A model generated the notes under the pieces. The model did not search any database. It was not told the DNA's origin and saw only the letters and a program-made list of their open reading frames with translations. The translations under genes and the position numbers were made by a program. A DNA stretch of 64,000 nt. Source: Actinomycetota bacterium. Its GTDB lineage: Bacteria; Actinomycetota; Actinomycetes; Nanopelagicales; Nanopelagicaceae. The stretch lies in the NCBI GenBank assembly GCA_947463725.1, contig CANHRM010000004.1, forward strand, positions 1-64,000, written 5' to 3'. This document shows positions 1 to 64,000 of the stretch, piece after piece (positions within the stretch are counted from its first letter, which is position 1; each line of letters opens with the position of its first letter).

Positions 1-66
1 AGCCATAAGACGAAACCCTATCGTTTAACTTCGGTAGACTCTGACAGGTAATAAGTGAGATTAAAT

Positions 67-140
67 GCGCCTGTAGCTCAGTCGGATAGAGCACCCGCCT
101 TCTAAGCGGGTTGTCGCAGGTTCGATTCCTGCCAGGCGCG
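67..140 (+). tRNA. tRNA-Arg (anticodon TCT)
   Basis: Acceptor GCGCCTG/CAGGCGC, anticodon loop CTTCTAA, T-arm GCAGGTTCGATTCCTGC. Confidence 0.95.
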
Positions 141-180
141 CAATTACTTTATTGAAAGATTCCTCGAATAATTTGGAAAG

Positions 181-213
181 ACGAAGGGCCGGCACAATGT
201 GCCGGCCCTTCGT
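181..213 (-). terminator. Probable intrinsic terminator of pstS (15-bp perfect stem)
   Basis: ACGAAGGGCCGGCAC-AAT-GTGCCGGCCCTTCGT perfect inverted repeat just downstream of the pstS stop. Confidence 0.65.
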
Positions 214-240
214 ACACCCTAGAGGAGGTGTTTTAAGTTA

Positions 241-1410
241 TTACTTGCTTCCGATTTGAGCGATCATCTTGTCAGCAACATCTTTACCCTTGCCAGTGAT
301 TACTGCAAAGCCCAGTGGGCCGCCAACAGTAAGAGCACATGCTGGGCTCATGATGTAGTTCGCAAAAGACTTAACAGCTGCTGCTGTTGAAGCTGATGCA
401 TATGCTGTATCGAACAATAGATAAGACACGATTGAAATTGGGTATGCGCCAGCTTCAGTTGTCTTGTAGTCGAATGTGTATGTACCTTCAGCTGAACCAG
501 TCTTTGCTGCTCCTAAGAAAGCACCTACTGCGCCAGGTGTTACTGGATTAACTGCTGCGCCTGATGCATTGTAAACATTTGCAACGCGAGTTGAACCTTG
601 TGCGTAACTTGGCTCTGCGTATCCGATTGAGTCAACTGTTGATGCAACCTGAGTTGCAACACCAAGTGAACCACTGCGAGCAGTGAAACGACCTAGGTTG
701 CCAGCATCATCAACTGTTGATCCTGTTCCTTTGAATGCAGTTACGAAAGTGTCACTTGCTGTCCAACCAAGATCAGTTGTAGTTGCACCCTTTAGGTAGT
801 TAATGAAGTTAGTTGTAGTACCTGAACCATCTTGGCGGTAAACAACCTTGATTGTACGAGCAGGAAGTGTGAAGCTAATTTTGGTTGTGCGCTTTGCAAG
901 AACCTTATTTGTGCCATCAGCGTTCTTTACGATTACGCCGTTCTTAGTTACATAAGTTGTAGTTGTAACAGTGCTGTTTGCATCCTTTTTAATTGCTGGA
1001 TCATTCCACTTTGTAATCTTGCCTGAGAAAATTCCGGCAATAGTGTCAGCGCTAAGTGTAAGAGTCTTGCCATTATTACCACTTAGATTAAATAAAATTC
1101 CGATTGGGCCTGCAACGATTGGTGCGTGCTTGATAGTAGCTGGCTTAGTTGCTGATGGGAAAATACCATCTGAGAACCAGAAGTTACCTTTGCCATTGAT
1201 TGCATCTGTGCGACCTGCACCTGAACCAATTGAGCTGTACTGATATGAGTGTGTAGTTGAGTTAGCAAATCCGGCCTTGCAACCTTCAATTAATCCAGCT
1301 GGGAAAGAGGCGCCTGATCCAATTAGATCAACGGCTTGGGCTGGTGTAGCTAGAACGAACGAAAGTGAAATAACAGCAACTGCTGCCTTCACAAAACGTG
1401 CTTTCATCAT
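241..1410 (-). CDS. pstS: Phosphate ABC transporter substrate-binding protein PstS
   Basis: Signal peptide, GSGAS and RQDGSGTTTNF motifs, next to pstB/A/C. Confidence 0.93.
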   Translation of the reverse strand: MMKARFVKAAVAVISLSFVLATPAQAVDLIGSGASFPAGLIEGCKAGFANSTTHSYQYSSIGSGAGRTDAINGKGNFWFSDGIFPSATKPATIKHAPIVAGPIGILFNLSGNNGKTLTLSADTIAGIFSGKITKWNDPAIKKDANSTVTTTTYVTKNGVIVKNADGTNKVLAKRTTKISFTLPARTIKVVYRQDGSGTTTNFINYLKGATTTDLGWTASDTFVTAFKGTGSTVDDAGNLGRFTARSGSLGVATQVASTVDSIGYAEPSYAQGSTRVANVYNASGAAVNPVTPGAVGAFLGAAKTGSAEGTYTFDYKTTEAGAYPISIVSYLLFDTAYASASTAAAVKSFANYIMSPACALTVGGPLGFAVITGKGKDVADKMIAQIGSK

Positions 1411-1542
1411 TTAGTGCTCCTTGTTTTTGGTTGGATTAATTAAAACCATTGGGTGAAAACTATTGATGCAGGCTTAACTTTGGGAGGGATTTGCGAAAAC
1501 GGCAGGTAATGCGAGAGTGAACAACTAGTGAACTAAATCGGC

Positions 1543-2421
1543 TTAACCGAAACGTCCAGTGACATAGTTTTCAGTGCGCTTATCGCGAGGACGAGCGAAA
1601 ATCTCGTTAGTAGGGGCAACTTCGATCATCTGGCCGGGGCCGCCGTCTGATAAGAAGAAGGCGGTGTAGTCAGATACGCGAGCAGCTTGCTGCATATTGT
1701 GGGTAACGATGACGATCGTCATGGTTGATGAAAGCTCTTCAATGGTCTCTTCGATACGAAGTGTTGAACCTGGGTCAAGTGCTGAACATGGTTCATCCAT
1801 AAGAAGTACCTGCGGGCGAACTGCAAGTGAGCGAGCAATACAAAGACGCTGTTGCTGGCCACCTGAAAGTGAGCCACCATGAGCATTTAGACGATCTTTA
1901 ACTTCATTCCAGAGTCCAGCTTTAACTAAGCACTCTTCAAGAAGATCATCTTTATTCTCAGTTTTTAACTGAGCTAATTTCAGACCAGATAAAACATTTT
2001 CACCAATAGTCATTGATGGGAATGGGTTTGGCTTCTGAAAAACCATGCCGATTTTCAAGCGAATCTTTGTAACATCGATGCTGGGATCATAAATGTCTTT
2101 ACCATCGAGAATTACTTGGCCAGCCATTGCAGCCGTTGGAATAAATTCGTGCATACGGTTTAGCGTGCGAATAAATGTTGACTTACCGCAACCAGATGGT
2201 CCGATTAGCGCAGTTACTGTGCCGGCTGCAAAATCAAGTGAGACATCGGCAAGTGCATGGTGCTTGCCGAACCAGGCGTGCACGCCGCGAGCTTCTAGGC
2301 CGGTTCCCATAGGGTGCGAGTTTATTGCTTTGCGCTTTGAAGCGGAAGCCACTGAAGATAGCGATGAAGGTGTTGTAGTCGTTTCCATATTGTTTTTATC
2401 TCCATTATTTTCAGTAGACAT
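1543..2421 (-). CDS. pstB: Phosphate ABC transporter ATP-binding protein PstB
   Basis: Walker [18 protein letters not shown] signature, [12 protein letters not shown] Walker B. Confidence 0.96.
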
Positions 2422-3480
2422 TTACTTACCTACCTTACGGTTACCGAGGAATCTGGCGGTTGAGAAAAGGAATAACAGAATCATTAGTAGAACCAGCAAA
2501 CCGGTCCAGGCGCGAGCTATTGACTCTGGTGTGCCTGATTTAAATGAGTTCCAAATGAAATATGGCAACGATCCCATGGGGCCATTAAACGGATCTAAAT
2601 TAAATCTATCGCCGCCGCCAGCTAGAAGAAGAATTGGAGCTGTTTCGCCAGCAATGCGAGCAACACCCAAAATTACAGCAGTTAATAAACCACTTTTAGC
2701 AGCGGGCACAACAATCATGGCAACTGTGCGCCATTGCGTACCACCTAATGCAACACCAGCTTCGCGCAAATCACTTGGAATCAAGTTGAGTACTTCTTCT
2801 GATGTACGTGCAACAGTTGGAATCATCAGAATTGCAAGTGATAACGATCCAAGGACAGCTGAGTTTTGCTTTGTGATTGGATAAAGGATTGCAGACAAGA
2901 TAAACAGTCCGGCCACAATTGATGGCACTCCTGACATTGCTTGTACTAAGAATCTAATTGGTTGGCTTAGCTTGCCTTTAATCTCAGTTAGATAGAGAGC
3001 AGTAAGAATTCCAACTGGAACACTTATCACTAATGCAATTGCGACAAGAATTAAAGTTCCGATAATGGCATGCCCGAGACCACCAACATTGGCTGGGTCA
3101 TTTGGTGAGTTAAGCGACATGTCATGCGTAAAGAGTCCTGGATAAATTCCTTTGTAACCCTTGCTAAACACTTCAAAAATTATGCTTGCAATTGGAATCA
3201 AGGTAAGAAAAGTTCCGGCTGCCACAACCGTATTTACTAAAGCATCTTTTGCAGACGCGCTACCAAATCTGCGGTATTCACGGCCGGAAGTTAGAGCTAC
3301 GAAAATGAAAACGAATGAAACAAAGAAGCCAAGTTTTCCGCTAAGACCAGTTATTTTCACAAGTAAAGTTGCCATAAATAGTGAGAAAATTAGAATAAAA
3401 CCAGTGGTTAAACGGTCCTTCATTGACGCTTGCCATGGCCGCGTTGGCTGAATGCTTTCGTAGATTTTGTTGGTGGTCAT
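2422..3480 (-). CDS. pstA: Phosphate ABC transporter permease PstA
   Basis: Multi-TM permease with AGETAPILLLAG motif, in the pst operon. Confidence 0.94.
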   Translation of the reverse strand: MTTNKIYESIQPTRPWQASMKDRLTTGFILIFSLFMATLLVKITGLSGKLGFFVSFVFIFVALTSGREYRRFGSASAKDALVNTVVAAGTFLTLIPIASIIFEVFSKGYKGIYPGLFTHDMSLNSPNDPANVGGLGHAIIGTLILVAIALVISVPVGILTALYLTEIKGKLSQPIRFLVQAMSGVPSIVAGLFILSAILYPITKQNSAVLGSLSLAILMIPTVARTSEEVLNLIPSDLREAGVALGGTQWRTVAMIVVPAAKSGLLTAVILGVARIAGETAPILLLAGGGDRFNLDPFNGPMGSLPYFIWNSFKSGTPESIARAWTGLLVLLMILLFLFSTARFLGNRKVGK

Positions 3481-4466
3481 TTGCCCTTACCGCCAAATCG
3501 TCGAACTAATTGATCTGATGCGAAGTTGACTATCAAAGTTAAAATAAAGAGAACTAGGCCCGCGGCCATTAAGCCTTTTATCTCATAGGCGCTGGCTTCG
3601 CCGAACTTAGTCAGAATCAGTGATGCCACGTTTCCGCCAACACCAAAAAGAATTTTCCAGTTGATCGCAAAAACAAGATTTAGAACCGTATAAACCGCAA
3701 CAGTTTCGCCCATCGCGCGACCTAAACCAAGCATTGCGCCACCAATAACGCCATTGCGGCCATGAGGAATTACAACCGCTTTAATCATTGCCCAACGAGT
3801 AGCACCTAATGCATATGCTGCCTGGATTCGATCAAGTGGTGCTTGTGAAAATATTTCGCGTGAGATTGAAGTGATAATTGGAATAATCATAATTGCCAGA
3901 ATTAGCGAGGCAATAAATGGTGAACCCTCAAAGTATCGATCTTTATTTGCAAAAGCTGGAATAAACCCTAAGTAATGATTAATCAACTTAGCCCAGTAAA
4001 CGCCACTTGGCATCAGAATAAAATATGCCCAGATTCCAAAGAGGATAGAAGGAAAGGCAGCCATTAAATCAATGATCGTAACCATTGATTTCTTAATCCA
4101 ATGTGGAGCATAAAATGTTAAATAGAGAGCAGTTGCAACAGAGACCGGAACTGCAATAAGCACGGCGATAAATGAGCAAAGAATGGTTCCGATCAGCATT
4201 GCTGATAAACCAAATTCGCTACTAATTACATTGCCTGCTTCGTCGTATGCAATATCCCAACTAGATGTTGTAATGAAGTCAAAGCCTTGTGACTTTATGA
4301 TGTCAAAGCCTTGATATAAAAGGAATCCAAAAATTAGACCTAAAATTATTAGTGAACTTAGACCGCCACCGGTTACAACACCACGAAAAACCTTGTCCGA
4401 GAACCGCGGCTTGGTCGTGATTACCCGCTTCTCCGGGATCACATAGGTGGTTTCGGTGGTCGACAT
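3477..4466 (-). CDS. pstC: Phosphate ABC transporter permease PstC
   Basis: Multi-TM permease with GRAMGETVAV motif; likely start is MSTTETTYV, internal to the longer ORF. Confidence 0.93.
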   Translation of the reverse strand: MSTTETTYVIPEKRVITTKPRFSDKVFRGVVTGGGLSSLIILGLIFGFLLYQGFDIIKSQGFDFITTSSWDIAYDEAGNVISSEFGLSAMLIGTILCSFIAVLIAVPVSVATALYLTFYAPHWIKKSMVTIIDLMAAFPSILFGIWAYFILMPSGVYWAKLINHYLGFIPAFANKDRYFEGSPFIASLILAIMIIPIITSISREIFSQAPLDRIQAAYALGATRWAMIKAVVIPHGRNGVIGGAMLGLGRAMGETVAVYTVLNLVFAINWKILFGVGGNVASLILTKFGEASAYEIKGLMAAGLVLFILTLIVNFASDQLVRRFGGKGK

Positions 4467-4506
4467 GTGCTGAATCTTGCTATTAAGCAGGTTCAAGCAG
4501 GCAGAT

Positions 4507-4539
4507 CGAAGGTGAACACAAGATGAACGAAAGGTGAAA
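4507..4539 (-). promoter_or_regulatory. PHO-box-like operator: three consecutive 11-nt direct repeats
   Basis: Minus strand reads TTTCACCTTTC-GTTCATCTTGT-GTTCACCTTCG, 40 bp upstream of pstC; matches the actinobacterial PhoP direct-repeat unit. Confidence 0.8.
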
Positions 4540-4576
4540 TTACCGCTTGTCCCCTGCCCGCCCTTAAGGTTGCCCA

Positions 4577-5179
4577 ATGGCTAACGAACAACCAAATCTG
4601 ATCTGGATCGACTGCGAAATGACCGGTCTTGATCTAGAAAAAGATGTCCTGGTCGAGATCGCAGTATTAGTAACCGACTCTGAACTAAATGTAATAGGTG
4701 AAGGCATTGATTTAGTCATTGCCGCCACCCCAGAACAGCTCGATGGCATGAATGAATTCGTTACGCAGATGCATACCAACTCAGGACTAATCACCGAGAT
4801 TGCAAATGGCATCTCAGTTTCAGCGGCCGAAGATGCAATTATCAAGTATCTCGAATCTGCCAGCACTGTTGCCGGCAAGTCTCCGTTGGCGGGCAATTCA
4901 GTTAGCGTTGATCGCTCCTTTATCGCTCGCGATATGCCTCGCCTTAATGACTATCTGCACTATCGCACCATCGATGTTTCATCGGTTAAAGAACTTGCCC
5001 GCCGCTGGAATGCCAAGGTCTATTTCAACTCCCCTGCCAAGACTGGCAACCATCGTGCCCTTGGCGATATTCAAGATTCCATCGCAGAACTAGCTCACTA
5101 TCGCGCGAACTTCCTGGTGGCCGGGGCGTCACTGCCCGCAAATCAGGCACAAGATGGCGAAGCCAGTACAAGTAATTAA
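4577..5179 (+). CDS. orn: Oligoribonuclease
   Basis: DEDD exonuclease: WIDCEMTGLD, HRALGDIQDSIAEL. Confidence 0.96.
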   Translation: MANEQPNLIWIDCEMTGLDLEKDVLVEIAVLVTDSELNVIGEGIDLVIAATPEQLDGMNEFVTQMHTNSGLITEIANGISVSAAEDAIIKYLESASTVAGKSPLAGNSVSVDRSFIARDMPRLNDYLHYRTIDVSSVKELARRWNAKVYFNSPAKTGNHRALGDIQDSIAELAHYRANFLVAGASLPANQAQDGEASTSN

Positions 5180-5201
5180 CAGGTAGAATTTCCCTCACAT
5201 G

Positions 5202-5274
5202 GTGGGCGTAGCTCAGCTGGTAGAGCACTCGGTTGTGGTCCGAGATGTCGCGGGTTCGAGCCCCGTCGCTCACC
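5202..5274 (+). tRNA. tRNA-His (anticodon GTG)
   Basis: GTGGGCG...CGCTCAC acceptor, loop TTGTGGT, T-arm GGGTTCGAGCCCC. Confidence 0.95.
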
Positions 5275-5346
5275 CCACTATTTCCTTATAGTTGAGAACT
5301 CTCAACTCTTCGGGCTCCTAACGACTAGAGAAAGCTGGATGAATAA

Positions 5347-5835
5347 ATGATCTTCGATGTCATCATTGAAATTCCAGCAGGCAGCCGTAACAAATACGAA
5401 GTCGACCACATCACTGGTGAGATCCGCTTAGATCGCATGCTCTTCACATCGACTCGTTATCCATATGACTATGGCTTTGTTAAGAACACTTTGTCACTCG
5501 ATGGCGATCCACTTGATGCACTAGTAATGCTTGATGAACCAACTTTTCCGGGCTGTGTAGTTTCAGTTCGCGCAATCGGAATGTTTAATATGACTGATGA
5601 AGCAGGCGGCGACGATAAGTTGTTATGTGTTGCAGCTGGCGATATTCGCAAAGCGTCATTGCAGGACATTAAAGATGTGCCTGAATTCGAGCTTTCAGAA
5701 ATCCAACATTTCTTCGAGGTCTATAAAGCCCTCGAACCAGGCAAGAGCGTTACTGGTGGAAACTGGGTCAATCATGGTGAAGCCCAAGCCGAAATTGAAC
5801 GCTCACGCCAACGTTTTGACGCAACTACTCATTAA
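5347..5835 (+). CDS. ppa: Inorganic diphosphatase
   Basis: [36 protein letters not shown] motifs. Confidence 0.97.
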
Positions 5836-5927
5836 TTAACTGCTCAAGTCACGCTGTTATTTAGCAGTTTTGCCTTTAGTATTCCTCTTTGTAAATAGGC
5901 GCAGCCTTGGACTTGGAGAGGTCTTAA

Positions 5928-7190
5928 GTGATTAATAGCGGAGACACAGCTTGGGTGCTAATTAGCGCCGCACTAGTACTTTTCATGACTCCTGGTCTAG
6001 CAATATTTTATGCTGGCATGGTTCGCGCAAAAAGTGCGCTTAACATGATGATGATGTCATTTTCAGCAATCGGTATCACCACCATGATCTGGGTTCTCTA
6101 TGGCTATTCATTAGCTTTTGGAAAATCACAAGGTGGACTTATCGGAAACCTTGATCATCTTGGTTTAGCTAACACGTTAGATCAATTCTCTGGCGCTGAG
6201 GGTCATCAAATTCCGGCCCTAGCTTTTGCAATGTTCCAATTAACTTTTGCGATTATCACTGTGGCACTTCTCTCTGGCGCTATTGCAGATCGCGCGAAAT
6301 TTAGTGCTTGGCTTATTTTTGTCGGTGTCTGGATAACTTTGGTTTATCTACCTATTGCGCATTGGGCATTTGCCAGCCAAGGCGGCACAGGTGGTTGGAT
6401 CATCGACAAATTAGGCGCACTTGATTTCGCAGGTGGCACAGTTGTTGAAATTAATTCTGGTGCAGCAGCACTTGCTCTGGCACTTGTTCTTGGAAAGCGC
6501 GAAGGTTTTAAAACCGAAAGCATGCGCCCACACAACATGCCACTAGTACTTCTTGGTGCCGGCATGCTTTGGTTTGGTTGGTTTGGCTTTAACGCAGGTA
6601 GCGCTTTGTCTGCCGGCTCTTTGGCCGCAACAGCCATGATCAATACCCAAATTTGCACAGCAGCAGCTGCGATGTCATGGGTATTGCTAGAGCGATTCCG
6701 CGATGGCAAAGCAACCACACTTGGTATCGCATCCGGTGCTATCGCAGGAGCCGTAGCAATCACACCTGCTTGCGGATATGTAAATCCACTTGGTGCATTA
6801 GTAATCGGATTAATTGCTGGCGCACTTTCGGCATTTGCGGTCTCTCGTAAATATAAGTGGGGCTATGACGATTCACTAGATGTTGTTGGAGTTCACGGTA
6901 TTGGTGGATTACTAGGAATGCTCGCAATTGGTTTCCTAGCAACTACAACTGCAAACTCAGCCGGTGGTTTGGGACTTCTAAATGGTGGCAGCACGGATCT
7001 GCTGGGCAAGCAATCAATTGCGATTCTGGCCACAGCAGCTTTCTCGTTTACCGCCACCTGGCTAATCGCCACACTAATTTCAAAGACCATCGGATTCCGC
7101 GCCAAGCGCGAGGATGAATTAACTGGTCTTGATACGGTTTATCACGCCGAGTCTGCCTACGATATTTCTGGAAATGCTAACCGTTATTAA
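5928..7190 (+). CDS. amt: Ammonium transporter
   Basis: AmtB family: FYAGMVRAKSALNMMM, VVEINSGAAALA, DDSLDVVGVHGIGG. Confidence 0.97.
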   Translation: MINSGDTAWVLISAALVLFMTPGLAIFYAGMVRAKSALNMMMMSFSAIGITTMIWVLYGYSLAFGKSQGGLIGNLDHLGLANTLDQFSGAEGHQIPALAFAMFQLTFAIITVALLSGAIADRAKFSAWLIFVGVWITLVYLPIAHWAFASQGGTGGWIIDKLGALDFAGGTVVEINSGAAALALALVLGKREGFKTESMRPHNMPLVLLGAGMLWFGWFGFNAGSALSAGSLAATAMINTQICTAAAAMSWVLLERFRDGKATTLGIASGAIAGAVAITPACGYVNPLGALVIGLIAGALSAFAVSRKYKWGYDDSLDVVGVHGIGGLLGMLAIGFLATTTANSAGGLGLLNGGSTDLLGKQSIAILATAAFSFTATWLIATLISKTIGFRAKREDELTGLDTVYHAESAYDISGNANRY

Positions 7191-7247
7191 CGTGATACCT
7201 ACTAGAATCAATCCATCCTCAAACTCAACGACGAGAAGAGAAAGTAA

Positions 7248-7589
<342 letters not shown>

Positions 7590-7687
7590 AGTTCAATTAA
7601 GCGCTAATTCGCCACTATTCGTGGATTTCCAAGGTAGACCATTTCGCTGATAGGGTCTGCCAATCGTTAAAGGGTTTGCCCTTTCTC

Positions 7688-7760
7688 GGGTTGTTAGCTC
7701 AGTTGGTAGAGCAGGTGACTCTTAATCACCGGGTCGGGGGTTCGAGTCCCTCACAACCCA
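7688..7760 (+). tRNA. tRNA-Lys (anticodon CTT)
   Basis: GGGTTGT/ACAACCC acceptor, loop CTCTTAA, T-arm GGGGGTTCGAGTCCCTC. Confidence 0.95.
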
Positions 7761-7764
7761 CTTA
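7718..7764. repeat. 47-bp direct repeat, copy 1 (3' half of tRNA-Lys; putative att site)
   Basis: ACTCTTAATCACCGGGTCGGGGGTTCGAGTCCCTCACAACCCACTTA, identical to 9163..9209. Confidence 0.95.
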
Positions 7765-7848
7765 GTAAGTGAATCCGAGTTCTGTGTCCAGTTTTACTTT
7801 ATTTCCGGCAGCGAGATTCAATTTTCAAAGCAGAAGCGAAATTAATGC

Positions 7849-9018
7849 TTACTTCCATTCCGTAAATCTAATAGAAACTCCACCTGAAAAAGGATCAGCA
7901 AGTGAGTTCTCATTATCAAATTCTCTTCTATATTGAACCGACACCTTGCCTGCTAGCTTGGTATTTGAAGTGAAACCAATTGATGGCGAAAGATTTCCAT
8001 CTAGCAAGCGAAGAATTTTATTAATACCTGCACTCGAAACTTTCATAGTCTTTAACGCACACTCTAAATCAGCCATGTTAGCTCCCTGAGGAAAATAATC
8101 ATCACTATATTTTCCAAAATGTTCAAAATCTAAAACATAGTCTCCATTAACACTCCATAAAGTAATTGGGAGTGGCATAAAGTCTTTCTTCTTGTACAAC
8201 TTGCATTGTGAATAGGCTTTGTAAGTCAGAAAATTAGCCGCAGGATTGGAATATCCCGTAGGACATTTTGGAGGATCACCGGTGACCTTCTTCGAGACTT
8301 TGCCTTTTAAGCAAGTAATTGTCATTTTAATATTCTTTTGTGAATTTTGAAATTCAGCTTTATCGGCGGCAGCTTTATCGGCGGCAGCCTTATCGGCGGC
8401 AGCCTTATCGGCGGCAGACTTATCGGCGGCAGCCTTATCGGCGGCAGCCTTATCGGCGGCAGCCTTATCTAAAACTGCTTGTCTGCCTGGTGGGCAAGTG
8501 GGTGGAATCGGAAGACTCTCTAATACTCCATAAATATCCTTATGAACTCCGCATCGAATTATTTTTGTCAATTTCGGATTATCCGCAAATGCATTTTTTC
8601 CAACGAATTTAACTGAATCGGGTACGTCAACAATAGTTAATTGATTTCCCAAAAATGCGTTTGATCTTATTTCTGTAAGCCCATTCCCGAAAATTACCGA
8701 AGTTAACTTCGAATTTCTAAATGCGCTACTGTCTATTAAAGTTACTGAATCTGGAATAATTATGGAATTAAGATTTGTATTCATGAATGTCATCTGGTCT
8801 ACTATCTTGACGCTTGAATCCAAAATTAGGTCACCACTACAGTAGTATCCATGCCAAGCAAGTCCCCTTGGTTGTAGTACTTCATATTTTGCGGTTCCGC
8901 CACACGGAAATAAATCATCCGCACTAGCTTGTGACACTCCAGTACCAGTTAGCACTAGAGAACATAAAAGGGTGACTCTAAAGGCAAAAGTTTTCTGGCT
9001 CCAGATTTGGAATTTCAT
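7849..9018 (-). CDS. Exported BspA-like leucine-rich-repeat protein with (A)ADKA linker and C-terminal two-Cys module
   Basis: Signal peptide; LRR_5-like repeats (SIIIPDSVTLIDSSAFRNSKLTSVIFGNGLTEIRSNAFLGN); AADKAAADKA tract; TITCLKGKVSKKVTGDPPKCPTGY. Confidence 0.8.
   Translation of the reverse strand: MKFQIWSQKTFAFRVTLLCSLVLTGTGVSQASADDLFPCGGTAKYEVLQPRGLAWHGYYCSGDLILDSSVKIVDQMTFMNTNLNSIIIPDSVTLIDSSAFRNSKLTSVIFGNGLTEIRSNAFLGNQLTIVDVPDSVKFVGKNAFADNPKLTKIIRCGVHKDIYGVLESLPIPPTCPPGRQAVLDKAAADKAAADKAAADKSAADKAAADKAAADKAAADKAEFQNSQKNIKMTITCLKGKVSKKVTGDPPKCPTGYSNPAANFLTYKAYSQCKLYKKKDFMPLPITLWSVNGDYVLDFEHFGKYSDDYFPQGANMADLECALKTMKVSSAGINKILRLLDGNLSPSIGFTSNTKLAGKVSVQYRREFDNENSLADPFSGGVSIRFTEWK
8356..8469. 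repeat. 15-nt tandem repeat encoding the AADKA linker
   Basis: Repeated agccttatcggcggc units inside the CDS. Confidence 0.9.
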
Positions 9019-9162
9019 GTTCTAAATATAACTAATTTGCCTAACAACTCCCTAACAGGAGCCAGAAATGTCCAGCAATAATCAGGAACCCAAAAGCACA
9101 AATCACGCTCAAATCGTTTCAACTAGATTAATACAGAAACGCACAGACACTCAATGAGTCTC

Positions 9163-9209
9163 ACTCTTAATCACCGGGTCGGGGGTTCGAGTCCCTCACA
9201 ACCCACTTA
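9163..9209. repeat. 47-bp direct repeat, copy 2 (tRNA-Lys 3' fragment without its 5' half)
   Basis: Exact duplicate of 7718..7764; preceding bases do not form a tRNA 5' half. Confidence 0.95.
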
Positions 9210-9558
9210 TGAGCGTAAGTGGCTCTGAAGAATTACTCACTATTAGTCGATGACTTGGTGAAAATGAATCAGTAGGTCCTTCCTTTCGGGAATGTCTTAA
9301 CTCAAGCCGCCAACTCTTCACGAACAAATCAAAGCTTCACGCTTTAAAAATCTTTCAAATAGGCTTTTCTCCGAGCAATCAGATTGAATCCTTAAGCTGA
9401 TACTCAACTTTCACAGTCAATCATCAATAATGCGTTAGAGGCGCCCTCGGATCCTTTATGAGGCATTTAGTAAATATCAAGGCAAGATATAGCGCTTGCC
9501 CAATTCTGTTCAAAATCTAGAAAGTCCTGCCACCTATATAACTATGTAGGGTGTGTAG

Positions 9559-10092
9559 TTAAACAGCATCTAGATAAACAGGAATCACAATCTCGTTGTA
9601 CTGAAATAAGCCAGGTTTAAATGGCGGATCAAAACGACAAATTCGCGTTTCATTTGAAAGTGAAATGTTGGCTTTAGAAGCGCTCGCACGAAGCTCCTGA
9701 GTAATCTTTTGTGATAGTTCATCGGTTGCTTTTCCGCGGAATGATTTCGCAACGCAGGTTTCGTTACCTAATTCGCGTAATTTAACTTGTGAATTATTGG
9801 GGTCTGGCAATTGGCCAAATGTGGCACCCGATGGCATTACAAACGAGACATACCATTCATCAAGCTCTGCGCTTTCGGCATTTTGGGCGGTAATTACCGG
9901 GGCGGTCATGGCGATTTTCTCTGATGACTTATTTCCCTTTGAGATGTAACTAAATAACGTTGAAAAAGCGCTGCTAGTTGAAGTTGAATACTGGGCCGAA
10001 ACTTTCACTTCTGCGATGACACAAGGCAGATATTCACGAAGCTCAAAATCATCGTATTTTTGCAGTACCTTAAATTCCTGCCGCTCAGTCAT
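9559..10092 (-). CDS. SOUL family heme-binding protein
   Basis: YDDFELREYLPCVIAEV, KIAMTAPVIT motif. Confidence 0.9.
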   Translation of the reverse strand: MTERQEFKVLQKYDDFELREYLPCVIAEVKVSAQYSTSTSSAFSTLFSYISKGNKSSEKIAMTAPVITAQNAESAELDEWYVSFVMPSGATFGQLPDPNNSQVKLRELGNETCVAKSFRGKATDELSQKITQELRASASKANISLSNETRICRFDPPFKPGLFQYNEIVIPVYLDAV

Positions 10093-10208
10093 GATTGAAC
10101 AATACTCTTACAAGGTGCTGATTATAAACAAAGTAGAAACTAAAACTTTTCGCTATTCCATATCTCTAACGCAAATGCTTTAATACCTAATTGGATCTAA
10201 GGAGAGAT

Positions 10209-11366
10209 ATGAAGCCTGCAAAAATAGCCGATTTTGGGATCACTGAAGAGTTTGGCTACCTGCCTACTTATGATCCAGCCCAATCATTATCCGCTGGCAA
10301 TGAAGAGTGGGACCAGTTCGGAAAAGATCTACCTAAATTACTTATGGGAACAAACTTCAGATCCAGAGTAAAGGCACTGCCTAAATTTAATATTGAGAAA
10401 TTATCTGGTGAGGCTGAAGTGCAGCGCGCTATGTTGATCTTGAGCTATATCGGACAAGCTTACCAATGGAGTGATAACACTGCCGCTCACGTAATGCCTG
10501 CGAACTTAGCTTTGCCTTGGTATGAAGTTGGCAAATTAGTTGGCCGCCCACCAATCCTTTCCTATCAAAGTTACGCCTCTGATAACTGGCGACGCTTTGA
10601 TAAAAGTGGTGACATTGCTTGTGGCAATATCGGTTTATTGCAATGTTTCCTTGGTGGCCAAGATGAAGAGTGGTTTATTTTAATTCATATCGAAATTGAG
10701 AAGAAGGCCGGCAAAGCGTTAAAGGCAATTGAAGATGCCCAACTTGCGGTACTTGAAAATGATGCCGAGAAAGTTGAGGCGGCACTTATCAAATTACGCA
10801 ATGCATTAGCTGCCATGTATGAAGTTCTAGGCCGAATGCCGGAAAGATGTGACCCTTATATTTACTTCCATCGCGTTCGACCATATATTTTCGGCTGGCG
10901 TAATAACCCATCTCTGCCTAATGGCGTAATTTACGAAGGTGTAGATGAATACAAAGGTATAGGTCAAAATTTCCGCGGTGAAACAGGTGCTCAAAGTGCA
11001 ATCATTCCAGCAATGGATGGTGTTTTAGGAATTGAACATGAGCGCGATGAACTTCGTGAATATTTGATGGAGATGCGAACATATATGCCACCAAAGCACG
11101 TTGCATTTATCGAAGCTGTAGAGACTGGCCCATCTGTTCGTAATTTCGCCGTCTCAGCTAAGCGCTCTAGCCTGACAAATGTATTTAACGAATCTGTTGA
11201 ATTAGTTGCAAAATTCAGAGCCATGCACCTTGAGTATGCCGGAACTTATATTCATGCTCAGGCACAAGCAACTCCCGGCAATCCATCGGCAGTCGGTACT
11301 GGTGGCACTCCATTTATGACTTATCTACGCAAGCATCGTGATGAGACAAAGGTTCAAACAATTTAG
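10209..11366 (+). CDS. Indoleamine 2,3-dioxygenase family protein
   Basis: LSYIGQAYQW, NLALPWYEVGKLVGRPPILSYQSY, C-terminal YIHAQ...GTGGTPFMTYLRKHRDET; AAGGAG upstream of ATG at 10209. Confidence 0.85.
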   Translation: MKPAKIADFGITEEFGYLPTYDPAQSLSAGNEEWDQFGKDLPKLLMGTNFRSRVKALPKFNIEKLSGEAEVQRAMLILSYIGQAYQWSDNTAAHVMPANLALPWYEVGKLVGRPPILSYQSYASDNWRRFDKSGDIACGNIGLLQCFLGGQDEEWFILIHIEIEKKAGKALKAIEDAQLAVLENDAEKVEAALIKLRNALAAMYEVLGRMPERCDPYIYFHRVRPYIFGWRNNPSLPNGVIYEGVDEYKGIGQNFRGETGAQSAIIPAMDGVLGIEHERDELREYLMEMRTYMPPKHVAFIEAVETGPSVRNFAVSAKRSSLTNVFNESVELVAKFRAMHLEYAGTYIHAQAQATPGNPSAVGTGGTPFMTYLRKHRDETKVQTI

Positions 11367-11370
11367 ATCA

Positions 11371-11397
11371 AAGGGCTGAGGCGATTAGCCCCATAAC
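11371..11397. terminator. Weak hairpin between convergent genes
   Basis: GGGCT-GAGGCGATT-AGCCC followed closely by CTTTTTC. Confidence 0.35.
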
Positions 11398-11423
11398 TTT
11401 TTCTCTAAGGAATTGCATAGTGC

Positions 11424-12908
11424 TTAATCGTTTTGTGGGAAACCTAAGTTAATTCCACCGTGACTTGGATCAAGCCAGCGGCTGGTAATGACTTTGCCTC
11501 TCGTGAAGAAGTGAACACCTTCAGTGCCGTGCGCATGAGAGTCACCAAATAATGAGTTCTTCCAACCACCAAATGAGTAGTAAGCCATAGGTACTGGAAT
11601 CGGAACATTGATACCAACCATGCCGACTTCAACTTCATTTTGGAATCTACGAGCTGCGCCACCATCGTTAGTAAAGATTGCGGTGCCATTTCCGTACTCA
11701 TGACTATTAACAAGTGCGAGCGCCTCATCGTAAGTATTCACGCGCAGAATGCTAAGTACTGGACCGAAGATTTCATCGGTATAAACCGACATCTCTGGCT
11801 TCACGTTATCAAGCAGTGTTGGCCCAAGGAAGAAACCGTCACCATCGACCTTTAGGTCGCGGCCATCAACAACAACTGTTGCGCCAGATTTTGCGCCTGC
11901 CTCAATATATGAAGAAACTTTGTCGCGGTGAACCGCGCTAACAAGTGGGCCCATGTCAGAGCCTTTCGTGCCATCGCCTGTTTTGATATTTGCCATTCGA
12001 GATTTAATTCGGGCAACGAGAGCACTCGCAATCGGTTCAACGGCGACAATTGCTGAAATCGCCATACAACGTTCACCGGCAGAACCAAAGCCAGCATTAA
12101 TAGCTGCATCGGCAGCAAGTTCTAGATCGGCATCGGGTAGAACAACCATGTGATTTTTTGCGCCACCTAAAGCTTGCACACGTTTGCCAGATTTTGTGCC
12201 AGTTTCATAAACATAACGTGCGATAGGTGTTGAACCTACAAATGAAATCGATTTAATTCCTTTATGTGTAAGCAGTGCGTCAACAACTTCCTTGTCACCA
12301 TGGACAACGTTAAAAACACCATCGGGTAGGCCAGCATCTTTCCAGAGTTGGGCCATAAACATTGCTGCACTTGGATCTTTTTCAGATGGCTTAACAATTA
12401 CGGTGTTGCCACAAGCAATTGCGATTGGGAAAAACCACATTGGCACCATGGCTGGAAAGTTAAACGGTGAAATAATCGCTACTGGGCCAACAGCTTGACG
12501 GATTGAATAGACATCAACACCTGTTGATACTTCTTCGGAAAATCCACCTTTTAAAAGGTGTGGTATTCCGCAAGCAAATTCCACAACTTCAAGGCCACGG
12601 GTTACTTCACCCGCAGCATCACTTAATACCTTGCCATGCTCATCGGTAATCAGGGCGGCAATCTTTTCTTTGTTTTGCTGCACTAATTCGCGGAAAGCAA
12701 ATAAAACTTGGGTGCGCTTAGTTAGTGAGCTATGGCGCCATTCGGCAAAGGCATTGGTCGCAGCAGCTACGGCAGTATCAACAGTTGCGGCGTTACCAAA
12801 AGCGACTGTCTTTGATACTTTGCCAGTGGCCGGGTTATAGACATCGCCACTTCGCTCTGGCTTAGAAGTGTCTAAAGCGCCGTTGATCCAATGCGTAATC
12901 TGATTCAT
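11424..12908 (-). CDS. mmsA: CoA-acylating methylmalonate-semialdehyde dehydrogenase
   Basis: ALDH fold with SPFNFPAMVPMWFFPIAIACGNT, GSAGERCMA, VPIPVPMAYYSFGGWKNSLFGD. Confidence 0.92.
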   Translation of the reverse strand: MNQITHWINGALDTSKPERSGDVYNPATGKVSKTVAFGNAATVDTAVAAATNAFAEWRHSSLTKRTQVLFAFRELVQQNKEKIAALITDEHGKVLSDAAGEVTRGLEVVEFACGIPHLLKGGFSEEVSTGVDVYSIRQAVGPVAIISPFNFPAMVPMWFFPIAIACGNTVIVKPSEKDPSAAMFMAQLWKDAGLPDGVFNVVHGDKEVVDALLTHKGIKSISFVGSTPIARYVYETGTKSGKRVQALGGAKNHMVVLPDADLELAADAAINAGFGSAGERCMAISAIVAVEPIASALVARIKSRMANIKTGDGTKGSDMGPLVSAVHRDKVSSYIEAGAKSGATVVVDGRDLKVDGDGFFLGPTLLDNVKPEMSVYTDEIFGPVLSILRVNTYDEALALVNSHEYGNGTAIFTNDGGAARRFQNEVEVGMVGINVPIPVPMAYYSFGGWKNSLFGDSHAHGTEGVHFFTRGKVITSRWLDPSHGGINLGFPQND

Positions 12909-12968
12909 ACCCGCAATCTACTTGAGAGCATTAAGATGGCGCTACCTACTAGCTAAAAGGCCAATGTA

Positions 12969-14321
12969 ATGACGATTCCGATTAATGATCCAGATAAGCA
13001 AGCTTCGGTAAGTGCGGCAGATCGCAAATATGTCTTTCATTCTTGGTCGGCCCAAGGCGCAATTAGTCCGATGCCAATTGCTAGTGGTTCAGGTTCAAGG
13101 TTTTGGGATCATGCCGGCAAGGTTTATTTAGATTTTTCATCTCAACTCGTCTTTACTAATATCGGCCATCAACACCCAAAGGTCATAAAGGCAATTCAAG
13201 AACAGGCCGAAGTATTAACAACTATTGCGCCACAACATGCAAATGATGCTCGTAATGAAGCTGCCCAGCGCATAGTTGAACTAGCTGGTTCTAACTTTGC
13301 CAAGGTCTTTTTTACTAATGCTGGCGCCGATGCGATTGAAAATGCAATTCGCATGGCACGCATGCATACTCATAAGCACAAAGTACTTTCGACATATCGC
13401 TCGTATCACGGCAACACAGGTGCTGCGATAAATGCAACTGGCGATCCACGTAGATTCCCAAATGAGTTCGCTTTCGGTCACGTTCACTTCTGGGGACCAT
13501 ACCTATATCGCACAGCTTTCTGGGCTAAAGATGAAGCCGAAGAATGCAAGCGCGCGCTAGAACATTTAGAGCAAACAATTATCTTTGAAGGTCCAAACAC
13601 TATCGCAGCAGTTTTGCTTGAATCAGTGCCCGGTACTGCAGGTGTCTTAATGCCACCTAAAGGTTATCTCGAAGGTGTTCGTGCGCTGTGCAATAAATAC
13701 AATATTTTGTGGATTGCAGATGAAGTTATGTCAGGCTTTGGTCGCACTGGAAAATGGTTTGCTTATCAACACAGCCAAGTTGTTCCAGATCTAATCACTT
13801 TTGCTAAAGGCGTCACATCTGGCTACATCCAACTCGGCGGCATTGTTATCAGCGAGCCAGTTTCCAAAACATTTGATGAGAAAGTATTCGCTGGCGGCCT
13901 GACTTACATGGGTCACCCATTGGCATGCGCAACTGCAGTTGCAACTATCGATGTTATGAAGGAAGAGAAGATGTTAGAAAACGCCACCATGATTGGCGAG
14001 AAAGTCTTAGGGCCAGGGTTACTTGAATTAGCTAAGAAACATAAGGTTATTGGCGATATTCGCGGGGCTGGTGTTTTCTGGGGCGTTGATCTTGTAAGTG
14101 ATCGTGCAACGCATGAACCTCTTGCGCCATATGGTGCTTCAAGTGCGGCCATGAATGAGTTGGTTGCGGCTTGTAAGAAGAACGGCTTAATGCCATTTAA
14201 TAACTTCAACCGCATTCATTTGTGCCCACCATGCAATATTTCAGTTGAGGATGCAAAGTTAGGGCTTGAGCTTTTGGATCAATCTTTAACCGAGATCGCC
14301 AAGTACTACACCGGCGCTTAA
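12969..14321 (+). CDS. Class III (omega-amino acid) aminotransferase
   Basis: PLP fold type I: FTNAGADAIENAIRMAR, WIADEVMSGFGRTGKWFA, TFAKGVTSGYIQLGG. Confidence 0.93.
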   Translation: MTIPINDPDKQASVSAADRKYVFHSWSAQGAISPMPIASGSGSRFWDHAGKVYLDFSSQLVFTNIGHQHPKVIKAIQEQAEVLTTIAPQHANDARNEAAQRIVELAGSNFAKVFFTNAGADAIENAIRMARMHTHKHKVLSTYRSYHGNTGAAINATGDPRRFPNEFAFGHVHFWGPYLYRTAFWAKDEAEECKRALEHLEQTIIFEGPNTIAAVLLESVPGTAGVLMPPKGYLEGVRALCNKYNILWIADEVMSGFGRTGKWFAYQHSQVVPDLITFAKGVTSGYIQLGGIVISEPVSKTFDEKVFAGGLTYMGHPLACATAVATIDVMKEEKMLENATMIGEKVLGPGLLELAKKHKVIGDIRGAGVFWGVDLVSDRATHEPLAPYGASSAAMNELVAACKKNGLMPFNNFNRIHLCPPCNISVEDAKLGLELLDQSLTEIAKYYTGA

Positions 14322-14344
14322 GTTAGAAAAGCTTAAGCAAAAGG

Positions 14345-14378
14345 AAAAGGGCTGAGGCTTTATGCCCCAGCCCTTTTT
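14345..14378. terminator. Bidirectional intrinsic terminator
   Basis: AAAAGGGCTGAGGC-TTTA-TGCCCCAGCCCTTTTT between convergent genes. Confidence 0.75.
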
Positions 14379-14389
14379 GCTATTTATAT

Positions 14390-14701
14390 TTAAGCTTCTT
14401 CTTCGTATAGATCGTGCGAGACAATATCGGCGATCACATCGTGCTGCCATTTCTTCCACAACTCAGCGACAGCTGGATTGCTCATAAATGATTCATTGAC
14501 TGCACCATTGTCGGCAAGGCCTTTGAATCCCTGGATTACAACGATATTTCCAACATCCTTGCCAGCTGATCCACTCAAAATTTGATAGGTGCTAACTCCA
14601 GATTTTAGGCTAACTTCTTTCCATTCATTCATACGCTTTAAGCATTCAGCTCTTTTGCCAGCATGAGGCTTCCATACTGAGATTTCATACGCTCTTGCCA
14701 T
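14390..14701 (-). CDS. Small conserved protein, possibly a ferredoxin-like alpha/beta barrel
   Basis: 103-aa ORF, compact domain starting MARAYEISVWKPHAGKRAECLKRM. Confidence 0.6.
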   Translation of the reverse strand: MARAYEISVWKPHAGKRAECLKRMNEWKEVSLKSGVSTYQILSGSAGKDVGNIVVIQGFKGLADNGAVNESFMSNPAVAELWKKWQHDVIADIVSHDLYEEEA

Positions 14702-14749
14702 TTTTACCCCTTTTTATTTTTTCTCCGAATTGGAAAAATTGGATTTGAA

Positions 14750-15124
14750 TTACGCGTGCTCTCCGCCTGTGTGAGCGAAAGTCTTATTGGTGATCTGCCA
14801 CTTTCCATCAAGGACTGAAAGCGTGAAGTAATCAGTAAATGAAAGAGTTCCCCAGAAACCTGTCTCTTTTATTGTTGCCATTGCAACAGTTCCATCGATC
14901 TGGATGTCTGTGATTGCCGCCGTCATATTCCCAGCATCTCCTGGAGATTCAACCATCAAAGCAACAAAGCCAGCCTTATCAACGTCATAATCAACGCCGC
15001 CCATGGTTCCAAACCAACGAGCACTTGCGTGGAATGCTTCATTTAACTTATCTGCATTACCTTTGCCAGCGCCATCTATATAGAGATTAAGTAACCTGGT
15101 TACTTCTGTTAAGTCCTTGCTCAT
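14750..15124 (-). CDS. NTF2/SnoaL-like (putative lumazine-binding-type) protein
   Basis: LNLYIDGAGKGNADKLNEAFH ... FTDYFTLSVLDGKWQITNKTF; start chosen at MSKDL after GGAGAG. Confidence 0.7.
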   Translation of the reverse strand: MSKDLTEVTRLLNLYIDGAGKGNADKLNEAFHASARWFGTMGGVDYDVDKAGFVALMVESPGDAGNMTAAITDIQIDGTVAMATIKETGFWGTLSFTDYFTLSVLDGKWQITNKTFAHTGGEHA

Positions 15125-15293
15125 GTTCTCTCCCATGCCTAGTTGTAAGTTCATACTCGGCGAACTTTATATTTACCTTAAACCTGTTTCAAGAAAGTTA
15201 TAAGGGTTGGGAGAATAAATCGGAAAAGATACAGAGTGCTTTTGTTACTAAATGTCGCAATTGGTATATAAAGCATTAAACATATTAATTATC

Positions 15294-16556
15294 CTAAATT
15301 AAAGGCACTCCCAAAACGCCTCTGACTTCTTCAAACATTGTGTAGAAGTCACTTAACTTCACGCCAGTACCTGTTTCAAATGCTTGCGCAAAAGTCTTTC
15401 CCTGTCCGAGAGCCGCATATATTCCTAATAGCTTTTCGATTCCCACATTTGCGACGATGAACTCTGTCGCTACCTCACCAATTCCATATGGATCAGTGTC
15501 GTTATCGTTCTTCTTAACTTCTGAAAGTGGCAGCTTCTTCATTGCATTAGAGTCATATTTATAGCGATCAACCATGGTTTGCTGACCAAAAGTTAGGTAA
15601 TCGACGATTCCTAGTTTGCTTGAAGTCTGAAGGCCAATAAACATCGCGGGGCCCTCCCAAATCCAATTCGGAATAGTTGATCCATCAGGACCAGGATTAC
15701 GACCGGCATATCTTTCCTGAATAGCATGGAAAAATTCATGGCCAGCTGTTTGGGACATTCCAGATTTATTATTCACGATCGAATTATTCTTCTTGATCGT
15801 TGCATAATTCCAGGTATTCGAATAACTGCCGCCAAAAGCTGGTGCACCTGCATCAAAGCCGCCAAGACGATCTTTCACTTGCTGCGCTGTGAAACCTTCT
15901 TTTGTGTAAGCGCTCTCAAGCCAACTGCGGTCTATCGCAATTACGTCAACAAATGTACGAGTCAACTTTGGATAGTCAAAAGTTTTAGCAACAAGGTTTG
16001 CGCCCTGCTTAACCCAATTAATTAAAGTCTCATCTACGCCATCTTGAGCAATTACTTTCACCTCAGCTGTTGGGTTGCGTTCAGTTGATACGTAAGTTAA
16101 GAATTTCTCTGTAGCTGACTTTGAAACCTCTTGCGCAGAATTTGGCTTACTCCAACCATATTTCTCCCAGAGCGTTGCGTAGGTTTTTTCTGGTGTTGGG
16201 GATGGAGAAGGAGTTGGCGTGGCCGAAGCTGATGGTGATGGCGTCGCGGATGCTGATGGTGTTGGTGATGGCGTGGCCGAAGCTGATGGTGTTGGTGATG
16301 GCGCCGCGGATGCTGTCTGTGTTGGCGAAGCAACTGGAGCAGGTGTGACAGTTGGCGTTGCAACAACTTTTACGCCCTTACTCCAAACCAACTTCTTGCC
16401 GGATTTAACACAGGTGAATTTGTATCCATTTACTGTTGATGTGGAATTTAACTTCGTACAGGTGCCACCAGCTTTTGCTGTCGCGGCCACTGCCAGATTG
16501 GATGGCAATAGAGAAATGGCAAGTAGGACAGAAAGGGCGGGTGCTAGTCGGCGCAT
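15294..16556 (-). CDS. Exported protein: two-Cys module, P/S/A/T-rich linker, putative HExxH peptidase-like domain
   Basis: Signal peptide; CTKLNSTSTVNGYKFTCVKSGKKLVWSKG; (TPSPSASA) linker; AGHEFFHAIQERY. Confidence 0.75.
   Translation of the reverse strand: MRRLAPALSVLLAISLLPSNLAVAATAKAGGTCTKLNSTSTVNGYKFTCVKSGKKLVWSKGVKVVATPTVTPAPVASPTQTASAAPSPTPSASATPSPTPSASATPSPSASATPTPSPSPTPEKTYATLWEKYGWSKPNSAQEVSKSATEKFLTYVSTERNPTAEVKVIAQDGVDETLINWVKQGANLVAKTFDYPKLTRTFVDVIAIDRSWLESAYTKEGFTAQQVKDRLGGFDAGAPAFGGSYSNTWNYATIKKNNSIVNNKSGMSQTAGHEFFHAIQERYAGRNPGPDGSTIPNWIWEGPAMFIGLQTSSKLGIVDYLTFGQQTMVDRYKYDSNAMKKLPLSEVKKNDNDTDPYGIGEVATEFIVANVGIEKLLGIYAALGQGKTFAQAFETGTGVKLSDFYTMFEEVRGVLGVPLI
16195..16330. repeat. 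Degenerate tandem repeat encoding the SPTPSASAT linker
   Basis: Repeated gatggtgttggtgatggcgtggccgaagct-like units inside the CDS. Confidence 0.8.
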
Positions 16557-16687
16557 TGAGCGAGAATATAGGATTAAAAGTGAAAATTGAAAAGTCTGCA
16601 CCTTAAATCCGCGTGAAATTCTCAGACACCTGGTGGCAGATTGGGCTATGAAAAGGTTCTACGGAATAGAAATCAACAAGTTGCTTT

Positions 16688-17200
16688 TTACTCGGGCCGG
16701 AAGTTAAAACCAGCGAACGTTTTACCCTTGTACGTCGAGATAGCAATGTTAACCAATCGGTTGCCGTTTTTCATGGACATCAAATACTTAATCCCATGAT
16801 CATCTTCTGTTGCATCTGCAAGCACGTTATCCTGACACATTAGACATTCCCAGCCATCGTTAGTCATAGATAGTTCTATATTCGCAGCAACCTCTTCCCA
16901 TTCTTGCGTAAATTCATAACCCAGAAAACTTCTATCACCGTCGATTACTGATCCTAGTGCAGTGAATTTACCGGAAGCAGGGGGAGTAAAATCTTTGGGT
17001 AGCTTCCCCGAAAACTTCACACCTTTATTCCAAACCAACTTCTTTCCAGATTTAATACAGGTATAAGTTTTTCCTTTAGAAATCTGCCTAATTCCAGCTT
17101 TGGAGCAACCGGCACCAGGGGTCACAGCTGCAGCAGCTTCTGATGTCAACGAGAAGGTAATTATCGAACAGAAGAAAATCGTAAGAAATTTATTTTTCAT
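16688..17200 (-). CDS. Small exported protein with N-terminal two-Cys module
   Basis: Signal peptide; CSKAGIRQISKGKTYTCIKSGKKLVWNKG. Confidence 0.7.
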   Translation of the reverse strand: MKNKFLTIFFCSIITFSLTSEAAAAVTPGAGCSKAGIRQISKGKTYTCIKSGKKLVWNKGVKFSGKLPKDFTPPASGKFTALGSVIDGDRSFLGYEFTQEWEEVAANIELSMTNDGWECLMCQDNVLADATEDDHGIKYLMSMKNGNRLVNIAISTYKGKTFAGFNFRPE

Positions 17201-18291
17201 TTCTTTTTATAACCTGAAGGGCATACCGGTTTAACCGCCGTTACCTTCTTGGTTAGCTTTCCCTTCACGCATGTAATAGTGATTTTCTTTGCCGCTGCGG
17301 CTTTGGCTGCGGCCGCAGCTTTCTCCGCAAGTGCCTTGTCGGCGGCGGCCTTATCGGCGGCGGCCTTATCGGCGATTACTTTGTCCGCGGCAGCTTTCTC
17401 GTCTGCAATTTTCTTGTCAGCTGCAGCTTTCGCAGCAGCGATCTGAGCAGTCGTTAGCGGATCCAAATTCAATTGAAATAAAAATGTATAGCCAGAAACA
17501 TCTGCCGGGGCTTTCGCAGCACTTCCGCCACGGAAATATCGAAATTCAAATTTTGAATCTTTCGCAATTGTAGAGATATCAAATTTTGCAATTGTCAGAA
17601 GATCAAGAACCCATTGATAATTTACTTCTCCGCCCCATGTCCATTTTTCAGAATAGAACTGACTGATCGAAATAGTCGTTGCCCCTGGTGCTATATATCC
17701 AAAACCAATCCAACCTGGGTCAGAAATGGTGCAAGGAAACGGTGTGCTAATTCCATTTAGAATCTGAACTGTCCCTTGTAGAGGTGTTACGAGATCTGAT
17801 TTATATTCAACTAGATCTGGATGGCAAGGCCCAGCCGGAGTGGGATCAAGCACTATTGCAAGAGTTGCCGTTGGATTAGTTGCATCTACCGTTCCATTAA
17901 CAATTCGGTAAAAATATAAAGATAGTACTTTTTGTGCATCAATTGGTTGTTTAATTCCAGCAACCTTGAGCATCGAAATGAAATCCTCATAAGTGAAATC
18001 TTTCCACTTCCAAGAAGCGTAATCGGTTAAAGTTCCAGATTCGCTTTTAACTTCGTCACGCTCGCCATAGATAAGAGAAACTAGACCAGGATCTGCAGTT
18101 GTGCACTGCGCCGAAAGAGCTTGTCCGTTAAAAAGTAAGCCCATCGCTTGCCCAGGGTGGATCGAAAACTTGGTGTAATCAATTTTATCGGGCAGGCAAT
18201 TATCAGCAGCATGGGCGGCTATGGGCTGGAAAGTTAACGAAGTGATTAACGCCAGAACCGATATCCAAATACTCTTTTTGATAGATCCCAT
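17197..18291 (-). CDS. Exported protein with two tandem copies of an unknown domain, A/K/D-rich linker and C-terminal two-Cys module
   Basis: Signal peptide; paired CLPDKIDY...C..TADPG and CHPDLVEY...C..SDPG blocks; C-terminal ITITCVKGKLTKKVTAVKPVCPSGYKKK. Confidence 0.72.
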   Translation of the reverse strand: MGSIKKSIWISVLALITSLTFQPIAAHAADNCLPDKIDYTKFSIHPGQAMGLLFNGQALSAQCTTADPGLVSLIYGERDEVKSESGTLTDYASWKWKDFTYEDFISMLKVAGIKQPIDAQKVLSLYFYRIVNGTVDATNPTATLAIVLDPTPAGPCHPDLVEYKSDLVTPLQGTVQILNGISTPFPCTISDPGWIGFGYIAPGATTISISQFYSEKWTWGGEVNYQWVLDLLTIAKFDISTIAKDSKFEFRYFRGGSAAKAPADVSGYTFLFQLNLDPLTTAQIAAAKAAADKKIADEKAAADKVIADKAAADKAAADKALAEKAAAAAKAAAAKKITITCVKGKLTKKVTAVKPVCPSGYKKK

Positions 18292-18365
18292 TTGAGACTC
18301 CCCTGCTAGCCGGTATTGATATCACCGCTTAGCCAGGCAAGATTTATGCAGTTGAGGCTAAGAAA

Positions 18366-18935
18366 TTATTTGATTGCAATTATTAGTCTCACGCGACCTT
18401 GAAAATTAGGATCCGTTAAAAGGTAATTCAAAGTTAATTTGCCACTGAATGCGCCAAATTCATTTATATGGGTTCCGTAGCCAAGATCAAAGCGGCCAAT
18501 TTGGCTATTTCCCTCTGTCGCATCAGCTGGAGTCACGGTAAGCGTGCCAGCTATACCTCTAGCAAATTCGGGAATTTCAGAGACCAGTTCAAGAAATTGC
18601 CCTGGTTGAATCTCAGCGTTAGTTGAATAGGTGATCGGATTCTTGCCATCGCCTTTTAGATCAAGAATTATCACGCGTGATTGACTTGAGCTAGTTCCAA
18701 CGCTTTCGACCACGCTTTGTGAATTAGATGAAGAATTAGAACCAGATGAAATAGCGGTATAGATACCAAATCCCAAAGTGATAACAGCTAAGAAACCGAG
18801 TGCGGTAAATAGCCAATCTCGGTGGCGACGTTTATTTGCTTTGAGAATTACCAACTCAGCTAATTTCTCATTTGAAACTAAGTTGATACCTAGTCGCTCA
18901 AACTCGCGCTTGATTACATCATCAATCTCATTCAT
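18366..18935 (-). CDS. Single-TM membrane protein, candidate anti-sigma/regulatory partner
   Basis: One TM segment (DWLFTALGFLAVITLGFGIYTAI); start overlaps the end of the ECF sigma gene. Confidence 0.55.
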   Translation of the reverse strand: MNEIDDVIKREFERLGINLVSNEKLAELVILKANKRRHRDWLFTALGFLAVITLGFGIYTAISSGSNSSSNSQSVVESVGTSSSQSRVIILDLKGDGKNPITYSTNAEIQPGQFLELVSEIPEFARGIAGTLTVTPADATEGNSQIGRFDLGYGTHINEFGAFSGKLTLNYLLTDPNFQGRVRLIIAIK

Positions 18936-19555
18936 TTGTCGCCCCCTTTCTCTTCTACTAATTCAGCATCCTCTATGTCTTCTACCGTTAGTTCAGGTCG
19001 GTTTTTATTCACTGGGGCTGATATTTCTTTTGTGCCTTGGATAAAACTGGCAACAGCTAATCTGCCTCGCGCTAGATGTGAAGCTGCTGTACCCATCGGT
19101 ATCTGAAGCGAGCGTGCAATATCTTTAAGTGCATAACCTTCGTCATAAGTTAGAACTAAAACAGCGCGTTGCGCAGGAGTCAGTGATTTAAGCGCAGCGT
19201 GGACCAAAAGACGCTCAGTTATTTCATCAGTTGAATCACTGCCATCTATTGCAGCATCAAGTGCTTCAAGAGTTGTTTCTAACTCATCTTTCTTGCGAGC
19301 CCACTTACGTCTTAAGTCAGCATGCTTGCTAACCATAATTCGGACCGCATATGCCTCGAGATTTTCAAACTCACTTACTTTGGCCCATCGGCGATAAATA
19401 TCAATCAAAGTTTCTTGCAATACATCTTCAGCATTTTGAATATCAAAACAAATAATTCGGGCAGCGCGCAGCAAAGTTACCTGGTGCTCACCCACCCAGG
19501 CTGCAAACTCTTGGTCTTGCCCTTTAGCCAATTTTGCACTCCTTGTTGAGGGCAA
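18932..19555 (-). CDS. ECF (SigE-family) RNA polymerase sigma factor
   Basis: Region 2 AEDVLQETLIDIYRRW; region 4 LTPAQRAVLVLTYDEGYALKDIARSLQIPMGTAASHLARGR. Confidence 0.92.
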   Translation of the reverse strand: MPSTRSAKLAKGQDQEFAAWVGEHQVTLLRAARIICFDIQNAEDVLQETLIDIYRRWAKVSEFENLEAYAVRIMVSKHADLRRKWARKKDELETTLEALDAAIDGSDSTDEITERLLVHAALKSLTPAQRAVLVLTYDEGYALKDIARSLQIPMGTAASHLARGRLAVASFIQGTKEISAPVNKNRPELTVEDIEDAELVEEKGGDK

Positions 19556-19617
19556 AGGCTAACCGAATGGCTTGTAATAATCACTAGGGAAATCTTCTTG
19601 CCTGAGTGAACAATCAA

Positions 19618-20928
19618 CTAACTGGTAGGAATAGGTGCGATCTTTAACGCCTCTTTATCCCAAAGCACCTGTTTGCCTTTTGCCCACTTAATTTCGTCGT
19701 ATATATATTGGCCAAATTTTGGATAGGCCGCTTCAGGTGTAATTCCAAATGTTTTTTTAAATACACCTTTCCACGCGGGGCAGGTAATCCCTTCTTGGCT
19801 AATCGGATAATCACAAACGCCTATCCATGAGTCTTTAAGCCCAAGATAAAAACTTTGGATCGCATCATTTCCATATGTGCCACCGAGATACTGAAATGCC
19901 ATCGAACCTAGAATGTAATTTATCCAAGGGTCACATTGGCTACCCTTTTTGGTTTCATTTTGAACAAAAAAATCAGCCCAATCAGAAGCAGATTTTGATT
20001 CAAAATCAGGCACTTCGCCAAGTGTAGAAATTCTAGAAAGTGCTTGAAGCCAGAAGTTTCTATACATAGCTTGGCTATTACGTCCTGCCAGCATGAATCC
20101 GTAATAGTTTGCATTTCCTTCTCGCACCCAACACAACATTGGGGCCATTGAGTTGCCGAGTTCGTATCGTTGCACTACGTGAGTAAATTCATGAGAAGGT
20201 ACTTGAGACCAGAATGCATCTCCCCAGTTTGAATATGGACCTGCATTGAAAAATAGTGTCGCACCGCCATTTTTATCATTACCTGGTGCGCCGCCGCCTT
20301 GAAAACCAATCTCAGCTTTAGATCTTGCTAATTTCATATCTAGCCAACCACCATCTAAAAGTTCGGATGGAAGCACGGTCGTAATGTTGTCGTAAATCCA
20401 TTGGAACTCGGTAGTCATTGCAATCCAGATTCTCAGCGGAACGCTAATTGGGCGCTCTTTGGCAAAGAATTTCGCGGTGACATTAATATTGTCGATGATC
20501 TGCTTTTCTAGAACTTTATCCATCTTGGGATCAATAATGAATTCGATATTTGGGATTTCATCTGTCAGCCGGGATTTATAAGTCTGAATAAAGTCCTGAT
20601 ATGCGGCAAGTGTCAACGGAGTTAAGTCCGTAGGATAAACAACAGTTTGTGTCGTTGGAGTAGGAGTTGGTGATGGGCTAATTGATGAGCTAGGCGTCGG
20701 TACGGGAGTTGGTTTTGCTACAGCAACACCTTTATTCCAGAGCAACTTCTTACCTGACTTAGTGCAGGTATAGACCTTGTCTTTATAGGTAACCTTTTGT
20801 AGATAGACCTTACAAACAGTTCCAGGGGTGATTTTCGTTGCCGAGATTGCCGAAACCGGAAGCAGAATTGAGATTAAGGCAATAGGCAGACCCAGAAGTA
20901 AGAACTTTCTCAATCCTGTGAGCTTCAT
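19618..20928 (-). CDS. Exported protein: two-Cys module, P/S/T linker, putative HExxH peptidase-like domain
   Basis: CKVYLQKVTYKDKVYTCTKSGKKLLWNKG; PSHEFTHVVQRYE ... REGNANYYG. Confidence 0.75.
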   Translation of the reverse strand: MKLTGLRKFLLLGLPIALISILLPVSAISATKITPGTVCKVYLQKVTYKDKVYTCTKSGKKLLWNKGVAVAKPTPVPTPSSSISPSPTPTPTTQTVVYPTDLTPLTLAAYQDFIQTYKSRLTDEIPNIEFIIDPKMDKVLEKQIIDNINVTAKFFAKERPISVPLRIWIAMTTEFQWIYDNITTVLPSELLDGGWLDMKLARSKAEIGFQGGGAPGNDKNGGATLFFNAGPYSNWGDAFWSQVPSHEFTHVVQRYELGNSMAPMLCWVREGNANYYGFMLAGRNSQAMYRNFWLQALSRISTLGEVPDFESKSASDWADFFVQNETKKGSQCDPWINYILGSMAFQYLGGTYGNDAIQSFYLGLKDSWIGVCDYPISQEGITCPAWKGVFKKTFGITPEAAYPKFGQYIYDEIKWAKGKQVLWDKEALKIAPIPTS

Positions 20929-20983
20929 AAATACTCAACCGCATTAGTTGGGTCAATTTATGCACTACAAGCCAAAAGAATAA

Positions 20984-21616
20984 TTAAAGCTTTACCGAAT
21001 CCCCTAGTTTTCCAAGGTAGTAATTAGACAACTGATTTGCTGGCTTTCCTTGGCCGGCATGCTGACCTTCGAATGCATCAGATCCATCTTTGCCACAGAT
21101 GGCTCGAATTACTGCTGCTCCACCTGGATGCTTAGTGATCCACTTGGTTAAATCAAAAACATTTCCATAAACGATGCTCCAGCAACTTGTGCCTGAATCA
21201 TGCTTCTTAACTTCTTCCAGAGTTAGCTTAGTTAGACCACTGATCACACTTGCACTTGAGGTAGCAGACTTCGATGGTGATGAACTCTGAGTTGCGCTCT
21301 GAGATGGGGATGGTGTTGCACTCGCTGATGCTTTAGGCGTTGAACTTTGAGATGGAGTCCGAGTTGCGCTCTGGGTTGGACTTGGTGTTGCGCTAACTGA
21401 TGGTTTAGGCGTTGGAGTTGCCATAGTAACAGTTCCCTTTTTCCAGATAAGTTTTGTGCCTGACTTAACGCAGACATACTTAACTTTAGAAACAGTCTTA
21501 GTAGTTCCAACTTTGGTGCATTTGGTACCAGCAATTGTTGCAGCTTGAGAAGGCATTGCGACCGCAGATAGAAATACTGCAGTCAGAAGAACGCTGGAAT
21601 ATGCCTTAAATTTCAT
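20984..21616 (-). CDS. Exported protein: two-Cys module, S/T/P linker, cytochrome b5-like domain
   Basis: CTKVGTTKTVSKVKYVCVKSGTKLIWKKG; LEEVKKHDSGTSCWSIVYGNVFDLTKWITKHPGGAAVI. Confidence 0.82.
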   Translation of the reverse strand: MKFKAYSSVLLTAVFLSAVAMPSQAATIAGTKCTKVGTTKTVSKVKYVCVKSGTKLIWKKGTVTMATPTPKPSVSATPSPTQSATRTPSQSSTPKASASATPSPSQSATQSSSPSKSATSSASVISGLTKLTLEEVKKHDSGTSCWSIVYGNVFDLTKWITKHPGGAAVIRAICGKDGSDAFEGQHAGQGKPANQLSNYYLGKLGDSVKL

Positions 21617-21663
21617 GGGCTAAAAATAGCGCAGGAGTCTTTAGCCCGCATATTCTTGGATCT

Positions 21664-23265
21664 GTGAGAACTCTATTAATTAATGGCTCTGTTTGGATCA
21701 GCTTTGGCCAGCTAACTAATGCGCTATTGATCGAAGATAGCCGAGTTTTAGCTCTTGGCTCAGATGCACTTTCAGGTAGCGCGGATCGAACAATTGATTT
21801 AGCGGGGGCTTTTGTAATGCCCGCATTTGCTGATGGGCATGCGCACCCACTATTTGCCGGACGTGAAGCGCAAGGGCCAAAAGTAAACGGTCTGCAATCG
21901 GTGGCAGAAATAGTGGCTGAAGTAAAACGATTTGCTGAAGCAAGCCCCGATTCAAAATGGATTATTGGTGGTGCTTATGAGGCCGCAATTGTTGAACGTG
22001 GTGATTTTGATTCGCATTGGTTAGATGAGGCTGTAACTGATCGCCCTGTCTTATTACATGCGGTTGATCATCACACGATTTGGGTTAATAGCAAAGCACT
22101 TGAAATTGCTGGCATAACTTCGGCGACTAAAGACCCCGATGGCGGAACGATTGCAAGACGGGCAGATGGTTCGCCTAAGGGAACTTTGCGCGAACCTGCG
22201 GCGATGGATTTAATTTCTAAATTAGCGCCAGAGCGAACTTTGCAAGATGAACTAGACGCAATCGCATGGGCTAGCTATCAATACTTAGCAGCTGGCGTGA
22301 ATAGCGCTATGGATGCTTGGGTTGAAGATGGCATGACTGAGATTTACATTGAAGCAGCTAAAACTGGTCACCTAAAAGTAGATATGAATTTAACTTTCTT
22401 AGCTCAGCCTGAAAAATGGCGTAGTCGAGTTGGCTACTACAACGAGATGCGCGCACTTGTTGCAGCACTTCCAGTTGAGGCTGGCTTAACTGCTAAATCA
22501 GTTAAGTTCATCGGCGATGGTGCGTTATCTGCTGGCACCGCCGCAATTCTTGAGCCCTACCTAGATGACCCAACTAGTAAAGGTCTTTTGATCTGGAGTG
22601 ATGCCGAAATAATTGAGGCAGCAACAACCTTTGATAAGGAAGGTTTACAACTACACATTCATGCCATTGGCGATGCCGCGGTTCGCCAAGCACTAGATGC
22701 AATCGAAGCTGTTATTACGAATAATCCTGCATGGGATCGTCGCCCAGTAATTACTCATGCACAACTGATTGATCTAATTGATTTACCTAGGTTTGCGGCG
22801 CTCGGGGTAATCGCTAATTTCCAACCACTCTGGACTTATTTAGATCCCATGAATAAGGAATTAATCTTGCCGCGCATTGGTGAGACTCGAAATAATCAGC
22901 AATACCAACTTCGCAAAGTGATTGATTCAGGCGCTCAACTAAGTTTTGGTAGCGATTGGCCGATCACAGATTTCACACCACTTGTGGCACTTGCTGTGCC
23001 AGTACATCGCCAATCCCCCGATCGACAGCCGCCACAAGGCTGGAGTATTGAACAAGCGATTACGATCGAAGAGTCAATGCATTTCTATACGGCAGCCGTT
23101 GCTCACCAACTGTTTCGCGAAGCCGACTACGGAACTCTAGAAGTTGGCAAAGTCGCTGATTTCATTATTCTAGATCGCAACCCCATCGAAACTAAGCCAC
23201 ACGAGGTGCGAGATATACAAGTCTTAGCTACTTACCGCCGTGGAAATAGAATATTACTTAGCTAA
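21664..23265 (+). CDS. Amidohydrolase family (YtcJ-like)
   Basis: GTG start; DGHAHPLFAG, LHIHAIGDAAVRQALD, FGSDWPI motifs. Confidence 0.9.
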   Translation: MRTLLINGSVWISFGQLTNALLIEDSRVLALGSDALSGSADRTIDLAGAFVMPAFADGHAHPLFAGREAQGPKVNGLQSVAEIVAEVKRFAEASPDSKWIIGGAYEAAIVERGDFDSHWLDEAVTDRPVLLHAVDHHTIWVNSKALEIAGITSATKDPDGGTIARRADGSPKGTLREPAAMDLISKLAPERTLQDELDAIAWASYQYLAAGVNSAMDAWVEDGMTEIYIEAAKTGHLKVDMNLTFLAQPEKWRSRVGYYNEMRALVAALPVEAGLTAKSVKFIGDGALSAGTAAILEPYLDDPTSKGLLIWSDAEIIEAATTFDKEGLQLHIHAIGDAAVRQALDAIEAVITNNPAWDRRPVITHAQLIDLIDLPRFAALGVIANFQPLWTYLDPMNKELILPRIGETRNNQQYQLRKVIDSGAQLSFGSDWPITDFTPLVALAVPVHRQSPDRQPPQGWSIEQAITIEESMHFYTAAVAHQLFREADYGTLEVGKVADFIILDRNPIETKPHEVRDIQVLATYRRGNRILLS

Positions 23266-23721
23266 ATTCCAAAGAGCTAAGACAGCAAGTGCGGCTTCTT
23301 CGCCTTTATTTCCAATGCCGAGACCAACATTTGAGCGTTCGACTGCTTGCTCTAAGTTTTCACACATTAAGACGCCAAAACCAACGGGCTTAGATTTTGC
23401 TAGCGACACTTGCATGACACCTGATGTAACGCCTTGGCAGATGTAATCAAAGTGGGCAGTTTCGCCGCGCATAACTAAACCAAGTACGACAGCGCCATCA
23501 AAGCCTTGATCAAGTTTTAACTGAGCAGCAAGTGGTAGTTCGAAGGATCCAGAGACTGCATAAGTTTCATAGTCAACTTGTGCTGCTTTGAAAATCATCT
23601 CGGCACCAGCGGTTAAGTTGTCACAGATCTCTGGATGCCATTGTGCGGAAATAATGGCTACTTTCTTACCTTTAAAGGCCTTTAGATTAAGTGATTCTAA
23701 AGTTGGTGATGTTCCGGCCAT
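23254..23721 (-). CDS. ribH: 6,7-dimethyl-8-ribityllumazine synthase
   Basis: VSGSFELPLAAQ, GAVVLGLVMRGETAHFDYI. Confidence 0.95.
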   Translation of the reverse strand: MAGTSPTLESLNLKAFKGKKVAIISAQWHPEICDNLTAGAEMIFKAAQVDYETYAVSGSFELPLAAQLKLDQGFDGAVVLGLVMRGETAHFDYICQGVTSGVMQVSLAKSKPVGFGVLMCENLEQAVERSNVGLGIGNKGEEAALAVLALWNLAK

Positions 23722-24947
23722 TAGATCTCCCCTAACATGTGTTTCATTTTATCCTTCTTGGTAAGCAAATACGAGCGATTGAATTGATTAACAGCTGGTG
23801 CTACCGAAATAACTTTGACAGCTCTTCCGCTTTTAACTATCGCATCGACTTTTGCTTGATTATTGGTTATTAACTCAACATCTCTAATTTCGAGCTGATC
23901 TAGAATTGAGATTAAGTCTTGCCAATCGCGGGTATCGTTTTCGTGACCTAATTCAAGATTAGCTGCAATGGTATCTAAGCCAGCATCTTGTAATAGATAA
24001 GCCTTGATCTTCTCGCCTAGTCCAATCCCTCGACCTTCTTGGTCACGCAAATAGATGATGTAGCCAGAACCATTTTGAGCAATTAACTTAAATGAACTCT
24101 TTAACTGTTCACCGCAATCACATCGCAGTGATCCAAAGGCATCACCTGTTAAACATTCAGAGTGAGCTCTAATTAGAGTTGGTGACACATCAGAATCTGT
24201 TCCATCGCCGATAAATTTCAGCACTGCGTGATCAACACCAGCATCGCCCTTAAATGTGGCGATCTGCCAGCTACCGCTTTCGTGTGGCAACTGCGCCCAC
24301 TTGATCTCTTCAGTAGTAATTGGATCCTTCGGTAAATTCTCAATCGCGTACTTAGCGAGATCTTCGATTGTTATTACCGGAATATTGAACTGTTCAGCAA
24401 AATCAAAGAGCTGCTGACCTTTCATTACTGTGCCATCATCATTTACTAATTCCGAGAGCACACCCGATTCACCTTGGTTCGCTAGTTGGCAAAGAGCTAG
24501 CCCAGCTTCAGTGTGACCACTTCGCCCCGCTAAACCATCTGGATGGGCAATCAAAGGAAATACATGGCCAGGACGAATGAAATCTGCGACCCTGCTCTGA
24601 TTAGAGGCCAGCTTGCGCACTGTATTTGCTCGCTCTGTGGCGCTAATGCCCGTGGTTAAGCCTTCGCGCGCATCGATCGAAATAGTAAACGCGGTTCGAC
24701 GTGAATCTTCATTTTCTCTAACCATGATCGGCAAATTCAGATCCTTGGCAAGTTTGGCACTTATAGCTGAACAGATAATGCCTGAAGTATGACGAATTAG
24801 AAATGCCATATCTTGATCTGTAATTTTCTCACCAGAGATAATCAAATCGCCTTCATTCTCGCGGTTCTCATCATCGATCACAATAAGAAATTTACCTTGG
24901 GCAAATATTTCTACCGCTTCGGCAATGTTCTTTAAAGTTCTATCCAT
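23721..24947 (-). CDS. ribBA: Bifunctional DHBP synthase / GTP cyclohydrolase II
   Basis: IDDENRENEGDLI; RAHSECLTGDAFGSLRCDCGEQL; QEGRGIGL. Confidence 0.96.
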   Translation of the reverse strand: MDRTLKNIAEAVEIFAQGKFLIVIDDENRENEGDLIISGEKITDQDMAFLIRHTSGIICSAISAKLAKDLNLPIMVRENEDSRRTAFTISIDAREGLTTGISATERANTVRKLASNQSRVADFIRPGHVFPLIAHPDGLAGRSGHTEAGLALCQLANQGESGVLSELVNDDGTVMKGQQLFDFAEQFNIPVITIEDLAKYAIENLPKDPITTEEIKWAQLPHESGSWQIATFKGDAGVDHAVLKFIGDGTDSDVSPTLIRAHSECLTGDAFGSLRCDCGEQLKSSFKLIAQNGSGYIIYLRDQEGRGIGLGEKIKAYLLQDAGLDTIAANLELGHENDTRDWQDLISILDQLEIRDVELITNNQAKVDAIVKSGRAVKVISVAPAVNQFNRSYLLTKKDKMKHMLGEI

Positions 24948-24948
24948 T

Positions 24949-25548
24949 TTAGTTATCTCTTTTGGTTAGTCGTTCAACATATTTAGCTAGAACATCAACC
25001 TCGATATTTACTAAGTCCCCAGGTTTTTTGGCGGACAAATTTGTCTTGGCCAGAGTTTCTGGAATTAGCCAGACCGTTATTTGGTTTAGCTCATCTGAAA
25101 CTGAACCAACCGTGAGTGAAACGCCATCGATGCAGATTGATCCTTGTGGCACTACATATTTCATAAGTTCACCTGGAAATTGGATATCCATCTGAAGCCA
25201 TTTTTCACCCGGTGCTAATTGAGCGATAGAGCCAGTGCCATCAATATGACCTTGCACGATGTGTCCACCCAGGCGAGAGCTAACAAGAGCAGCTCGTTCA
25301 AGATTTACTGGATCACCATTTTTTAGATTTTGCAATGAAGTTAATTTAAGAGTTTGGATCATTACATCAACTGCGAATGATTGGCTTCCTATAGAAATCA
25401 CGGTAAGGCAGGTTCCATTGACCGAAACTGAATCCCCCACATTTAATTGATCGGCAAATGAAACTGAACCAAAAGTGAATACCGCAGACTCATTACCCAT
25501 CTCGACATTAGCAACTTTGCCTAGCGCTTCAACTAAACCAGTAAACAT
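24949..25548 (-). CDS. ribE: Riboflavin synthase alpha subunit
   Basis: MFTGLVEALGKV; duplicated lumazine-binding fold; GHIVQGHIDGTG. Confidence 0.95.
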   Translation of the reverse strand: MFTGLVEALGKVANVEMGNESAVFTFGSVSFADQLNVGDSVSVNGTCLTVISIGSQSFAVDVMIQTLKLTSLQNLKNGDPVNLERAALVSSRLGGHIVQGHIDGTGSIAQLAPGEKWLQMDIQFPGELMKYVVPQGSICIDGVSLTVGSVSDELNQITVWLIPETLAKTNLSAKKPGDLVNIEVDVLAKYVERLTKRDN

Positions 25549-26538
25549 TTAGATCTCCGTTTCCTTGGTCAGCTTGATTTTTAAATCGATTCCATATTGC
25601 TCAACTTCGATGATCTTAAAGTCCATTTTTTCCTTGATATTGGTAGCTCCCAGGTCACCGATGAATGAGAGGCCAGAACCAAGCAAGCTAGCCGCTTGGA
25701 AAATGATCAATTCATCTATTAACCCAGCTTTAAGAAGTGCGGTCCCTAATTCACTTCCTGATTCAACAAAGACTTGGTTGAAGTCACGTTCGTGGCAAAG
25801 TTTTAACAAATTAGAAAGATCATGACTACGAAGGAATATGGTTTCTGCATCATCGTTATGCAGATTGAAATCACTTGGAATCTCACGTAAACCCATCACA
25901 ATTCGCACCGGATTGACTCGGCCCGTCTCTTCTAAATCTCTTGGGATCAGGTTTGGATTATCGACTAGCGCAGTTGAAGTGCCAATCAAGATGGCGCTGC
26001 TTTCAGAACGTAGCTTGCTAACTTGGGCACGTGATTCTGGCCCAGTGATCCACTTTGAACTGCCATCGATCGCCGCAGTTCTGCCATCTAGCGTTGTCGC
26101 AATTTTCCAAATGAAGTAAGGGCGATTAGTTTTAATTTTATGGATCCATGCCCGATTGCTATAAGCAATATCAGCAACTTCAGTGTTGAAGACAACTTCG
26201 ATTCCGGCAGCTTCAAGTGCTTTGGCACCGCCACTTGCTAACGGGTTAGGGTCACGCACTGCATAAACAACTCTAGAGATGCCAGCCTTAATGATCGCTT
26301 CGGTACATGGCCCAGTTTTTCCTTGATGGTTACACGGTTCTAGAGTTACAAACATCGTGGCACCTTGAGCCAACTGGCCAGCTTGTTCGAGTGCGACAAC
26401 TTCGGCATGAGGCCCGCTTTTATGAAAGCCTTCACCAATAATTACACCGGCTGGGCTGAGAACAACAGCACCAACAATCGGATTTGATCCAGTTAAACCC
26501 AGGCCAAGGCAGGCTAATTCATTAGCTCGCTTGAGCAT
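25549..26538 (-). CDS. ribD: Bifunctional diaminohydroxyphosphoribosylaminopyrimidine deaminase / reductase
   Basis: GPHAEVVALEQAG, TLEPCNHQGKTGPCTEAI; operon position. Confidence 0.95.
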   Translation of the reverse strand: MLKRANELACLGLGLTGSNPIVGAVVLSPAGVIIGEGFHKSGPHAEVVALEQAGQLAQGATMFVTLEPCNHQGKTGPCTEAIIKAGISRVVYAVRDPNPLASGGAKALEAAGIEVVFNTEVADIAYSNRAWIHKIKTNRPYFIWKIATTLDGRTAAIDGSSKWITGPESRAQVSKLRSESSAILIGTSTALVDNPNLIPRDLEETGRVNPVRIVMGLREIPSDFNLHNDDAETIFLRSHDLSNLLKLCHERDFNQVFVESGSELGTALLKAGLIDELIIFQAASLLGSGLSFIGDLGATNIKEKMDFKIIEVEQYGIDLKIKLTKETEI

Positions 26539-26674
26539 TGAAATATCTAACTCGCTAATGGTGCACCTCCCTTAGAAATCTTTAGTAGCGATTTCCGGGG
26601 TGCTTAATTCGCGCTCAGATTTTTAATTTCTAAGCGCCAAACCTAGGCAGGCATGGTTAGCCCACCTAAATTAT

Positions 26675-26795
26675 GTTTCCTCTCATCCGGACTTTAACCG
26701 TCGGTCTTGGAATTACACCAAGTCCACCGAGCGCTGGATGCGTTCGGGTCGCAGACTTTCACTGCCGGTTCGGAATTACACCGACCCCGGAAACA
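26675..26795 (-). promoter_or_regulatory. FMN riboswitch (RFN element) upstream of ribD
   Basis: Minus strand: CCGGGGTCGGTGTAATTCCGAACCGGCAGTGAAAGTCTGCGACCC...GGTGTAATTCC...GACGGTTAAAGTCCGGATGAGAGGAAAC. Confidence 0.95.
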
Positions 26796-27018
26796 ATTGC
26801 TTAACGGTAGCACGGTGAGCGTGAGCGTCAGATTCGCCCATAAACGAGCTCAAGAATCTGAATTAGCTAAGCGTTACGAGAAGAGACCACCAAAATGCCA
26901 TCAAAGCCTGTTCCGACAAATCGGACATAGTTAACAAATGGTAAGACGCATTGCAATTTGAAGTAAGGAAACCCCAATTCTTACGCTCAAAATGCTCGAT
27001 AACAATTGAATAACAATG

Positions 27019-27054
27019 TGAAACCGCTTTCATTATTCCTTGTAACCGCTTTCA
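27019..27054 (+). promoter_or_regulatory. Two LacI-family-type operators
   Basis: TGAAACCGCTTTCA (27019..27032) and TGTAACCGCTTTCA (27041..27054), 22-bp phasing, upstream of 27160. Confidence 0.7.
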
Positions 27055-27159
27055 TAAAGTACTACTTTTCCTCTCATCCAATCCTGATAGTTGGGCACCC
27101 ATGCCTCACATCTCTGTCTCGAATTGGCAGATATTCGCAATCCAATTGAGAGGAATGCA

Positions 27160-29592
27160 ATGATTAAAACGGAGAGCAAAACAATATTTAATAAGTTGCG
27201 AGCTGTAATCGTCGCAACCGTAATGGCAACAGCAGGACTTACGATGGTGAGTGCACCAGCTAATGCAGGTGCGACTTCTACGCCAATCAGCGTTACATAC
27301 GATGCTGGAGGTTCTTCTGGTACGGGGTATGTAAATCCTGCATCAAATGGAGCGGCAGATGCCGGATCTGCAACCGCACTGGTTGCAAATGGTTCCCCTG
27401 CGGGTGGTACCGGGAATTTTGGTTCTGTTTTTAAATGCGATTGGAATTGCTGGGATTACGGAAGATACGGCGGCGCATATATTTGGAAGAATAGTACGAA
27501 CCCTGATTTCTCATTAATGCCAACAGGGGCCGGTACAACCGGAACAACTATTTCCGTTAAGGCATACGCCACGGGCGCACAGGTTGGAAAGAAAGTAATG
27601 ATGCGGCTTGGGTTCGCAAATAATGAATACCCGAATCAAGTTCTATCTTCAAAAGCCACATTACTATCAGGTTGGAATACCTACAGTTTAACTGTGGCAC
27701 CGGACGTAAATGCTTCGCATAGATACTGGGCTGCTTACCTTGTATTTGATGAATATAACTGGACAGTTGGTGACGCAGGTGTGGTTTGGATTGGAGACAC
27801 GTCTACATATTATTTCGATAACATTAGTTTCCCTGATGCAGGAACTCAATCACCATCGACATGTACCGCAGCTAAGCCATGCTCAAGTCGAATTGATTGG
27901 GCAGGATCTACTGGCGTAAGTCAGGGATTCCACAACGTAAAAGCTGAAACTGATATTAGCGTTACGAATTCCTACTACGCAAAGGGTGTAGGTGTTTATC
28001 AGGCATACGCAAAAGCTGGATCAACATTTACGCTTAAATTCTTGGTAAAAGATGAAAATGGACAAATTCGCCCAGGTCTTGCCGTAGCGCTGCGTGCAAA
28101 CAAAGGCTACTCAGGCTCGACTGCTCATTGGATTATAAATGGCACAGCAGTTTCGCCAGCAGGTGTTAATGATGGCGGCATATTTTCAGGGACAACTGAT
28201 TCAAACGGCTATGTGTCTTTCACGGTCACAAATACTGACACTAATCCACAGCCTATTGCCGATCCAACTATTGAAGATACAGACACAAGTTCTTTCGGTA
28301 CATTCGCACTTCTGCAAGATAGTGGCGATACAACAGAGGCTCTCGACATAATTGAAATCCATGCTTATGGTTTGGGCTTCAAGATTGGAAATGACAGCTC
28401 TTATAACGCTGGCATCTCAAATGGATATCTAGCAGCTGACGGAAGTGCTGTACTACAAATTCCATTTATTAACTACAACAGTTCATTTAAGTACACTGTT
28501 AAATCATCAAAGGGCGAGGCTTACTTAGCTGGCAAGATGATTGTTGTTACTGGTGCAAAAGATGGCGAAGCCGTTACTGTAACAATAACAATGACTGATG
28601 GAGTAGAAACTGCAACCAAGACTTTTGGTGCTAAGTTCTCATCAACTCTTTCAATGAAGAGCCCAGCATCAATCTCATATGATCCAGTTAAAAAGACGGT
28701 CACATGTAATAACGCTTCTTATACAAAAACTCCAACTGATACTGCTTACTACCTATACCTAAATCGTGTATTAAAGGGTGGCAAAAAGTTCGGAACAACT
28801 ACTGGCCTACAGTGGATGTATCGTGGAGTTAACTTAAGTTCTGAAGGCGTTACAGCAACTTCTGCTACTTGGAACGTTCCTGCTTCATGGAACACAAGCA
28901 ACATCGCTCGTGTTTATTGTGAGACTCAGGCCTTTGCTGGCAATGATGAAGTTCGCAGCTTGTCTGCTGGCTTCACAATTCCACGTCTAGGTAAATATGT
29001 ACCTCGTTCAAGCACTCCTACAAAGTTGAAGCCAACTGCAGTAACAATGCGTTTGGTAGATCCAGCTTTAACCAAGGATGCTGCTGGTAAAGCGGTTAAC
29101 TACTTCGACTGGACTTATAACTCAGTAGAAGCTAACTGGGCTCAGTACTACGGCAAGAATCTTGCCTTCATCTATAAGTACGTTAACGTCGGCGCGACCA
29201 CTACGCTCAAGTGGAAGGTCACCGATTCTGATTCAGGATCAGCACTCGATAACTTCCCGGTTTCGCTGATCATCAACAAAAACTACGGTGGCATGCAAAA
29301 TGCGACATTTAGTTATGTTGTAAGTGGGGAAAAGAAGGTTGCTGCTGCTTCGCCTGCCAATAACGGCACTGGCGAGACAGTGATTGCAGGTATGACTGAT
29401 GATGAGGGTTATGTGACCTTCGTGATCACAAATACCAACACCGCAGCTCAGGCAGAGGCTAAGCCAGCTGCTCTGAATGCAATGCAGCCAGCAGGTGGAA
29501 CTGATCTACATTCACAGATCACACTTACCGCTGGATTGGCACAGACTAAGGAATCAATCGACTTGATTGAATTCCATATCGTTAAGCCATAA
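27160..29592 (+). CDS. Large exported protein with internal Ig-like/duplicated domains
   Basis: Signal peptide MIKTESK...APANA; repeated G-STFTLKFLV...GYVSFTVTNTDTN and GATTTLKWKV...GYVTFVITNTNTA blocks. Confidence 0.75.
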   Translation: MIKTESKTIFNKLRAVIVATVMATAGLTMVSAPANAGATSTPISVTYDAGGSSGTGYVNPASNGAADAGSATALVANGSPAGGTGNFGSVFKCDWNCWDYGRYGGAYIWKNSTNPDFSLMPTGAGTTGTTISVKAYATGAQVGKKVMMRLGFANNEYPNQVLSSKATLLSGWNTYSLTVAPDVNASHRYWAAYLVFDEYNWTVGDAGVVWIGDTSTYYFDNISFPDAGTQSPSTCTAAKPCSSRIDWAGSTGVSQGFHNVKAETDISVTNSYYAKGVGVYQAYAKAGSTFTLKFLVKDENGQIRPGLAVALRANKGYSGSTAHWIINGTAVSPAGVNDGGIFSGTTDSNGYVSFTVTNTDTNPQPIADPTIEDTDTSSFGTFALLQDSGDTTEALDIIEIHAYGLGFKIGNDSSYNAGISNGYLAADGSAVLQIPFINYNSSFKYTVKSSKGEAYLAGKMIVVTGAKDGEAVTVTITMTDGVETATKTFGAKFSSTLSMKSPASISYDPVKKTVTCNNASYTKTPTDTAYYLYLNRVLKGGKKFGTTTGLQWMYRGVNLSSEGVTATSATWNVPASWNTSNIARVYCETQAFAGNDEVRSLSAGFTIPRLGKYVPRSSTPTKLKPTAVTMRLVDPALTKDAAGKAVNYFDWTYNSVEANWAQYYGKNLAFIYKYVNVGATTTLKWKVTDSDSGSALDNFPVSLIINKNYGGMQNATFSYVVSGEKKVAAASPANNGTGETVIAGMTDDEGYVTFVITNTNTAAQAEAKPAALNAMQPAGGTDLHSQITLTAGLAQTKESIDLIEFHIVKP

Positions 29593-29616
29593 CTGAAATA
29601 ACTCAGTAAGAACTGG

Positions 29617-29655
29617 GCCCGGTGGGACGCAAAAGCGTTCCGCCGGGCTTTTTCT
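29617..29655 (+). terminator. Intrinsic terminator
   Basis: GCCCGGTGGGACGC-AAAA-GCGTTCCGCCGGGC-TTTTTC. Confidence 0.9.
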
Positions 29656-29698
29656 TTTTGGTTATTAGGAAAATGAGATTTAGGTCTAACATTTAAGT

Positions 29699-30769
29699 AT
29701 GACCAACTTATTTGATCCCATCACCCTTCGTGGCTTAACAATTAAGAACCGAGTTTGGGTAAGTCCGATGTGTCAGTACTCAGCAATCGATGGCGTCGTT
29801 GGTGATTGGCATATGGCGCACTTAGGTGCACTCGCAACTGGTGAAGCCGGATTAATTATGGTCGAAGCAACTGGCGTAGTTCCTGAAGGTCGCATTTCAA
29901 TTGCTTGTCCTGGAATCTATAACGAGAAACAGATTGATGCGTTTAAGAAAATTATTAAATTTGCTCATTCGCAAGGAGCGGCAATTGGTATTCAGCTAGC
30001 TCACGCCGGGCGCAAGGGATCAACTATGCGACCAAGTGATGATCATTTGATGGCAACGCCTGCTGAAGGTGGTTGGACAACTTCTTCGGCATCTGCCCAG
30101 GCTTATCACGGTATGCCAGAGCCACATGCACTTAGCGTTGCGCAGATTCATCAGCTAGTTAAAGATTTTGCGCAAGCGGCTAAGAATGCGATTTCGGCAG
30201 GTTTTGATTTAGTTGAAATTCATGCCGCTCATGGATATTTATTGCATCAGTTCTATTCACCTTTATCTAACCTGCGCACTGATGAATACGGTGGTTCATA
30301 TGAGAACCGAGTTAGATTCTTAATCGAAGTTGCAACGGCAGTCCGCCATGCGATTCCAGAATCAACTCCCCTATTCATTCGCATATCAGCTAGCGACTGG
30401 ACCGATGAGGGTTGGCAGATCGTTGACTCGGTTGAACTTTGTAAGCAGTTAAAGGAAATAGGCGTTGACTTAATTGATGTCTCATCGGGTGGCAACTTAC
30501 ATAACGCGCCAATTAAGCCAGTTCCGGGCTATCAAGTGCCATTTGCTCAAGCGATTAAAGTTGAATCTGATATCGCAGTTGCAGCTGTTGGCGCTATTAC
30601 TGACCCACATCAAGCACAGGAATTCATTAACTCAAATAAAGCAGATGCCGTTTTCCTAGCGCGAGCGATGATTAGAAATCCTCGTTGGGCAATGGCTGCT
30701 GCCGAAGAGCTTAAGGAAATGATTGATTGGCCAGCTCAGCTAGAGCGTGGCCGAACCTATCGAGGTTAA
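29699..30769 (+). CDS. Old yellow enzyme family NADH:flavin oxidoreductase (YqjM-like)
   Basis: LFDPITLRGLTIKNRVWVSPMCQYSA, HAAHGYLLHQFYSPLSNLRTDEYGGSYENR. Confidence 0.94.
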   Translation: MTNLFDPITLRGLTIKNRVWVSPMCQYSAIDGVVGDWHMAHLGALATGEAGLIMVEATGVVPEGRISIACPGIYNEKQIDAFKKIIKFAHSQGAAIGIQLAHAGRKGSTMRPSDDHLMATPAEGGWTTSSASAQAYHGMPEPHALSVAQIHQLVKDFAQAAKNAISAGFDLVEIHAAHGYLLHQFYSPLSNLRTDEYGGSYENRVRFLIEVATAVRHAIPESTPLFIRISASDWTDEGWQIVDSVELCKQLKEIGVDLIDVSSGGNLHNAPIKPVPGYQVPFAQAIKVESDIAVAAVGAITDPHQAQEFINSNKADAVFLARAMIRNPRWAMAAAEELKEMIDWPAQLERGRTYRG

Positions 30770-30779
30770 GTTTTTAGTT

Positions 30780-31300
30780 TTAAGAAACTGAAATAACGTC
30801 TACGACGAAAATCAAAGTTTCATTTGGACCAATTGGCCCGCCACCGGCTGCGCCATAACCAAGCTCTGCTGGAATAACTAGCAAACGACGTCCGCCCTCT
30901 TTCATTCCTGGAATACCTTGCTGCCAGCCAACGATTACGCCTGACAATGGAAACGTTGCAGGAGTTCCGCCATCCCATGATGATTCAACAACTTGACCAG
31001 TTGACCAAGCCATTAGTGTGTAATGAACTGTCAAAGTTGATGTTGCGACTGCTTCTTTGCCAGTACCAACAATAATGTCGTTAGTTACTAGCGTTGATGG
31101 TGCTGTGCCTTGAGGGGCACCGATTACTGGCTTGCTGCCAGCTTCACCGGAAACTGTTGGGTTGGTTGCAGTCGATTTAGTTTCGGTCGATTTAGTCTCT
31201 ACTGATTCATTTGACACTGATTTAGCTCCACATCCGGTAAGTGTTGAAATAGTTAGCAAGATTGAAAGAGAAATCAATGTGGCCTTCTTAGTGCGAGTCA

Positions 31301-31301
<1 letters not shown>
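30780..31301 (-). CDS. FKBP-type peptidyl-prolyl isomerase, lipoprotein
   Basis: Lipobox LTGCG; VHYTLMAWSTGQVVESSW, GWQQGIPGMKEGGRRLLVIPAELGYG. Confidence 0.92.
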
Positions 31302-32641
<1,340 letters not shown>

Positions 32642-32702
32642 TTAACGGATAGAGCCACTTCCTTGATCCGGTGCGAAGTATCCTTGAATTAACCAGTTAG
32701 AA

Positions 32703-33101
32703 ATGAGTATGAAAATGAGCGCAATCTCGAGAATAAATCGCAAGATCGCCGAGGGCATAACCCGTGGAGTCAGCACAATGTGGTGTGCCTATATCTTCGC
32801 AGCCATTGCATTAATTTCATTGCCAAATGCACTGAAATCGCATGACACAATAATTATTATTTCTTGGGTTGCTCAAACATTTCTGCAGTTGGTTCTGCTC
32901 TCGATAATTATGGTCGGCCAAAGTGTTCAATCTGAAAGCGTTGCCTTACAAATAGCCGAGACTCATGTTGCTGCTCTAGGCGAATTTGAATTAGCCAAAG
33001 AAGCACGAGCAACCGCAGCCGAAGAGTTGGCTGAATTGAAAGTTATCTCGAGTGAGATTCACCGAATTTTGCAAGATGTTGAGGCCAAAATAGCCAAGTA
33101 G
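32703..33101 (+). CDS. Small two-TM membrane protein with coiled-coil tail
   Basis: Two hydrophobic segments then EAR-rich helix; possible start at the internal Met at 32715. Confidence 0.55.
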   Translation: MSMKMSAISRINRKIAEGITRGVSTMWCAYIFAAIALISLPNALKSHDTIIIISWVAQTFLQLVLLSIIMVGQSVQSESVALQIAETHVAALGEFELAKEARATAAEELAELKVISSEIHRILQDVEAKIAK

Positions 33102-33198
33102 TTAAATTTCAAGAATCGTTATAAAGCTGAGATTAAGCACCCGCGTTACATTTACTCCTTGCTTTGATGGCGCTCCGGCCAAAAGTTAGGTTTAGCCC

Positions 33199-34803
33199 AT
33201 GACTTCGCCCAGTGCCACCGAGAGCAAATGGTGGCAAGAGGCTGTTATTTATCAGATCTACCCTCGCTCATTCTTTGACAGTAATGGTGATGGCGATGGC
33301 GATTTGCCTGGCATCACTCAAAAACTTGAATATGTAGCCAACCTTGGCGTTGATGCAATTTGGTTGAGCCCGTTCTATACCTCACCTAATAAAGACGGTG
33401 GCTATGACGTTGCTGATCCGCGCGATGTTGATCCTCGCTTTGGAAATTTAGCTGATGCAAAATTAATGATAAATAAAGCTCACGATCTCGGCTTAAAAGT
33501 CTTGGTCGATATCGTGCCTAATCATTTTTCATCAGAACATGAATGGTTTAAGGCTGCGATAATTGCTGGTCCGGGTTCGAAGGAACGTAAACGTTTTCAT
33601 TTCTATGATGCCAAAGCTGATGGAACTCCCCCAAATAACTGGATTTCACTTTTTGGTGGACCAGCTTGGACCCAAGTAGCTGATGGGCAGTATTACTTAC
33701 ATTTATTTGATTCATCACAGCCTGATTTAAATTGGGAGAATCCCGAAGTAGACGCAGACTTCAAAGAAACCATTTCTTTCTGGGTGAAGATGGGCGCCGA
33801 TGGTTTTCGTATCGATGTCGCACACGGGCTAGCTAAAGAAAATATCCTCACCGATCATCATGACCCTAAGGGCTTATCTGATGCACTTCGTATCGATGTT
33901 GATATGGAAATTAGTAAGCGTGAGGCTTTGCTAGCTTCAGTCCCCTTCTTTGATCGAGCCGGAGTTCATGAGATCTATCGAAGTTGGCGTAAACATTTTG
34001 ATTCCTTCGATAAGCCAGTAATGGCAGTTGCCGAAGCGTGGGTTCATCCCCCAATAAATGGCGTAGCTTACGTGCGCCCTGATGAGTTACATCAGATATT
34101 TAATTTTGATTTATTAATCGCACCGTTTGACGCAAAGACCTTATTTAAACTTATCAATAACACCCAAGAAATGCTAAAGGATGTTGGTGCCTACCCAACA
34201 TGGGCAATTAGTAATCATGATTCACCGCGTGCCGCTTCCCGACTTGGGGCTGAAGAAGCTCGCGCGTTGGCACTATTCCTCTTTGGTTTGCCCGGTTCTT
34301 GTTATGTATACAACGGTCAAGAACTCGGGTTACCTGATGCCGAGTTGGCCGATAGCGATCGTCAAGATCCTTCTTTCGTTAGAACTAATGGTGAAACAAA
34401 AGGACGCGATGGTGCACGTGTGCCGATGCCTTGGTCTGGTCAAGTAACTCCATTTGGTTTCACATCTGGAAAACCATGGTTGCCGCTGCCAACTAATTGG
34501 AATGAACTAACGGTCGAAATTCAAAGTGTGAATTCTGATAGTTCACTGTCACTGTATAAGAGCGCACTTTCACAACGAGCCAAACTTTTCAGTGGCGTAC
34601 ATGATTTCTCATGGGATACCAGCAAAATTGATGAGGGAATTCTGGGGTTTGCTCGGAATGGAACTCAGGTTTATTTAAATTCTGGCCGTTCGCCTATAAA
34701 AATAGCTGCCGACCAAGTGATTCTGGTTTCAAGCGGTTCTAAAACCTTAGAAAATGGTGAGGTAGAACTCATGCCTGGGCGTGCCATCTGGTTCACGAAG
34801 TAA
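33199..34803 (+). CDS. GH13 alpha-glucosidase / alpha-amylase family
   Basis: WWQEAVIYQIYPRSFFDSNGDG, DGFRIDVAHG, AISNHDSPR. Confidence 0.94.
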   Translation: MTSPSATESKWWQEAVIYQIYPRSFFDSNGDGDGDLPGITQKLEYVANLGVDAIWLSPFYTSPNKDGGYDVADPRDVDPRFGNLADAKLMINKAHDLGLKVLVDIVPNHFSSEHEWFKAAIIAGPGSKERKRFHFYDAKADGTPPNNWISLFGGPAWTQVADGQYYLHLFDSSQPDLNWENPEVDADFKETISFWVKMGADGFRIDVAHGLAKENILTDHHDPKGLSDALRIDVDMEISKREALLASVPFFDRAGVHEIYRSWRKHFDSFDKPVMAVAEAWVHPPINGVAYVRPDELHQIFNFDLLIAPFDAKTLFKLINNTQEMLKDVGAYPTWAISNHDSPRAASRLGAEEARALALFLFGLPGSCYVYNGQELGLPDAELADSDRQDPSFVRTNGETKGRDGARVPMPWSGQVTPFGFTSGKPWLPLPTNWNELTVEIQSVNSDSSLSLYKSALSQRAKLFSGVHDFSWDTSKIDEGILGFARNGTQVYLNSGRSPIKIAADQVILVSSGSKTLENGEVELMPGRAIWFTK

Positions 34804-34833
34804 GTAATCCCAAGGTGTGGAAAGATTCCCGCC

Positions 34834-35736
34834 ATGATTAGTAACCTGGAATGGCTTGTTACCGTACTAGCTCTTAGTGCGGTGATCCTCTTTGATTTAA
34901 CTCTGGCAGTCCTTCGCCGACATAAAGAGACTTCCATCAAAGAGGCAACAGTTTGGACTCTTATTTATGTTGGCTTAGCAATTCTTTTCGGTTTATTTCT
35001 ACCAAACTGGGCATCAAAGAGTGCAAGTGAAGAATTCTTCGCTGGCTGGCTCACTGAATATTCACTCTCGGTTGATAACATCTTTATCTTTGTGATTATC
35101 TTGGCGAAGTTAAAAATCGAGAAAGAGAAACAACAACTAGCGCTGCTTTATGGCATTTTGATTGCCATTGTTTTGAGAGTCATTCTGATTTCAATCGGTG
35201 CAGCGGTAATCGCTAAATTTGCTTGGGTCTTCTTCATCTTTGGTGCTTTCTTGCTCTATACCGCTTGGCATCTATTTACTGAGAACAATGAAGAAAAAGA
35301 ATGGAAAGAGAATAAGTTAATCACCAAGCTTCGGAACCGCGGGGCTAGTTCATTTACTATCGCTCTTGTTGCACTCGGTGTCACAGATTTGATCTTCGCC
35401 CTTGATTCCATTCCAGCCATATTTGGCTTAACCCAGAATGTGTATGTAGTTATTACAGCTAATATTTTTGCTTTAATGGGTCTGCGTCAGCTTTATTTCT
35501 TGATCGGTGGCTTGATGTCACGCCTTATCTACTTAGGAAAAGGTTTGGCAATCATCTTGGCCTTTATTGGGGTCAAATTGTTATTTGAGGCTTTTCATGG
35601 CATCTCTGTTCACGAAATAGCGAGTGTTAAGATCCCTCACATAAGTATTGCCGTTAGCCTTTCGGTTATCGTCACAACTCTCGTTTTAACTACCGTGCTG
35701 AGCTTGGTTGCTTCCAGCAAGAAAAAAGGTAATTAG
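34834..35736 (+). CDS. TerC family integral membrane protein (copy 1)
   Basis: EFFAGWLTEYSLSVDNIFIFVIIL, FALDSIPAIFGLTQN. Confidence 0.93.
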   Translation: MISNLEWLVTVLALSAVILFDLTLAVLRRHKETSIKEATVWTLIYVGLAILFGLFLPNWASKSASEEFFAGWLTEYSLSVDNIFIFVIILAKLKIEKEKQQLALLYGILIAIVLRVILISIGAAVIAKFAWVFFIFGAFLLYTAWHLFTENNEEKEWKENKLITKLRNRGASSFTIALVALGVTDLIFALDSIPAIFGLTQNVYVVITANIFALMGLRQLYFLIGGLMSRLIYLGKGLAIILAFIGVKLLFEAFHGISVHEIASVKIPHISIAVSLSVIVTTLVLTTVLSLVASSKKKGN

Positions 35737-36648
35737 TTGCTATCAACTGCTGATTGGGTCTTAACGATTGGTTTCTTGCTCTTAATTGTTGGACTTGATC
35801 TAGGAGTAGCAATTTGGCGCCGGCATAAAGAGACTTCAATGCTGGAAGCATCAATCTGGACCGGTGTTTATCTCTCCATGGCTCTGGTATTTGGTGCACT
35901 TTTGCCTCACTGGGCTTCATCACAAGGTCAAAAGGAATTCTTTGCTGGTTGGCTAACTGAATACGCGCTATCAGTAGATAACATATTTGTGTTCATCATA
36001 ATTTTGGCTGCTCTTCGCATTGAGAAAAACAAGCAGCAACTAGTTCTCCTACTTGGTATTTTGTTAACAATCGCAATTCGCGGCTTATTAATTCCGCTGG
36101 GCGCGGCCCTGATTTCAAAATTCTCGAGTATTTTCTTCCTCTTCGGAGCTTTCTTGATTTATACCGCTTACAAGCTAGCAAAAGAGAGCGATGCCGAAGA
36201 GGATGAATGGAAAGAGGGCAAAGTTGTCAAGGCTCTTAAAAAACGAGGCGTCGGCACTTTTGCGATTGCCTTAGTTTCTCTCGGCTTAACTAATTTAGTT
36301 TTCTCGCTAGATTCGATTCCTGCTATTTTCGGTCTGACTAAAGATCCCTACATCGTGACAACTGCAAATGTTTTCGCATTGATGGGTCTACGCCAACTTT
36401 ACTTCTTACTTGAAGGCTTGCTTACGAGATTGGTATTCCTATCTAAAGGTTTATCAATCATCTTGGGTTTTATCGGTATAAAGATGATCTTCGAAGCACT
36501 TCATGGAATTGATATCGATCAGGTATTAGGGGTTCATATTCCAGAAATCTCACTAGAAGTTAGCTTGGGCACGATTATTGGAATCTTGATAATTACAACG
36601 GTAGCCAGCCTTACCGCTACCCGAAATGATGGCTCAGAGATTCTTTAA
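35737..36648 (+). CDS. TerC family integral membrane protein (copy 2)
   Basis: EFFAGWLTEYALSVDNIFVFIIIL, FSLDSIPAIFGLTKD; TTG start directly after copy 1 stop. Confidence 0.92.
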   Translation: MLSTADWVLTIGFLLLIVGLDLGVAIWRRHKETSMLEASIWTGVYLSMALVFGALLPHWASSQGQKEFFAGWLTEYALSVDNIFVFIIILAALRIEKNKQQLVLLLGILLTIAIRGLLIPLGAALISKFSSIFFLFGAFLIYTAYKLAKESDAEEDEWKEGKVVKALKKRGVGTFAIALVSLGLTNLVFSLDSIPAIFGLTKDPYIVTTANVFALMGLRQLYFLLEGLLTRLVFLSKGLSIILGFIGIKMIFEALHGIDIDQVLGVHIPEISLEVSLGTIIGILIITTVASLTATRNDGSEIL

Positions 36649-36984
36649 ATCTACTGCTCTATCTCGCAAGGTGTCACGGCCATGCTCTTTGGCTCGTTCG
36701 TGAACTTTACGAATTTGTAGTTCAAAGTTTTCGATTGCCTTATCAAATGCGGCAACACCATTGAATTCAGCAGCTTCGGCACGCAATAACGGGCCAGCGC
36801 CACGTGAAGTTATGACTACTTTATGGTCGTGTTTGCCTTGACGCGGATTTTTTTCTTCGATTACTTCAACTTCAACACGATCAATTTTTACATTAAATCT
36901 TGATAACGCTTTCAGTTTCTCGTTCACAATTCCTTTGAAATCTTCGGCTACCTGGGCATTTCTCAACTGAATGATAATTTCCAT
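36634..36984 (-). CDS. Ribosome hibernation/RaiA-like factor (short form)
   Basis: MEIIIQLRNAQVAEDFKGIVNEKLKALSRF ... FDKAIENFELQIRKVHERAKEH. Confidence 0.82.
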   Translation of the reverse strand: MEIIIQLRNAQVAEDFKGIVNEKLKALSRFNVKIDRVEVEVIEEKNPRQGKHDHKVVITSRGAGPLLRAEAAEFNGVAAFDKAIENFELQIRKVHERAKEHGRDTLRDRAVDLKNL

Positions 36985-37022
36985 GTATCTACTGTGGCAC
37001 TAGTTGGTGCTCATGGGAAGCA

Positions 37023-37403
37023 CTAAAGCGGCAATACAAATGTGGCGAGCGTTAACCCTAGAGCAAGCAAAGTTGATTGTGCCAAAATGGTAAGCGCTGT
37101 TTTGCGATCTGCTTTCTTAGCAACCGGATCTGAAACTCTAGAAATCTGTCCTAGTCCCCCGAAATTAAAAGTCCCTAGGAATCCATAAGCTAAGCAAAAT
37201 TTCTTACGCGATTGGATAAATCCAATTGAAAATACAAACAGTGGAATGAAAAGTGAAAATCGCGCACTGCGCGTGGCATCGGAACTTAATAGTCCGATTA
37301 GAGATGCAGCAGAGATTGCTGCTCCTGCGAAGGCCACAACCTGACGGCGGCGAATTTCACCTTTACCAATGTTGCAACTACCGGGAATATATTCCTGGCT
37401 CAA
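37023..37403 (-). CDS. Small membrane protein of unknown function
   Basis: Three hydrophobic segments; TTG start. Confidence 0.55.
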   Translation of the reverse strand: MSQEYIPGSCNIGKGEIRRRQVVAFAGAAISAASLIGLLSSDATRSARFSLFIPLFVFSIGFIQSRKKFCLAYGFLGTFNFGGLGQISRVSDPVAKKADRKTALTILAQSTLLALGLTLATFVLPL

Positions 37404-37553
37404 TTAAGCTTCTTCTAATTCTTCTTCGTCAATCCAAGCATCGACTTGGGTCTCATCTTGCTTATCTACCCAAGCAAGGAATGACCCAACGGCACGAAAA
37501 GCCAACAGAGCTACGCCGACAACTGCGACGAACCGCTTGATTGCTTTAAACAT
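37404..37553 (-). CDS. 49-aa membrane microprotein absent from the ORF track
   Basis: Manual translation: MFKAIKRFVAVVGVALLAFRAVGSFLAWVDKQDETQVDAWIDEEELEEA; stop abuts the next gene. Confidence 0.6.
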   Translation of the reverse strand: MFKAIKRFVAVVGVALLAFRAVGSFLAWVDKQDETQVDAWIDEEELEEA

Positions 37554-37575
37554 AAGTTAAAAATACTCCAAAAAG

Positions 37576-38643
37576 TTAAATTTTGTCTAATGAAGCCGTG
37601 ATGTCATCCCATAAATCATCAACATCTTCACAGCCAACCGAGAATCGGATCAAAGATTCGGAGATCTTATGGCTCTCGGTAGCCCAACGACGTCGCCGTT
37701 CCCACATTGATTCAATGCCACCGAGGCTAGTTGTGTTTGTAATGATCTTTGAGCTCTGGGTAACTAGATCAGTGCCAGCAGCATCGCAAGTTAACTCGAA
37801 TGAAATCATGCCTCCGAACCCGGGATAGCGCACTTTGCTCACCTTGGCATGACCGGCCAAGCGCTTGGAAAGTTCCTTGGCATTAGCCTCGGCGGCCCGG
37901 AAACGCAGTGGGAATGTGCGGATACCGCGAAGTGCTAACCAAACTTCAAATGGCCCTGCAATCGCGCCACTTAATTTACGGACATCTGCCAATCGCTTGT
38001 AAAGGGCAGAATCGTTTGTCGAAACTGAACCTAAAATTATGTCGCTATGACCAGCAAAGTATTTAGTTACCGAATGCATCACAAAATCTGCGCCAAATTC
38101 CAAAGGCTTCTGCGTTAAAGGTGTGGCCAAAGTGTTATCAACGGCAACGCCAACTCCTAATTTCTTAGCACCAGCAATAATTGTTTTAATATCAACATTT
38201 TCTAGCGCTGGATTCGTTGGCGTTTCTAACCAGAGTAGCGCTGCTCCTTTTGCCGCTTCTAATACTGCGGCAGTATTTGTTGCTTCAACAAATCGAACTT
38301 CAAGTCGACCACTTTCGTGGTAACCCTTTAAGAGCACAGCTATACCTTGATAGCCCTCATCGGAGACAACAACGGGCGCTCCGATTGGAAGCAAATTAAA
38401 AATTGCACTTGCGGCAGCTTGGCCAGAAGCGAAAACTAAAGTTTCTCCGCCTTCAAGCGCGCTGATCGCAGTTTCAAGAGAAGTCCAAGTTTCATTTCCG
38501 TAACGGCCATAACCAATTGGCCCACCGGCGTGAAAAGTTGAGTTCAGTGCGATGGGGGTATTTAGTTCACCATCTGGTTCGGGTACTGGCCGACCAGCGC
38601 TAATCGCAAGTGTTTCTGGCTTTAACTTTTTATCAGAACTCAT
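37576..38643 (-). CDS. metB: Cystathionine gamma-synthase / Cys-Met metabolism PLP enzyme
   Basis: TPIALNSTFHAGGPIGYGRYGNETWTSLE, DNTLATPLTQKPLEFGADFVMHSVTKYFAGHSD. Confidence 0.88.
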   Translation of the reverse strand: MSSDKKLKPETLAISAGRPVPEPDGELNTPIALNSTFHAGGPIGYGRYGNETWTSLETAISALEGGETLVFASGQAAASAIFNLLPIGAPVVVSDEGYQGIAVLLKGYHESGRLEVRFVEATNTAAVLEAAKGAALLWLETPTNPALENVDIKTIIAGAKKLGVGVAVDNTLATPLTQKPLEFGADFVMHSVTKYFAGHSDIILGSVSTNDSALYKRLADVRKLSGAIAGPFEVWLALRGIRTFPLRFRAAEANAKELSKRLAGHAKVSKVRYPGFGGMISFELTCDAAGTDLVTQSSKIITNTTSLGGIESMWERRRRWATESHKISESLIRFSVGCEDVDDLWDDITASLDKI

Positions 38644-38664
38644 AGCTGAAAGCCTATTACGTTT

Positions 38665-40191
38665 TTACTTACCAAGAACGGCCATTGCCGCATTATGACC
38701 CGGGATTCCGCTGACTCCCCCGCCACGTTGCGCACCGGCGCCACAAATAAAGATTCGCGGATCATCAGTTTCTACGCCCCAGCGCCTGGTATCACCATCT
38801 TCTCGGAATGGGAAAGTTAGATCGCTATGAAAGATATTTCCACGGGGTAGCGAAATTGCCTCTTCTAAATCCAGTGGGCTCTTTGCTTCTATGCAGGGCG
38901 AACCATCACTATTGCGCGCGATAATTTCAGATACTGGGTCAACTAAATACTTATCCAACTCAGCGATGAACCCAGCCAGAGCTGTGGCCTTAGTGGCTTC
39001 GTTATCAGCATCGAAAAGCTCAGCTGGCGTATGTAATCCAAAGAGAGTCAAAGTTTGATAACCAGCCGCTTGCAGCTCTGGGCTCAGAATCGATTGGTCA
39101 GACAGAGTGTGGCAATACATTTCTGAAGGGAAGCAAGCAGGTAGCTTGCCCGCCTTGCTCTCTTGATATGACGTTTCTAGTTGGGAAAATTTCTCACTGA
39201 TATGGAAGGTTCCGGCAAATGCCAACTCAGGTGCAATTCCACTTTTCAATCTTGGCATCTTCTTTAACAACATGTTGATTTTAAACTGTGCACCAGACAA
39301 ACTCACTGGTTTTGGTTTCTTTCGCAGTTTGGCCAGTACTTGTGGTGCTGCATTAGATAGCAAATGCTCTGCCACAAATTGATCGCCATTTTCTATTGTC
39401 GCAGTAACTGAATTTGAGTCGCTGGCAATGGCGGTGACTTTGCAGTTAGTAAGAATCTCAACTCCGGCTGCACGTGCAACACGTTCTAATTCGATAACTA
39501 GTGCGCCCATGCCACCTTTAGGAACTTTCCATTCTCCAGTGCCGTTTCCAATCAAATGATATAAAAAGCAAATATTTGCCAATATGTCATCAGCAGATAC
39601 ATGGGTGCCGATTAAGGCATCGGTGAGTACAACACCTTTAACTAAATCACTTTTGAATCGAGAATTTATAATCTGACCGATGGGCTGTTCAATTAGATAA
39701 TTCCAAATTTCTGGCAAATCAATTGCCGCCTTCAGTTCACTGCGACTTTTTAAGGGTTGCAACATGTAGGGCGCAATTCGTTCAGCGAACTGTGCAACTT
39801 CACCATAGAACTGTTGCCAAGCTTGCGCATCTGCAACACCATCTGGAATGGAGGCGAATGAATCGGCAGTGGCTTGATCCCACTGGCGAGAGATATAAAG
39901 CCCAGCTCCATTTAAATCAGGGGTATATGACGAAACTGTGCGTGGGACGGTTACGAAATTAAGTCCTAAATCGCTAACTATTTGATCAGGTAAAAGCGCA
40001 ACTAAATATGAATAACGTGACAAGCGCGCATCAAATTCTGGAAAAGCTCTAACGCTGGCTGTGGCGCCACCAATTTCTGCATTTGCTTCGAGAATTACGA
40101 CTGATTTACCAGCTTTAGCTAAGTAAGTTGCTGCCAATAAGCCGTTGTGTCCGCCACCAATAATCACTACCTCTTTACTTACCGTTGCCAT
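38665..40191 (-). CDS. FAD-dependent oxidoreductase, phytoene desaturase-like (PYROXD2 type)
   Basis: VVIIGGGHNGLLAATYLAKAGKSVVILE; C-terminal GIPGHNAAMAVL. Confidence 0.9.
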   Translation of the reverse strand: MATVSKEVVIIGGGHNGLLAATYLAKAGKSVVILEANAEIGGATASVRAFPEFDARLSRYSYLVALLPDQIVSDLGLNFVTVPRTVSSYTPDLNGAGLYISRQWDQATADSFASIPDGVADAQAWQQFYGEVAQFAERIAPYMLQPLKSRSELKAAIDLPEIWNYLIEQPIGQIINSRFKSDLVKGVVLTDALIGTHVSADDILANICFLYHLIGNGTGEWKVPKGGMGALVIELERVARAAGVEILTNCKVTAIASDSNSVTATIENGDQFVAEHLLSNAAPQVLAKLRKKPKPVSLSGAQFKINMLLKKMPRLKSGIAPELAFAGTFHISEKFSQLETSYQESKAGKLPACFPSEMYCHTLSDQSILSPELQAAGYQTLTLFGLHTPAELFDADNEATKATALAGFIAELDKYLVDPVSEIIARNSDGSPCIEAKSPLDLEEAISLPRGNIFHSDLTFPFREDGDTRRWGVETDDPRIFICGAGAQRGGGVSGIPGHNAAMAVLGK

Positions 40192-40193
40192 GA

Positions 40194-41198
40194 CTATGCC
40201 TCAATACGTTTAGTGGAGTTACGCACTACAAGGGTAGTTGGCAAAACGAGAGACGGCACTTCAGCATTTGGTTTACGCAGGCGTTCCATGATCGACCACG
40301 CGGCCATTTCGCCCATTAACTGCACTGGTTGTTCGATTGTAGTCAGATCAGAATATTCCGACATCTCATGGCCATCAAAACCAATTATCGAAATATCATC
40401 AGGAACACTTAACCCGTGACGTCTGGCTGCTTGCATCGCACCAAATGCCATTTCATCGGATTCGCAGAAAATAGCAGTTGGTCGGTTTGGTCTAGCCAAT
40501 AAATCATCCATTGCGCGCGAAGCAGTATTCATCGTGAAGTCACCATGCACTTCGCGTGAAGGCAACCATTCCAAACCGTTCTCTGCTAAAACTTGCAAGA
40601 AACCTCGACGACGATCTTGTGGCACCGAAAAATTAAATGGATCATCAGGACGACCAGACATTAAACCTATTTGTTTATGGCCTTGATTAACTAAGTGCTG
40701 GGTTGCGGTTCGGGCTCCGGCAACATCGTCAATTTTAATACTTGCACAATCTTTATGAGCCATTCCAACAAGAGCGATTGGAATTCCTAAACTCAACATC
40801 GAGGCAAACTCTTCTTCAGTTGGCGGCAAGCTGATTACGATTAAGGCATCAACGCGACCTTTCAACAATTGATGCTGGAATAAACGCTCGCGACCTTTCA
40901 TCTGGCTGAAGTTATAGAGCAATAGATCAAGGCCTGCTTCGCGAAGCGCTTGTTCGGCACCATTGATTACTTGGGCGAAATACCAACGCGAAATATATGG
41001 GGCAACTACGCCGACACTGTTGGTGCGACCAGGTCGAATTCGATCACCGTCGCCAGATAATGAATAATTTAATTTTGCAGCTGCCGCCTCAATTTTCGCT
41101 CGAGTTTGCGGATTTACGTGTTCGAGGCCACGAAGCGCACGCGAAACTGTTGCAGTTGAAACTCCTGCTTCAGCGGCAACTTCCTTGATTCCAGCCAT
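40194..41198 (-). CDS. LacI family transcriptional regulator
   Basis: HTH IKEVAAEAGVSTATVSRALRGLEHVNPQTRAKI; PBP-like effector domain. Confidence 0.95.
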   Translation of the reverse strand: MAGIKEVAAEAGVSTATVSRALRGLEHVNPQTRAKIEAAAAKLNYSLSGDGDRIRPGRTNSVGVVAPYISRWYFAQVINGAEQALREAGLDLLLYNFSQMKGRERLFQHQLLKGRVDALIVISLPPTEEEFASMLSLGIPIALVGMAHKDCASIKIDDVAGARTATQHLVNQGHKQIGLMSGRPDDPFNFSVPQDRRRGFLQVLAENGLEWLPSREVHGDFTMNTASRAMDDLLARPNRPTAIFCESDEMAFGAMQAARRHGLSVPDDISIIGFDGHEMSEYSDLTTIEQPVQLMGEMAAWSIMERLRKPNAEVPSLVLPTTLVVRNSTKRIEA

Positions 41199-41311
41199 CT
41201 TCTCCTCGATCTTTCTGCAAAAGACTGTAAATTCCTGCAACAACTGTAAAAAGTAGGCCTTAAGTGCCAAAAAAGCAATAGATTTCTCAGAATAAGGGTT
41301 ACCTTAGAGTT

Positions 41312-41911
41312 ATGAGCAATCAAATTCAGACTTTAATCCAGGTAGAACTCGAAGACCGCAGCCGCTTAACGGCTTTCTTCCGATTAATCATCGTGCTGCC
41401 CGTTGCAATCTATTTGAGTGCATTTGCGATCGACTCAATGTCCACTGATACCTGGGGTTATAGCTTAGGCGGCCTGATAGTTCTGCCTACTTTCTTAGCC
41501 TTGGTATTTCGCGGCATTTACCCAAGTTACGTGTTGGCCTTTAACCATGCCTTAATTTCACTCGAGACTCGCATTAACGCATATGCACTTCTGTTAACCG
41601 ATGACTATCCATCGATTGAAGAAAATGACATTGTAAAAATTACTTTGCCTGAGGTTGGTAATGGTTCGCAGCTGAGCCGAGTAATGCCACTATTCAAGTG
41701 GTTCCTCGCCATTCCACTTTATGTAATGGGAATAATCTACTTAATATACGGATTGTTCTTGACTGCTTTTGCTTGGTTCTCAATCTTGTTCAGCGGTAAG
41801 TATCCAGTTTGGTGCGCTGATGCAATGGTAGGAATTTTAGCTTTCTACAATCGCGTTTACGGTTACGCATTTATTTTAGTGACCGACGAATATCCAAGTT
41901 TCTCCCTTTAA
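41312..41911 (+). CDS. DUF4389 domain membrane protein
   Basis: LTAFFRLIIVLPVAIYLSAFA; paired LLTDDYPS / LVTDEYPSF repeats. Confidence 0.8.
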   Translation: MSNQIQTLIQVELEDRSRLTAFFRLIIVLPVAIYLSAFAIDSMSTDTWGYSLGGLIVLPTFLALVFRGIYPSYVLAFNHALISLETRINAYALLLTDDYPSIEENDIVKITLPEVGNGSQLSRVMPLFKWFLAIPLYVMGIIYLIYGLFLTAFAWFSILFSGKYPVWCADAMVGILAFYNRVYGYAFILVTDEYPSFSL

Positions 41912-41914
41912 TCT

Positions 41915-42559
41915 ATGGCAGTCCACTCTACGCAAAAGATGCGACGTATCGTTGCTGAAGTTGCAGAAATGGATCGCAAATTTGCACCATTAATAGCTCG
42001 TCGCCCGCTTTGCACGATTGGTCGTAGTGCACCAACCGAGACTCACTTCGAATCCTTGGTTAGTTCAGTTATCTCCCAACAACTAGCGGTAAAGGCTGCG
42101 GAGACAATTCATGCGCGCTTGATTGATCTATGTAATGGGACGATTAGCGCTAAAAAAATACTTAAACTCGATGACATTGAACTTCGAGAAATAGGCGTTT
42201 CTGGCGCAAAAGCTCGCACTATCAAGGGCCTAGCGGGGGCAGTTGCTGATAAATCAATCCCCATAGATGCCATTGATGAAATCCATGATGATCAAGAAAT
42301 TTATGACAAATTAACTTCGCTTTGGGGCATTGGGCGCTGGACAGTTGAGATGTTTATGATGTTTCAGCTGGGGCGCTTGAATGTTTGGCCCACCGGAGAT
42401 TTAGCGGTGCGCCGGGGTTGGGACATAGTCCATAGAAATAAAGAGGAGACACTGGCTAAAGCTTTAGATTTAAAGGGTGAAAAATTACATCCATATCGAA
42501 GTGTTGTTGCTTGGTATTGCTATCAAGCAGTTCATGAAAGCCGCGGGTTGGACTACTAA
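41915..42559 (+). CDS. DNA-3-methyladenine glycosylase II (AlkA-like)
   Basis: HhH-GPD: FESLVSSVISQQLAVKAAETI, LTSLWGIGRWTVEMFMMFQLGRLNVWPTGDLAVRRG. Confidence 0.93.
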   Translation: MAVHSTQKMRRIVAEVAEMDRKFAPLIARRPLCTIGRSAPTETHFESLVSSVISQQLAVKAAETIHARLIDLCNGTISAKKILKLDDIELREIGVSGAKARTIKGLAGAVADKSIPIDAIDEIHDDQEIYDKLTSLWGIGRWTVEMFMMFQLGRLNVWPTGDLAVRRGWDIVHRNKEETLAKALDLKGEKLHPYRSVVAWYCYQAVHESRGLDY

Positions 42560-42969
42560 ATATCTTCCAGAATCAGCGAGACCGAATTGATACACCAGCG
42601 TTGATCAGTTGGCACGTCGTAGCCTTCACCTTCGAAAACATGGCCTAAATGTGAGCCGCAAGCAGCACAGCGCACTTCGGTGCGGACTCTTGGTGCTAGC
42701 GAACGATCTTCAATAAGCTCAACTGCATCATCGGCAGATGGCGCGTAAAAAGATGGCCAACCACAGCCAGAATGAAACTTGGTTTCGCTGCGGAAAAGTT
42801 CAGCGGCGCAAGCTTTGCATTTATAGACGCCGACTTTGTCGGTGTCTGTGTATTCACCAGTAAATGGTCGTTCAGTTGCTGCATTGCGTAAAACCTCATA
42901 AGACAGAGGGTCGAGCTTTGCTTTCAGCTCTGCTTCATTTACTTTTACTGGATAATTATTTTCACTCAT
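42556..42969 (-). CDS. msrB: Peptide-methionine (R)-S-oxide reductase
   Basis: ATERPFTGEYTDTDKVGVYKCKAC, SGCGWPSFY, RCAACGSHLGHVF, RWCINSVSL. Confidence 0.97.
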   Translation of the reverse strand: MSENNYPVKVNEAELKAKLDPLSYEVLRNAATERPFTGEYTDTDKVGVYKCKACAAELFRSETKFHSGCGWPSFYAPSADDAVELIEDRSLAPRVRTEVRCAACGSHLGHVFEGEGYDVPTDQRWCINSVSLILEDI

Positions 42970-43493
42970 TAGAGAACAACTCCGACCGGAAATGCAACGC
43001 CAGTGCTGGAATGACAGTCATAACCATTTGGATTCTTCTGCAAATACTTCTGGTGATATTCCTCGGCGATAAAATATTCAACACCATCGGCGATGAGAAT
43101 TTCAGTGACAATTGGACCTAGCCCAGACTTGGTTAAAACTTCTTGGTAAAGATCGCGCGACTTAACTGCCTGAGTTAATTGTTCTGGAGTTGATGCATAA
43201 ATAGAACTGCGATATTGAGTTCCGATGTCGCCACCTTGTTGATTAAGCGAAGTCGGATCATGCATAGTCCAGAACTCTTCAAGTAAGCGTTGATATGAAA
43301 TTTGCTCGTCATCAAAAAGAACATGCACCATTTCGGCATGACCAGTTACTCCAGTGCAAACTTGTTCGTAACTAGGATTTGGGCGAGTGCCGCCCATGTA
43401 TCCAACACTTGTTTCAATGACTCCAGCTAACTGCCAGAAACGACGCTCTGCGCCCCAAAAACAGCCTGTTGCAAAGTATGCGCTCTGATTCAT
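42969..43493 (-). CDS. msrA: Peptide-methionine (S)-S-oxide reductase
   Basis: YFATGCFWGAERRFWQLAGVIETSVGYMGG; true start is MNQSAYF, not the upstream extension that runs through a tRNA. Confidence 0.97.
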   Translation of the reverse strand: MNQSAYFATGCFWGAERRFWQLAGVIETSVGYMGGTRPNPSYEQVCTGVTGHAEMVHVLFDDEQISYQRLLEEFWTMHDPTSLNQQGGDIGTQYRSSIYASTPEQLTQAVKSRDLYQEVLTKSGLGPIVTEILIADGVEYFIAEEYHQKYLQKNPNGYDCHSSTGVAFPVGVVL

Positions 43494-43598
43494 AGCAATA
43501 TTCTGGCAGTAAGCTCTAGAAATTGTCATGCCAGATCTAGTGCGATGAATATTCCAGGTAATAATTAACACCAGCGCTACTGATAACCTTGCCATTGC

Positions 43599-43670
43599 GC
43601 CCCCGTAGCTCAGGGGATAGAGCACCGCCCTCCGGAGGCGGGTGCACAGGTTCGAATCCTGTCGGGGGCA
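43599..43670 (+). tRNA. tRNA-Arg (anticodon CCG)
   Basis: GCCCCCG/CGGGGGC acceptor, loop CTCCGGA, T-arm ACAGGTTCGAATCCTGT. Confidence 0.95.
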
Positions 43671-43870
43671 CTCTTTACTCAATAAAAATTAAATGTAAGC
43701 GAGATAAATCACCTGTAATCGGGAAATCCCATGCATTATGTCCTTGTATTAACGGTGTGGGCACGGGAGAATAAGCACCTTACGACATCAAGTTCGTAGC
43801 AAGATCAAATTGCTTAATTGGTACGGAACGAGCTTCTGTACGCGAGATTTCAGGGATAGGTGGTGTTCTC

Positions 43871-44140
43871 ATGGATTGGCGTCATCAATCTGCTTGCCGC
43901 GATGAAGATCCAGAGCTTTTCTTCCCAGTCGGAAACACTGGCCCTGCAATTACCCAAATTGAAGAAGCAAAAAAAGTTTGTAACCGCTGCATTGTTAAAG
44001 ATGCCTGCCTAGCTTGGGCCCTTGAGAGCGGACAAGATGCCGGAGTATGGGGCGGTCTTTCCGAAGATGAACGTCGTGCACTTAAGCGTCGTGCGGCACG
44101 TAATCGTGCCCGTCTGCAAGAACAGCAAAACCAGTTCTAA
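43871..44140 (+). CDS. whiB1: WhiB family transcriptional regulator (WhiB1-like)
   Basis: DWRHQSACRDEDPELFFPVG, CNRCIVKDACLAWAL, GVWGGLSEDERR; beside pdtaS. Confidence 0.93.
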   Translation: MDWRHQSACRDEDPELFFPVGNTGPAITQIEEAKKVCNRCIVKDACLAWALESGQDAGVWGGLSEDERRALKRRAARNRARLQEQQNQF

Positions 44141-45606
44141 ATCGGGAACTCCAAGGTCGCTTGGGTTCCGGACTCCCCCGAAGTTAATTTAATCTGACCA
44201 CGTAATTCGTTCTCGGTCAAAGTTCTAACGATTTGTAAACCTAAATTAGATGAATTAACTAAATCAAAATCACTCGGAAGTCCAGCACCATCATCGCTTA
44301 CGGTGACCTTGGCTCTGCTTTCAAAACGTTCGCAATGAATAACTAGATTGCTTCCTTGTTCAGCTAATCCGTGTTCAAGGGCGTTGTGAATTAGTTCAGT
44401 AACAATTAGAGCAAGTGGCGTGGCAATACGCGGATCAATTTCAGCCAGAGACCCACTCCGCCTGATATTGATCTCACTCATTCGAGGGCTCAAATCTGCT
44501 GCGTGAATAACCAAGTTATCTAACACCTGATCAAAAGCTACTTTGGCATCGGCGCTATTTGAAAGAGTCTCGTGAACTAATGCAATTGATGCGATTCGGC
44601 GAACTGCTTCTTCAAGAGCGGCGCTTGCTTGTGGTTCTGCAATGCGACGTGCCTGTAACCGCAAAAGTGCTGAAACAGTCTGTAAATTATTCTTCACTCG
44701 ATGGTGAACTTCGCGAATTGTGGCGTCTTTAGTTATAAGTTCACGTTCACGACGTCGCAATTCAGTCACATTGTGCAATAAAACAATAGCGCCAATGCGA
44801 TCTTCGCCTTGCAATAAAGGCATGACCATTAAATCAATAGTTGCGCCTTCATTTTCAATTTCAGCTCTGCGCAAGGATTTGCCACTTAGCGAACTTCGGA
44901 TTCCTTCGTGATGTGATTCATTTCGTTGCATAGAAACTTGCGATGCAACTTCGCCTAAATTGAAGCTCTCTAAGTCATTACCCCAGCCCATGCGATTAAA
45001 AGCAGATCTAGCATTTGGACTGGCGTAAGTGATTACCCCATTTAAATCAAGCCGAATCAGGCCATCGCCAACGCGAGCCGACGGATCAAATATTGAGGAT
45101 GCATCTTTATATGGATATGTGCCTTGGACAACCATGCGATAGAGATTGTTAGCGATCTCGCGATAGTTAAGTTCTAACCGGCTGGGTGAGCGCATTAACT
45201 CGGCATTACGGTGACGTGAAATAACAGCAATCACTTGACCCTCATGTAAAACCGGGATGGTCTCTTCCTTAATGAGCAAATCACCAACTAATTCGGGTTC
45301 TGAGTCGCGCACAATATCGGCACTAGAAAGCGCTTCATCTAACCGTGGTCGCTCTCCCCACATTACTTCGGAACCTATCAAGTCATTGGCAAATACAGTT
45401 GCTGAAGTTGTTGGGCGGATATGTGCAATCGCGACATATCCAGTTGGCCAAGCTGTTGCATCAAAGCGCAGTGGTACCCAGAGAACAAGGTCTGCAAACG
45501 ATAGGTCTGTAAGTAGTTGCCAGTCAGCGATTAATTCCTGTAGTCGATAAGTTTGCGAGGCTGTTAACGTGCTGCGACCATTAAGCAGACTCTCGATGCG
45601 GCTCAT
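44137..45606 (-). CDS. pdtaS: Sensor histidine kinase, PdtaS-like (GAF/PAS + HisKA_2)
   Basis: IREVHHRVKNNLQTVSALLRLQARR; HATPase ELIHNALEHGL; synteny with whiB1. Confidence 0.88.
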   Translation of the reverse strand: MSRIESLLNGRSTLTASQTYRLQELIADWQLLTDLSFADLVLWVPLRFDATAWPTGYVAIAHIRPTTSATVFANDLIGSEVMWGERPRLDEALSSADIVRDSEPELVGDLLIKEETIPVLHEGQVIAVISRHRNAELMRSPSRLELNYREIANNLYRMVVQGTYPYKDASSIFDPSARVGDGLIRLDLNGVITYASPNARSAFNRMGWGNDLESFNLGEVASQVSMQRNESHHEGIRSSLSGKSLRRAEIENEGATIDLMVMPLLQGEDRIGAIVLLHNVTELRRRERELITKDATIREVHHRVKNNLQTVSALLRLQARRIAEPQASAALEEAVRRIASIALVHETLSNSADAKVAFDQVLDNLVIHAADLSPRMSEINIRRSGSLAEIDPRIATPLALIVTELIHNALEHGLAEQGSNLVIHCERFESRAKVTVSDDGAGLPSDFDLVNSSNLGLQIVRTLTENELRGQIKLTSGESGTQATLEFPI

Positions 45607-46005
45607 TTACTTGGCCAGCCAATTAGGTAAGTGAATCGCGATCTCTTGTGCGGCATACCAAGTTAGCTCGCCATCGTCGGCATTTGCATCACCAACAAAT
45701 AAGCAGTCGGCCTGGCTAAATTTAATGTTCGAAGTTAGATTCACTTCGACCTCTGACTCTTGCCCGATCTGCGACCCTTCGAGATCTACGGCTAGGGTAA
45801 AAGAGAATTTCGCAGAATCGCCTTGATATGAAATTGAATCCTCAGCTGCCAGTAACGAAAGAATATATTCTGACTCTTCTTCGCCGAGTTCGGGATTAAT
45901 ACTTTTAAATTGGCCAGTTGGTACAAAGGCGGTATCGATTGAAATTTCACCCTCGCTCAATAATTGAGCTAACTCATCTGGAGTTAAAGCCAAGTATCCG
46001 CGCAT
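45607..46005 (-). CDS. DUF6912-like actinobacterial protein
   Basis: MRGYLALTPDELAQLLSEGEI ... DGELTWYAAQEI. Confidence 0.6.
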   Translation of the reverse strand: MRGYLALTPDELAQLLSEGEISIDTAFVPTGQFKSINPELGEEESEYILSLLAAEDSISYQGDSAKFSFTLAVDLEGSQIGQESEVEVNLTSNIKFSQADCLFVGDANADDGELTWYAAQEIAIHLPNWLAK

Positions 46006-46041
46006 GGGCTAACTCTATTGGAAGATTTGCCTCTGACTAAA

Positions 46042-47139
46042 CTAGACCTCGCTAGCTAACTTCTGGATCGCCTTACGTAACATTGATTTTGGGCTCGCTT
46101 CACTAAGTGAGGAACGACTAGTTGCCGCAGCAGCCACTGCCCGATTATCTCTAGGTAGCGTTAATCGATTGAGTGGATTTAGTTGATCTATTTGCGCTGC
46201 TAACTCATGAGCTCCTTGATCGTTGCGACGACGTGGCGCTTCTAGGTTAGCTACGAATTGTAACTTTGCTTTGATTTTATTCTTAGTTAGCTCTTGAATT
46301 AGTCGGGTCAATCTATAGCGGCCAACCTCATCGGGTCTTGAATTAATCCAGATTTCGTCGCAGTTATCGGTGCACCAAATTAAACCTTGCGAGCTCCATC
46401 GTCGATCAGTCAACTTTAAAGCTATGTTAGAAATCGAGCCAAGATCAATAACAATCAGATCAAAATTTTCATAAGCAGAGCTCATGAATTTATCGAAAGT
46501 AGCGCACTTGGTTTCAGTTAACTCATAAGCCCAAAGAAGTTGCGAAATCAACCTTGGGCCTTGGTCGCTTCGTAAATTACGTAATTCCAATGCGATTGAA
46601 ACTGTAGGTTCGATCGAGTTGCCATCAATTAGCAAGGTTCGCTTTTCTAACAAACTAGATTCCATCGCCAGATTCAGCGCCAAAGTTGTTGCTCCAGTGG
46701 CTGACCCTGCAGAGGCGATGGCAATAACTTTTGCGCCAACTAAATTAGTGACTTTATGACTAGAAATTAGCGGCTCGCGAACTTCCCGGCGCAAAACCGA
46801 GCGAATCTGAGAAACCAGCTCGGCTGGGTCTGTGGGTCTAGGCGAGAGAGATTCAAAAGATTTCATTTCGACTTCGGTGCCAAATCCGATTAACTGACGC
46901 ACCAAAGTTCGCAGTTCCAATAGTGATTCGTCGCTAAAACCCGGCAAGTCTGGTGCATAAATTAGGATCGAATTCTTTGCTAATTCGGGATTCTGGTTAA
47001 GGAAAACTTGCAAGGCAGAAAGGTCTACTGATCTAGCGATAATGTCCCAACCTTGGGAATGCAAATTACTAGATACAAAACTTTCAAAATTGCTATCGGA
47101 GATAGCCGTAATGATCGTGTGGGTATTGCTTTTAACCAT
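46042..47139 (-). CDS. CpaE/MinD-like P-loop protein with degenerate Walker A
   Basis: VIAIASAGSATGATTLALNLAMES; FDLIVIDLGSISNIAL. Confidence 0.75.
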   Translation of the reverse strand: MVKSNTHTIITAISDSNFESFVSSNLHSQGWDIIARSVDLSALQVFLNQNPELAKNSILIYAPDLPGFSDESLLELRTLVRQLIGFGTEVEMKSFESLSPRPTDPAELVSQIRSVLRREVREPLISSHKVTNLVGAKVIAIASAGSATGATTLALNLAMESSLLEKRTLLIDGNSIEPTVSIALELRNLRSDQGPRLISQLLWAYELTETKCATFDKFMSSAYENFDLIVIDLGSISNIALKLTDRRWSSQGLIWCTDNCDEIWINSRPDEVGRYRLTRLIQELTKNKIKAKLQFVANLEAPRRRNDQGAHELAAQIDQLNPLNRLTLPRDNRAVAAAATSRSSLSEASPKSMLRKAIQKLASEV

Positions 47140-47740
47140 TTAATTTCACCACTACTAGGCGACCATAAGTGGTAGCTCTTAGAACGCCTGAGATCTCTTC
47201 TCGCCCAATTGCAATAGTTATTGCGGCTTCTGATCCAAAGTTAGAATTTTTTCGCTCGATAGAACCTAGATAGATGTCGCTCAGCACTATTTCGGGTTCC
47301 GATGGGAAAGCTCCTTTGTCGGCATCTTCAAGCAGATAAATACTTATCCGATCTCCCGCCAGCACCGTAGCTGGCAGATCAATTGCACGAATAGTCAGGG
47401 AAACTTCAGCGCTATTGATGGTCTCGTTCTGCGAACTAATTGATTGGGTAGCGATTAACGAAGTGCGCTGTATTCGATTAATGACAATGCTGCCAATTGG
47501 ATTTACATCTGATGAGACATAGTTATTGGAAATTGCCGAAATATTGACTTGAACTTTTGAGATATCGGTAGCAGCAATCTGTTGACCGGGTGTGAGTTCG
47601 CGATTTGCAATCCAGAAACTTTGCTTCTGATTTGATATCACTGAGATCAGAACGCTAGAAAGGATTGATGCAACTAATAGTGATGCTGCAATGAGTACTC
47701 GGGTTTGAATTTTTGATTTCTTAGTGGACATGAAAGGCAT
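47132..47740 (-). CDS. SAF domain protein (CpaB/RcpC-like)
   Basis: N-terminal TM then IANRELTPGQQIAATDISKVQV; overlaps the CpaE-like gene. Confidence 0.75.
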   Translation of the reverse strand: MPFMSTKKSKIQTRVLIAASLLVASILSSVLISVISNQKQSFWIANRELTPGQQIAATDISKVQVNISAISNNYVSSDVNPIGSIVINRIQRTSLIATQSISSQNETINSAEVSLTIRAIDLPATVLAGDRISIYLLEDADKGAFPSEPEIVLSDIYLGSIERKNSNFGSEAAITIAIGREEISGVLRATTYGRLVVVKLNG

Positions 47741-47854
47741 CTAACGTTGCCGAGCGACATAGTCAGATTGGCTATCCACACTCATCCTTTTGGATGAGAC
47801 CTAGTAATCCTTTCGAATGATCTGCCATGGCTAGGCAGAAGAAATTCTTTCGTC

Positions 47855-48379
47855 ATGACAATTATCGATCTTTCCGTTGAGCCCATTTTTCAGACCATCA
47901 CTATTTCGCCAATCTCGAGTAACCAAGATGAGATTCCAGGCCACCCAGTGCTAGACATATTTCGCTCCCCCGTGCCTGCCCAAGCACCACAGAAAGCAAA
48001 GTTGTATCTAGTTCCGACCACATATGGAGATGAATACGACCCAGACTTCGCACCAATGCCAACTTCTGCCAGTGAACTACCCGAGATAAGTGGATGGGCA
48101 TTGAAATATGGTGTTAGCGCACTTGAGATTTGGGCCGGCAAACGTCCGGCTGCGCAATTGGCTAGATGGACACATAGAAACATTTACAGCAAGTTAGTTG
48201 CAGATACCGGCTCGGTTAAAGATATTGGGCGAATTAGAAAACTACATGTCAATCAGCCGCTGGATGGGATTGCAGAATCAGTATTAACGGTTAGATACGG
48301 CGACCGTTTACGTTCGCTAGTTATGCGGTTTGAAGGTATTGATCAGAAATGGTTATGCACTGAACTATTTCTGATTTAG
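47855..48379 (+). CDS. DUF6459 (Rv3-type) actinobacterial conserved protein
   Basis: GKRPAAQLARWTHRNIYSKL ... RIRKLHVNQPLDGIAESVLTVRYGDRLRSLVMRFEG; near secA. Confidence 0.7.
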   Translation: MTIIDLSVEPIFQTITISPISSNQDEIPGHPVLDIFRSPVPAQAPQKAKLYLVPTTYGDEYDPDFAPMPTSASELPEISGWALKYGVSALEIWAGKRPAAQLARWTHRNIYSKLVADTGSVKDIGRIRKLHVNQPLDGIAESVLTVRYGDRLRSLVMRFEGIDQKWLCTELFLI

Positions 48380-48401
48380 TGCCCGCTAACTTGATTTAAA
48401 G

Positions 48402-51071
48402 TTACTGAGCGCCGCCGTGGCAACGCTTGTACTTCTTGCCCGAACCACAAGGGCAAGGTGCATTTCGTGAAACATCATTTTTGGTGACGTTTCCATTTTC
48501 ATCAGCTGCGCTGTATTGCAATCCAATTGGTGAAACTGGCTTAGCTTCGATGCCTTTTGCTTGAACCTCTGATGATTCAACTGTTACTTCGACATTGAAT
48601 AGGAAGCCTGCGATTTCTTCTTTGATGGCATCCATCATGGCTGCAAATAACTCGTAACCTTCGCGTTGGTATTCAACGAGTGGGTCACGCTGTGCCATGG
48701 CACGAAGACCGATTCCTTCTTGCAAGTAGTCCATTTCGTAAAGATGTTCGCGCCATTTGCGATCAAGTACGGAAAGTAAAACCTTTCGCTCTAGTTCGCG
48801 AGTAACTTCAGAGCTCAAATTGCTTTCGCGATCTGTATAAGCCTTAACTAAATCTTCTAGAACACGATGCTTTAGTAAATCAGCATCGAGCCCCGCACGA
48901 CCACCAAGTTCGGCATCAAGATCGGCTGGGTTAAATGAGATCGGATAAATAACCTTTAGGTAGTTCCAGAGAGTCTCAAGATCCCAATCTTCAGCGTAGC
49001 CCGAAGCGGTTGCAGCATCGACGTAAGCTGCCAAAGTATCTTGCATGAATTCGATGACTTGTTCCTTTAAATCTTTACCTTCGAGAACTAAACGACGCTC
49101 GCCATAAATTACTTCACGTTGGCGATTCATTACATCGTCATACTTCAAAACATTCTTACGGATTTCAAAGTTTTGCGCTTCTACTTGGGTCTGAGCCGAA
49201 CGAATTGCATTGCTGACCATCTTTGATTCAATTGGTTCATCTTCAGGAATTCCTGCGGCAGATAGAACGCGCTCAACGATGCCAGAATTAAACCGGCGCA
49301 TTAAGTCATCTTGAAGTGAAAGGTAGAAACGTGATTCTCCAGGATCGCCTTGACGACCAGAACGACCGCGCAGCTGATTATCAATACGTCGAGATTCATG
49401 GCGTTCGGTACCAAGAACATAAAGACCACCCAATGCGATAACTTCTTCGTGTTCTTTTGCCACAGCTGCTTTCTGGCGAGCAATCTCAGTTGGCCAAGCC
49501 GCTTCGTATTCAGTTGCATTATCAACTGGCGAAATTCCGCGACGTTGTAACTCGAAATCTGCCATGAATTCTGGATTACCACCAAGCATGATGTCAGTAC
49601 CACGACCGGCCATGTTGGTTGCAACTGTGACTGCGCCTTTAATACCGGCACGAGCAATAATTGTTGCTTCACGTTCGTGATGCTTTGCATTTAATACTTC
49701 GTGTGGAACACCTGACTTGCGCAGGATCGCCGATAATTCCTCTGATTTTTCAACACTGACGGTACCAACCAAAACAGGCTGACCTTTGCGATGGCGCTCA
49801 ACAATGTCTTTTGCAACTGCGCTGAATTTGCCTAGTTCAGACTTGTAAACCAGATCTGCTTGATCGATACGGACCATTCCACGGTTTGTAGGAATAGGTA
49901 CAACGCCAAGCTTGTAAATCTGATGAAATTCAGAAGCTTCGGTCATTGCGGTACCAGTCATGCCGGAAATCGTTTTATAAAGGCGGAAATAGTTCTGAAG
50001 CGTAATTGTTGCCAAGGTCTGGTTTTCATCCTTGATCTCGATGCGTTCCTTAGCTTCAAGGGCCTGGTGCAGACCTTCGCTATAGCGACGACCGGCTAAC
50101 ATGCGGCCTGTGTGCTCATCAACAATTAATAACTCGCCATTCATAACTACATAATCTTTATCACGCTTGAAAAGCTCTTTAGCGCGCACTGCATTATTTA
50201 AGTAGCCAATCATGGGGGTATTAACTGCTTCGTAAAGATTTTCAATCTCAAGAATCTGTTCTACGCGTGTAACACCCTCTTCAAGGATGCCCACGGTTTT
50301 CTTCTTCTCATCGATCTCGTAGTGAACATCGCGCTCTAGTTTCAAAACAATATTTGCGAACTCGACATACCATTTGGTCGCTTTATCGGCTGGTCCAGAA
50401 ATAATAAGCGGAGTACGGGCTTCATCAATTAAAATTGAGTCAACCTCGTCAACTACGGCAAAGAAATGTTCACGTTGTACGCAATCATCAAGTGACCAAG
50501 CCATATTGTCGCGTAAGTAATCAAAACCAAATTCATTATTTGTGCCGTAAGTAATATCGCAGCCATAAGCATCGCGACGTTCTGTCGGAGTCATGTTATT
50601 TAGAATTACACCGACTGTTAATCCTAGAAACCGGTGGATACGTCCCATCCATTCGCTATCGCGCTCGGCGAGATAGTCGTTAACAGTTACAACGTGAACA
50701 CCTTTGCCGGCAATCGCATTTAAATATGAAGGAAGAGTTGCAACGAGAGTCTTTCCTTCACCTGTGCGCATTTCAGCAATATTTCCAAGGTGAAGCGCTG
50801 CTCCACCCATCAACTGCACGTCGTAATGACGTTGTCCTAAAGTGCGCTTTGCGGCTTCACGGACTGTGGCAAATGCCTCTGGCAATAAATCATCAAGTGA
50901 TTCACCTTTGGCATAACGAGCTTTAAATTCATCGGTCTTGGCACGAAGTTCTTCATCAGAAAGGGCAACCGTGGCCGCCTCGAATGAGTTAACTTTGACA
51001 ACGGTCTTGCTCAACTCTTTTAGGATGCGGCCTTCGCCGGCGCGCATAATCCGATCGAGAATTGCAGGCAT
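48402..51071 (-). CDS. secA: Preprotein translocase ATPase SecA
   Basis: [40 protein letters not shown]-terminal [14 protein letters not shown]. Confidence 0.98.
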
Positions 51072-51169
51072 TTAGCCACCCTGACCTTTCAAAGTTACTT
51101 TTGCTGGCAATATTCAAACCATCTATCAAGCTGGTGCCAACTTGCGAGATAACTCCCCAATCTTAGGGG

Positions 51170-51817
51170 TTATTCACGCCTGCGCAGCGCCATACAAGCG
51201 GTCGCTGCCGCCTGCACCTTAAAGCCGCCCCTAGTTAAGGCTCGGTTTGCCTCATTGATAGTGGCTCCGGTGGTTACCAGATCATCCAAAATAACCACTT
51301 TCTCACCTGAATAATTCCCAAGGAATTCAGGTTTTATCGACAGCGCCATTGCCAGATTTTCACGTCGGCCTGCAATATTCAATTTACTTTGATCACGAAT
51401 CACTCTTTGATGTTCAAGCAAAGGCAAAACTCCTACCCCCATGTCCTTGGCGACCGAGATTGCCAATTCGTTAATGAAATCTCGCCCACGACGTCGATTA
51501 GAAGCTAGCCGAGATGGAATAGGGACTAAGGCACAACTGGAATATTTCTGAAATAGTTCCAAGAGAGATGACCTCATGGCTTGACGTACTAATTGGTCTG
51601 CTGATTTTATGCTTTGTTCTTTAGCCGCTAACAATATATTTTTTGCAACCGGTGAATAAGCAATTGCAGAATAAACGGATAAGTTAAAAATTCTACTTTG
51701 ATAGCGATGTGGGTTCCAGAGTCTGCGACATTTTGAACAGATTGAATAACCTAGTTCACGACAACCAAAACATCTGATTGGAAATAGTAGATACTTCAAA
51801 TCCGAGATCAATTCCAT
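51170..51817 (-). CDS. ComF family phosphoribosyltransferase-like protein
   Basis: N-terminal CFGCRELGYSICSKC; PRTase motif VVILDDLVTTGATINEANRAL. Confidence 0.92.
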   Translation of the reverse strand: MELISDLKYLLFPIRCFGCRELGYSICSKCRRLWNPHRYQSRIFNLSVYSAIAYSPVAKNILLAAKEQSIKSADQLVRQAMRSSLLELFQKYSSCALVPIPSRLASNRRRGRDFINELAISVAKDMGVGVLPLLEHQRVIRDQSKLNIAGRRENLAMALSIKPEFLGNYSGEKVVILDDLVTTGATINEANRALTRGGFKVQAAATACMALRRRE

Positions 51818-51873
51818 GGTCGAAGGTTAAACTTGACTGTCTAATAGAACTGGCCAAAAATAATTAGATGTGG

Positions 51874-53412
51874 TTAACCTTTAAGTGAAATTAAGCGAGA
51901 ATTCAATTGATCGCCTGCTCGACGTGGCAGATATAGAACAAAATGCGTACCTTTACCAAGTTCACCCCATGCTTCGAGTTCACCGTTATGCAGACGAGCA
52001 TCTTCAAGGGCAATTGATAAACCTAAACCAGTTCCGCCACGAGTACGGGCACGAGATGGATCAGCTCTCCAGAATCGATCGAAAACGCGATTGAGCAACC
52101 TTGGCTCAATTCCAACCCCGTAATCACGAACTCCAATAGCAATATCTTCAGGTGAAGCCATTATGCGCACTTCGACAGGCTTGCTTTCAGCGTGATCTAT
52201 GGCGTTACTCAATAGATTTCGAATCACACGTTCAACGCGGCGAATATCACCAGTTATTAAAACCGAATCACGAGGGCGATTTAGATTTATTTCAATTCCA
52301 TTTTCTTTAGCAACTAGCAACAGGTCTGCAATGCAGCGCTCTAGGGAGCCACAGATATCGAATTCGACAGCCTCCAACACAGCTACTTCGGCATCAAATC
52401 GGCTAATTTCAAGTAAGTCTTCGAGCAACCGTTCAAAACGATCAATCTGTCCGATCAATAACTCAGAGCTGCGAGCAATCAAGGGGTCAAAACTCTCGCG
52501 TGCATTGTGAATTACTTCAGATGCCATACGTAGCGTTGTTAATGGAGTGCGTAATTCATGCGAGACATCAGACACAAAGCGCTGTTGCACGCGTGACAAA
52601 TTCTCAAGTCGGGCAATCTGTTTCTGTAATGATTCAGCCATCTCATTGAAGGCATTTCCGAGGCTGGCAAATTCATCATTGCTCTTGACCTGCATGCGTT
52701 GGCTAAAATCGCCTTCAGTGAATTGTTGAGAAATTCGCACTGCATCGCGAACTGGCTTTACGACTTGTCGAACCACAATCCAAATAATCAGCGCAATTAA
52801 AAGAATTAGAGCTAAGCCAGTTAAATAAAGGGAATTGCTAATTAAAGAAAGAGTTGCCGCTTGATCTGCCAGACTATATAGAACATACATCTCATAATCA
52901 CCATCGTTGGGAATGCTAATTCGTTGTCCTACCGCAAATCCATTGACTGAAATTGCTCCGGCATAATCAATTTGCACATATGAAGACTCTAAGTTGTCTG
53001 AGTTACGTACTTTTTTTCGTAGAGATTCTGGGATCGAACTATTTGCAACTAAGTTAGAGCTAATCTCGTAGTTTGTTTTACCAAAGGCAGATCCAGGTAC
53101 TTGCAGAATTACCACTTCACGACCACTCTCATTAGAACCCACAGTGGTAGCAGATGTAATGACGGCACTGAAAATGTCTCGAACTGAGTCGGTCGGATTT
53201 CCAGATGCGATAGCTAAGCGATATTGAGCGCTAAAAATGGTAGAGCGAGCTTCGATGATCGCCGTATCTATATTTACTTGCTTGATACCAGCTGAAAGCC
53301 TGGAATAAAGTGTCGAAGCAGTAATGGATATAACAACCATCGACAGAAAGATCGTAGAAACAACTACCCGCAGAGCTAAAGAATGTGCTTTATGAGCACC
53401 ACCAGATCGCAT
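51874..53412 (-). CDS. mtrB: Sensor histidine kinase MtrB
   Basis: Two TMs, HAMP, VSDVSHELRTPLTTLRMASEVI, GTGLGLSIALEDARLH; follows mtrA. Confidence 0.93.
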   Translation of the reverse strand: MRSGGAHKAHSLALRVVVSTIFLSMVVISITASTLYSRLSAGIKQVNIDTAIIEARSTIFSAQYRLAIASGNPTDSVRDIFSAVITSATTVGSNESGREVVILQVPGSAFGKTNYEISSNLVANSSIPESLRKKVRNSDNLESSYVQIDYAGAISVNGFAVGQRISIPNDGDYEMYVLYSLADQAATLSLISNSLYLTGLALILLIALIIWIVVRQVVKPVRDAVRISQQFTEGDFSQRMQVKSNDEFASLGNAFNEMAESLQKQIARLENLSRVQQRFVSDVSHELRTPLTTLRMASEVIHNARESFDPLIARSSELLIGQIDRFERLLEDLLEISRFDAEVAVLEAVEFDICGSLERCIADLLLVAKENGIEINLNRPRDSVLITGDIRRVERVIRNLLSNAIDHAESKPVEVRIMASPEDIAIGVRDYGVGIEPRLLNRVFDRFWRADPSRARTRGGTGLGLSIALEDARLHNGELEAWGELGKGTHFVLYLPRRAGDQLNSRLISLKG

Positions 53413-54090
53413 TTACTGGCCGCCGGCTTTGTAACCAACACCTCGCACGGTTACGACAATTTCAGGATGTTCTGGATCATGTTCAACTTTTGCGCGAAGA
53501 CGTTGTACGTGAACGTTTACTAGACGGGTATCTGTTGAATGGCGATATCCCCAAACTTCACTAAGAAGCGCATCACGTGAAAAGACTCGACCAGGTTCGC
53601 GTGCTAAAGCAACTAGCAGATCGAATTCGAGGCGAGTCAACGCAATTTGTTTTCCGGCACGAGATACCTGATGTGCAACTACATCTATAACTAAATCAGC
53701 AATAGTTAACAGTCCAGAAATATCAGTGTTTGTGCGACGCAAACGGGTGCGGATTCGAGCAATTAATTCAGATGGATGTTTAAATGGTTTGACCATGTAA
53801 TCATCGGCGCCTGCCTCGAGCCCGCGAACCACATCATGGGTGTCGCCTTTGGCAGAAAGCATCACGATTGGCACCATAGATTCTGCGCGAATCAATTTAC
53901 ATACTTCGATGCCATCTAAACCTGGCAACATCACATCTAGCAAAACTAAATCTGGTGGATTATTACGGAAGACATCGAGCACTTCATCACCGCGACTTAC
54001 TAGATCCACGTCGATGCCGGCACCGGTTAATACAATGCCGAGCATCTCCGCAAGATCCTGGTCGTCATCGACGACCATTACTAAAGTCAT
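53413..54090 (-). CDS. mtrA: Response regulator MtrA (OmpR family)
   Basis: VDDDQDLAEMLGIVL, DLVLLDVMLPGLDG, RDALLSEVWGYRHSTDTRLVNVHVQRLRAKVE. Confidence 0.95.
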   Translation of the reverse strand: MTLVMVVDDDQDLAEMLGIVLTGAGIDVDLVSRGDEVLDVFRNNPPDLVLLDVMLPGLDGIEVCKLIRAESMVPIVMLSAKGDTHDVVRGLEAGADDYMVKPFKHPSELIARIRTRLRRTNTDISGLLTIADLVIDVVAHQVSRAGKQIALTRLEFDLLVALAREPGRVFSRDALLSEVWGYRHSTDTRLVNVHVQRLRAKVEHDPEHPEIVVTVRGVGYKAGGQ

Positions 54091-55377
54091 TTAGCTTCCG
54101 TGTTCCCAAGAGTTTAAGTACAAGTCTTGTGCTGGAGTAAGAACGTCGATCTTGCCACCCATGCTGCTTAGTTTAAGGCTGGCAACTTCTTTGTCTATAT
54201 AGGTAGGAACGTTATGAATTCCAGCTGCAAGGTTCTTAGCCTCTTTTACGAGATATTCAGCAGTTAACGCTTGATCTGAGAATGACATATCCATTACTGA
54301 AGCAGGGTGGCCTTCGGCAGCCCCTAGGTTTACCAAACGACCTTCAGCAATCAAAAGCAAGCGACGTCCGTCAGCCATTACATACTCATCGGTTTGATGA
54401 CGCATCTTGGCATTCTTGCTCTTAGCGTTCTTCTCTAGCCAAGCTACATCGATTTCAATATCGAAGTGACCTGAGTTAGCCATAATTGCGCCATCTTTCA
54501 TGACTGCAAAGTGCTCATCGCGTAGAACATCGCGGTTACCGGTTACGGTGATGAAAACATCGCCAACCTTTGCTGCATCAGGCATCGGCATTACGCGGAA
54601 TCCTTGCATCATGGCATCAAGTGCTTTAGTTGGGTCGATTTCGGTAACAATTACATCTGCGCCCATACCTTTGGCACGTTCTGCAACACCTTTTCCGCAA
54701 TAACCGAATCCAGCTACAACTACGACGCGACCGGCAAGTAGGTAGTTTGTTGCACGGAAAACTGCATCGAGTGTCGATTGTCCGGTTCCGTAGCGGTTAT
54801 CAAACATATGCTTTGTGTCGGTGTCATTAACAGCGATCATTGGGAACTTCAAGGCACCATCTTTAGCCATCTGAGTTAAGCGAATTACGCCAGTTGTGGT
54901 TTCTTCGCAACCACCGGCAACATTTGGAATTAATTCTTGGCGAGTTGTATGCAAAACATTTACTAGATCACAACCATCATCGAAAACTTGGTGTGGTTCG
55001 ATATCAAGTGCTGCGTTTAGATGTGAGTAATAACCATCGCGATCAACAGCATTCTTTGCGAAAACACTAATGCCGTATTCATGCACAAGGGCTGCTGCAG
55101 TGTCGTCTTGAGTTGAAAGTGGATTAGATGCGCAAAGTGCAATATCTGCGCCACCTGCCTTGAGGACTCGCATCAAGTTGGCAGTTTCAGTAGTCACATG
55201 CATGCAGGCAGCAATACGAATGCCAGCAAATGGTTGTGACTTTTCAAATCGTTCACGGATTTGAGCTAGAACAGGCATATTGCGTTCGGCCCATTCGATT
55301 CGCTTACGGCCTTGCTCGGCTAGCGAAGCATCGGCAATGTCATTGCGAGGTACGGTTTTTGTTACAGGTGCGTTCAC
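54091..55377 (-). CDS. ahcY: Adenosylhomocysteinase
   Basis: [59 protein letters not shown]. Confidence 0.97.
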
Positions 55378-55481
55378 GGTGAAACTCCTAAATTAAGAGA
55401 GAAAATGGTCAATTAGGCAGGACCCCGCCAGAGGGCAAGAGTATCGGCAATGCCCAGTTGAGTTCTACTTAGCCGCAGCGA

Positions 55482-56843
55482 TTAAGCGTTAATTAGCGCC
55501 AATAGCTCGTCACGATGGGCCGCCATATTTGCAGCCGTATCAGCTTCTACATTTAACCGCAGCAATGGTTCGGTATTCGAGGCACGCACGTTAAACCACC
55601 AAGTCGATGTAGAAACAGTTAAACCATCTAGTTCATCGATACTAAATTCAGGTAGTGCTTGATATTTTTCTCGGATTGCTTTAATAACCCCGGCAGAATC
55701 TGCCACTTTAGAATTAACTTCACCGCTTGCAACATATCTTTTAAATGGCGCGAGTAGTTGCGAAATAGTTTGGTCTGACTCACCAAGAGCAGCCAATGCA
55801 TGCAGCGCAGCCAATGCACCAGAATCAGCTCGCCAGAAATCTTTAAAGTAAAAGTGACCAGAGTGCTCGCCTCCAAAAATTGCACCAGTCTCTGCCATTA
55901 AAGCTTTTATGTATGAGTGCCCTACTCGTGATCTAACTGGTACTCCACCTAGTTCATTAATTACTTCAACGACTGTTCGCGAAGAAATCAGACTATGAAT
56001 TATGGTAGCTCCTGGATGTTTAGCTAGTTCGCGACTAGCAATTAATGAAGTGACCAAAGAAGGATCAACCGTTTCGCCATTTTCATCTACTAAGAAACAG
56101 CGATCAGCATCGCCATCAAAAGCAAGTCCAATATCAGCTTTATGTTTTAGAACTGCTTTCTGAAGATCTTGTAAATTTGCTGGATCAATTGGATTAGCTT
56201 CATGGTTAGGAAAGTTTCCATCGAGCTCAAAGTAAAGCGGAATAATCTCAGCGCCTAACCGTTCAAAAATCGCTGGAGCGGTAAACCCAGCCATGCCATT
56301 ACCTGCATCAATAACTATCTTTAGCGGACGATTACCTTTAAACGAAACTAGCTTATGAAGATGATCGGCATATGCTTCAAGTAAGTCTTCGGTAGTTTCA
56401 ACGCCAACTGGGCGCATTGCAAGTGGCGTGCCTTCGCGAACATAATTCTCGATTGTTTGCAGACCAGTCTCTTTACCAATTGGACGGGCACCGCTAAAAC
56501 ATAACTTTATGCCGTTGTAAGCAGCCGGATTATGGCTGGCAGTAAACATGGCGCCTGGCAAATTCTTTGAACCGGCCGCGAAATAAAGCATGTCTGTCGA
56601 TGCTAAACCTATGCGAATTACATTTGTACCATTGCTAGTAACGCCAGCTGAGAAAGCATCTGCGAGTTCAGGTGAAGAAGGACGCATGTCTTCACCGATT
56701 ATTACGGTGCTAGGTTCGCGTTCAATCTCAAGAAATCTAGCAAATGCTAATCCGACTGCAAAAGCAAAATCTGTTGAAAGCTCACCATCGACTAAACCGC
56801 GAATGTCATACGCTTTAAAAATATCAGGGATTTTTTCGCTCAT
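55482..56843 (-). CDS. manB: Phosphomannomutase/phosphoglucomutase
   Basis: IFKAYDIRGLV, GAMFTASHNPAAYNGIKLC, LAFDGDADRCF, ASNTEPLLRLNVEA. Confidence 0.95.
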   Translation of the reverse strand: MSEKIPDIFKAYDIRGLVDGELSTDFAFAVGLAFARFLEIEREPSTVIIGEDMRPSSPELADAFSAGVTSNGTNVIRIGLASTDMLYFAAGSKNLPGAMFTASHNPAAYNGIKLCFSGARPIGKETGLQTIENYVREGTPLAMRPVGVETTEDLLEAYADHLHKLVSFKGNRPLKIVIDAGNGMAGFTAPAIFERLGAEIIPLYFELDGNFPNHEANPIDPANLQDLQKAVLKHKADIGLAFDGDADRCFLVDENGETVDPSLVTSLIASRELAKHPGATIIHSLISSRTVVEVINELGGVPVRSRVGHSYIKALMAETGAIFGGEHSGHFYFKDFWRADSGALAALHALAALGESDQTISQLLAPFKRYVASGEVNSKVADSAGVIKAIREKYQALPEFSIDELDGLTVSTSTWWFNVRASNTEPLLRLNVEADTAANMAAHRDELLALINA

Positions 56844-56858
56844 GACAAACTCGATCAA

Positions 56859-57236
56859 TTACTTATTTGGTACGGCTCGAAGATGACCTCGTCTACCGAT
56901 ATGTTCGGTACTCGCTGCCAAACTTGCAGCAGTTGAAGTATTTTCAGTAATCGGGGTTGAGGCTACTTCGCGAACTGCATCCGCAATTGCCATCAAATCA
57001 TCGTTAGACGGACCGCTCTGGTTATCTGTAATTTGTGCGCGAATTACTTCCCAGCCATTTGGAACCGTTAAACGTTCAGCATGAATTTCACAGAGATCAT
57101 AAGCGTGTGGTTCGGAATAAGTTGCCAGTGGACCAACTACTGCAGTTGATTCGGCATAAATGTAGGTCAGGGTCATGGTTGCCATGCGACGGCAACTGGC
57201 GCGAGAACACGCACGACCTACTTTTAGCGAACTCAT
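56859..57236 (-). CDS. DUF3499 family protein
   Basis: RACSRASCRRMATMTLTYIYAESTAVVGPLATYSEPHAYDLCEIHAERLTVPNGWEVIR. Confidence 0.93.
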   Translation of the reverse strand: MSSLKVGRACSRASCRRMATMTLTYIYAESTAVVGPLATYSEPHAYDLCEIHAERLTVPNGWEVIRAQITDNQSGPSNDDLMAIADAVREVASTPITENTSTAASLAASTEHIGRRGHLRAVPNK

Positions 57237-57277
57237 ATGACTCAGATTAGTGGGCAGCTCAGTAAAACTTGGGATTT

Positions 57278-58579
57278 TTATGGATTTAAAACCCGAATGT
57301 TTGAGGATGGAATTGCCACTTTTGTTAGTTCAGCACCCGAAGTAATTGGGAAGAAGGCATACCCACTCTTAGCCGCTATCAACGCACCTGCGTAGTTATC
57401 GACACCGGCACGAAGCACTGTGACCGCGATTGCATTATTGGGCACTTGCCAACTTACTAAATCAGAGCCAGTAATGCTTTGTTCCTTAACTTTGCCAGAT
57501 GAGTACTCGACTTTGAGATCAACTGCGATCACATCGCCGGCAAAGATAATTTTTGGCGAAATTCCACCTAGGGCAATCTGTAACGGAGTCAGTGCGGGCG
57601 AAGGCGTGCTCCAGACGAAGTCGCTTTTCCCGTTCGAGGTGGCACGAGATCGAATTGCTGCTACCAAAGGCTGATCTGAGGTCAACTTAATCGCGAATGA
57701 CCCTTTGGACACCTCTGGCGTTAGCTTTAATTCCACAACTTTTCCACTGGCCAATTTACGTTCGTTAAAGCCGATTGGAATAAATCGCCCGTTGCTCGAG
57801 AGTAGTTCAAGTGTGAAATTTGCATCTGCCACTCCTGGCACAAATAATCGTAGGTAATGCGTTGGCGATTTCTTTTTAACTAATTGTTGCGGGATGCCAG
57901 TTATCACGAATTTCTTGGCTGGTGCCAAAATTGCATTTACTGAATCTCCGCCCAACTTTTTCAAACCTTTAACCCGCTCATCAACTAAGAAGCTATTAAC
58001 GCGGCCAGATCTAGCAACTACTTTAACTACGATACTGGAGTCCCCCGGTGCCAGTGAATCTAGTTTTACAGTTGCACTTGAGTTCGCTTTTAAGGAAATA
58101 GTTTTCATTGCTTGTTCGCCATTTTCACTCCATGTGTATATATCTGCAATCGAAACGCTAAGCCCACTATTAACCAAATAAATAGCGCCCTTACTACTCA
58201 CATCTGAAGTTCCACCGACAAACCATTGTGAAGTAGCTGGGGCTGTACATATAACAGAGCCAGCCCAAACGCCGGAACGACTCTGAAAGCTAACTGGAGT
58301 AAGACCTTCAGATTGCAACAAGATTGGATCACTAATACTTGAATAACGAAGTGCTTTGATATTTATTAACTTTGTGCTTTTGTTTCCAATTCGATAAAAC
58401 GGTGTCTTCTTTGAAAGTACTGAGGTGACAGTTGTTACGCCAGCTGGATTAGGCGGGCAAACGACAGCAGGGTAAGACTTGGAATATTGACGAGCGCCAG
58501 TGTTGGCATCAAACAAATTGGTAGCTAACAAGACCGCAGTAATTAACCCAACTAAGATCGCGCCTTTCTTAAACTTCAT
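57278..58579 (-). CDS. DUF5719-like exported/membrane-anchored protein
   Basis: N-terminal TM; conserved position between DUF3499 and the GT2 gene. Confidence 0.8.
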   Translation of the reverse strand: MKFKKGAILVGLITAVLLATNLFDANTGARQYSKSYPAVVCPPNPAGVTTVTSVLSKKTPFYRIGNKSTKLINIKALRYSSISDPILLQSEGLTPVSFQSRSGVWAGSVICTAPATSQWFVGGTSDVSSKGAIYLVNSGLSVSIADIYTWSENGEQAMKTISLKANSSATVKLDSLAPGDSSIVVKVVARSGRVNSFLVDERVKGLKKLGGDSVNAILAPAKKFVITGIPQQLVKKKSPTHYLRLFVPGVADANFTLELLSSNGRFIPIGFNERKLASGKVVELKLTPEVSKGSFAIKLTSDQPLVAAIRSRATSNGKSDFVWSTPSPALTPLQIALGGISPKIIFAGDVIAVDLKVEYSSGKVKEQSITGSDLVSWQVPNNAIAVTVLRAGVDNYAGALIAAKSGYAFFPITSGAELTKVAIPSSNIRVLNP

Positions 58580-61500
58580 GAGAGCTCCATCTCTGAGATC
58601 TCGCGCTTACGTCGTCCAGCAGGTAGCGCCAAAATAATTAGAATTACCCAGCTAATAAACTGCAGACTAAGAGCGCCACGGCGCAAAGTTCCATCATGAA
58701 TCAAGGTGAATTCACCTGCTTCAAGCACTTTAAATTGCGGCAGTCCTGATTCATTCTCGGTGCGCTCTAGTTTCAAGCCATTCTGCAGAATTTGCCAGCC
58801 CAGATCGTAATTTTCAGTCAACGTAATAATTCCTGGTCCGGGAACATTTGTCGTAACTCCAATACCGCCGCTAGCAAGCAACGTGACTTCACCCTTAATA
58901 TTTGTAAAGACTAAGCGACCAGTTGGATCACTAACTTTCCAAACTATGCCATCTGAGGTGGCTGAAGTGCGTGCAAACCCACCAAGGGCATCAATTGTTC
59001 GCACTATATCTTTATCAATCGGATTCTTTGCAAAAAGATATTTGATTCCGAAATCTGCAAAAGTTTTACTGGTTGTCAAACCACTTCCATCAGCGAGTTC
59101 GATCACAGCTTTTGCGATCGCAGGATCTTGAATCGGGGCGACATCGGGTTCGCCAATAGCAATGTCTGATCCGCGTGAGATATAGAAAGCAAGTGAAGTC
59201 AGATTTCGATTAGTGATTTCACGAAGAACAAGAGTCTTTGCATCCGACTCAACACCTAAGTACTCCGGCAGAATATTGACGCTTTTAGTGTGAACTGGCG
59301 AAGACGAAGCTTGAGAAATATTCCAGGAAAGCGCAGTTGCCGAATACCCCACAGTGATAAGTAATAAACAGGCAGATAAAATATGGCGATAATTAATATT
59401 TGTCGCGATCAAGTAATCTCGTAAGTCATTGAGAATAATAGTGCCAACTGTTACGGCTGCTAAAGTTGCAATTGCTAAGAAAACACCGACCCAAAGTTGG
59501 GTGGGAGCAATTGTTCCGTTACCAGTAATTGAAAGAGCGCTTAAAACAACTGAGAGCAGCAAGAATGTAAGTCCCATTTTTGCGACTTGGCGCATTTGAG
59601 TGCTCGCAAAATAGGCAACAAACAAAACTAAAGTAAGTGGGCTGATGGCCCACCAAGGTAGCGCGCCTGGTCCGCCTGGATTTCCAAGGAATGCAAGATT
59701 CGGCCCACCGCCACTTAACAAAATACCTGGCTCGTAAAGGAAGCGATTTGGATCAATTATCGCAACCAAAGACCAAGGAGCAGTCACGATCAAAGGCGTA
59801 ATTAACAGGGCTATCCGTCGCTTTAGCTTCTGATCAAAGCGCTCTTTATTTAGATCTACGTTAAAGATTCGGATATCAAGCCCTACTCCGTAAGCAGTAA
59901 TAACTAATAGAGCAAGCCATACCATCAAGGTAAATGAGGTCGCAATTGAAATTATTAGGGCAACTCCAAATATTCGACGCCAAGAAATTCTTTCAAAATT
60001 ATCAAGTGACGGAATATTTACAACGATCCAGGGCAAGAGAATCAGCAGAATTAAAGTCCCTAATCGTCCAGTATTTACGCTTGCGATTGCTACTGGGCTG
60101 ATCGCATAGAGCATGCTGGCCGTTACTCGTAACCAGGCATTCGAAGTAACTATTCTTAAGAACTTATATGCCGAGATTGCCATAAGCGCTGGTGCCAGAA
60201 AAATTAGGGTTGCGATTAGCACAGCCGGCTTGCCAAAAAAGAAAATCGACAAGATTGAGAGAAGGGCAACCCAAGGAGGTGTTGGCGTTGAACTTCCCAT
60301 TCCGATTTGATGCCAAGATTCAATATAGCTGCGCCAAAGTGAGCTAGTGCCATGTGGAGTGGTTGCTAATGCGCCGCCAATTAAGGAACCAAAGCGCGAT
60401 CTTGAGGATAGCAAGATAAAGATAAATAGCGAGATGCCTAAAACAACCTGTGGGCGCTTAAACACACTTGCCCAATTAACTACTTTTGTTGGGGTTAGTA
60501 AATCGGCATCTTCATTAAACTCTTCATCAATATCGTTATCAGTTGGTAGCTTTGCAAAAATTCGATCTCGCACTGACTCTAAAAAATTATTCATCCCGTT
60601 TCGATATTGAGTTAATCGAGGCGGAATGTAATCAGCAATTACCCGAGGTGGTAATAAGCGATGAATTCGGCGCTCTTTGCGCGCGGCTCGTAGAATCGCG
60701 GGACGAAAAACTAATGATGCGATGGCCAGGATTTCATCGCTGGCATAGCCAGGTAATTTTGCAATTAGATAACCAATAGATCTAATGGCTGCGCCAGCAA
60801 TTAACTGCAGTATTAACCAGGGTAAGAGCCAAACTGATGAATTTGCTAGTAAAACATAGGCTGAGTTGCGGCGATCTAAGAGCAACGGACGATGCAGAAA
60901 TGCGCCTTCTACATCTACTGATCTACGTTCTGATGCAGCAGCTTGGGCGTGAAATGCCACAGAATCTGTAACCACAATAATTGAATAGCCGGCCATGCGA
61001 ATTCGCCAACCGAAATCAACATCATCACGGAAAAGAGCTAGCTGCGGATCGTAGCCACCTAGTTCTTCAAAAACATCTCTTCGAATTAGAGCGCCGGCAG
61101 TGCTAACTGATAGAACATCACGAACTCCATCATGCTGACCCTGGTCATACTCTTGTGTTTCCATGCCAGTCCAGCGAGCTCCGTTATTGGTGATGCTAAC
61201 GCCAACTTCAAGTAAGTGCGAGCGATCATGCCAGCCCAATAGTTTTGGTCCAGCCATAGCAACATTAGGACGATCAACAAGTTCTGCTAATAATTTCTCT
61301 AGCGCATCAGATTTAGGCGCACAATCATCGTGGATAACCCAAATCCATTCATTACGTTCATCATTTGATTTAGGAAATTTCTCAACAGCACGATAAACCG
61401 CATCACCAAATCCAGCATCACGAGGCATTGCGAGAACTGGAATTTTTGCAGCCTTTAAAAGCGCTGCTGACTTATCTTTTGAACCGGTATCAACTGCAAC

Positions 61501-61626
61501 AATTTGATTTAATCTACGCGTTTGTGAAGATAGCGCAGCTACTACTTCAGGTAACCAAATTGCACCATCATGAGAAACAATTACAGCTGTGACATGAAAC
61601 GGATCAGTAATTTTCGTCGTCGCCAT
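58576..61626 (-). CDS. Large membrane GT2 family glycosyltransferase
   Basis: VTAVIVSHDGAIWLPEVVAAL...VDTGSKDKSAALL; DDVDFGWRIRMAGY; many TM segments. Confidence 0.9.
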   Translation of the reverse strand: MATTKITDPFHVTAVIVSHDGAIWLPEVVAALSSQTRRLNQIVAVDTGSKDKSAALLKAAKIPVLAMPRDAGFGDAVYRAVEKFPKSNDERNEWIWVIHDDCAPKSDALEKLLAELVDRPNVAMAGPKLLGWHDRSHLLEVGVSITNNGARWTGMETQEYDQGQHDGVRDVLSVSTAGALIRRDVFEELGGYDPQLALFRDDVDFGWRIRMAGYSIIVVTDSVAFHAQAAASERRSVDVEGAFLHRPLLLDRRNSAYVLLANSSVWLLPWLILQLIAGAAIRSIGYLIAKLPGYASDEILAIASLVFRPAILRAARKERRIHRLLPPRVIADYIPPRLTQYRNGMNNFLESVRDRIFAKLPTDNDIDEEFNEDADLLTPTKVVNWASVFKRPQVVLGISLFIFILLSSRSRFGSLIGGALATTPHGTSSLWRSYIESWHQIGMGSSTPTPPWVALLSILSIFFFGKPAVLIATLIFLAPALMAISAYKFLRIVTSNAWLRVTASMLYAISPVAIASVNTGRLGTLILLILLPWIVVNIPSLDNFERISWRRIFGVALIISIATSFTLMVWLALLVITAYGVGLDIRIFNVDLNKERFDQKLKRRIALLITPLIVTAPWSLVAIIDPNRFLYEPGILLSGGGPNLAFLGNPGGPGALPWWAISPLTLVLFVAYFASTQMRQVAKMGLTFLLLSVVLSALSITGNGTIAPTQLWVGVFLAIATLAAVTVGTIILNDLRDYLIATNINYRHILSACLLLITVGYSATALSWNISQASSSPVHTKSVNILPEYLGVESDAKTLVLREITNRNLTSLAFYISRGSDIAIGEPDVAPIQDPAIAKAVIELADGSGLTTSKTFADFGIKYLFAKNPIDKDIVRTIDALGGFARTSATSDGIVWKVSDPTGRLVFTNIKGEVTLLASGGIGVTTNVPGPGIITLTENYDLGWQILQNGLKLERTENESGLPQFKVLEAGEFTLIHDGTLRRGALSLQFISWVILIILALPAGRRKREISEMELS

Positions 61627-61677
61627 AATGTGTGGTGGCGTTTCTAATTGGTTTCCTAATTAATCGAAATGAATCGA

Positions 61678-61968
61678 TTAAGCAGGTCGACGCTTAAGTC
61701 GACGTCGCTCTCGCTCGGAGAGTCCGCCCCAAATTCCAAATCGCTCATCGTGTGCAAGAGCGTATTCGAGACATTCAGAGCGAACATCACAGGAAAGACA
61801 AACTCGCTTTGCTTCGCGAGTAGAGCCGCCCTTTTCTGGAAAAAATGCTTCGGGATCTGTTTGTGCACAAAGTGCACGTTCTTGCCAGGAAAGCTCAACG
61901 CTCTCGCCACTGGCTAGTTGAATTACGGGACCTGAGGAGGAAGGGTTTTGTGCGGGACGAATCGGCAT
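61678..61968 (-). CDS. whiB2: WhiB family transcriptional regulator (WhiB2-like)
   Basis: ALCAQTDPEAFFPEKGGSTREAKRVCLSCDVRSECLEYAL, GIWGGLSERERR. Confidence 0.93.
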   Translation of the reverse strand: MPIRPAQNPSSSGPVIQLASGESVELSWQERALCAQTDPEAFFPEKGGSTREAKRVCLSCDVRSECLEYALAHDERFGIWGGLSERERRRLKRRPA

Positions 61969-62129
61969 TAATAACTCTCCACATAAATAGTGGCCCCGCC
62001 CTGACGGCGTGTGGCCTTCTCTTAGGTGAATTACACGCGTGTAAGTCAGTTAAGTCAAGCCCATCAAGGGTAAAAAAGGGCAAATAGGACGATAATTAAG
62101 CGTAAAAACTCAAGTAGTAGTTGAGAGTT

Positions 62130-63101
62130 TTAAAGCTTTAAATCAATTATTTCGCCGTCGGCAAGATAGGCACCTTTGGCACTGGTCGCTTTGGACACTG
62201 TTGTATTTGATTCGACAAAAACATTTTCTAATTTTGATCCGTCAGAAATTGTTACGCCATCTCTAATAATCGAGGAGATAACTTCGACGTTAGCGCCAAT
62301 AGTTACATTATTTCCAATAGCACTCGCGCCACTGATTTTCGCGCTTTCAGATATTTTTGAGTTCTCACCAACAATATATTCATGATTACCTACATAATCT
62401 TGTGAACCTTTTAGTAAGGATTTTGGAGTTCCCATATCTAACCAATACGAATTATCTACAAATGATTGAATAACATTTCCGGCTTTGAGTAGCTCAGGAA
62501 ATATTTCGCGTTCTACGCTAACAACTTTGCCTAGTTCTATGTCCTTTATGACTTGTGGGTTAAAAACATAGCAACCAGCATTAATAGTATTCGTGATTGG
62601 GTTATCCATTTTTTCTAGGAAGTCCGTAACTTGACCGTTTTCGTCAAATGGCACACAACCATATGGACGAGCATCTTCGACGGTAACCAAATGCAAAGTA
62701 ACTGAAGCTGCTGCAGATTGATGCAACTCAATTTGTGCGGTCAAATTATGTCGGCTTAGAACATCTCCATTAAAAACCACAATAGGTTCATGGTCAGATA
62801 TTTCAGCCAAGATTAATTCGGCGGCATTTCTAATAGCACCACCAGTTCCAAGCGGTTCAGTTTCTAAAGCGTATTTAAGTTCTATCCCCCATTTAGATCC
62901 ATCGCCAAAATAGGGTACGAACGTTTCAGCTAAATAAGCAGTGGCCAGTACTACTTTCGTAATGCCGGCAGCTTTTGCAACAAGTAATTGATGTTCGGTC
63001 ACTGGCAAATTTGCGATTGGTAACATCGGCTTTGGGGTTTTATTTGTGAGTGGCGATAACCGAGTGCCCAAGCCACCAACTAGAAGAATTCCGACTGCCA
63101 T
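62130..63101 (-). CDS. manC: Sugar-1-phosphate nucleotidyltransferase (mannose-1-P guanylyltransferase-like)
   Basis: GILLVGGLGTRLSPLTNKTPKPMLPIANLPV; C-terminal hexapeptide repeats; start chosen at MAVGILL. Confidence 0.9.
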   Translation of the reverse strand: MAVGILLVGGLGTRLSPLTNKTPKPMLPIANLPVTEHQLLVAKAAGITKVVLATAYLAETFVPYFGDGSKWGIELKYALETEPLGTGGAIRNAAELILAEISDHEPIVVFNGDVLSRHNLTAQIELHQSAAASVTLHLVTVEDARPYGCVPFDENGQVTDFLEKMDNPITNTINAGCYVFNPQVIKDIELGKVVSVEREIFPELLKAGNVIQSFVDNSYWLDMGTPKSLLKGSQDYVGNHEYIVGENSKISESAKISGASAIGNNVTIGANVEVISSIIRDGVTISDGSKLENVFVESNTTVSKATSAKGAYLADGEIIDLKL

Positions 63102-63103
63102 GA

Positions 63104-64000
63104 CTAATCCTGAACGGCTGCAGTAATACGCTCTGCCGCTTGAGCTATCTGTAGATCTGTTGCCGTCATGGCAATACGGATATGTGACTTTCCTAGCTCG
63201 CCATAGAAATTTCCGGGCGTAGCCAGAATGCCCAGCTTGGCCAACCAAGAAACTGAATCCCAGTCACTTTCATTTCGAGTACACCATATGTAAAGACCAG
63301 CATTTGAATATTCGATTTCAAACCCAGCTGCTTTAAGGGCTGGTACTAATTTTGCTCGGCGAGCGTTGTATCGAGCGCGCTGTTCGGCAACATGGGTTTC
63401 ATCGCTCAAGGCAATTGTCATCGCCTTTTGAATTGGTAACGGCACCATCATGCCTGCATGCTTACGGACTTCGCGGATACGAGCAATCAATTCTTTATCA
63501 CCAATTAAGAAAGCTCCGCGATAGCCAGCCATCGAAGATCTCTTAGATAGCGAGTGAGCCGCCAGAATATTGCGGTTGTTGCCGTTGGTGTATTGCAAAA
63601 TCGAAGTAGGAACTGCGCTATCACCAAATTCCAGATAACACTCATCGGAAACCAAGATTGAATCGTTGGCTCGCGCCCAATTGATAGCACTTAAATATTC
63701 TTCATCGCTATGAACTCGACCAGTTGGATTAGCAGGTGAATTAACCCAGGTTAAATCCGCTTGCGGCCATAGTTCTGGGCTGATTGCGACAGCAGCCTCG
63801 CTTGCACCCGCTAAAATCGCACCTACTCGATATGTTGGGTAAGCAATCTCTGGAAAGTTAACTGACTTAGATTGCAAGAGTGTTGGAAGCCAAGCCACTA
63901 ATTCTTTCGAGCCAATTAACGGCAAGACATCAAATTCGCCAGTTGCCTTTAATTTACTTTTCGCCCAGTTAGTAATCGCAGCACGAAGTTCTGGCGTGCC
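63104..64000 (-). CDS. dapC: Succinyldiaminopimelate aminotransferase-like, 5' end outside the window
   Basis: Class I aminotransferase SPANPTGRVHSDEEYL, VSDECYLEFG, AAHSLSKRSSMAGYRGAF; frame stays open to the window edge. Confidence 0.85.
   Translation of the reverse strand, partial: GTPELRAAITNWAKSKLKATGEFDVLPLIGSKELVAWLPTLLQSKSVNFPEIAYPTYRVGAILAGASEAAVAISPELWPQADLTWVNSPANPTGRVHSDEEYLSAINWARANDSILVSDECYLEFGDSAVPTSILQYTNGNNRNILAAHSLSKRSSMAGYRGAFLIGDKELIARIREVRKHAGMMVPLPIQKAMTIALSDETHVAEQRARYNARRAKLVPALKAAGFEIEYSNAGLYIWCTRNESDWDSVSWLAKLGILATPGNFYGELGKSHIRIAMTATDLQIAQAAERITAAVQD

Follow-up and report, generated by a model that had tools for sequence, protein, structure and literature searches.

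A new, lineage-restricted two-cysteine module on exported proteins of Nanopelagicales: partner domains, predicted fold and a possible role in surface retention

Genes of the locus

The window considered here is the whole stretch of 64,000 nucleotides that was analysed, and its source organism is 'Ca. Planktophila', of the acI/Nanopelagicales group. Between positions 21616 and 15294, seven genes follow each other on one strand, the minus strand, either separated by short gaps or overlapping by 4 bases. Four of them encode the same short two-cysteine module, each time behind a signal-peptide-like segment, as a preliminary description of this DNA had it, and all four copies show exactly the spacing that it reported, C-x15-C-x-K-S-G-[KT]-K-L-[VLI]-W-x-K-G.

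Beginning at the 21616 end, the gene at 20984-21616 encodes a signal peptide, the module (CTKVGTTKTVSKVKYVCVKSGTKLIWKKG, 21434-21520), a P/S/T/A-rich linker and a cytochrome b5 domain (21005-21223), in which the HPGG motif is present and which matches PF00173 with E = 1.5e-19. The next module gene, at 19618-20928, has a signal peptide, the module (CKVYLQKVTYKDKVYTCTKSGKKLLWNKG, 20728-20814), a P/S/T linker and the HExxH motif of a metalloprotease (HEFTH, ca 20179-20193). The product of 16688-17200 has no linker, and its module (CSKAGIRQISKGKTYTCIKSGKKLVWNKG, 17021-17107) is combined with a domain of about 110 aa; neither the module nor this partner domain matched a family in Pfam or NCBIfam. 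The fourth gene, at 15294-16601, encodes a signal peptide, the module (CTKLNSTSTVNGYKFTCVKSGKKLVWSKG, 16374-16460), a P/S/T/A-rich linker (16182-16373) and a second metallopeptidase, of gluzincin fold, with its HExxH motif (HEFFH) at ca 15726-15740. Its start is probably the internal ATG at 16556 (MRRLAPALS...), not the GTG at 16601.

AlphaFold2 predicts the mature 15294-16601 product as a confident module (pLDDT 91-95) and an ordered alpha/beta catalytic domain, with a disordered linker (42-51) between them. The catalytic domain resembles M1/M4 gluzincins: when its model was searched with Foldseek, the best match was leukotriene A4 hydrolase (LTA4H; E = 6e-4, probability 1.0). Residues H248, E249, H252 and E276 are conserved at 90% or more in alignment A4. 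With HExxH, a downstream glutamate and a thermolysin/M1-like fold, the modelled domain is classed as a gluzincin metallopeptidase. The two window proteases score under the curated family cut-offs of Pfam and NCBIfam.

It had been stated previously that in three proteins the linker leads to a different C-terminal domain, and that the domains carrying the module are unrelated. The cytochrome b5 domain is indeed distinct, but the 15294-16601 and 19618-20928 products are related HExxH metalloproteases (BLASTP E = 8e-5). The second statement thus holds across the family, while in the window it is in part not true, two of the four proteins being related metalloproteases.

Three of these seven genes are module-less and had gone unmentioned: an ECF sigma factor (18932-19555; PF08281 and PF04542), which lies between module genes, a short protein with a single membrane segment (18366-18935) whose gene overlaps that of the sigma factor and which from its position may be anti-sigma-like, and a secreted protein (17197-18291) that ends in another basic Cys-x15-Cys tag (17200-17292, ITCVKGKLTKKVTAVKPVCPSGYKKK). 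The same sigma pair adjoins module genes in three further loci (L062, L063 and L178). Since the pair recurs in this way, some module genes may be under the control of their own sigma factor. Promoter and terminator scans gave results below the shuffle means. The pair of cytochrome b5 and metalloprotease genes beside an amidohydrolase gene also recurs, in locus L064.

Module family and taxonomic range

A profile was built from 13 module copies and used to search the genome of the window (1.32 Mb in 50 contigs, 78% complete). Thirteen copies scored strongly (E 1e-21 to 6e-16), two to four others less so. In this one-genome search, all four window modules matched the profile with E between 1e-16 and 5e-21, and nine more strong copies were found elsewhere in the genome; for these reasons the recurrence cannot be ascribed to chance. 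Beyond the cluster in the window, three adjacent module genes lie on contig 15 and a pair on contig 10, and a degenerate second copy is present in some proteins.

The sequence of the module is highly conserved. The two cysteines are 15 apart in all 167 distinct copies, a tryptophan stands eight residues past the second cysteine in 163 of the 167, and the residue at position -3 of the first cysteine is glycine in 162 of 164. Over 65-96 proteins, G, both Cys, K, S, G, K, L, W and G are invariant or nearly so. Of 221 distinct copies in which both cysteine positions can be read, 219 have both residues. The exceptions occur in Rieske proteins: in one genome Pro and Ala replace both cysteines with the remainder of the module intact, and in a second Rieske protein only the first cysteine is gone; the lysines and the tryptophan are retained in these modules. 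The conservation of the cysteine pair gives indirect backing to the disulfide bond suggested before, and lends modest support to one such bond per module.

No named family covers the module. In the window proteins it is covered by no model of Pfam or NCBIfam, the isolated module matches nothing in Pfam, and no dominant model was found over it in a scan of 96 full module proteins with Pfam and NCBIfam. Against PHROGs the best match has E = 0.03 over 17 residues only, and in an hmmsearch against PDB sequences the top match was to nuclear-receptor zinc fingers (19 residues, E = 0.43). The literature searched on secreted proteins of Nanopelagicales yielded no description of it either. The preliminary description, which knew of no named function, is borne out by these searches, and the profile analysis that it proposed gave no characterised Pfam family and extended the module beyond the four genes, in the genome and in its relatives. 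We conclude that the module is a new, lineage-restricted family of small exported domains of about 30-40 aa.

The module is found in 137 of the 151 genomes of the source's family, in 15 of 17 genera. Outside that family it was found in six genomes from two other families of the same class, and a phylum-wide search with a divergent profile placed it in only two genomes outside the class, both of one family. When named genome contigs were scanned, the module was confirmed in 203 stretches, and among the best 80 of these 203 records, where the name is telling, most are labelled acI, Nanopelagicaceae, Planktophila or freshwater actinobacterium. These 80 also include a small number of oddly labelled metagenome bins.

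We also considered whether the modules of one genome are co-adapted or homogenised. For modules on unrelated partners, the identity is 0.471 within and 0.474 between genomes, and 1225 of 2000 label shuffles reach the difference; the idea was therefore rejected.

Partner domains, fold and charge

Of 185 distinct proteins taken from fetched loci, a sample skewed to the best matches, 182 carry the module at the N-terminus and three at the C-terminus. The N-terminal copies start at residue 33 (median), nearly always just behind the signal peptide. C-terminal copies are found in a trypsin protein, a PCuAC protein and a phage coiled-coil protein, and because they exist the position of the module is not tied to the signal peptide. 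The non-module sequence of the 185 proteins falls into 28 clusters, which, with the family-wide presence, strongly supports the earlier view of a reusable module; the two largest clusters (63 and 57 members) are mostly HExxH metalloproteases. When eight genomes were examined copy by copy, HExxH was present in about one third of the module proteins. In the family scan of the 96 proteins, 30 match the M6 metalloprotease model TIGR03296 and 12 have a flagellinolysin-like HExxH, while trypsin, M23, SGNH, cytochrome b5, PHM-like copper monooxygenase, PCuAC, NHL, BNR and fn3 are each represented by a single protein or a few. Rieske domains are also among the partners. The module is often joined to its partner via a flexible P/S/T linker.

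The structure prediction that had been suggested as a check gave a confident three-stranded beta mini-domain. For the module alone, AlphaFold2 yields a mean pLDDT of 86 (core ca 91) with antiparallel strands at residues 16-19, 22-29 and 32-35. A Foldseek search of this model against the PDB returned no significant match (best E = 1.0), and neither did a comparison with viral models (best E = 0.73), so that the fold gives no clue to the function.

The module is very basic. The mean net charge is +7.6 and 86% of the copies reach at least +7. Among 7001 windows of 40 residues from the attached proteins 0.2% do so, as does one of 32 control N-termini, taken from the mature forms of exported proteins that lack the module and were chosen by a crude signal-peptide pattern.

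Possible function

It is natural to ask whether the module proteins have other means of staying on the cell. Of 244 module proteins, none has an LPxTG-like motif close to its C-terminus or ends in a hydrophobic stretch. Neither the window's genome nor four others of the same genus encode sortase (PF04203), which was found in 6 of 61 family genomes. Sortase anchoring was rejected on these results. Lipoprotein anchoring was also rejected, since position -3 of the first cysteine is Gly, and not Leu, Val or Ile, in the copies counted above; a lipobox-like string occurs in 6 of the 244 proteins. A PEP-CTERM-like tag, that is, a transmembrane helix with a basic cluster at the C-terminus, was not found in the module proteins. 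Finally, the module matches neither the wall-binding Pfam profiles (GW, LysM, SH3) nor a CBM_5_12-type profile at E up to 1.

Given the charge, the list of partners and the absence of other anchors, a surface anchor or ligand binder is a plausible role for the module. More specifically, we propose that it is a non-covalent surface-retention domain that binds an anionic envelope polymer and thereby keeps exoenzymes on the cell, a reading to which we assign a probability of roughly 0.5. The module would be a lysine-rich, three-stranded antiparallel beta mini-fold pinned by a disulfide between Cys10 and Cys26 (numbering of a 43-aa construct), and in the mature protein it would usually come first among the folded parts, ahead of the enzyme or redox domain. 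Its basic face (KSGKKLVWxKG) would bind the polymer, probably a wall glycopolymer. A free-living oligotroph could in this way retain its exoproteases and redox enzymes on the cell and not lose them to the water. Enzymes of the LytR-CpsA-Psr type, by which glycopolymers are attached to the wall, are encoded in 59 of the 61 family genomes, and wall-attached glycopolymers are therefore implied; in acI these are presumably anionic.

Several observations fit surface retention less well, and they lead to the alternatives. P/S/T linkers are just as typical of substrate-binding modules, and the architecture of small domain, linker and hydrolase would suit a carbohydrate- or particle-binding domain that steers secreted enzymes to an external substrate such as chitin or algal and detrital glycans, in the style of CBM-linker-enzyme proteins. 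One invariant tryptophan and a conserved aromatic residue (Tyr/Phe), the BNR, NHL and fn3 partners of some proteins, and several Foldseek matches to chitinases with chitin-binding domains, none of them significant (E at least 1.6), point the same way. However, substrate targeting makes little sense for cytochrome b5, Rieske, PCuAC, SGNH and coiled-coil partners, no Pfam CBM model matches, and the module has a single Trp and a charge dominated by Lys. We regard this alternative as unlikely. Most copies stand directly behind the signal peptide, which could reflect a role in export, folding or maturation, with the module as a pro-domain or as a sorting tag for a dedicated enzyme. The C-terminal copies on the trypsin, PCuAC and phage coiled-coil proteins speak against such a role, as do the occurrence on Rieske proteins with a Tat-like signal (judged from SRRQIL-type sequences), the stable independent fold that is predicted, and the lack of a membrane segment like that of PEP-CTERM-type tags. 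Moreover, the module is not a protease pro-peptide, because its partners go beyond proteases. An export or maturation element is thus quite improbable.

Least probable, and in our view very unlikely, is that the module binds a metal, heme or other small cofactor, or is itself a redox-active cysteine pair. Several of its partners are redox or copper proteins (cytochrome b5, Rieske, PCuAC, PHM-like), but it has just two cysteines, 15 apart, with no conserved His, Asp or Glu, at least about one third of the partners are peptidases, and some Rieske proteins miss one or both cysteines while the lysines and Trp are kept. The possession of sortase by a few relatives counts against surface retention as well.

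Relation to known systems

Retention of the GW or LysM type, non-covalent and at the wall, is the best reading of how the module may work, although by sequence it belongs to neither family. GW domains have a size of about 80 aa. The module differs from them in that it has no Pfam match, is about 35 aa long, contains a cysteine pair and usually occurs as a single N-terminal copy. What it would share with them is the function of a small wall-retention module: GW (SH3-like) domains hold secreted Listeria proteins on the Gram-positive wall non-covalently, as described in PMC4944223. The CBM5/12 chitin-binding domains are likewise short beta mini-domains attached by flexible linkers to secreted enzymes, and the module has weak, non-significant Foldseek matches to chitinases; but it lacks a Pfam match at E up to 1, is strongly basic, has a cysteine pair and has partners beyond hydrolases. 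Sortase-mediated LPxTG anchoring serves the same end, the surface display of secreted enzymes, by means that the module proteins lack. The PEP-CTERM and GlyGly-CTERM tags resemble the module as short conserved tags common to unrelated secreted proteins of one lineage; they differ in that the module has no transmembrane helix, is mostly N-terminal and is predicted to be folded. The M6 (TIGR03296) and gluzincin peptidases are the commonest catalytic partners and not the module itself.

The acI/Nanopelagicales are among the most abundant lake bacteria, and our search of the literature turned up nothing on the way in which these bacteria hold on to their exoenzymes in dilute water. A module that occurs throughout the family and marks exported proteases and redox proteins would open the surface proteome of this group and give a name to many 'hypothetical' secreted proteins. 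It would also be a candidate for a small display tag in Gram-positive cells.

A second tag and viral contigs

We now come back to the C-terminal tag of the 17197-18291 product. Tails like it are present in 44 of 61 family genomes, with up to 22 copies each. The tail is C-terminal in 41 of 43 proteins and its cysteines are 15 apart in 42 of the 43. No protein with both tail and module was found among the 43 tail proteins and 244 module proteins. The idea that the tail is a permuted module is not supported, because the profile comparison gives a probability of only 12% with 8 tail sequences and 2% with 39.

The module was found on 24 viral contigs, and annotated phage and plasmid records gave no match. 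Rather doubtfully, one may picture a surface-display code of Nanopelagicales, in which a mostly sortase-less lineage would use a pair of basic Cys-x15-Cys tags that exclude each other, with the beta module at the N-terminus or the tail ITCVKGKxxKKVTAxxPxCPxGYKKK at the C-terminus. Phages would have copied the N-terminal tag so as to display metalloproteases on infected cells. The module does offer a testable reason for the secreted metalloproteases on phage contigs from these waters. On three module-bearing viral contigs of 87-108 kb, whose neighbouring genes were examined, we found either the module with a metalloprotease or the C-terminal module on a coiled-coil protein, with endolysin, polynucleotide kinase, carbamoyltransferase and other PHROG families nearby.

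We now turn to the individual partners of the module. A module-bearing Rieske protein was found repeatedly and in several genera (fetched loci L252, 2137-2739; L278, 1734-2414; L257, 2114-2752; L273, 1679-2428). Judging from its SRRQIL motif, the signal of this protein looks Tat-like, and it is the only partner for which loss of one or both module cysteines was seen. Outside Nanopelagicaceae, in another family, PCu(A)C copper chaperones carry the module (loci L185 and L186). It is N-terminal in one of these proteins and C-terminal in another, which shows that the module is able to change ends. In the window, the minus-strand gene at 16688-17200 encodes, behind the module, a domain of ca 110 residues with a C-x2-C pair and without match in Pfam or NCBIfam.

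Some phage contigs (L202, L204, L212 and L219; at most 108 kb long) also code for secreted module-bearing proteins. These proteins are in most cases metalloproteases, and their genes lie beside endolysin and other phage genes; they may be surface proteases of host origin that serve in infection.

A distinct, lysine-rich tag, also with Cys-x15-Cys spacing, was observed at the C-terminus of secreted proteins (consensus ITCVKGKxxKKVTAxxPxCPxGYKKK). It is present at 17200-17292 and 8248-8328 in the window, both on the minus strand, and outside it in L194, L195, L196 and L281-L310, with up to 22 copies per genome within Nanopelagicaceae. This tag and the module were never found on one protein, and no named family was noticed for the tag.

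Within the module-gene cluster there is also a minus-strand pair (18366-19555) consisting of an ECF sigma factor gene and, overlapping it, the gene of a short protein that has a single membrane segment. The same pair adjoins module genes in L178, L062 and L063.
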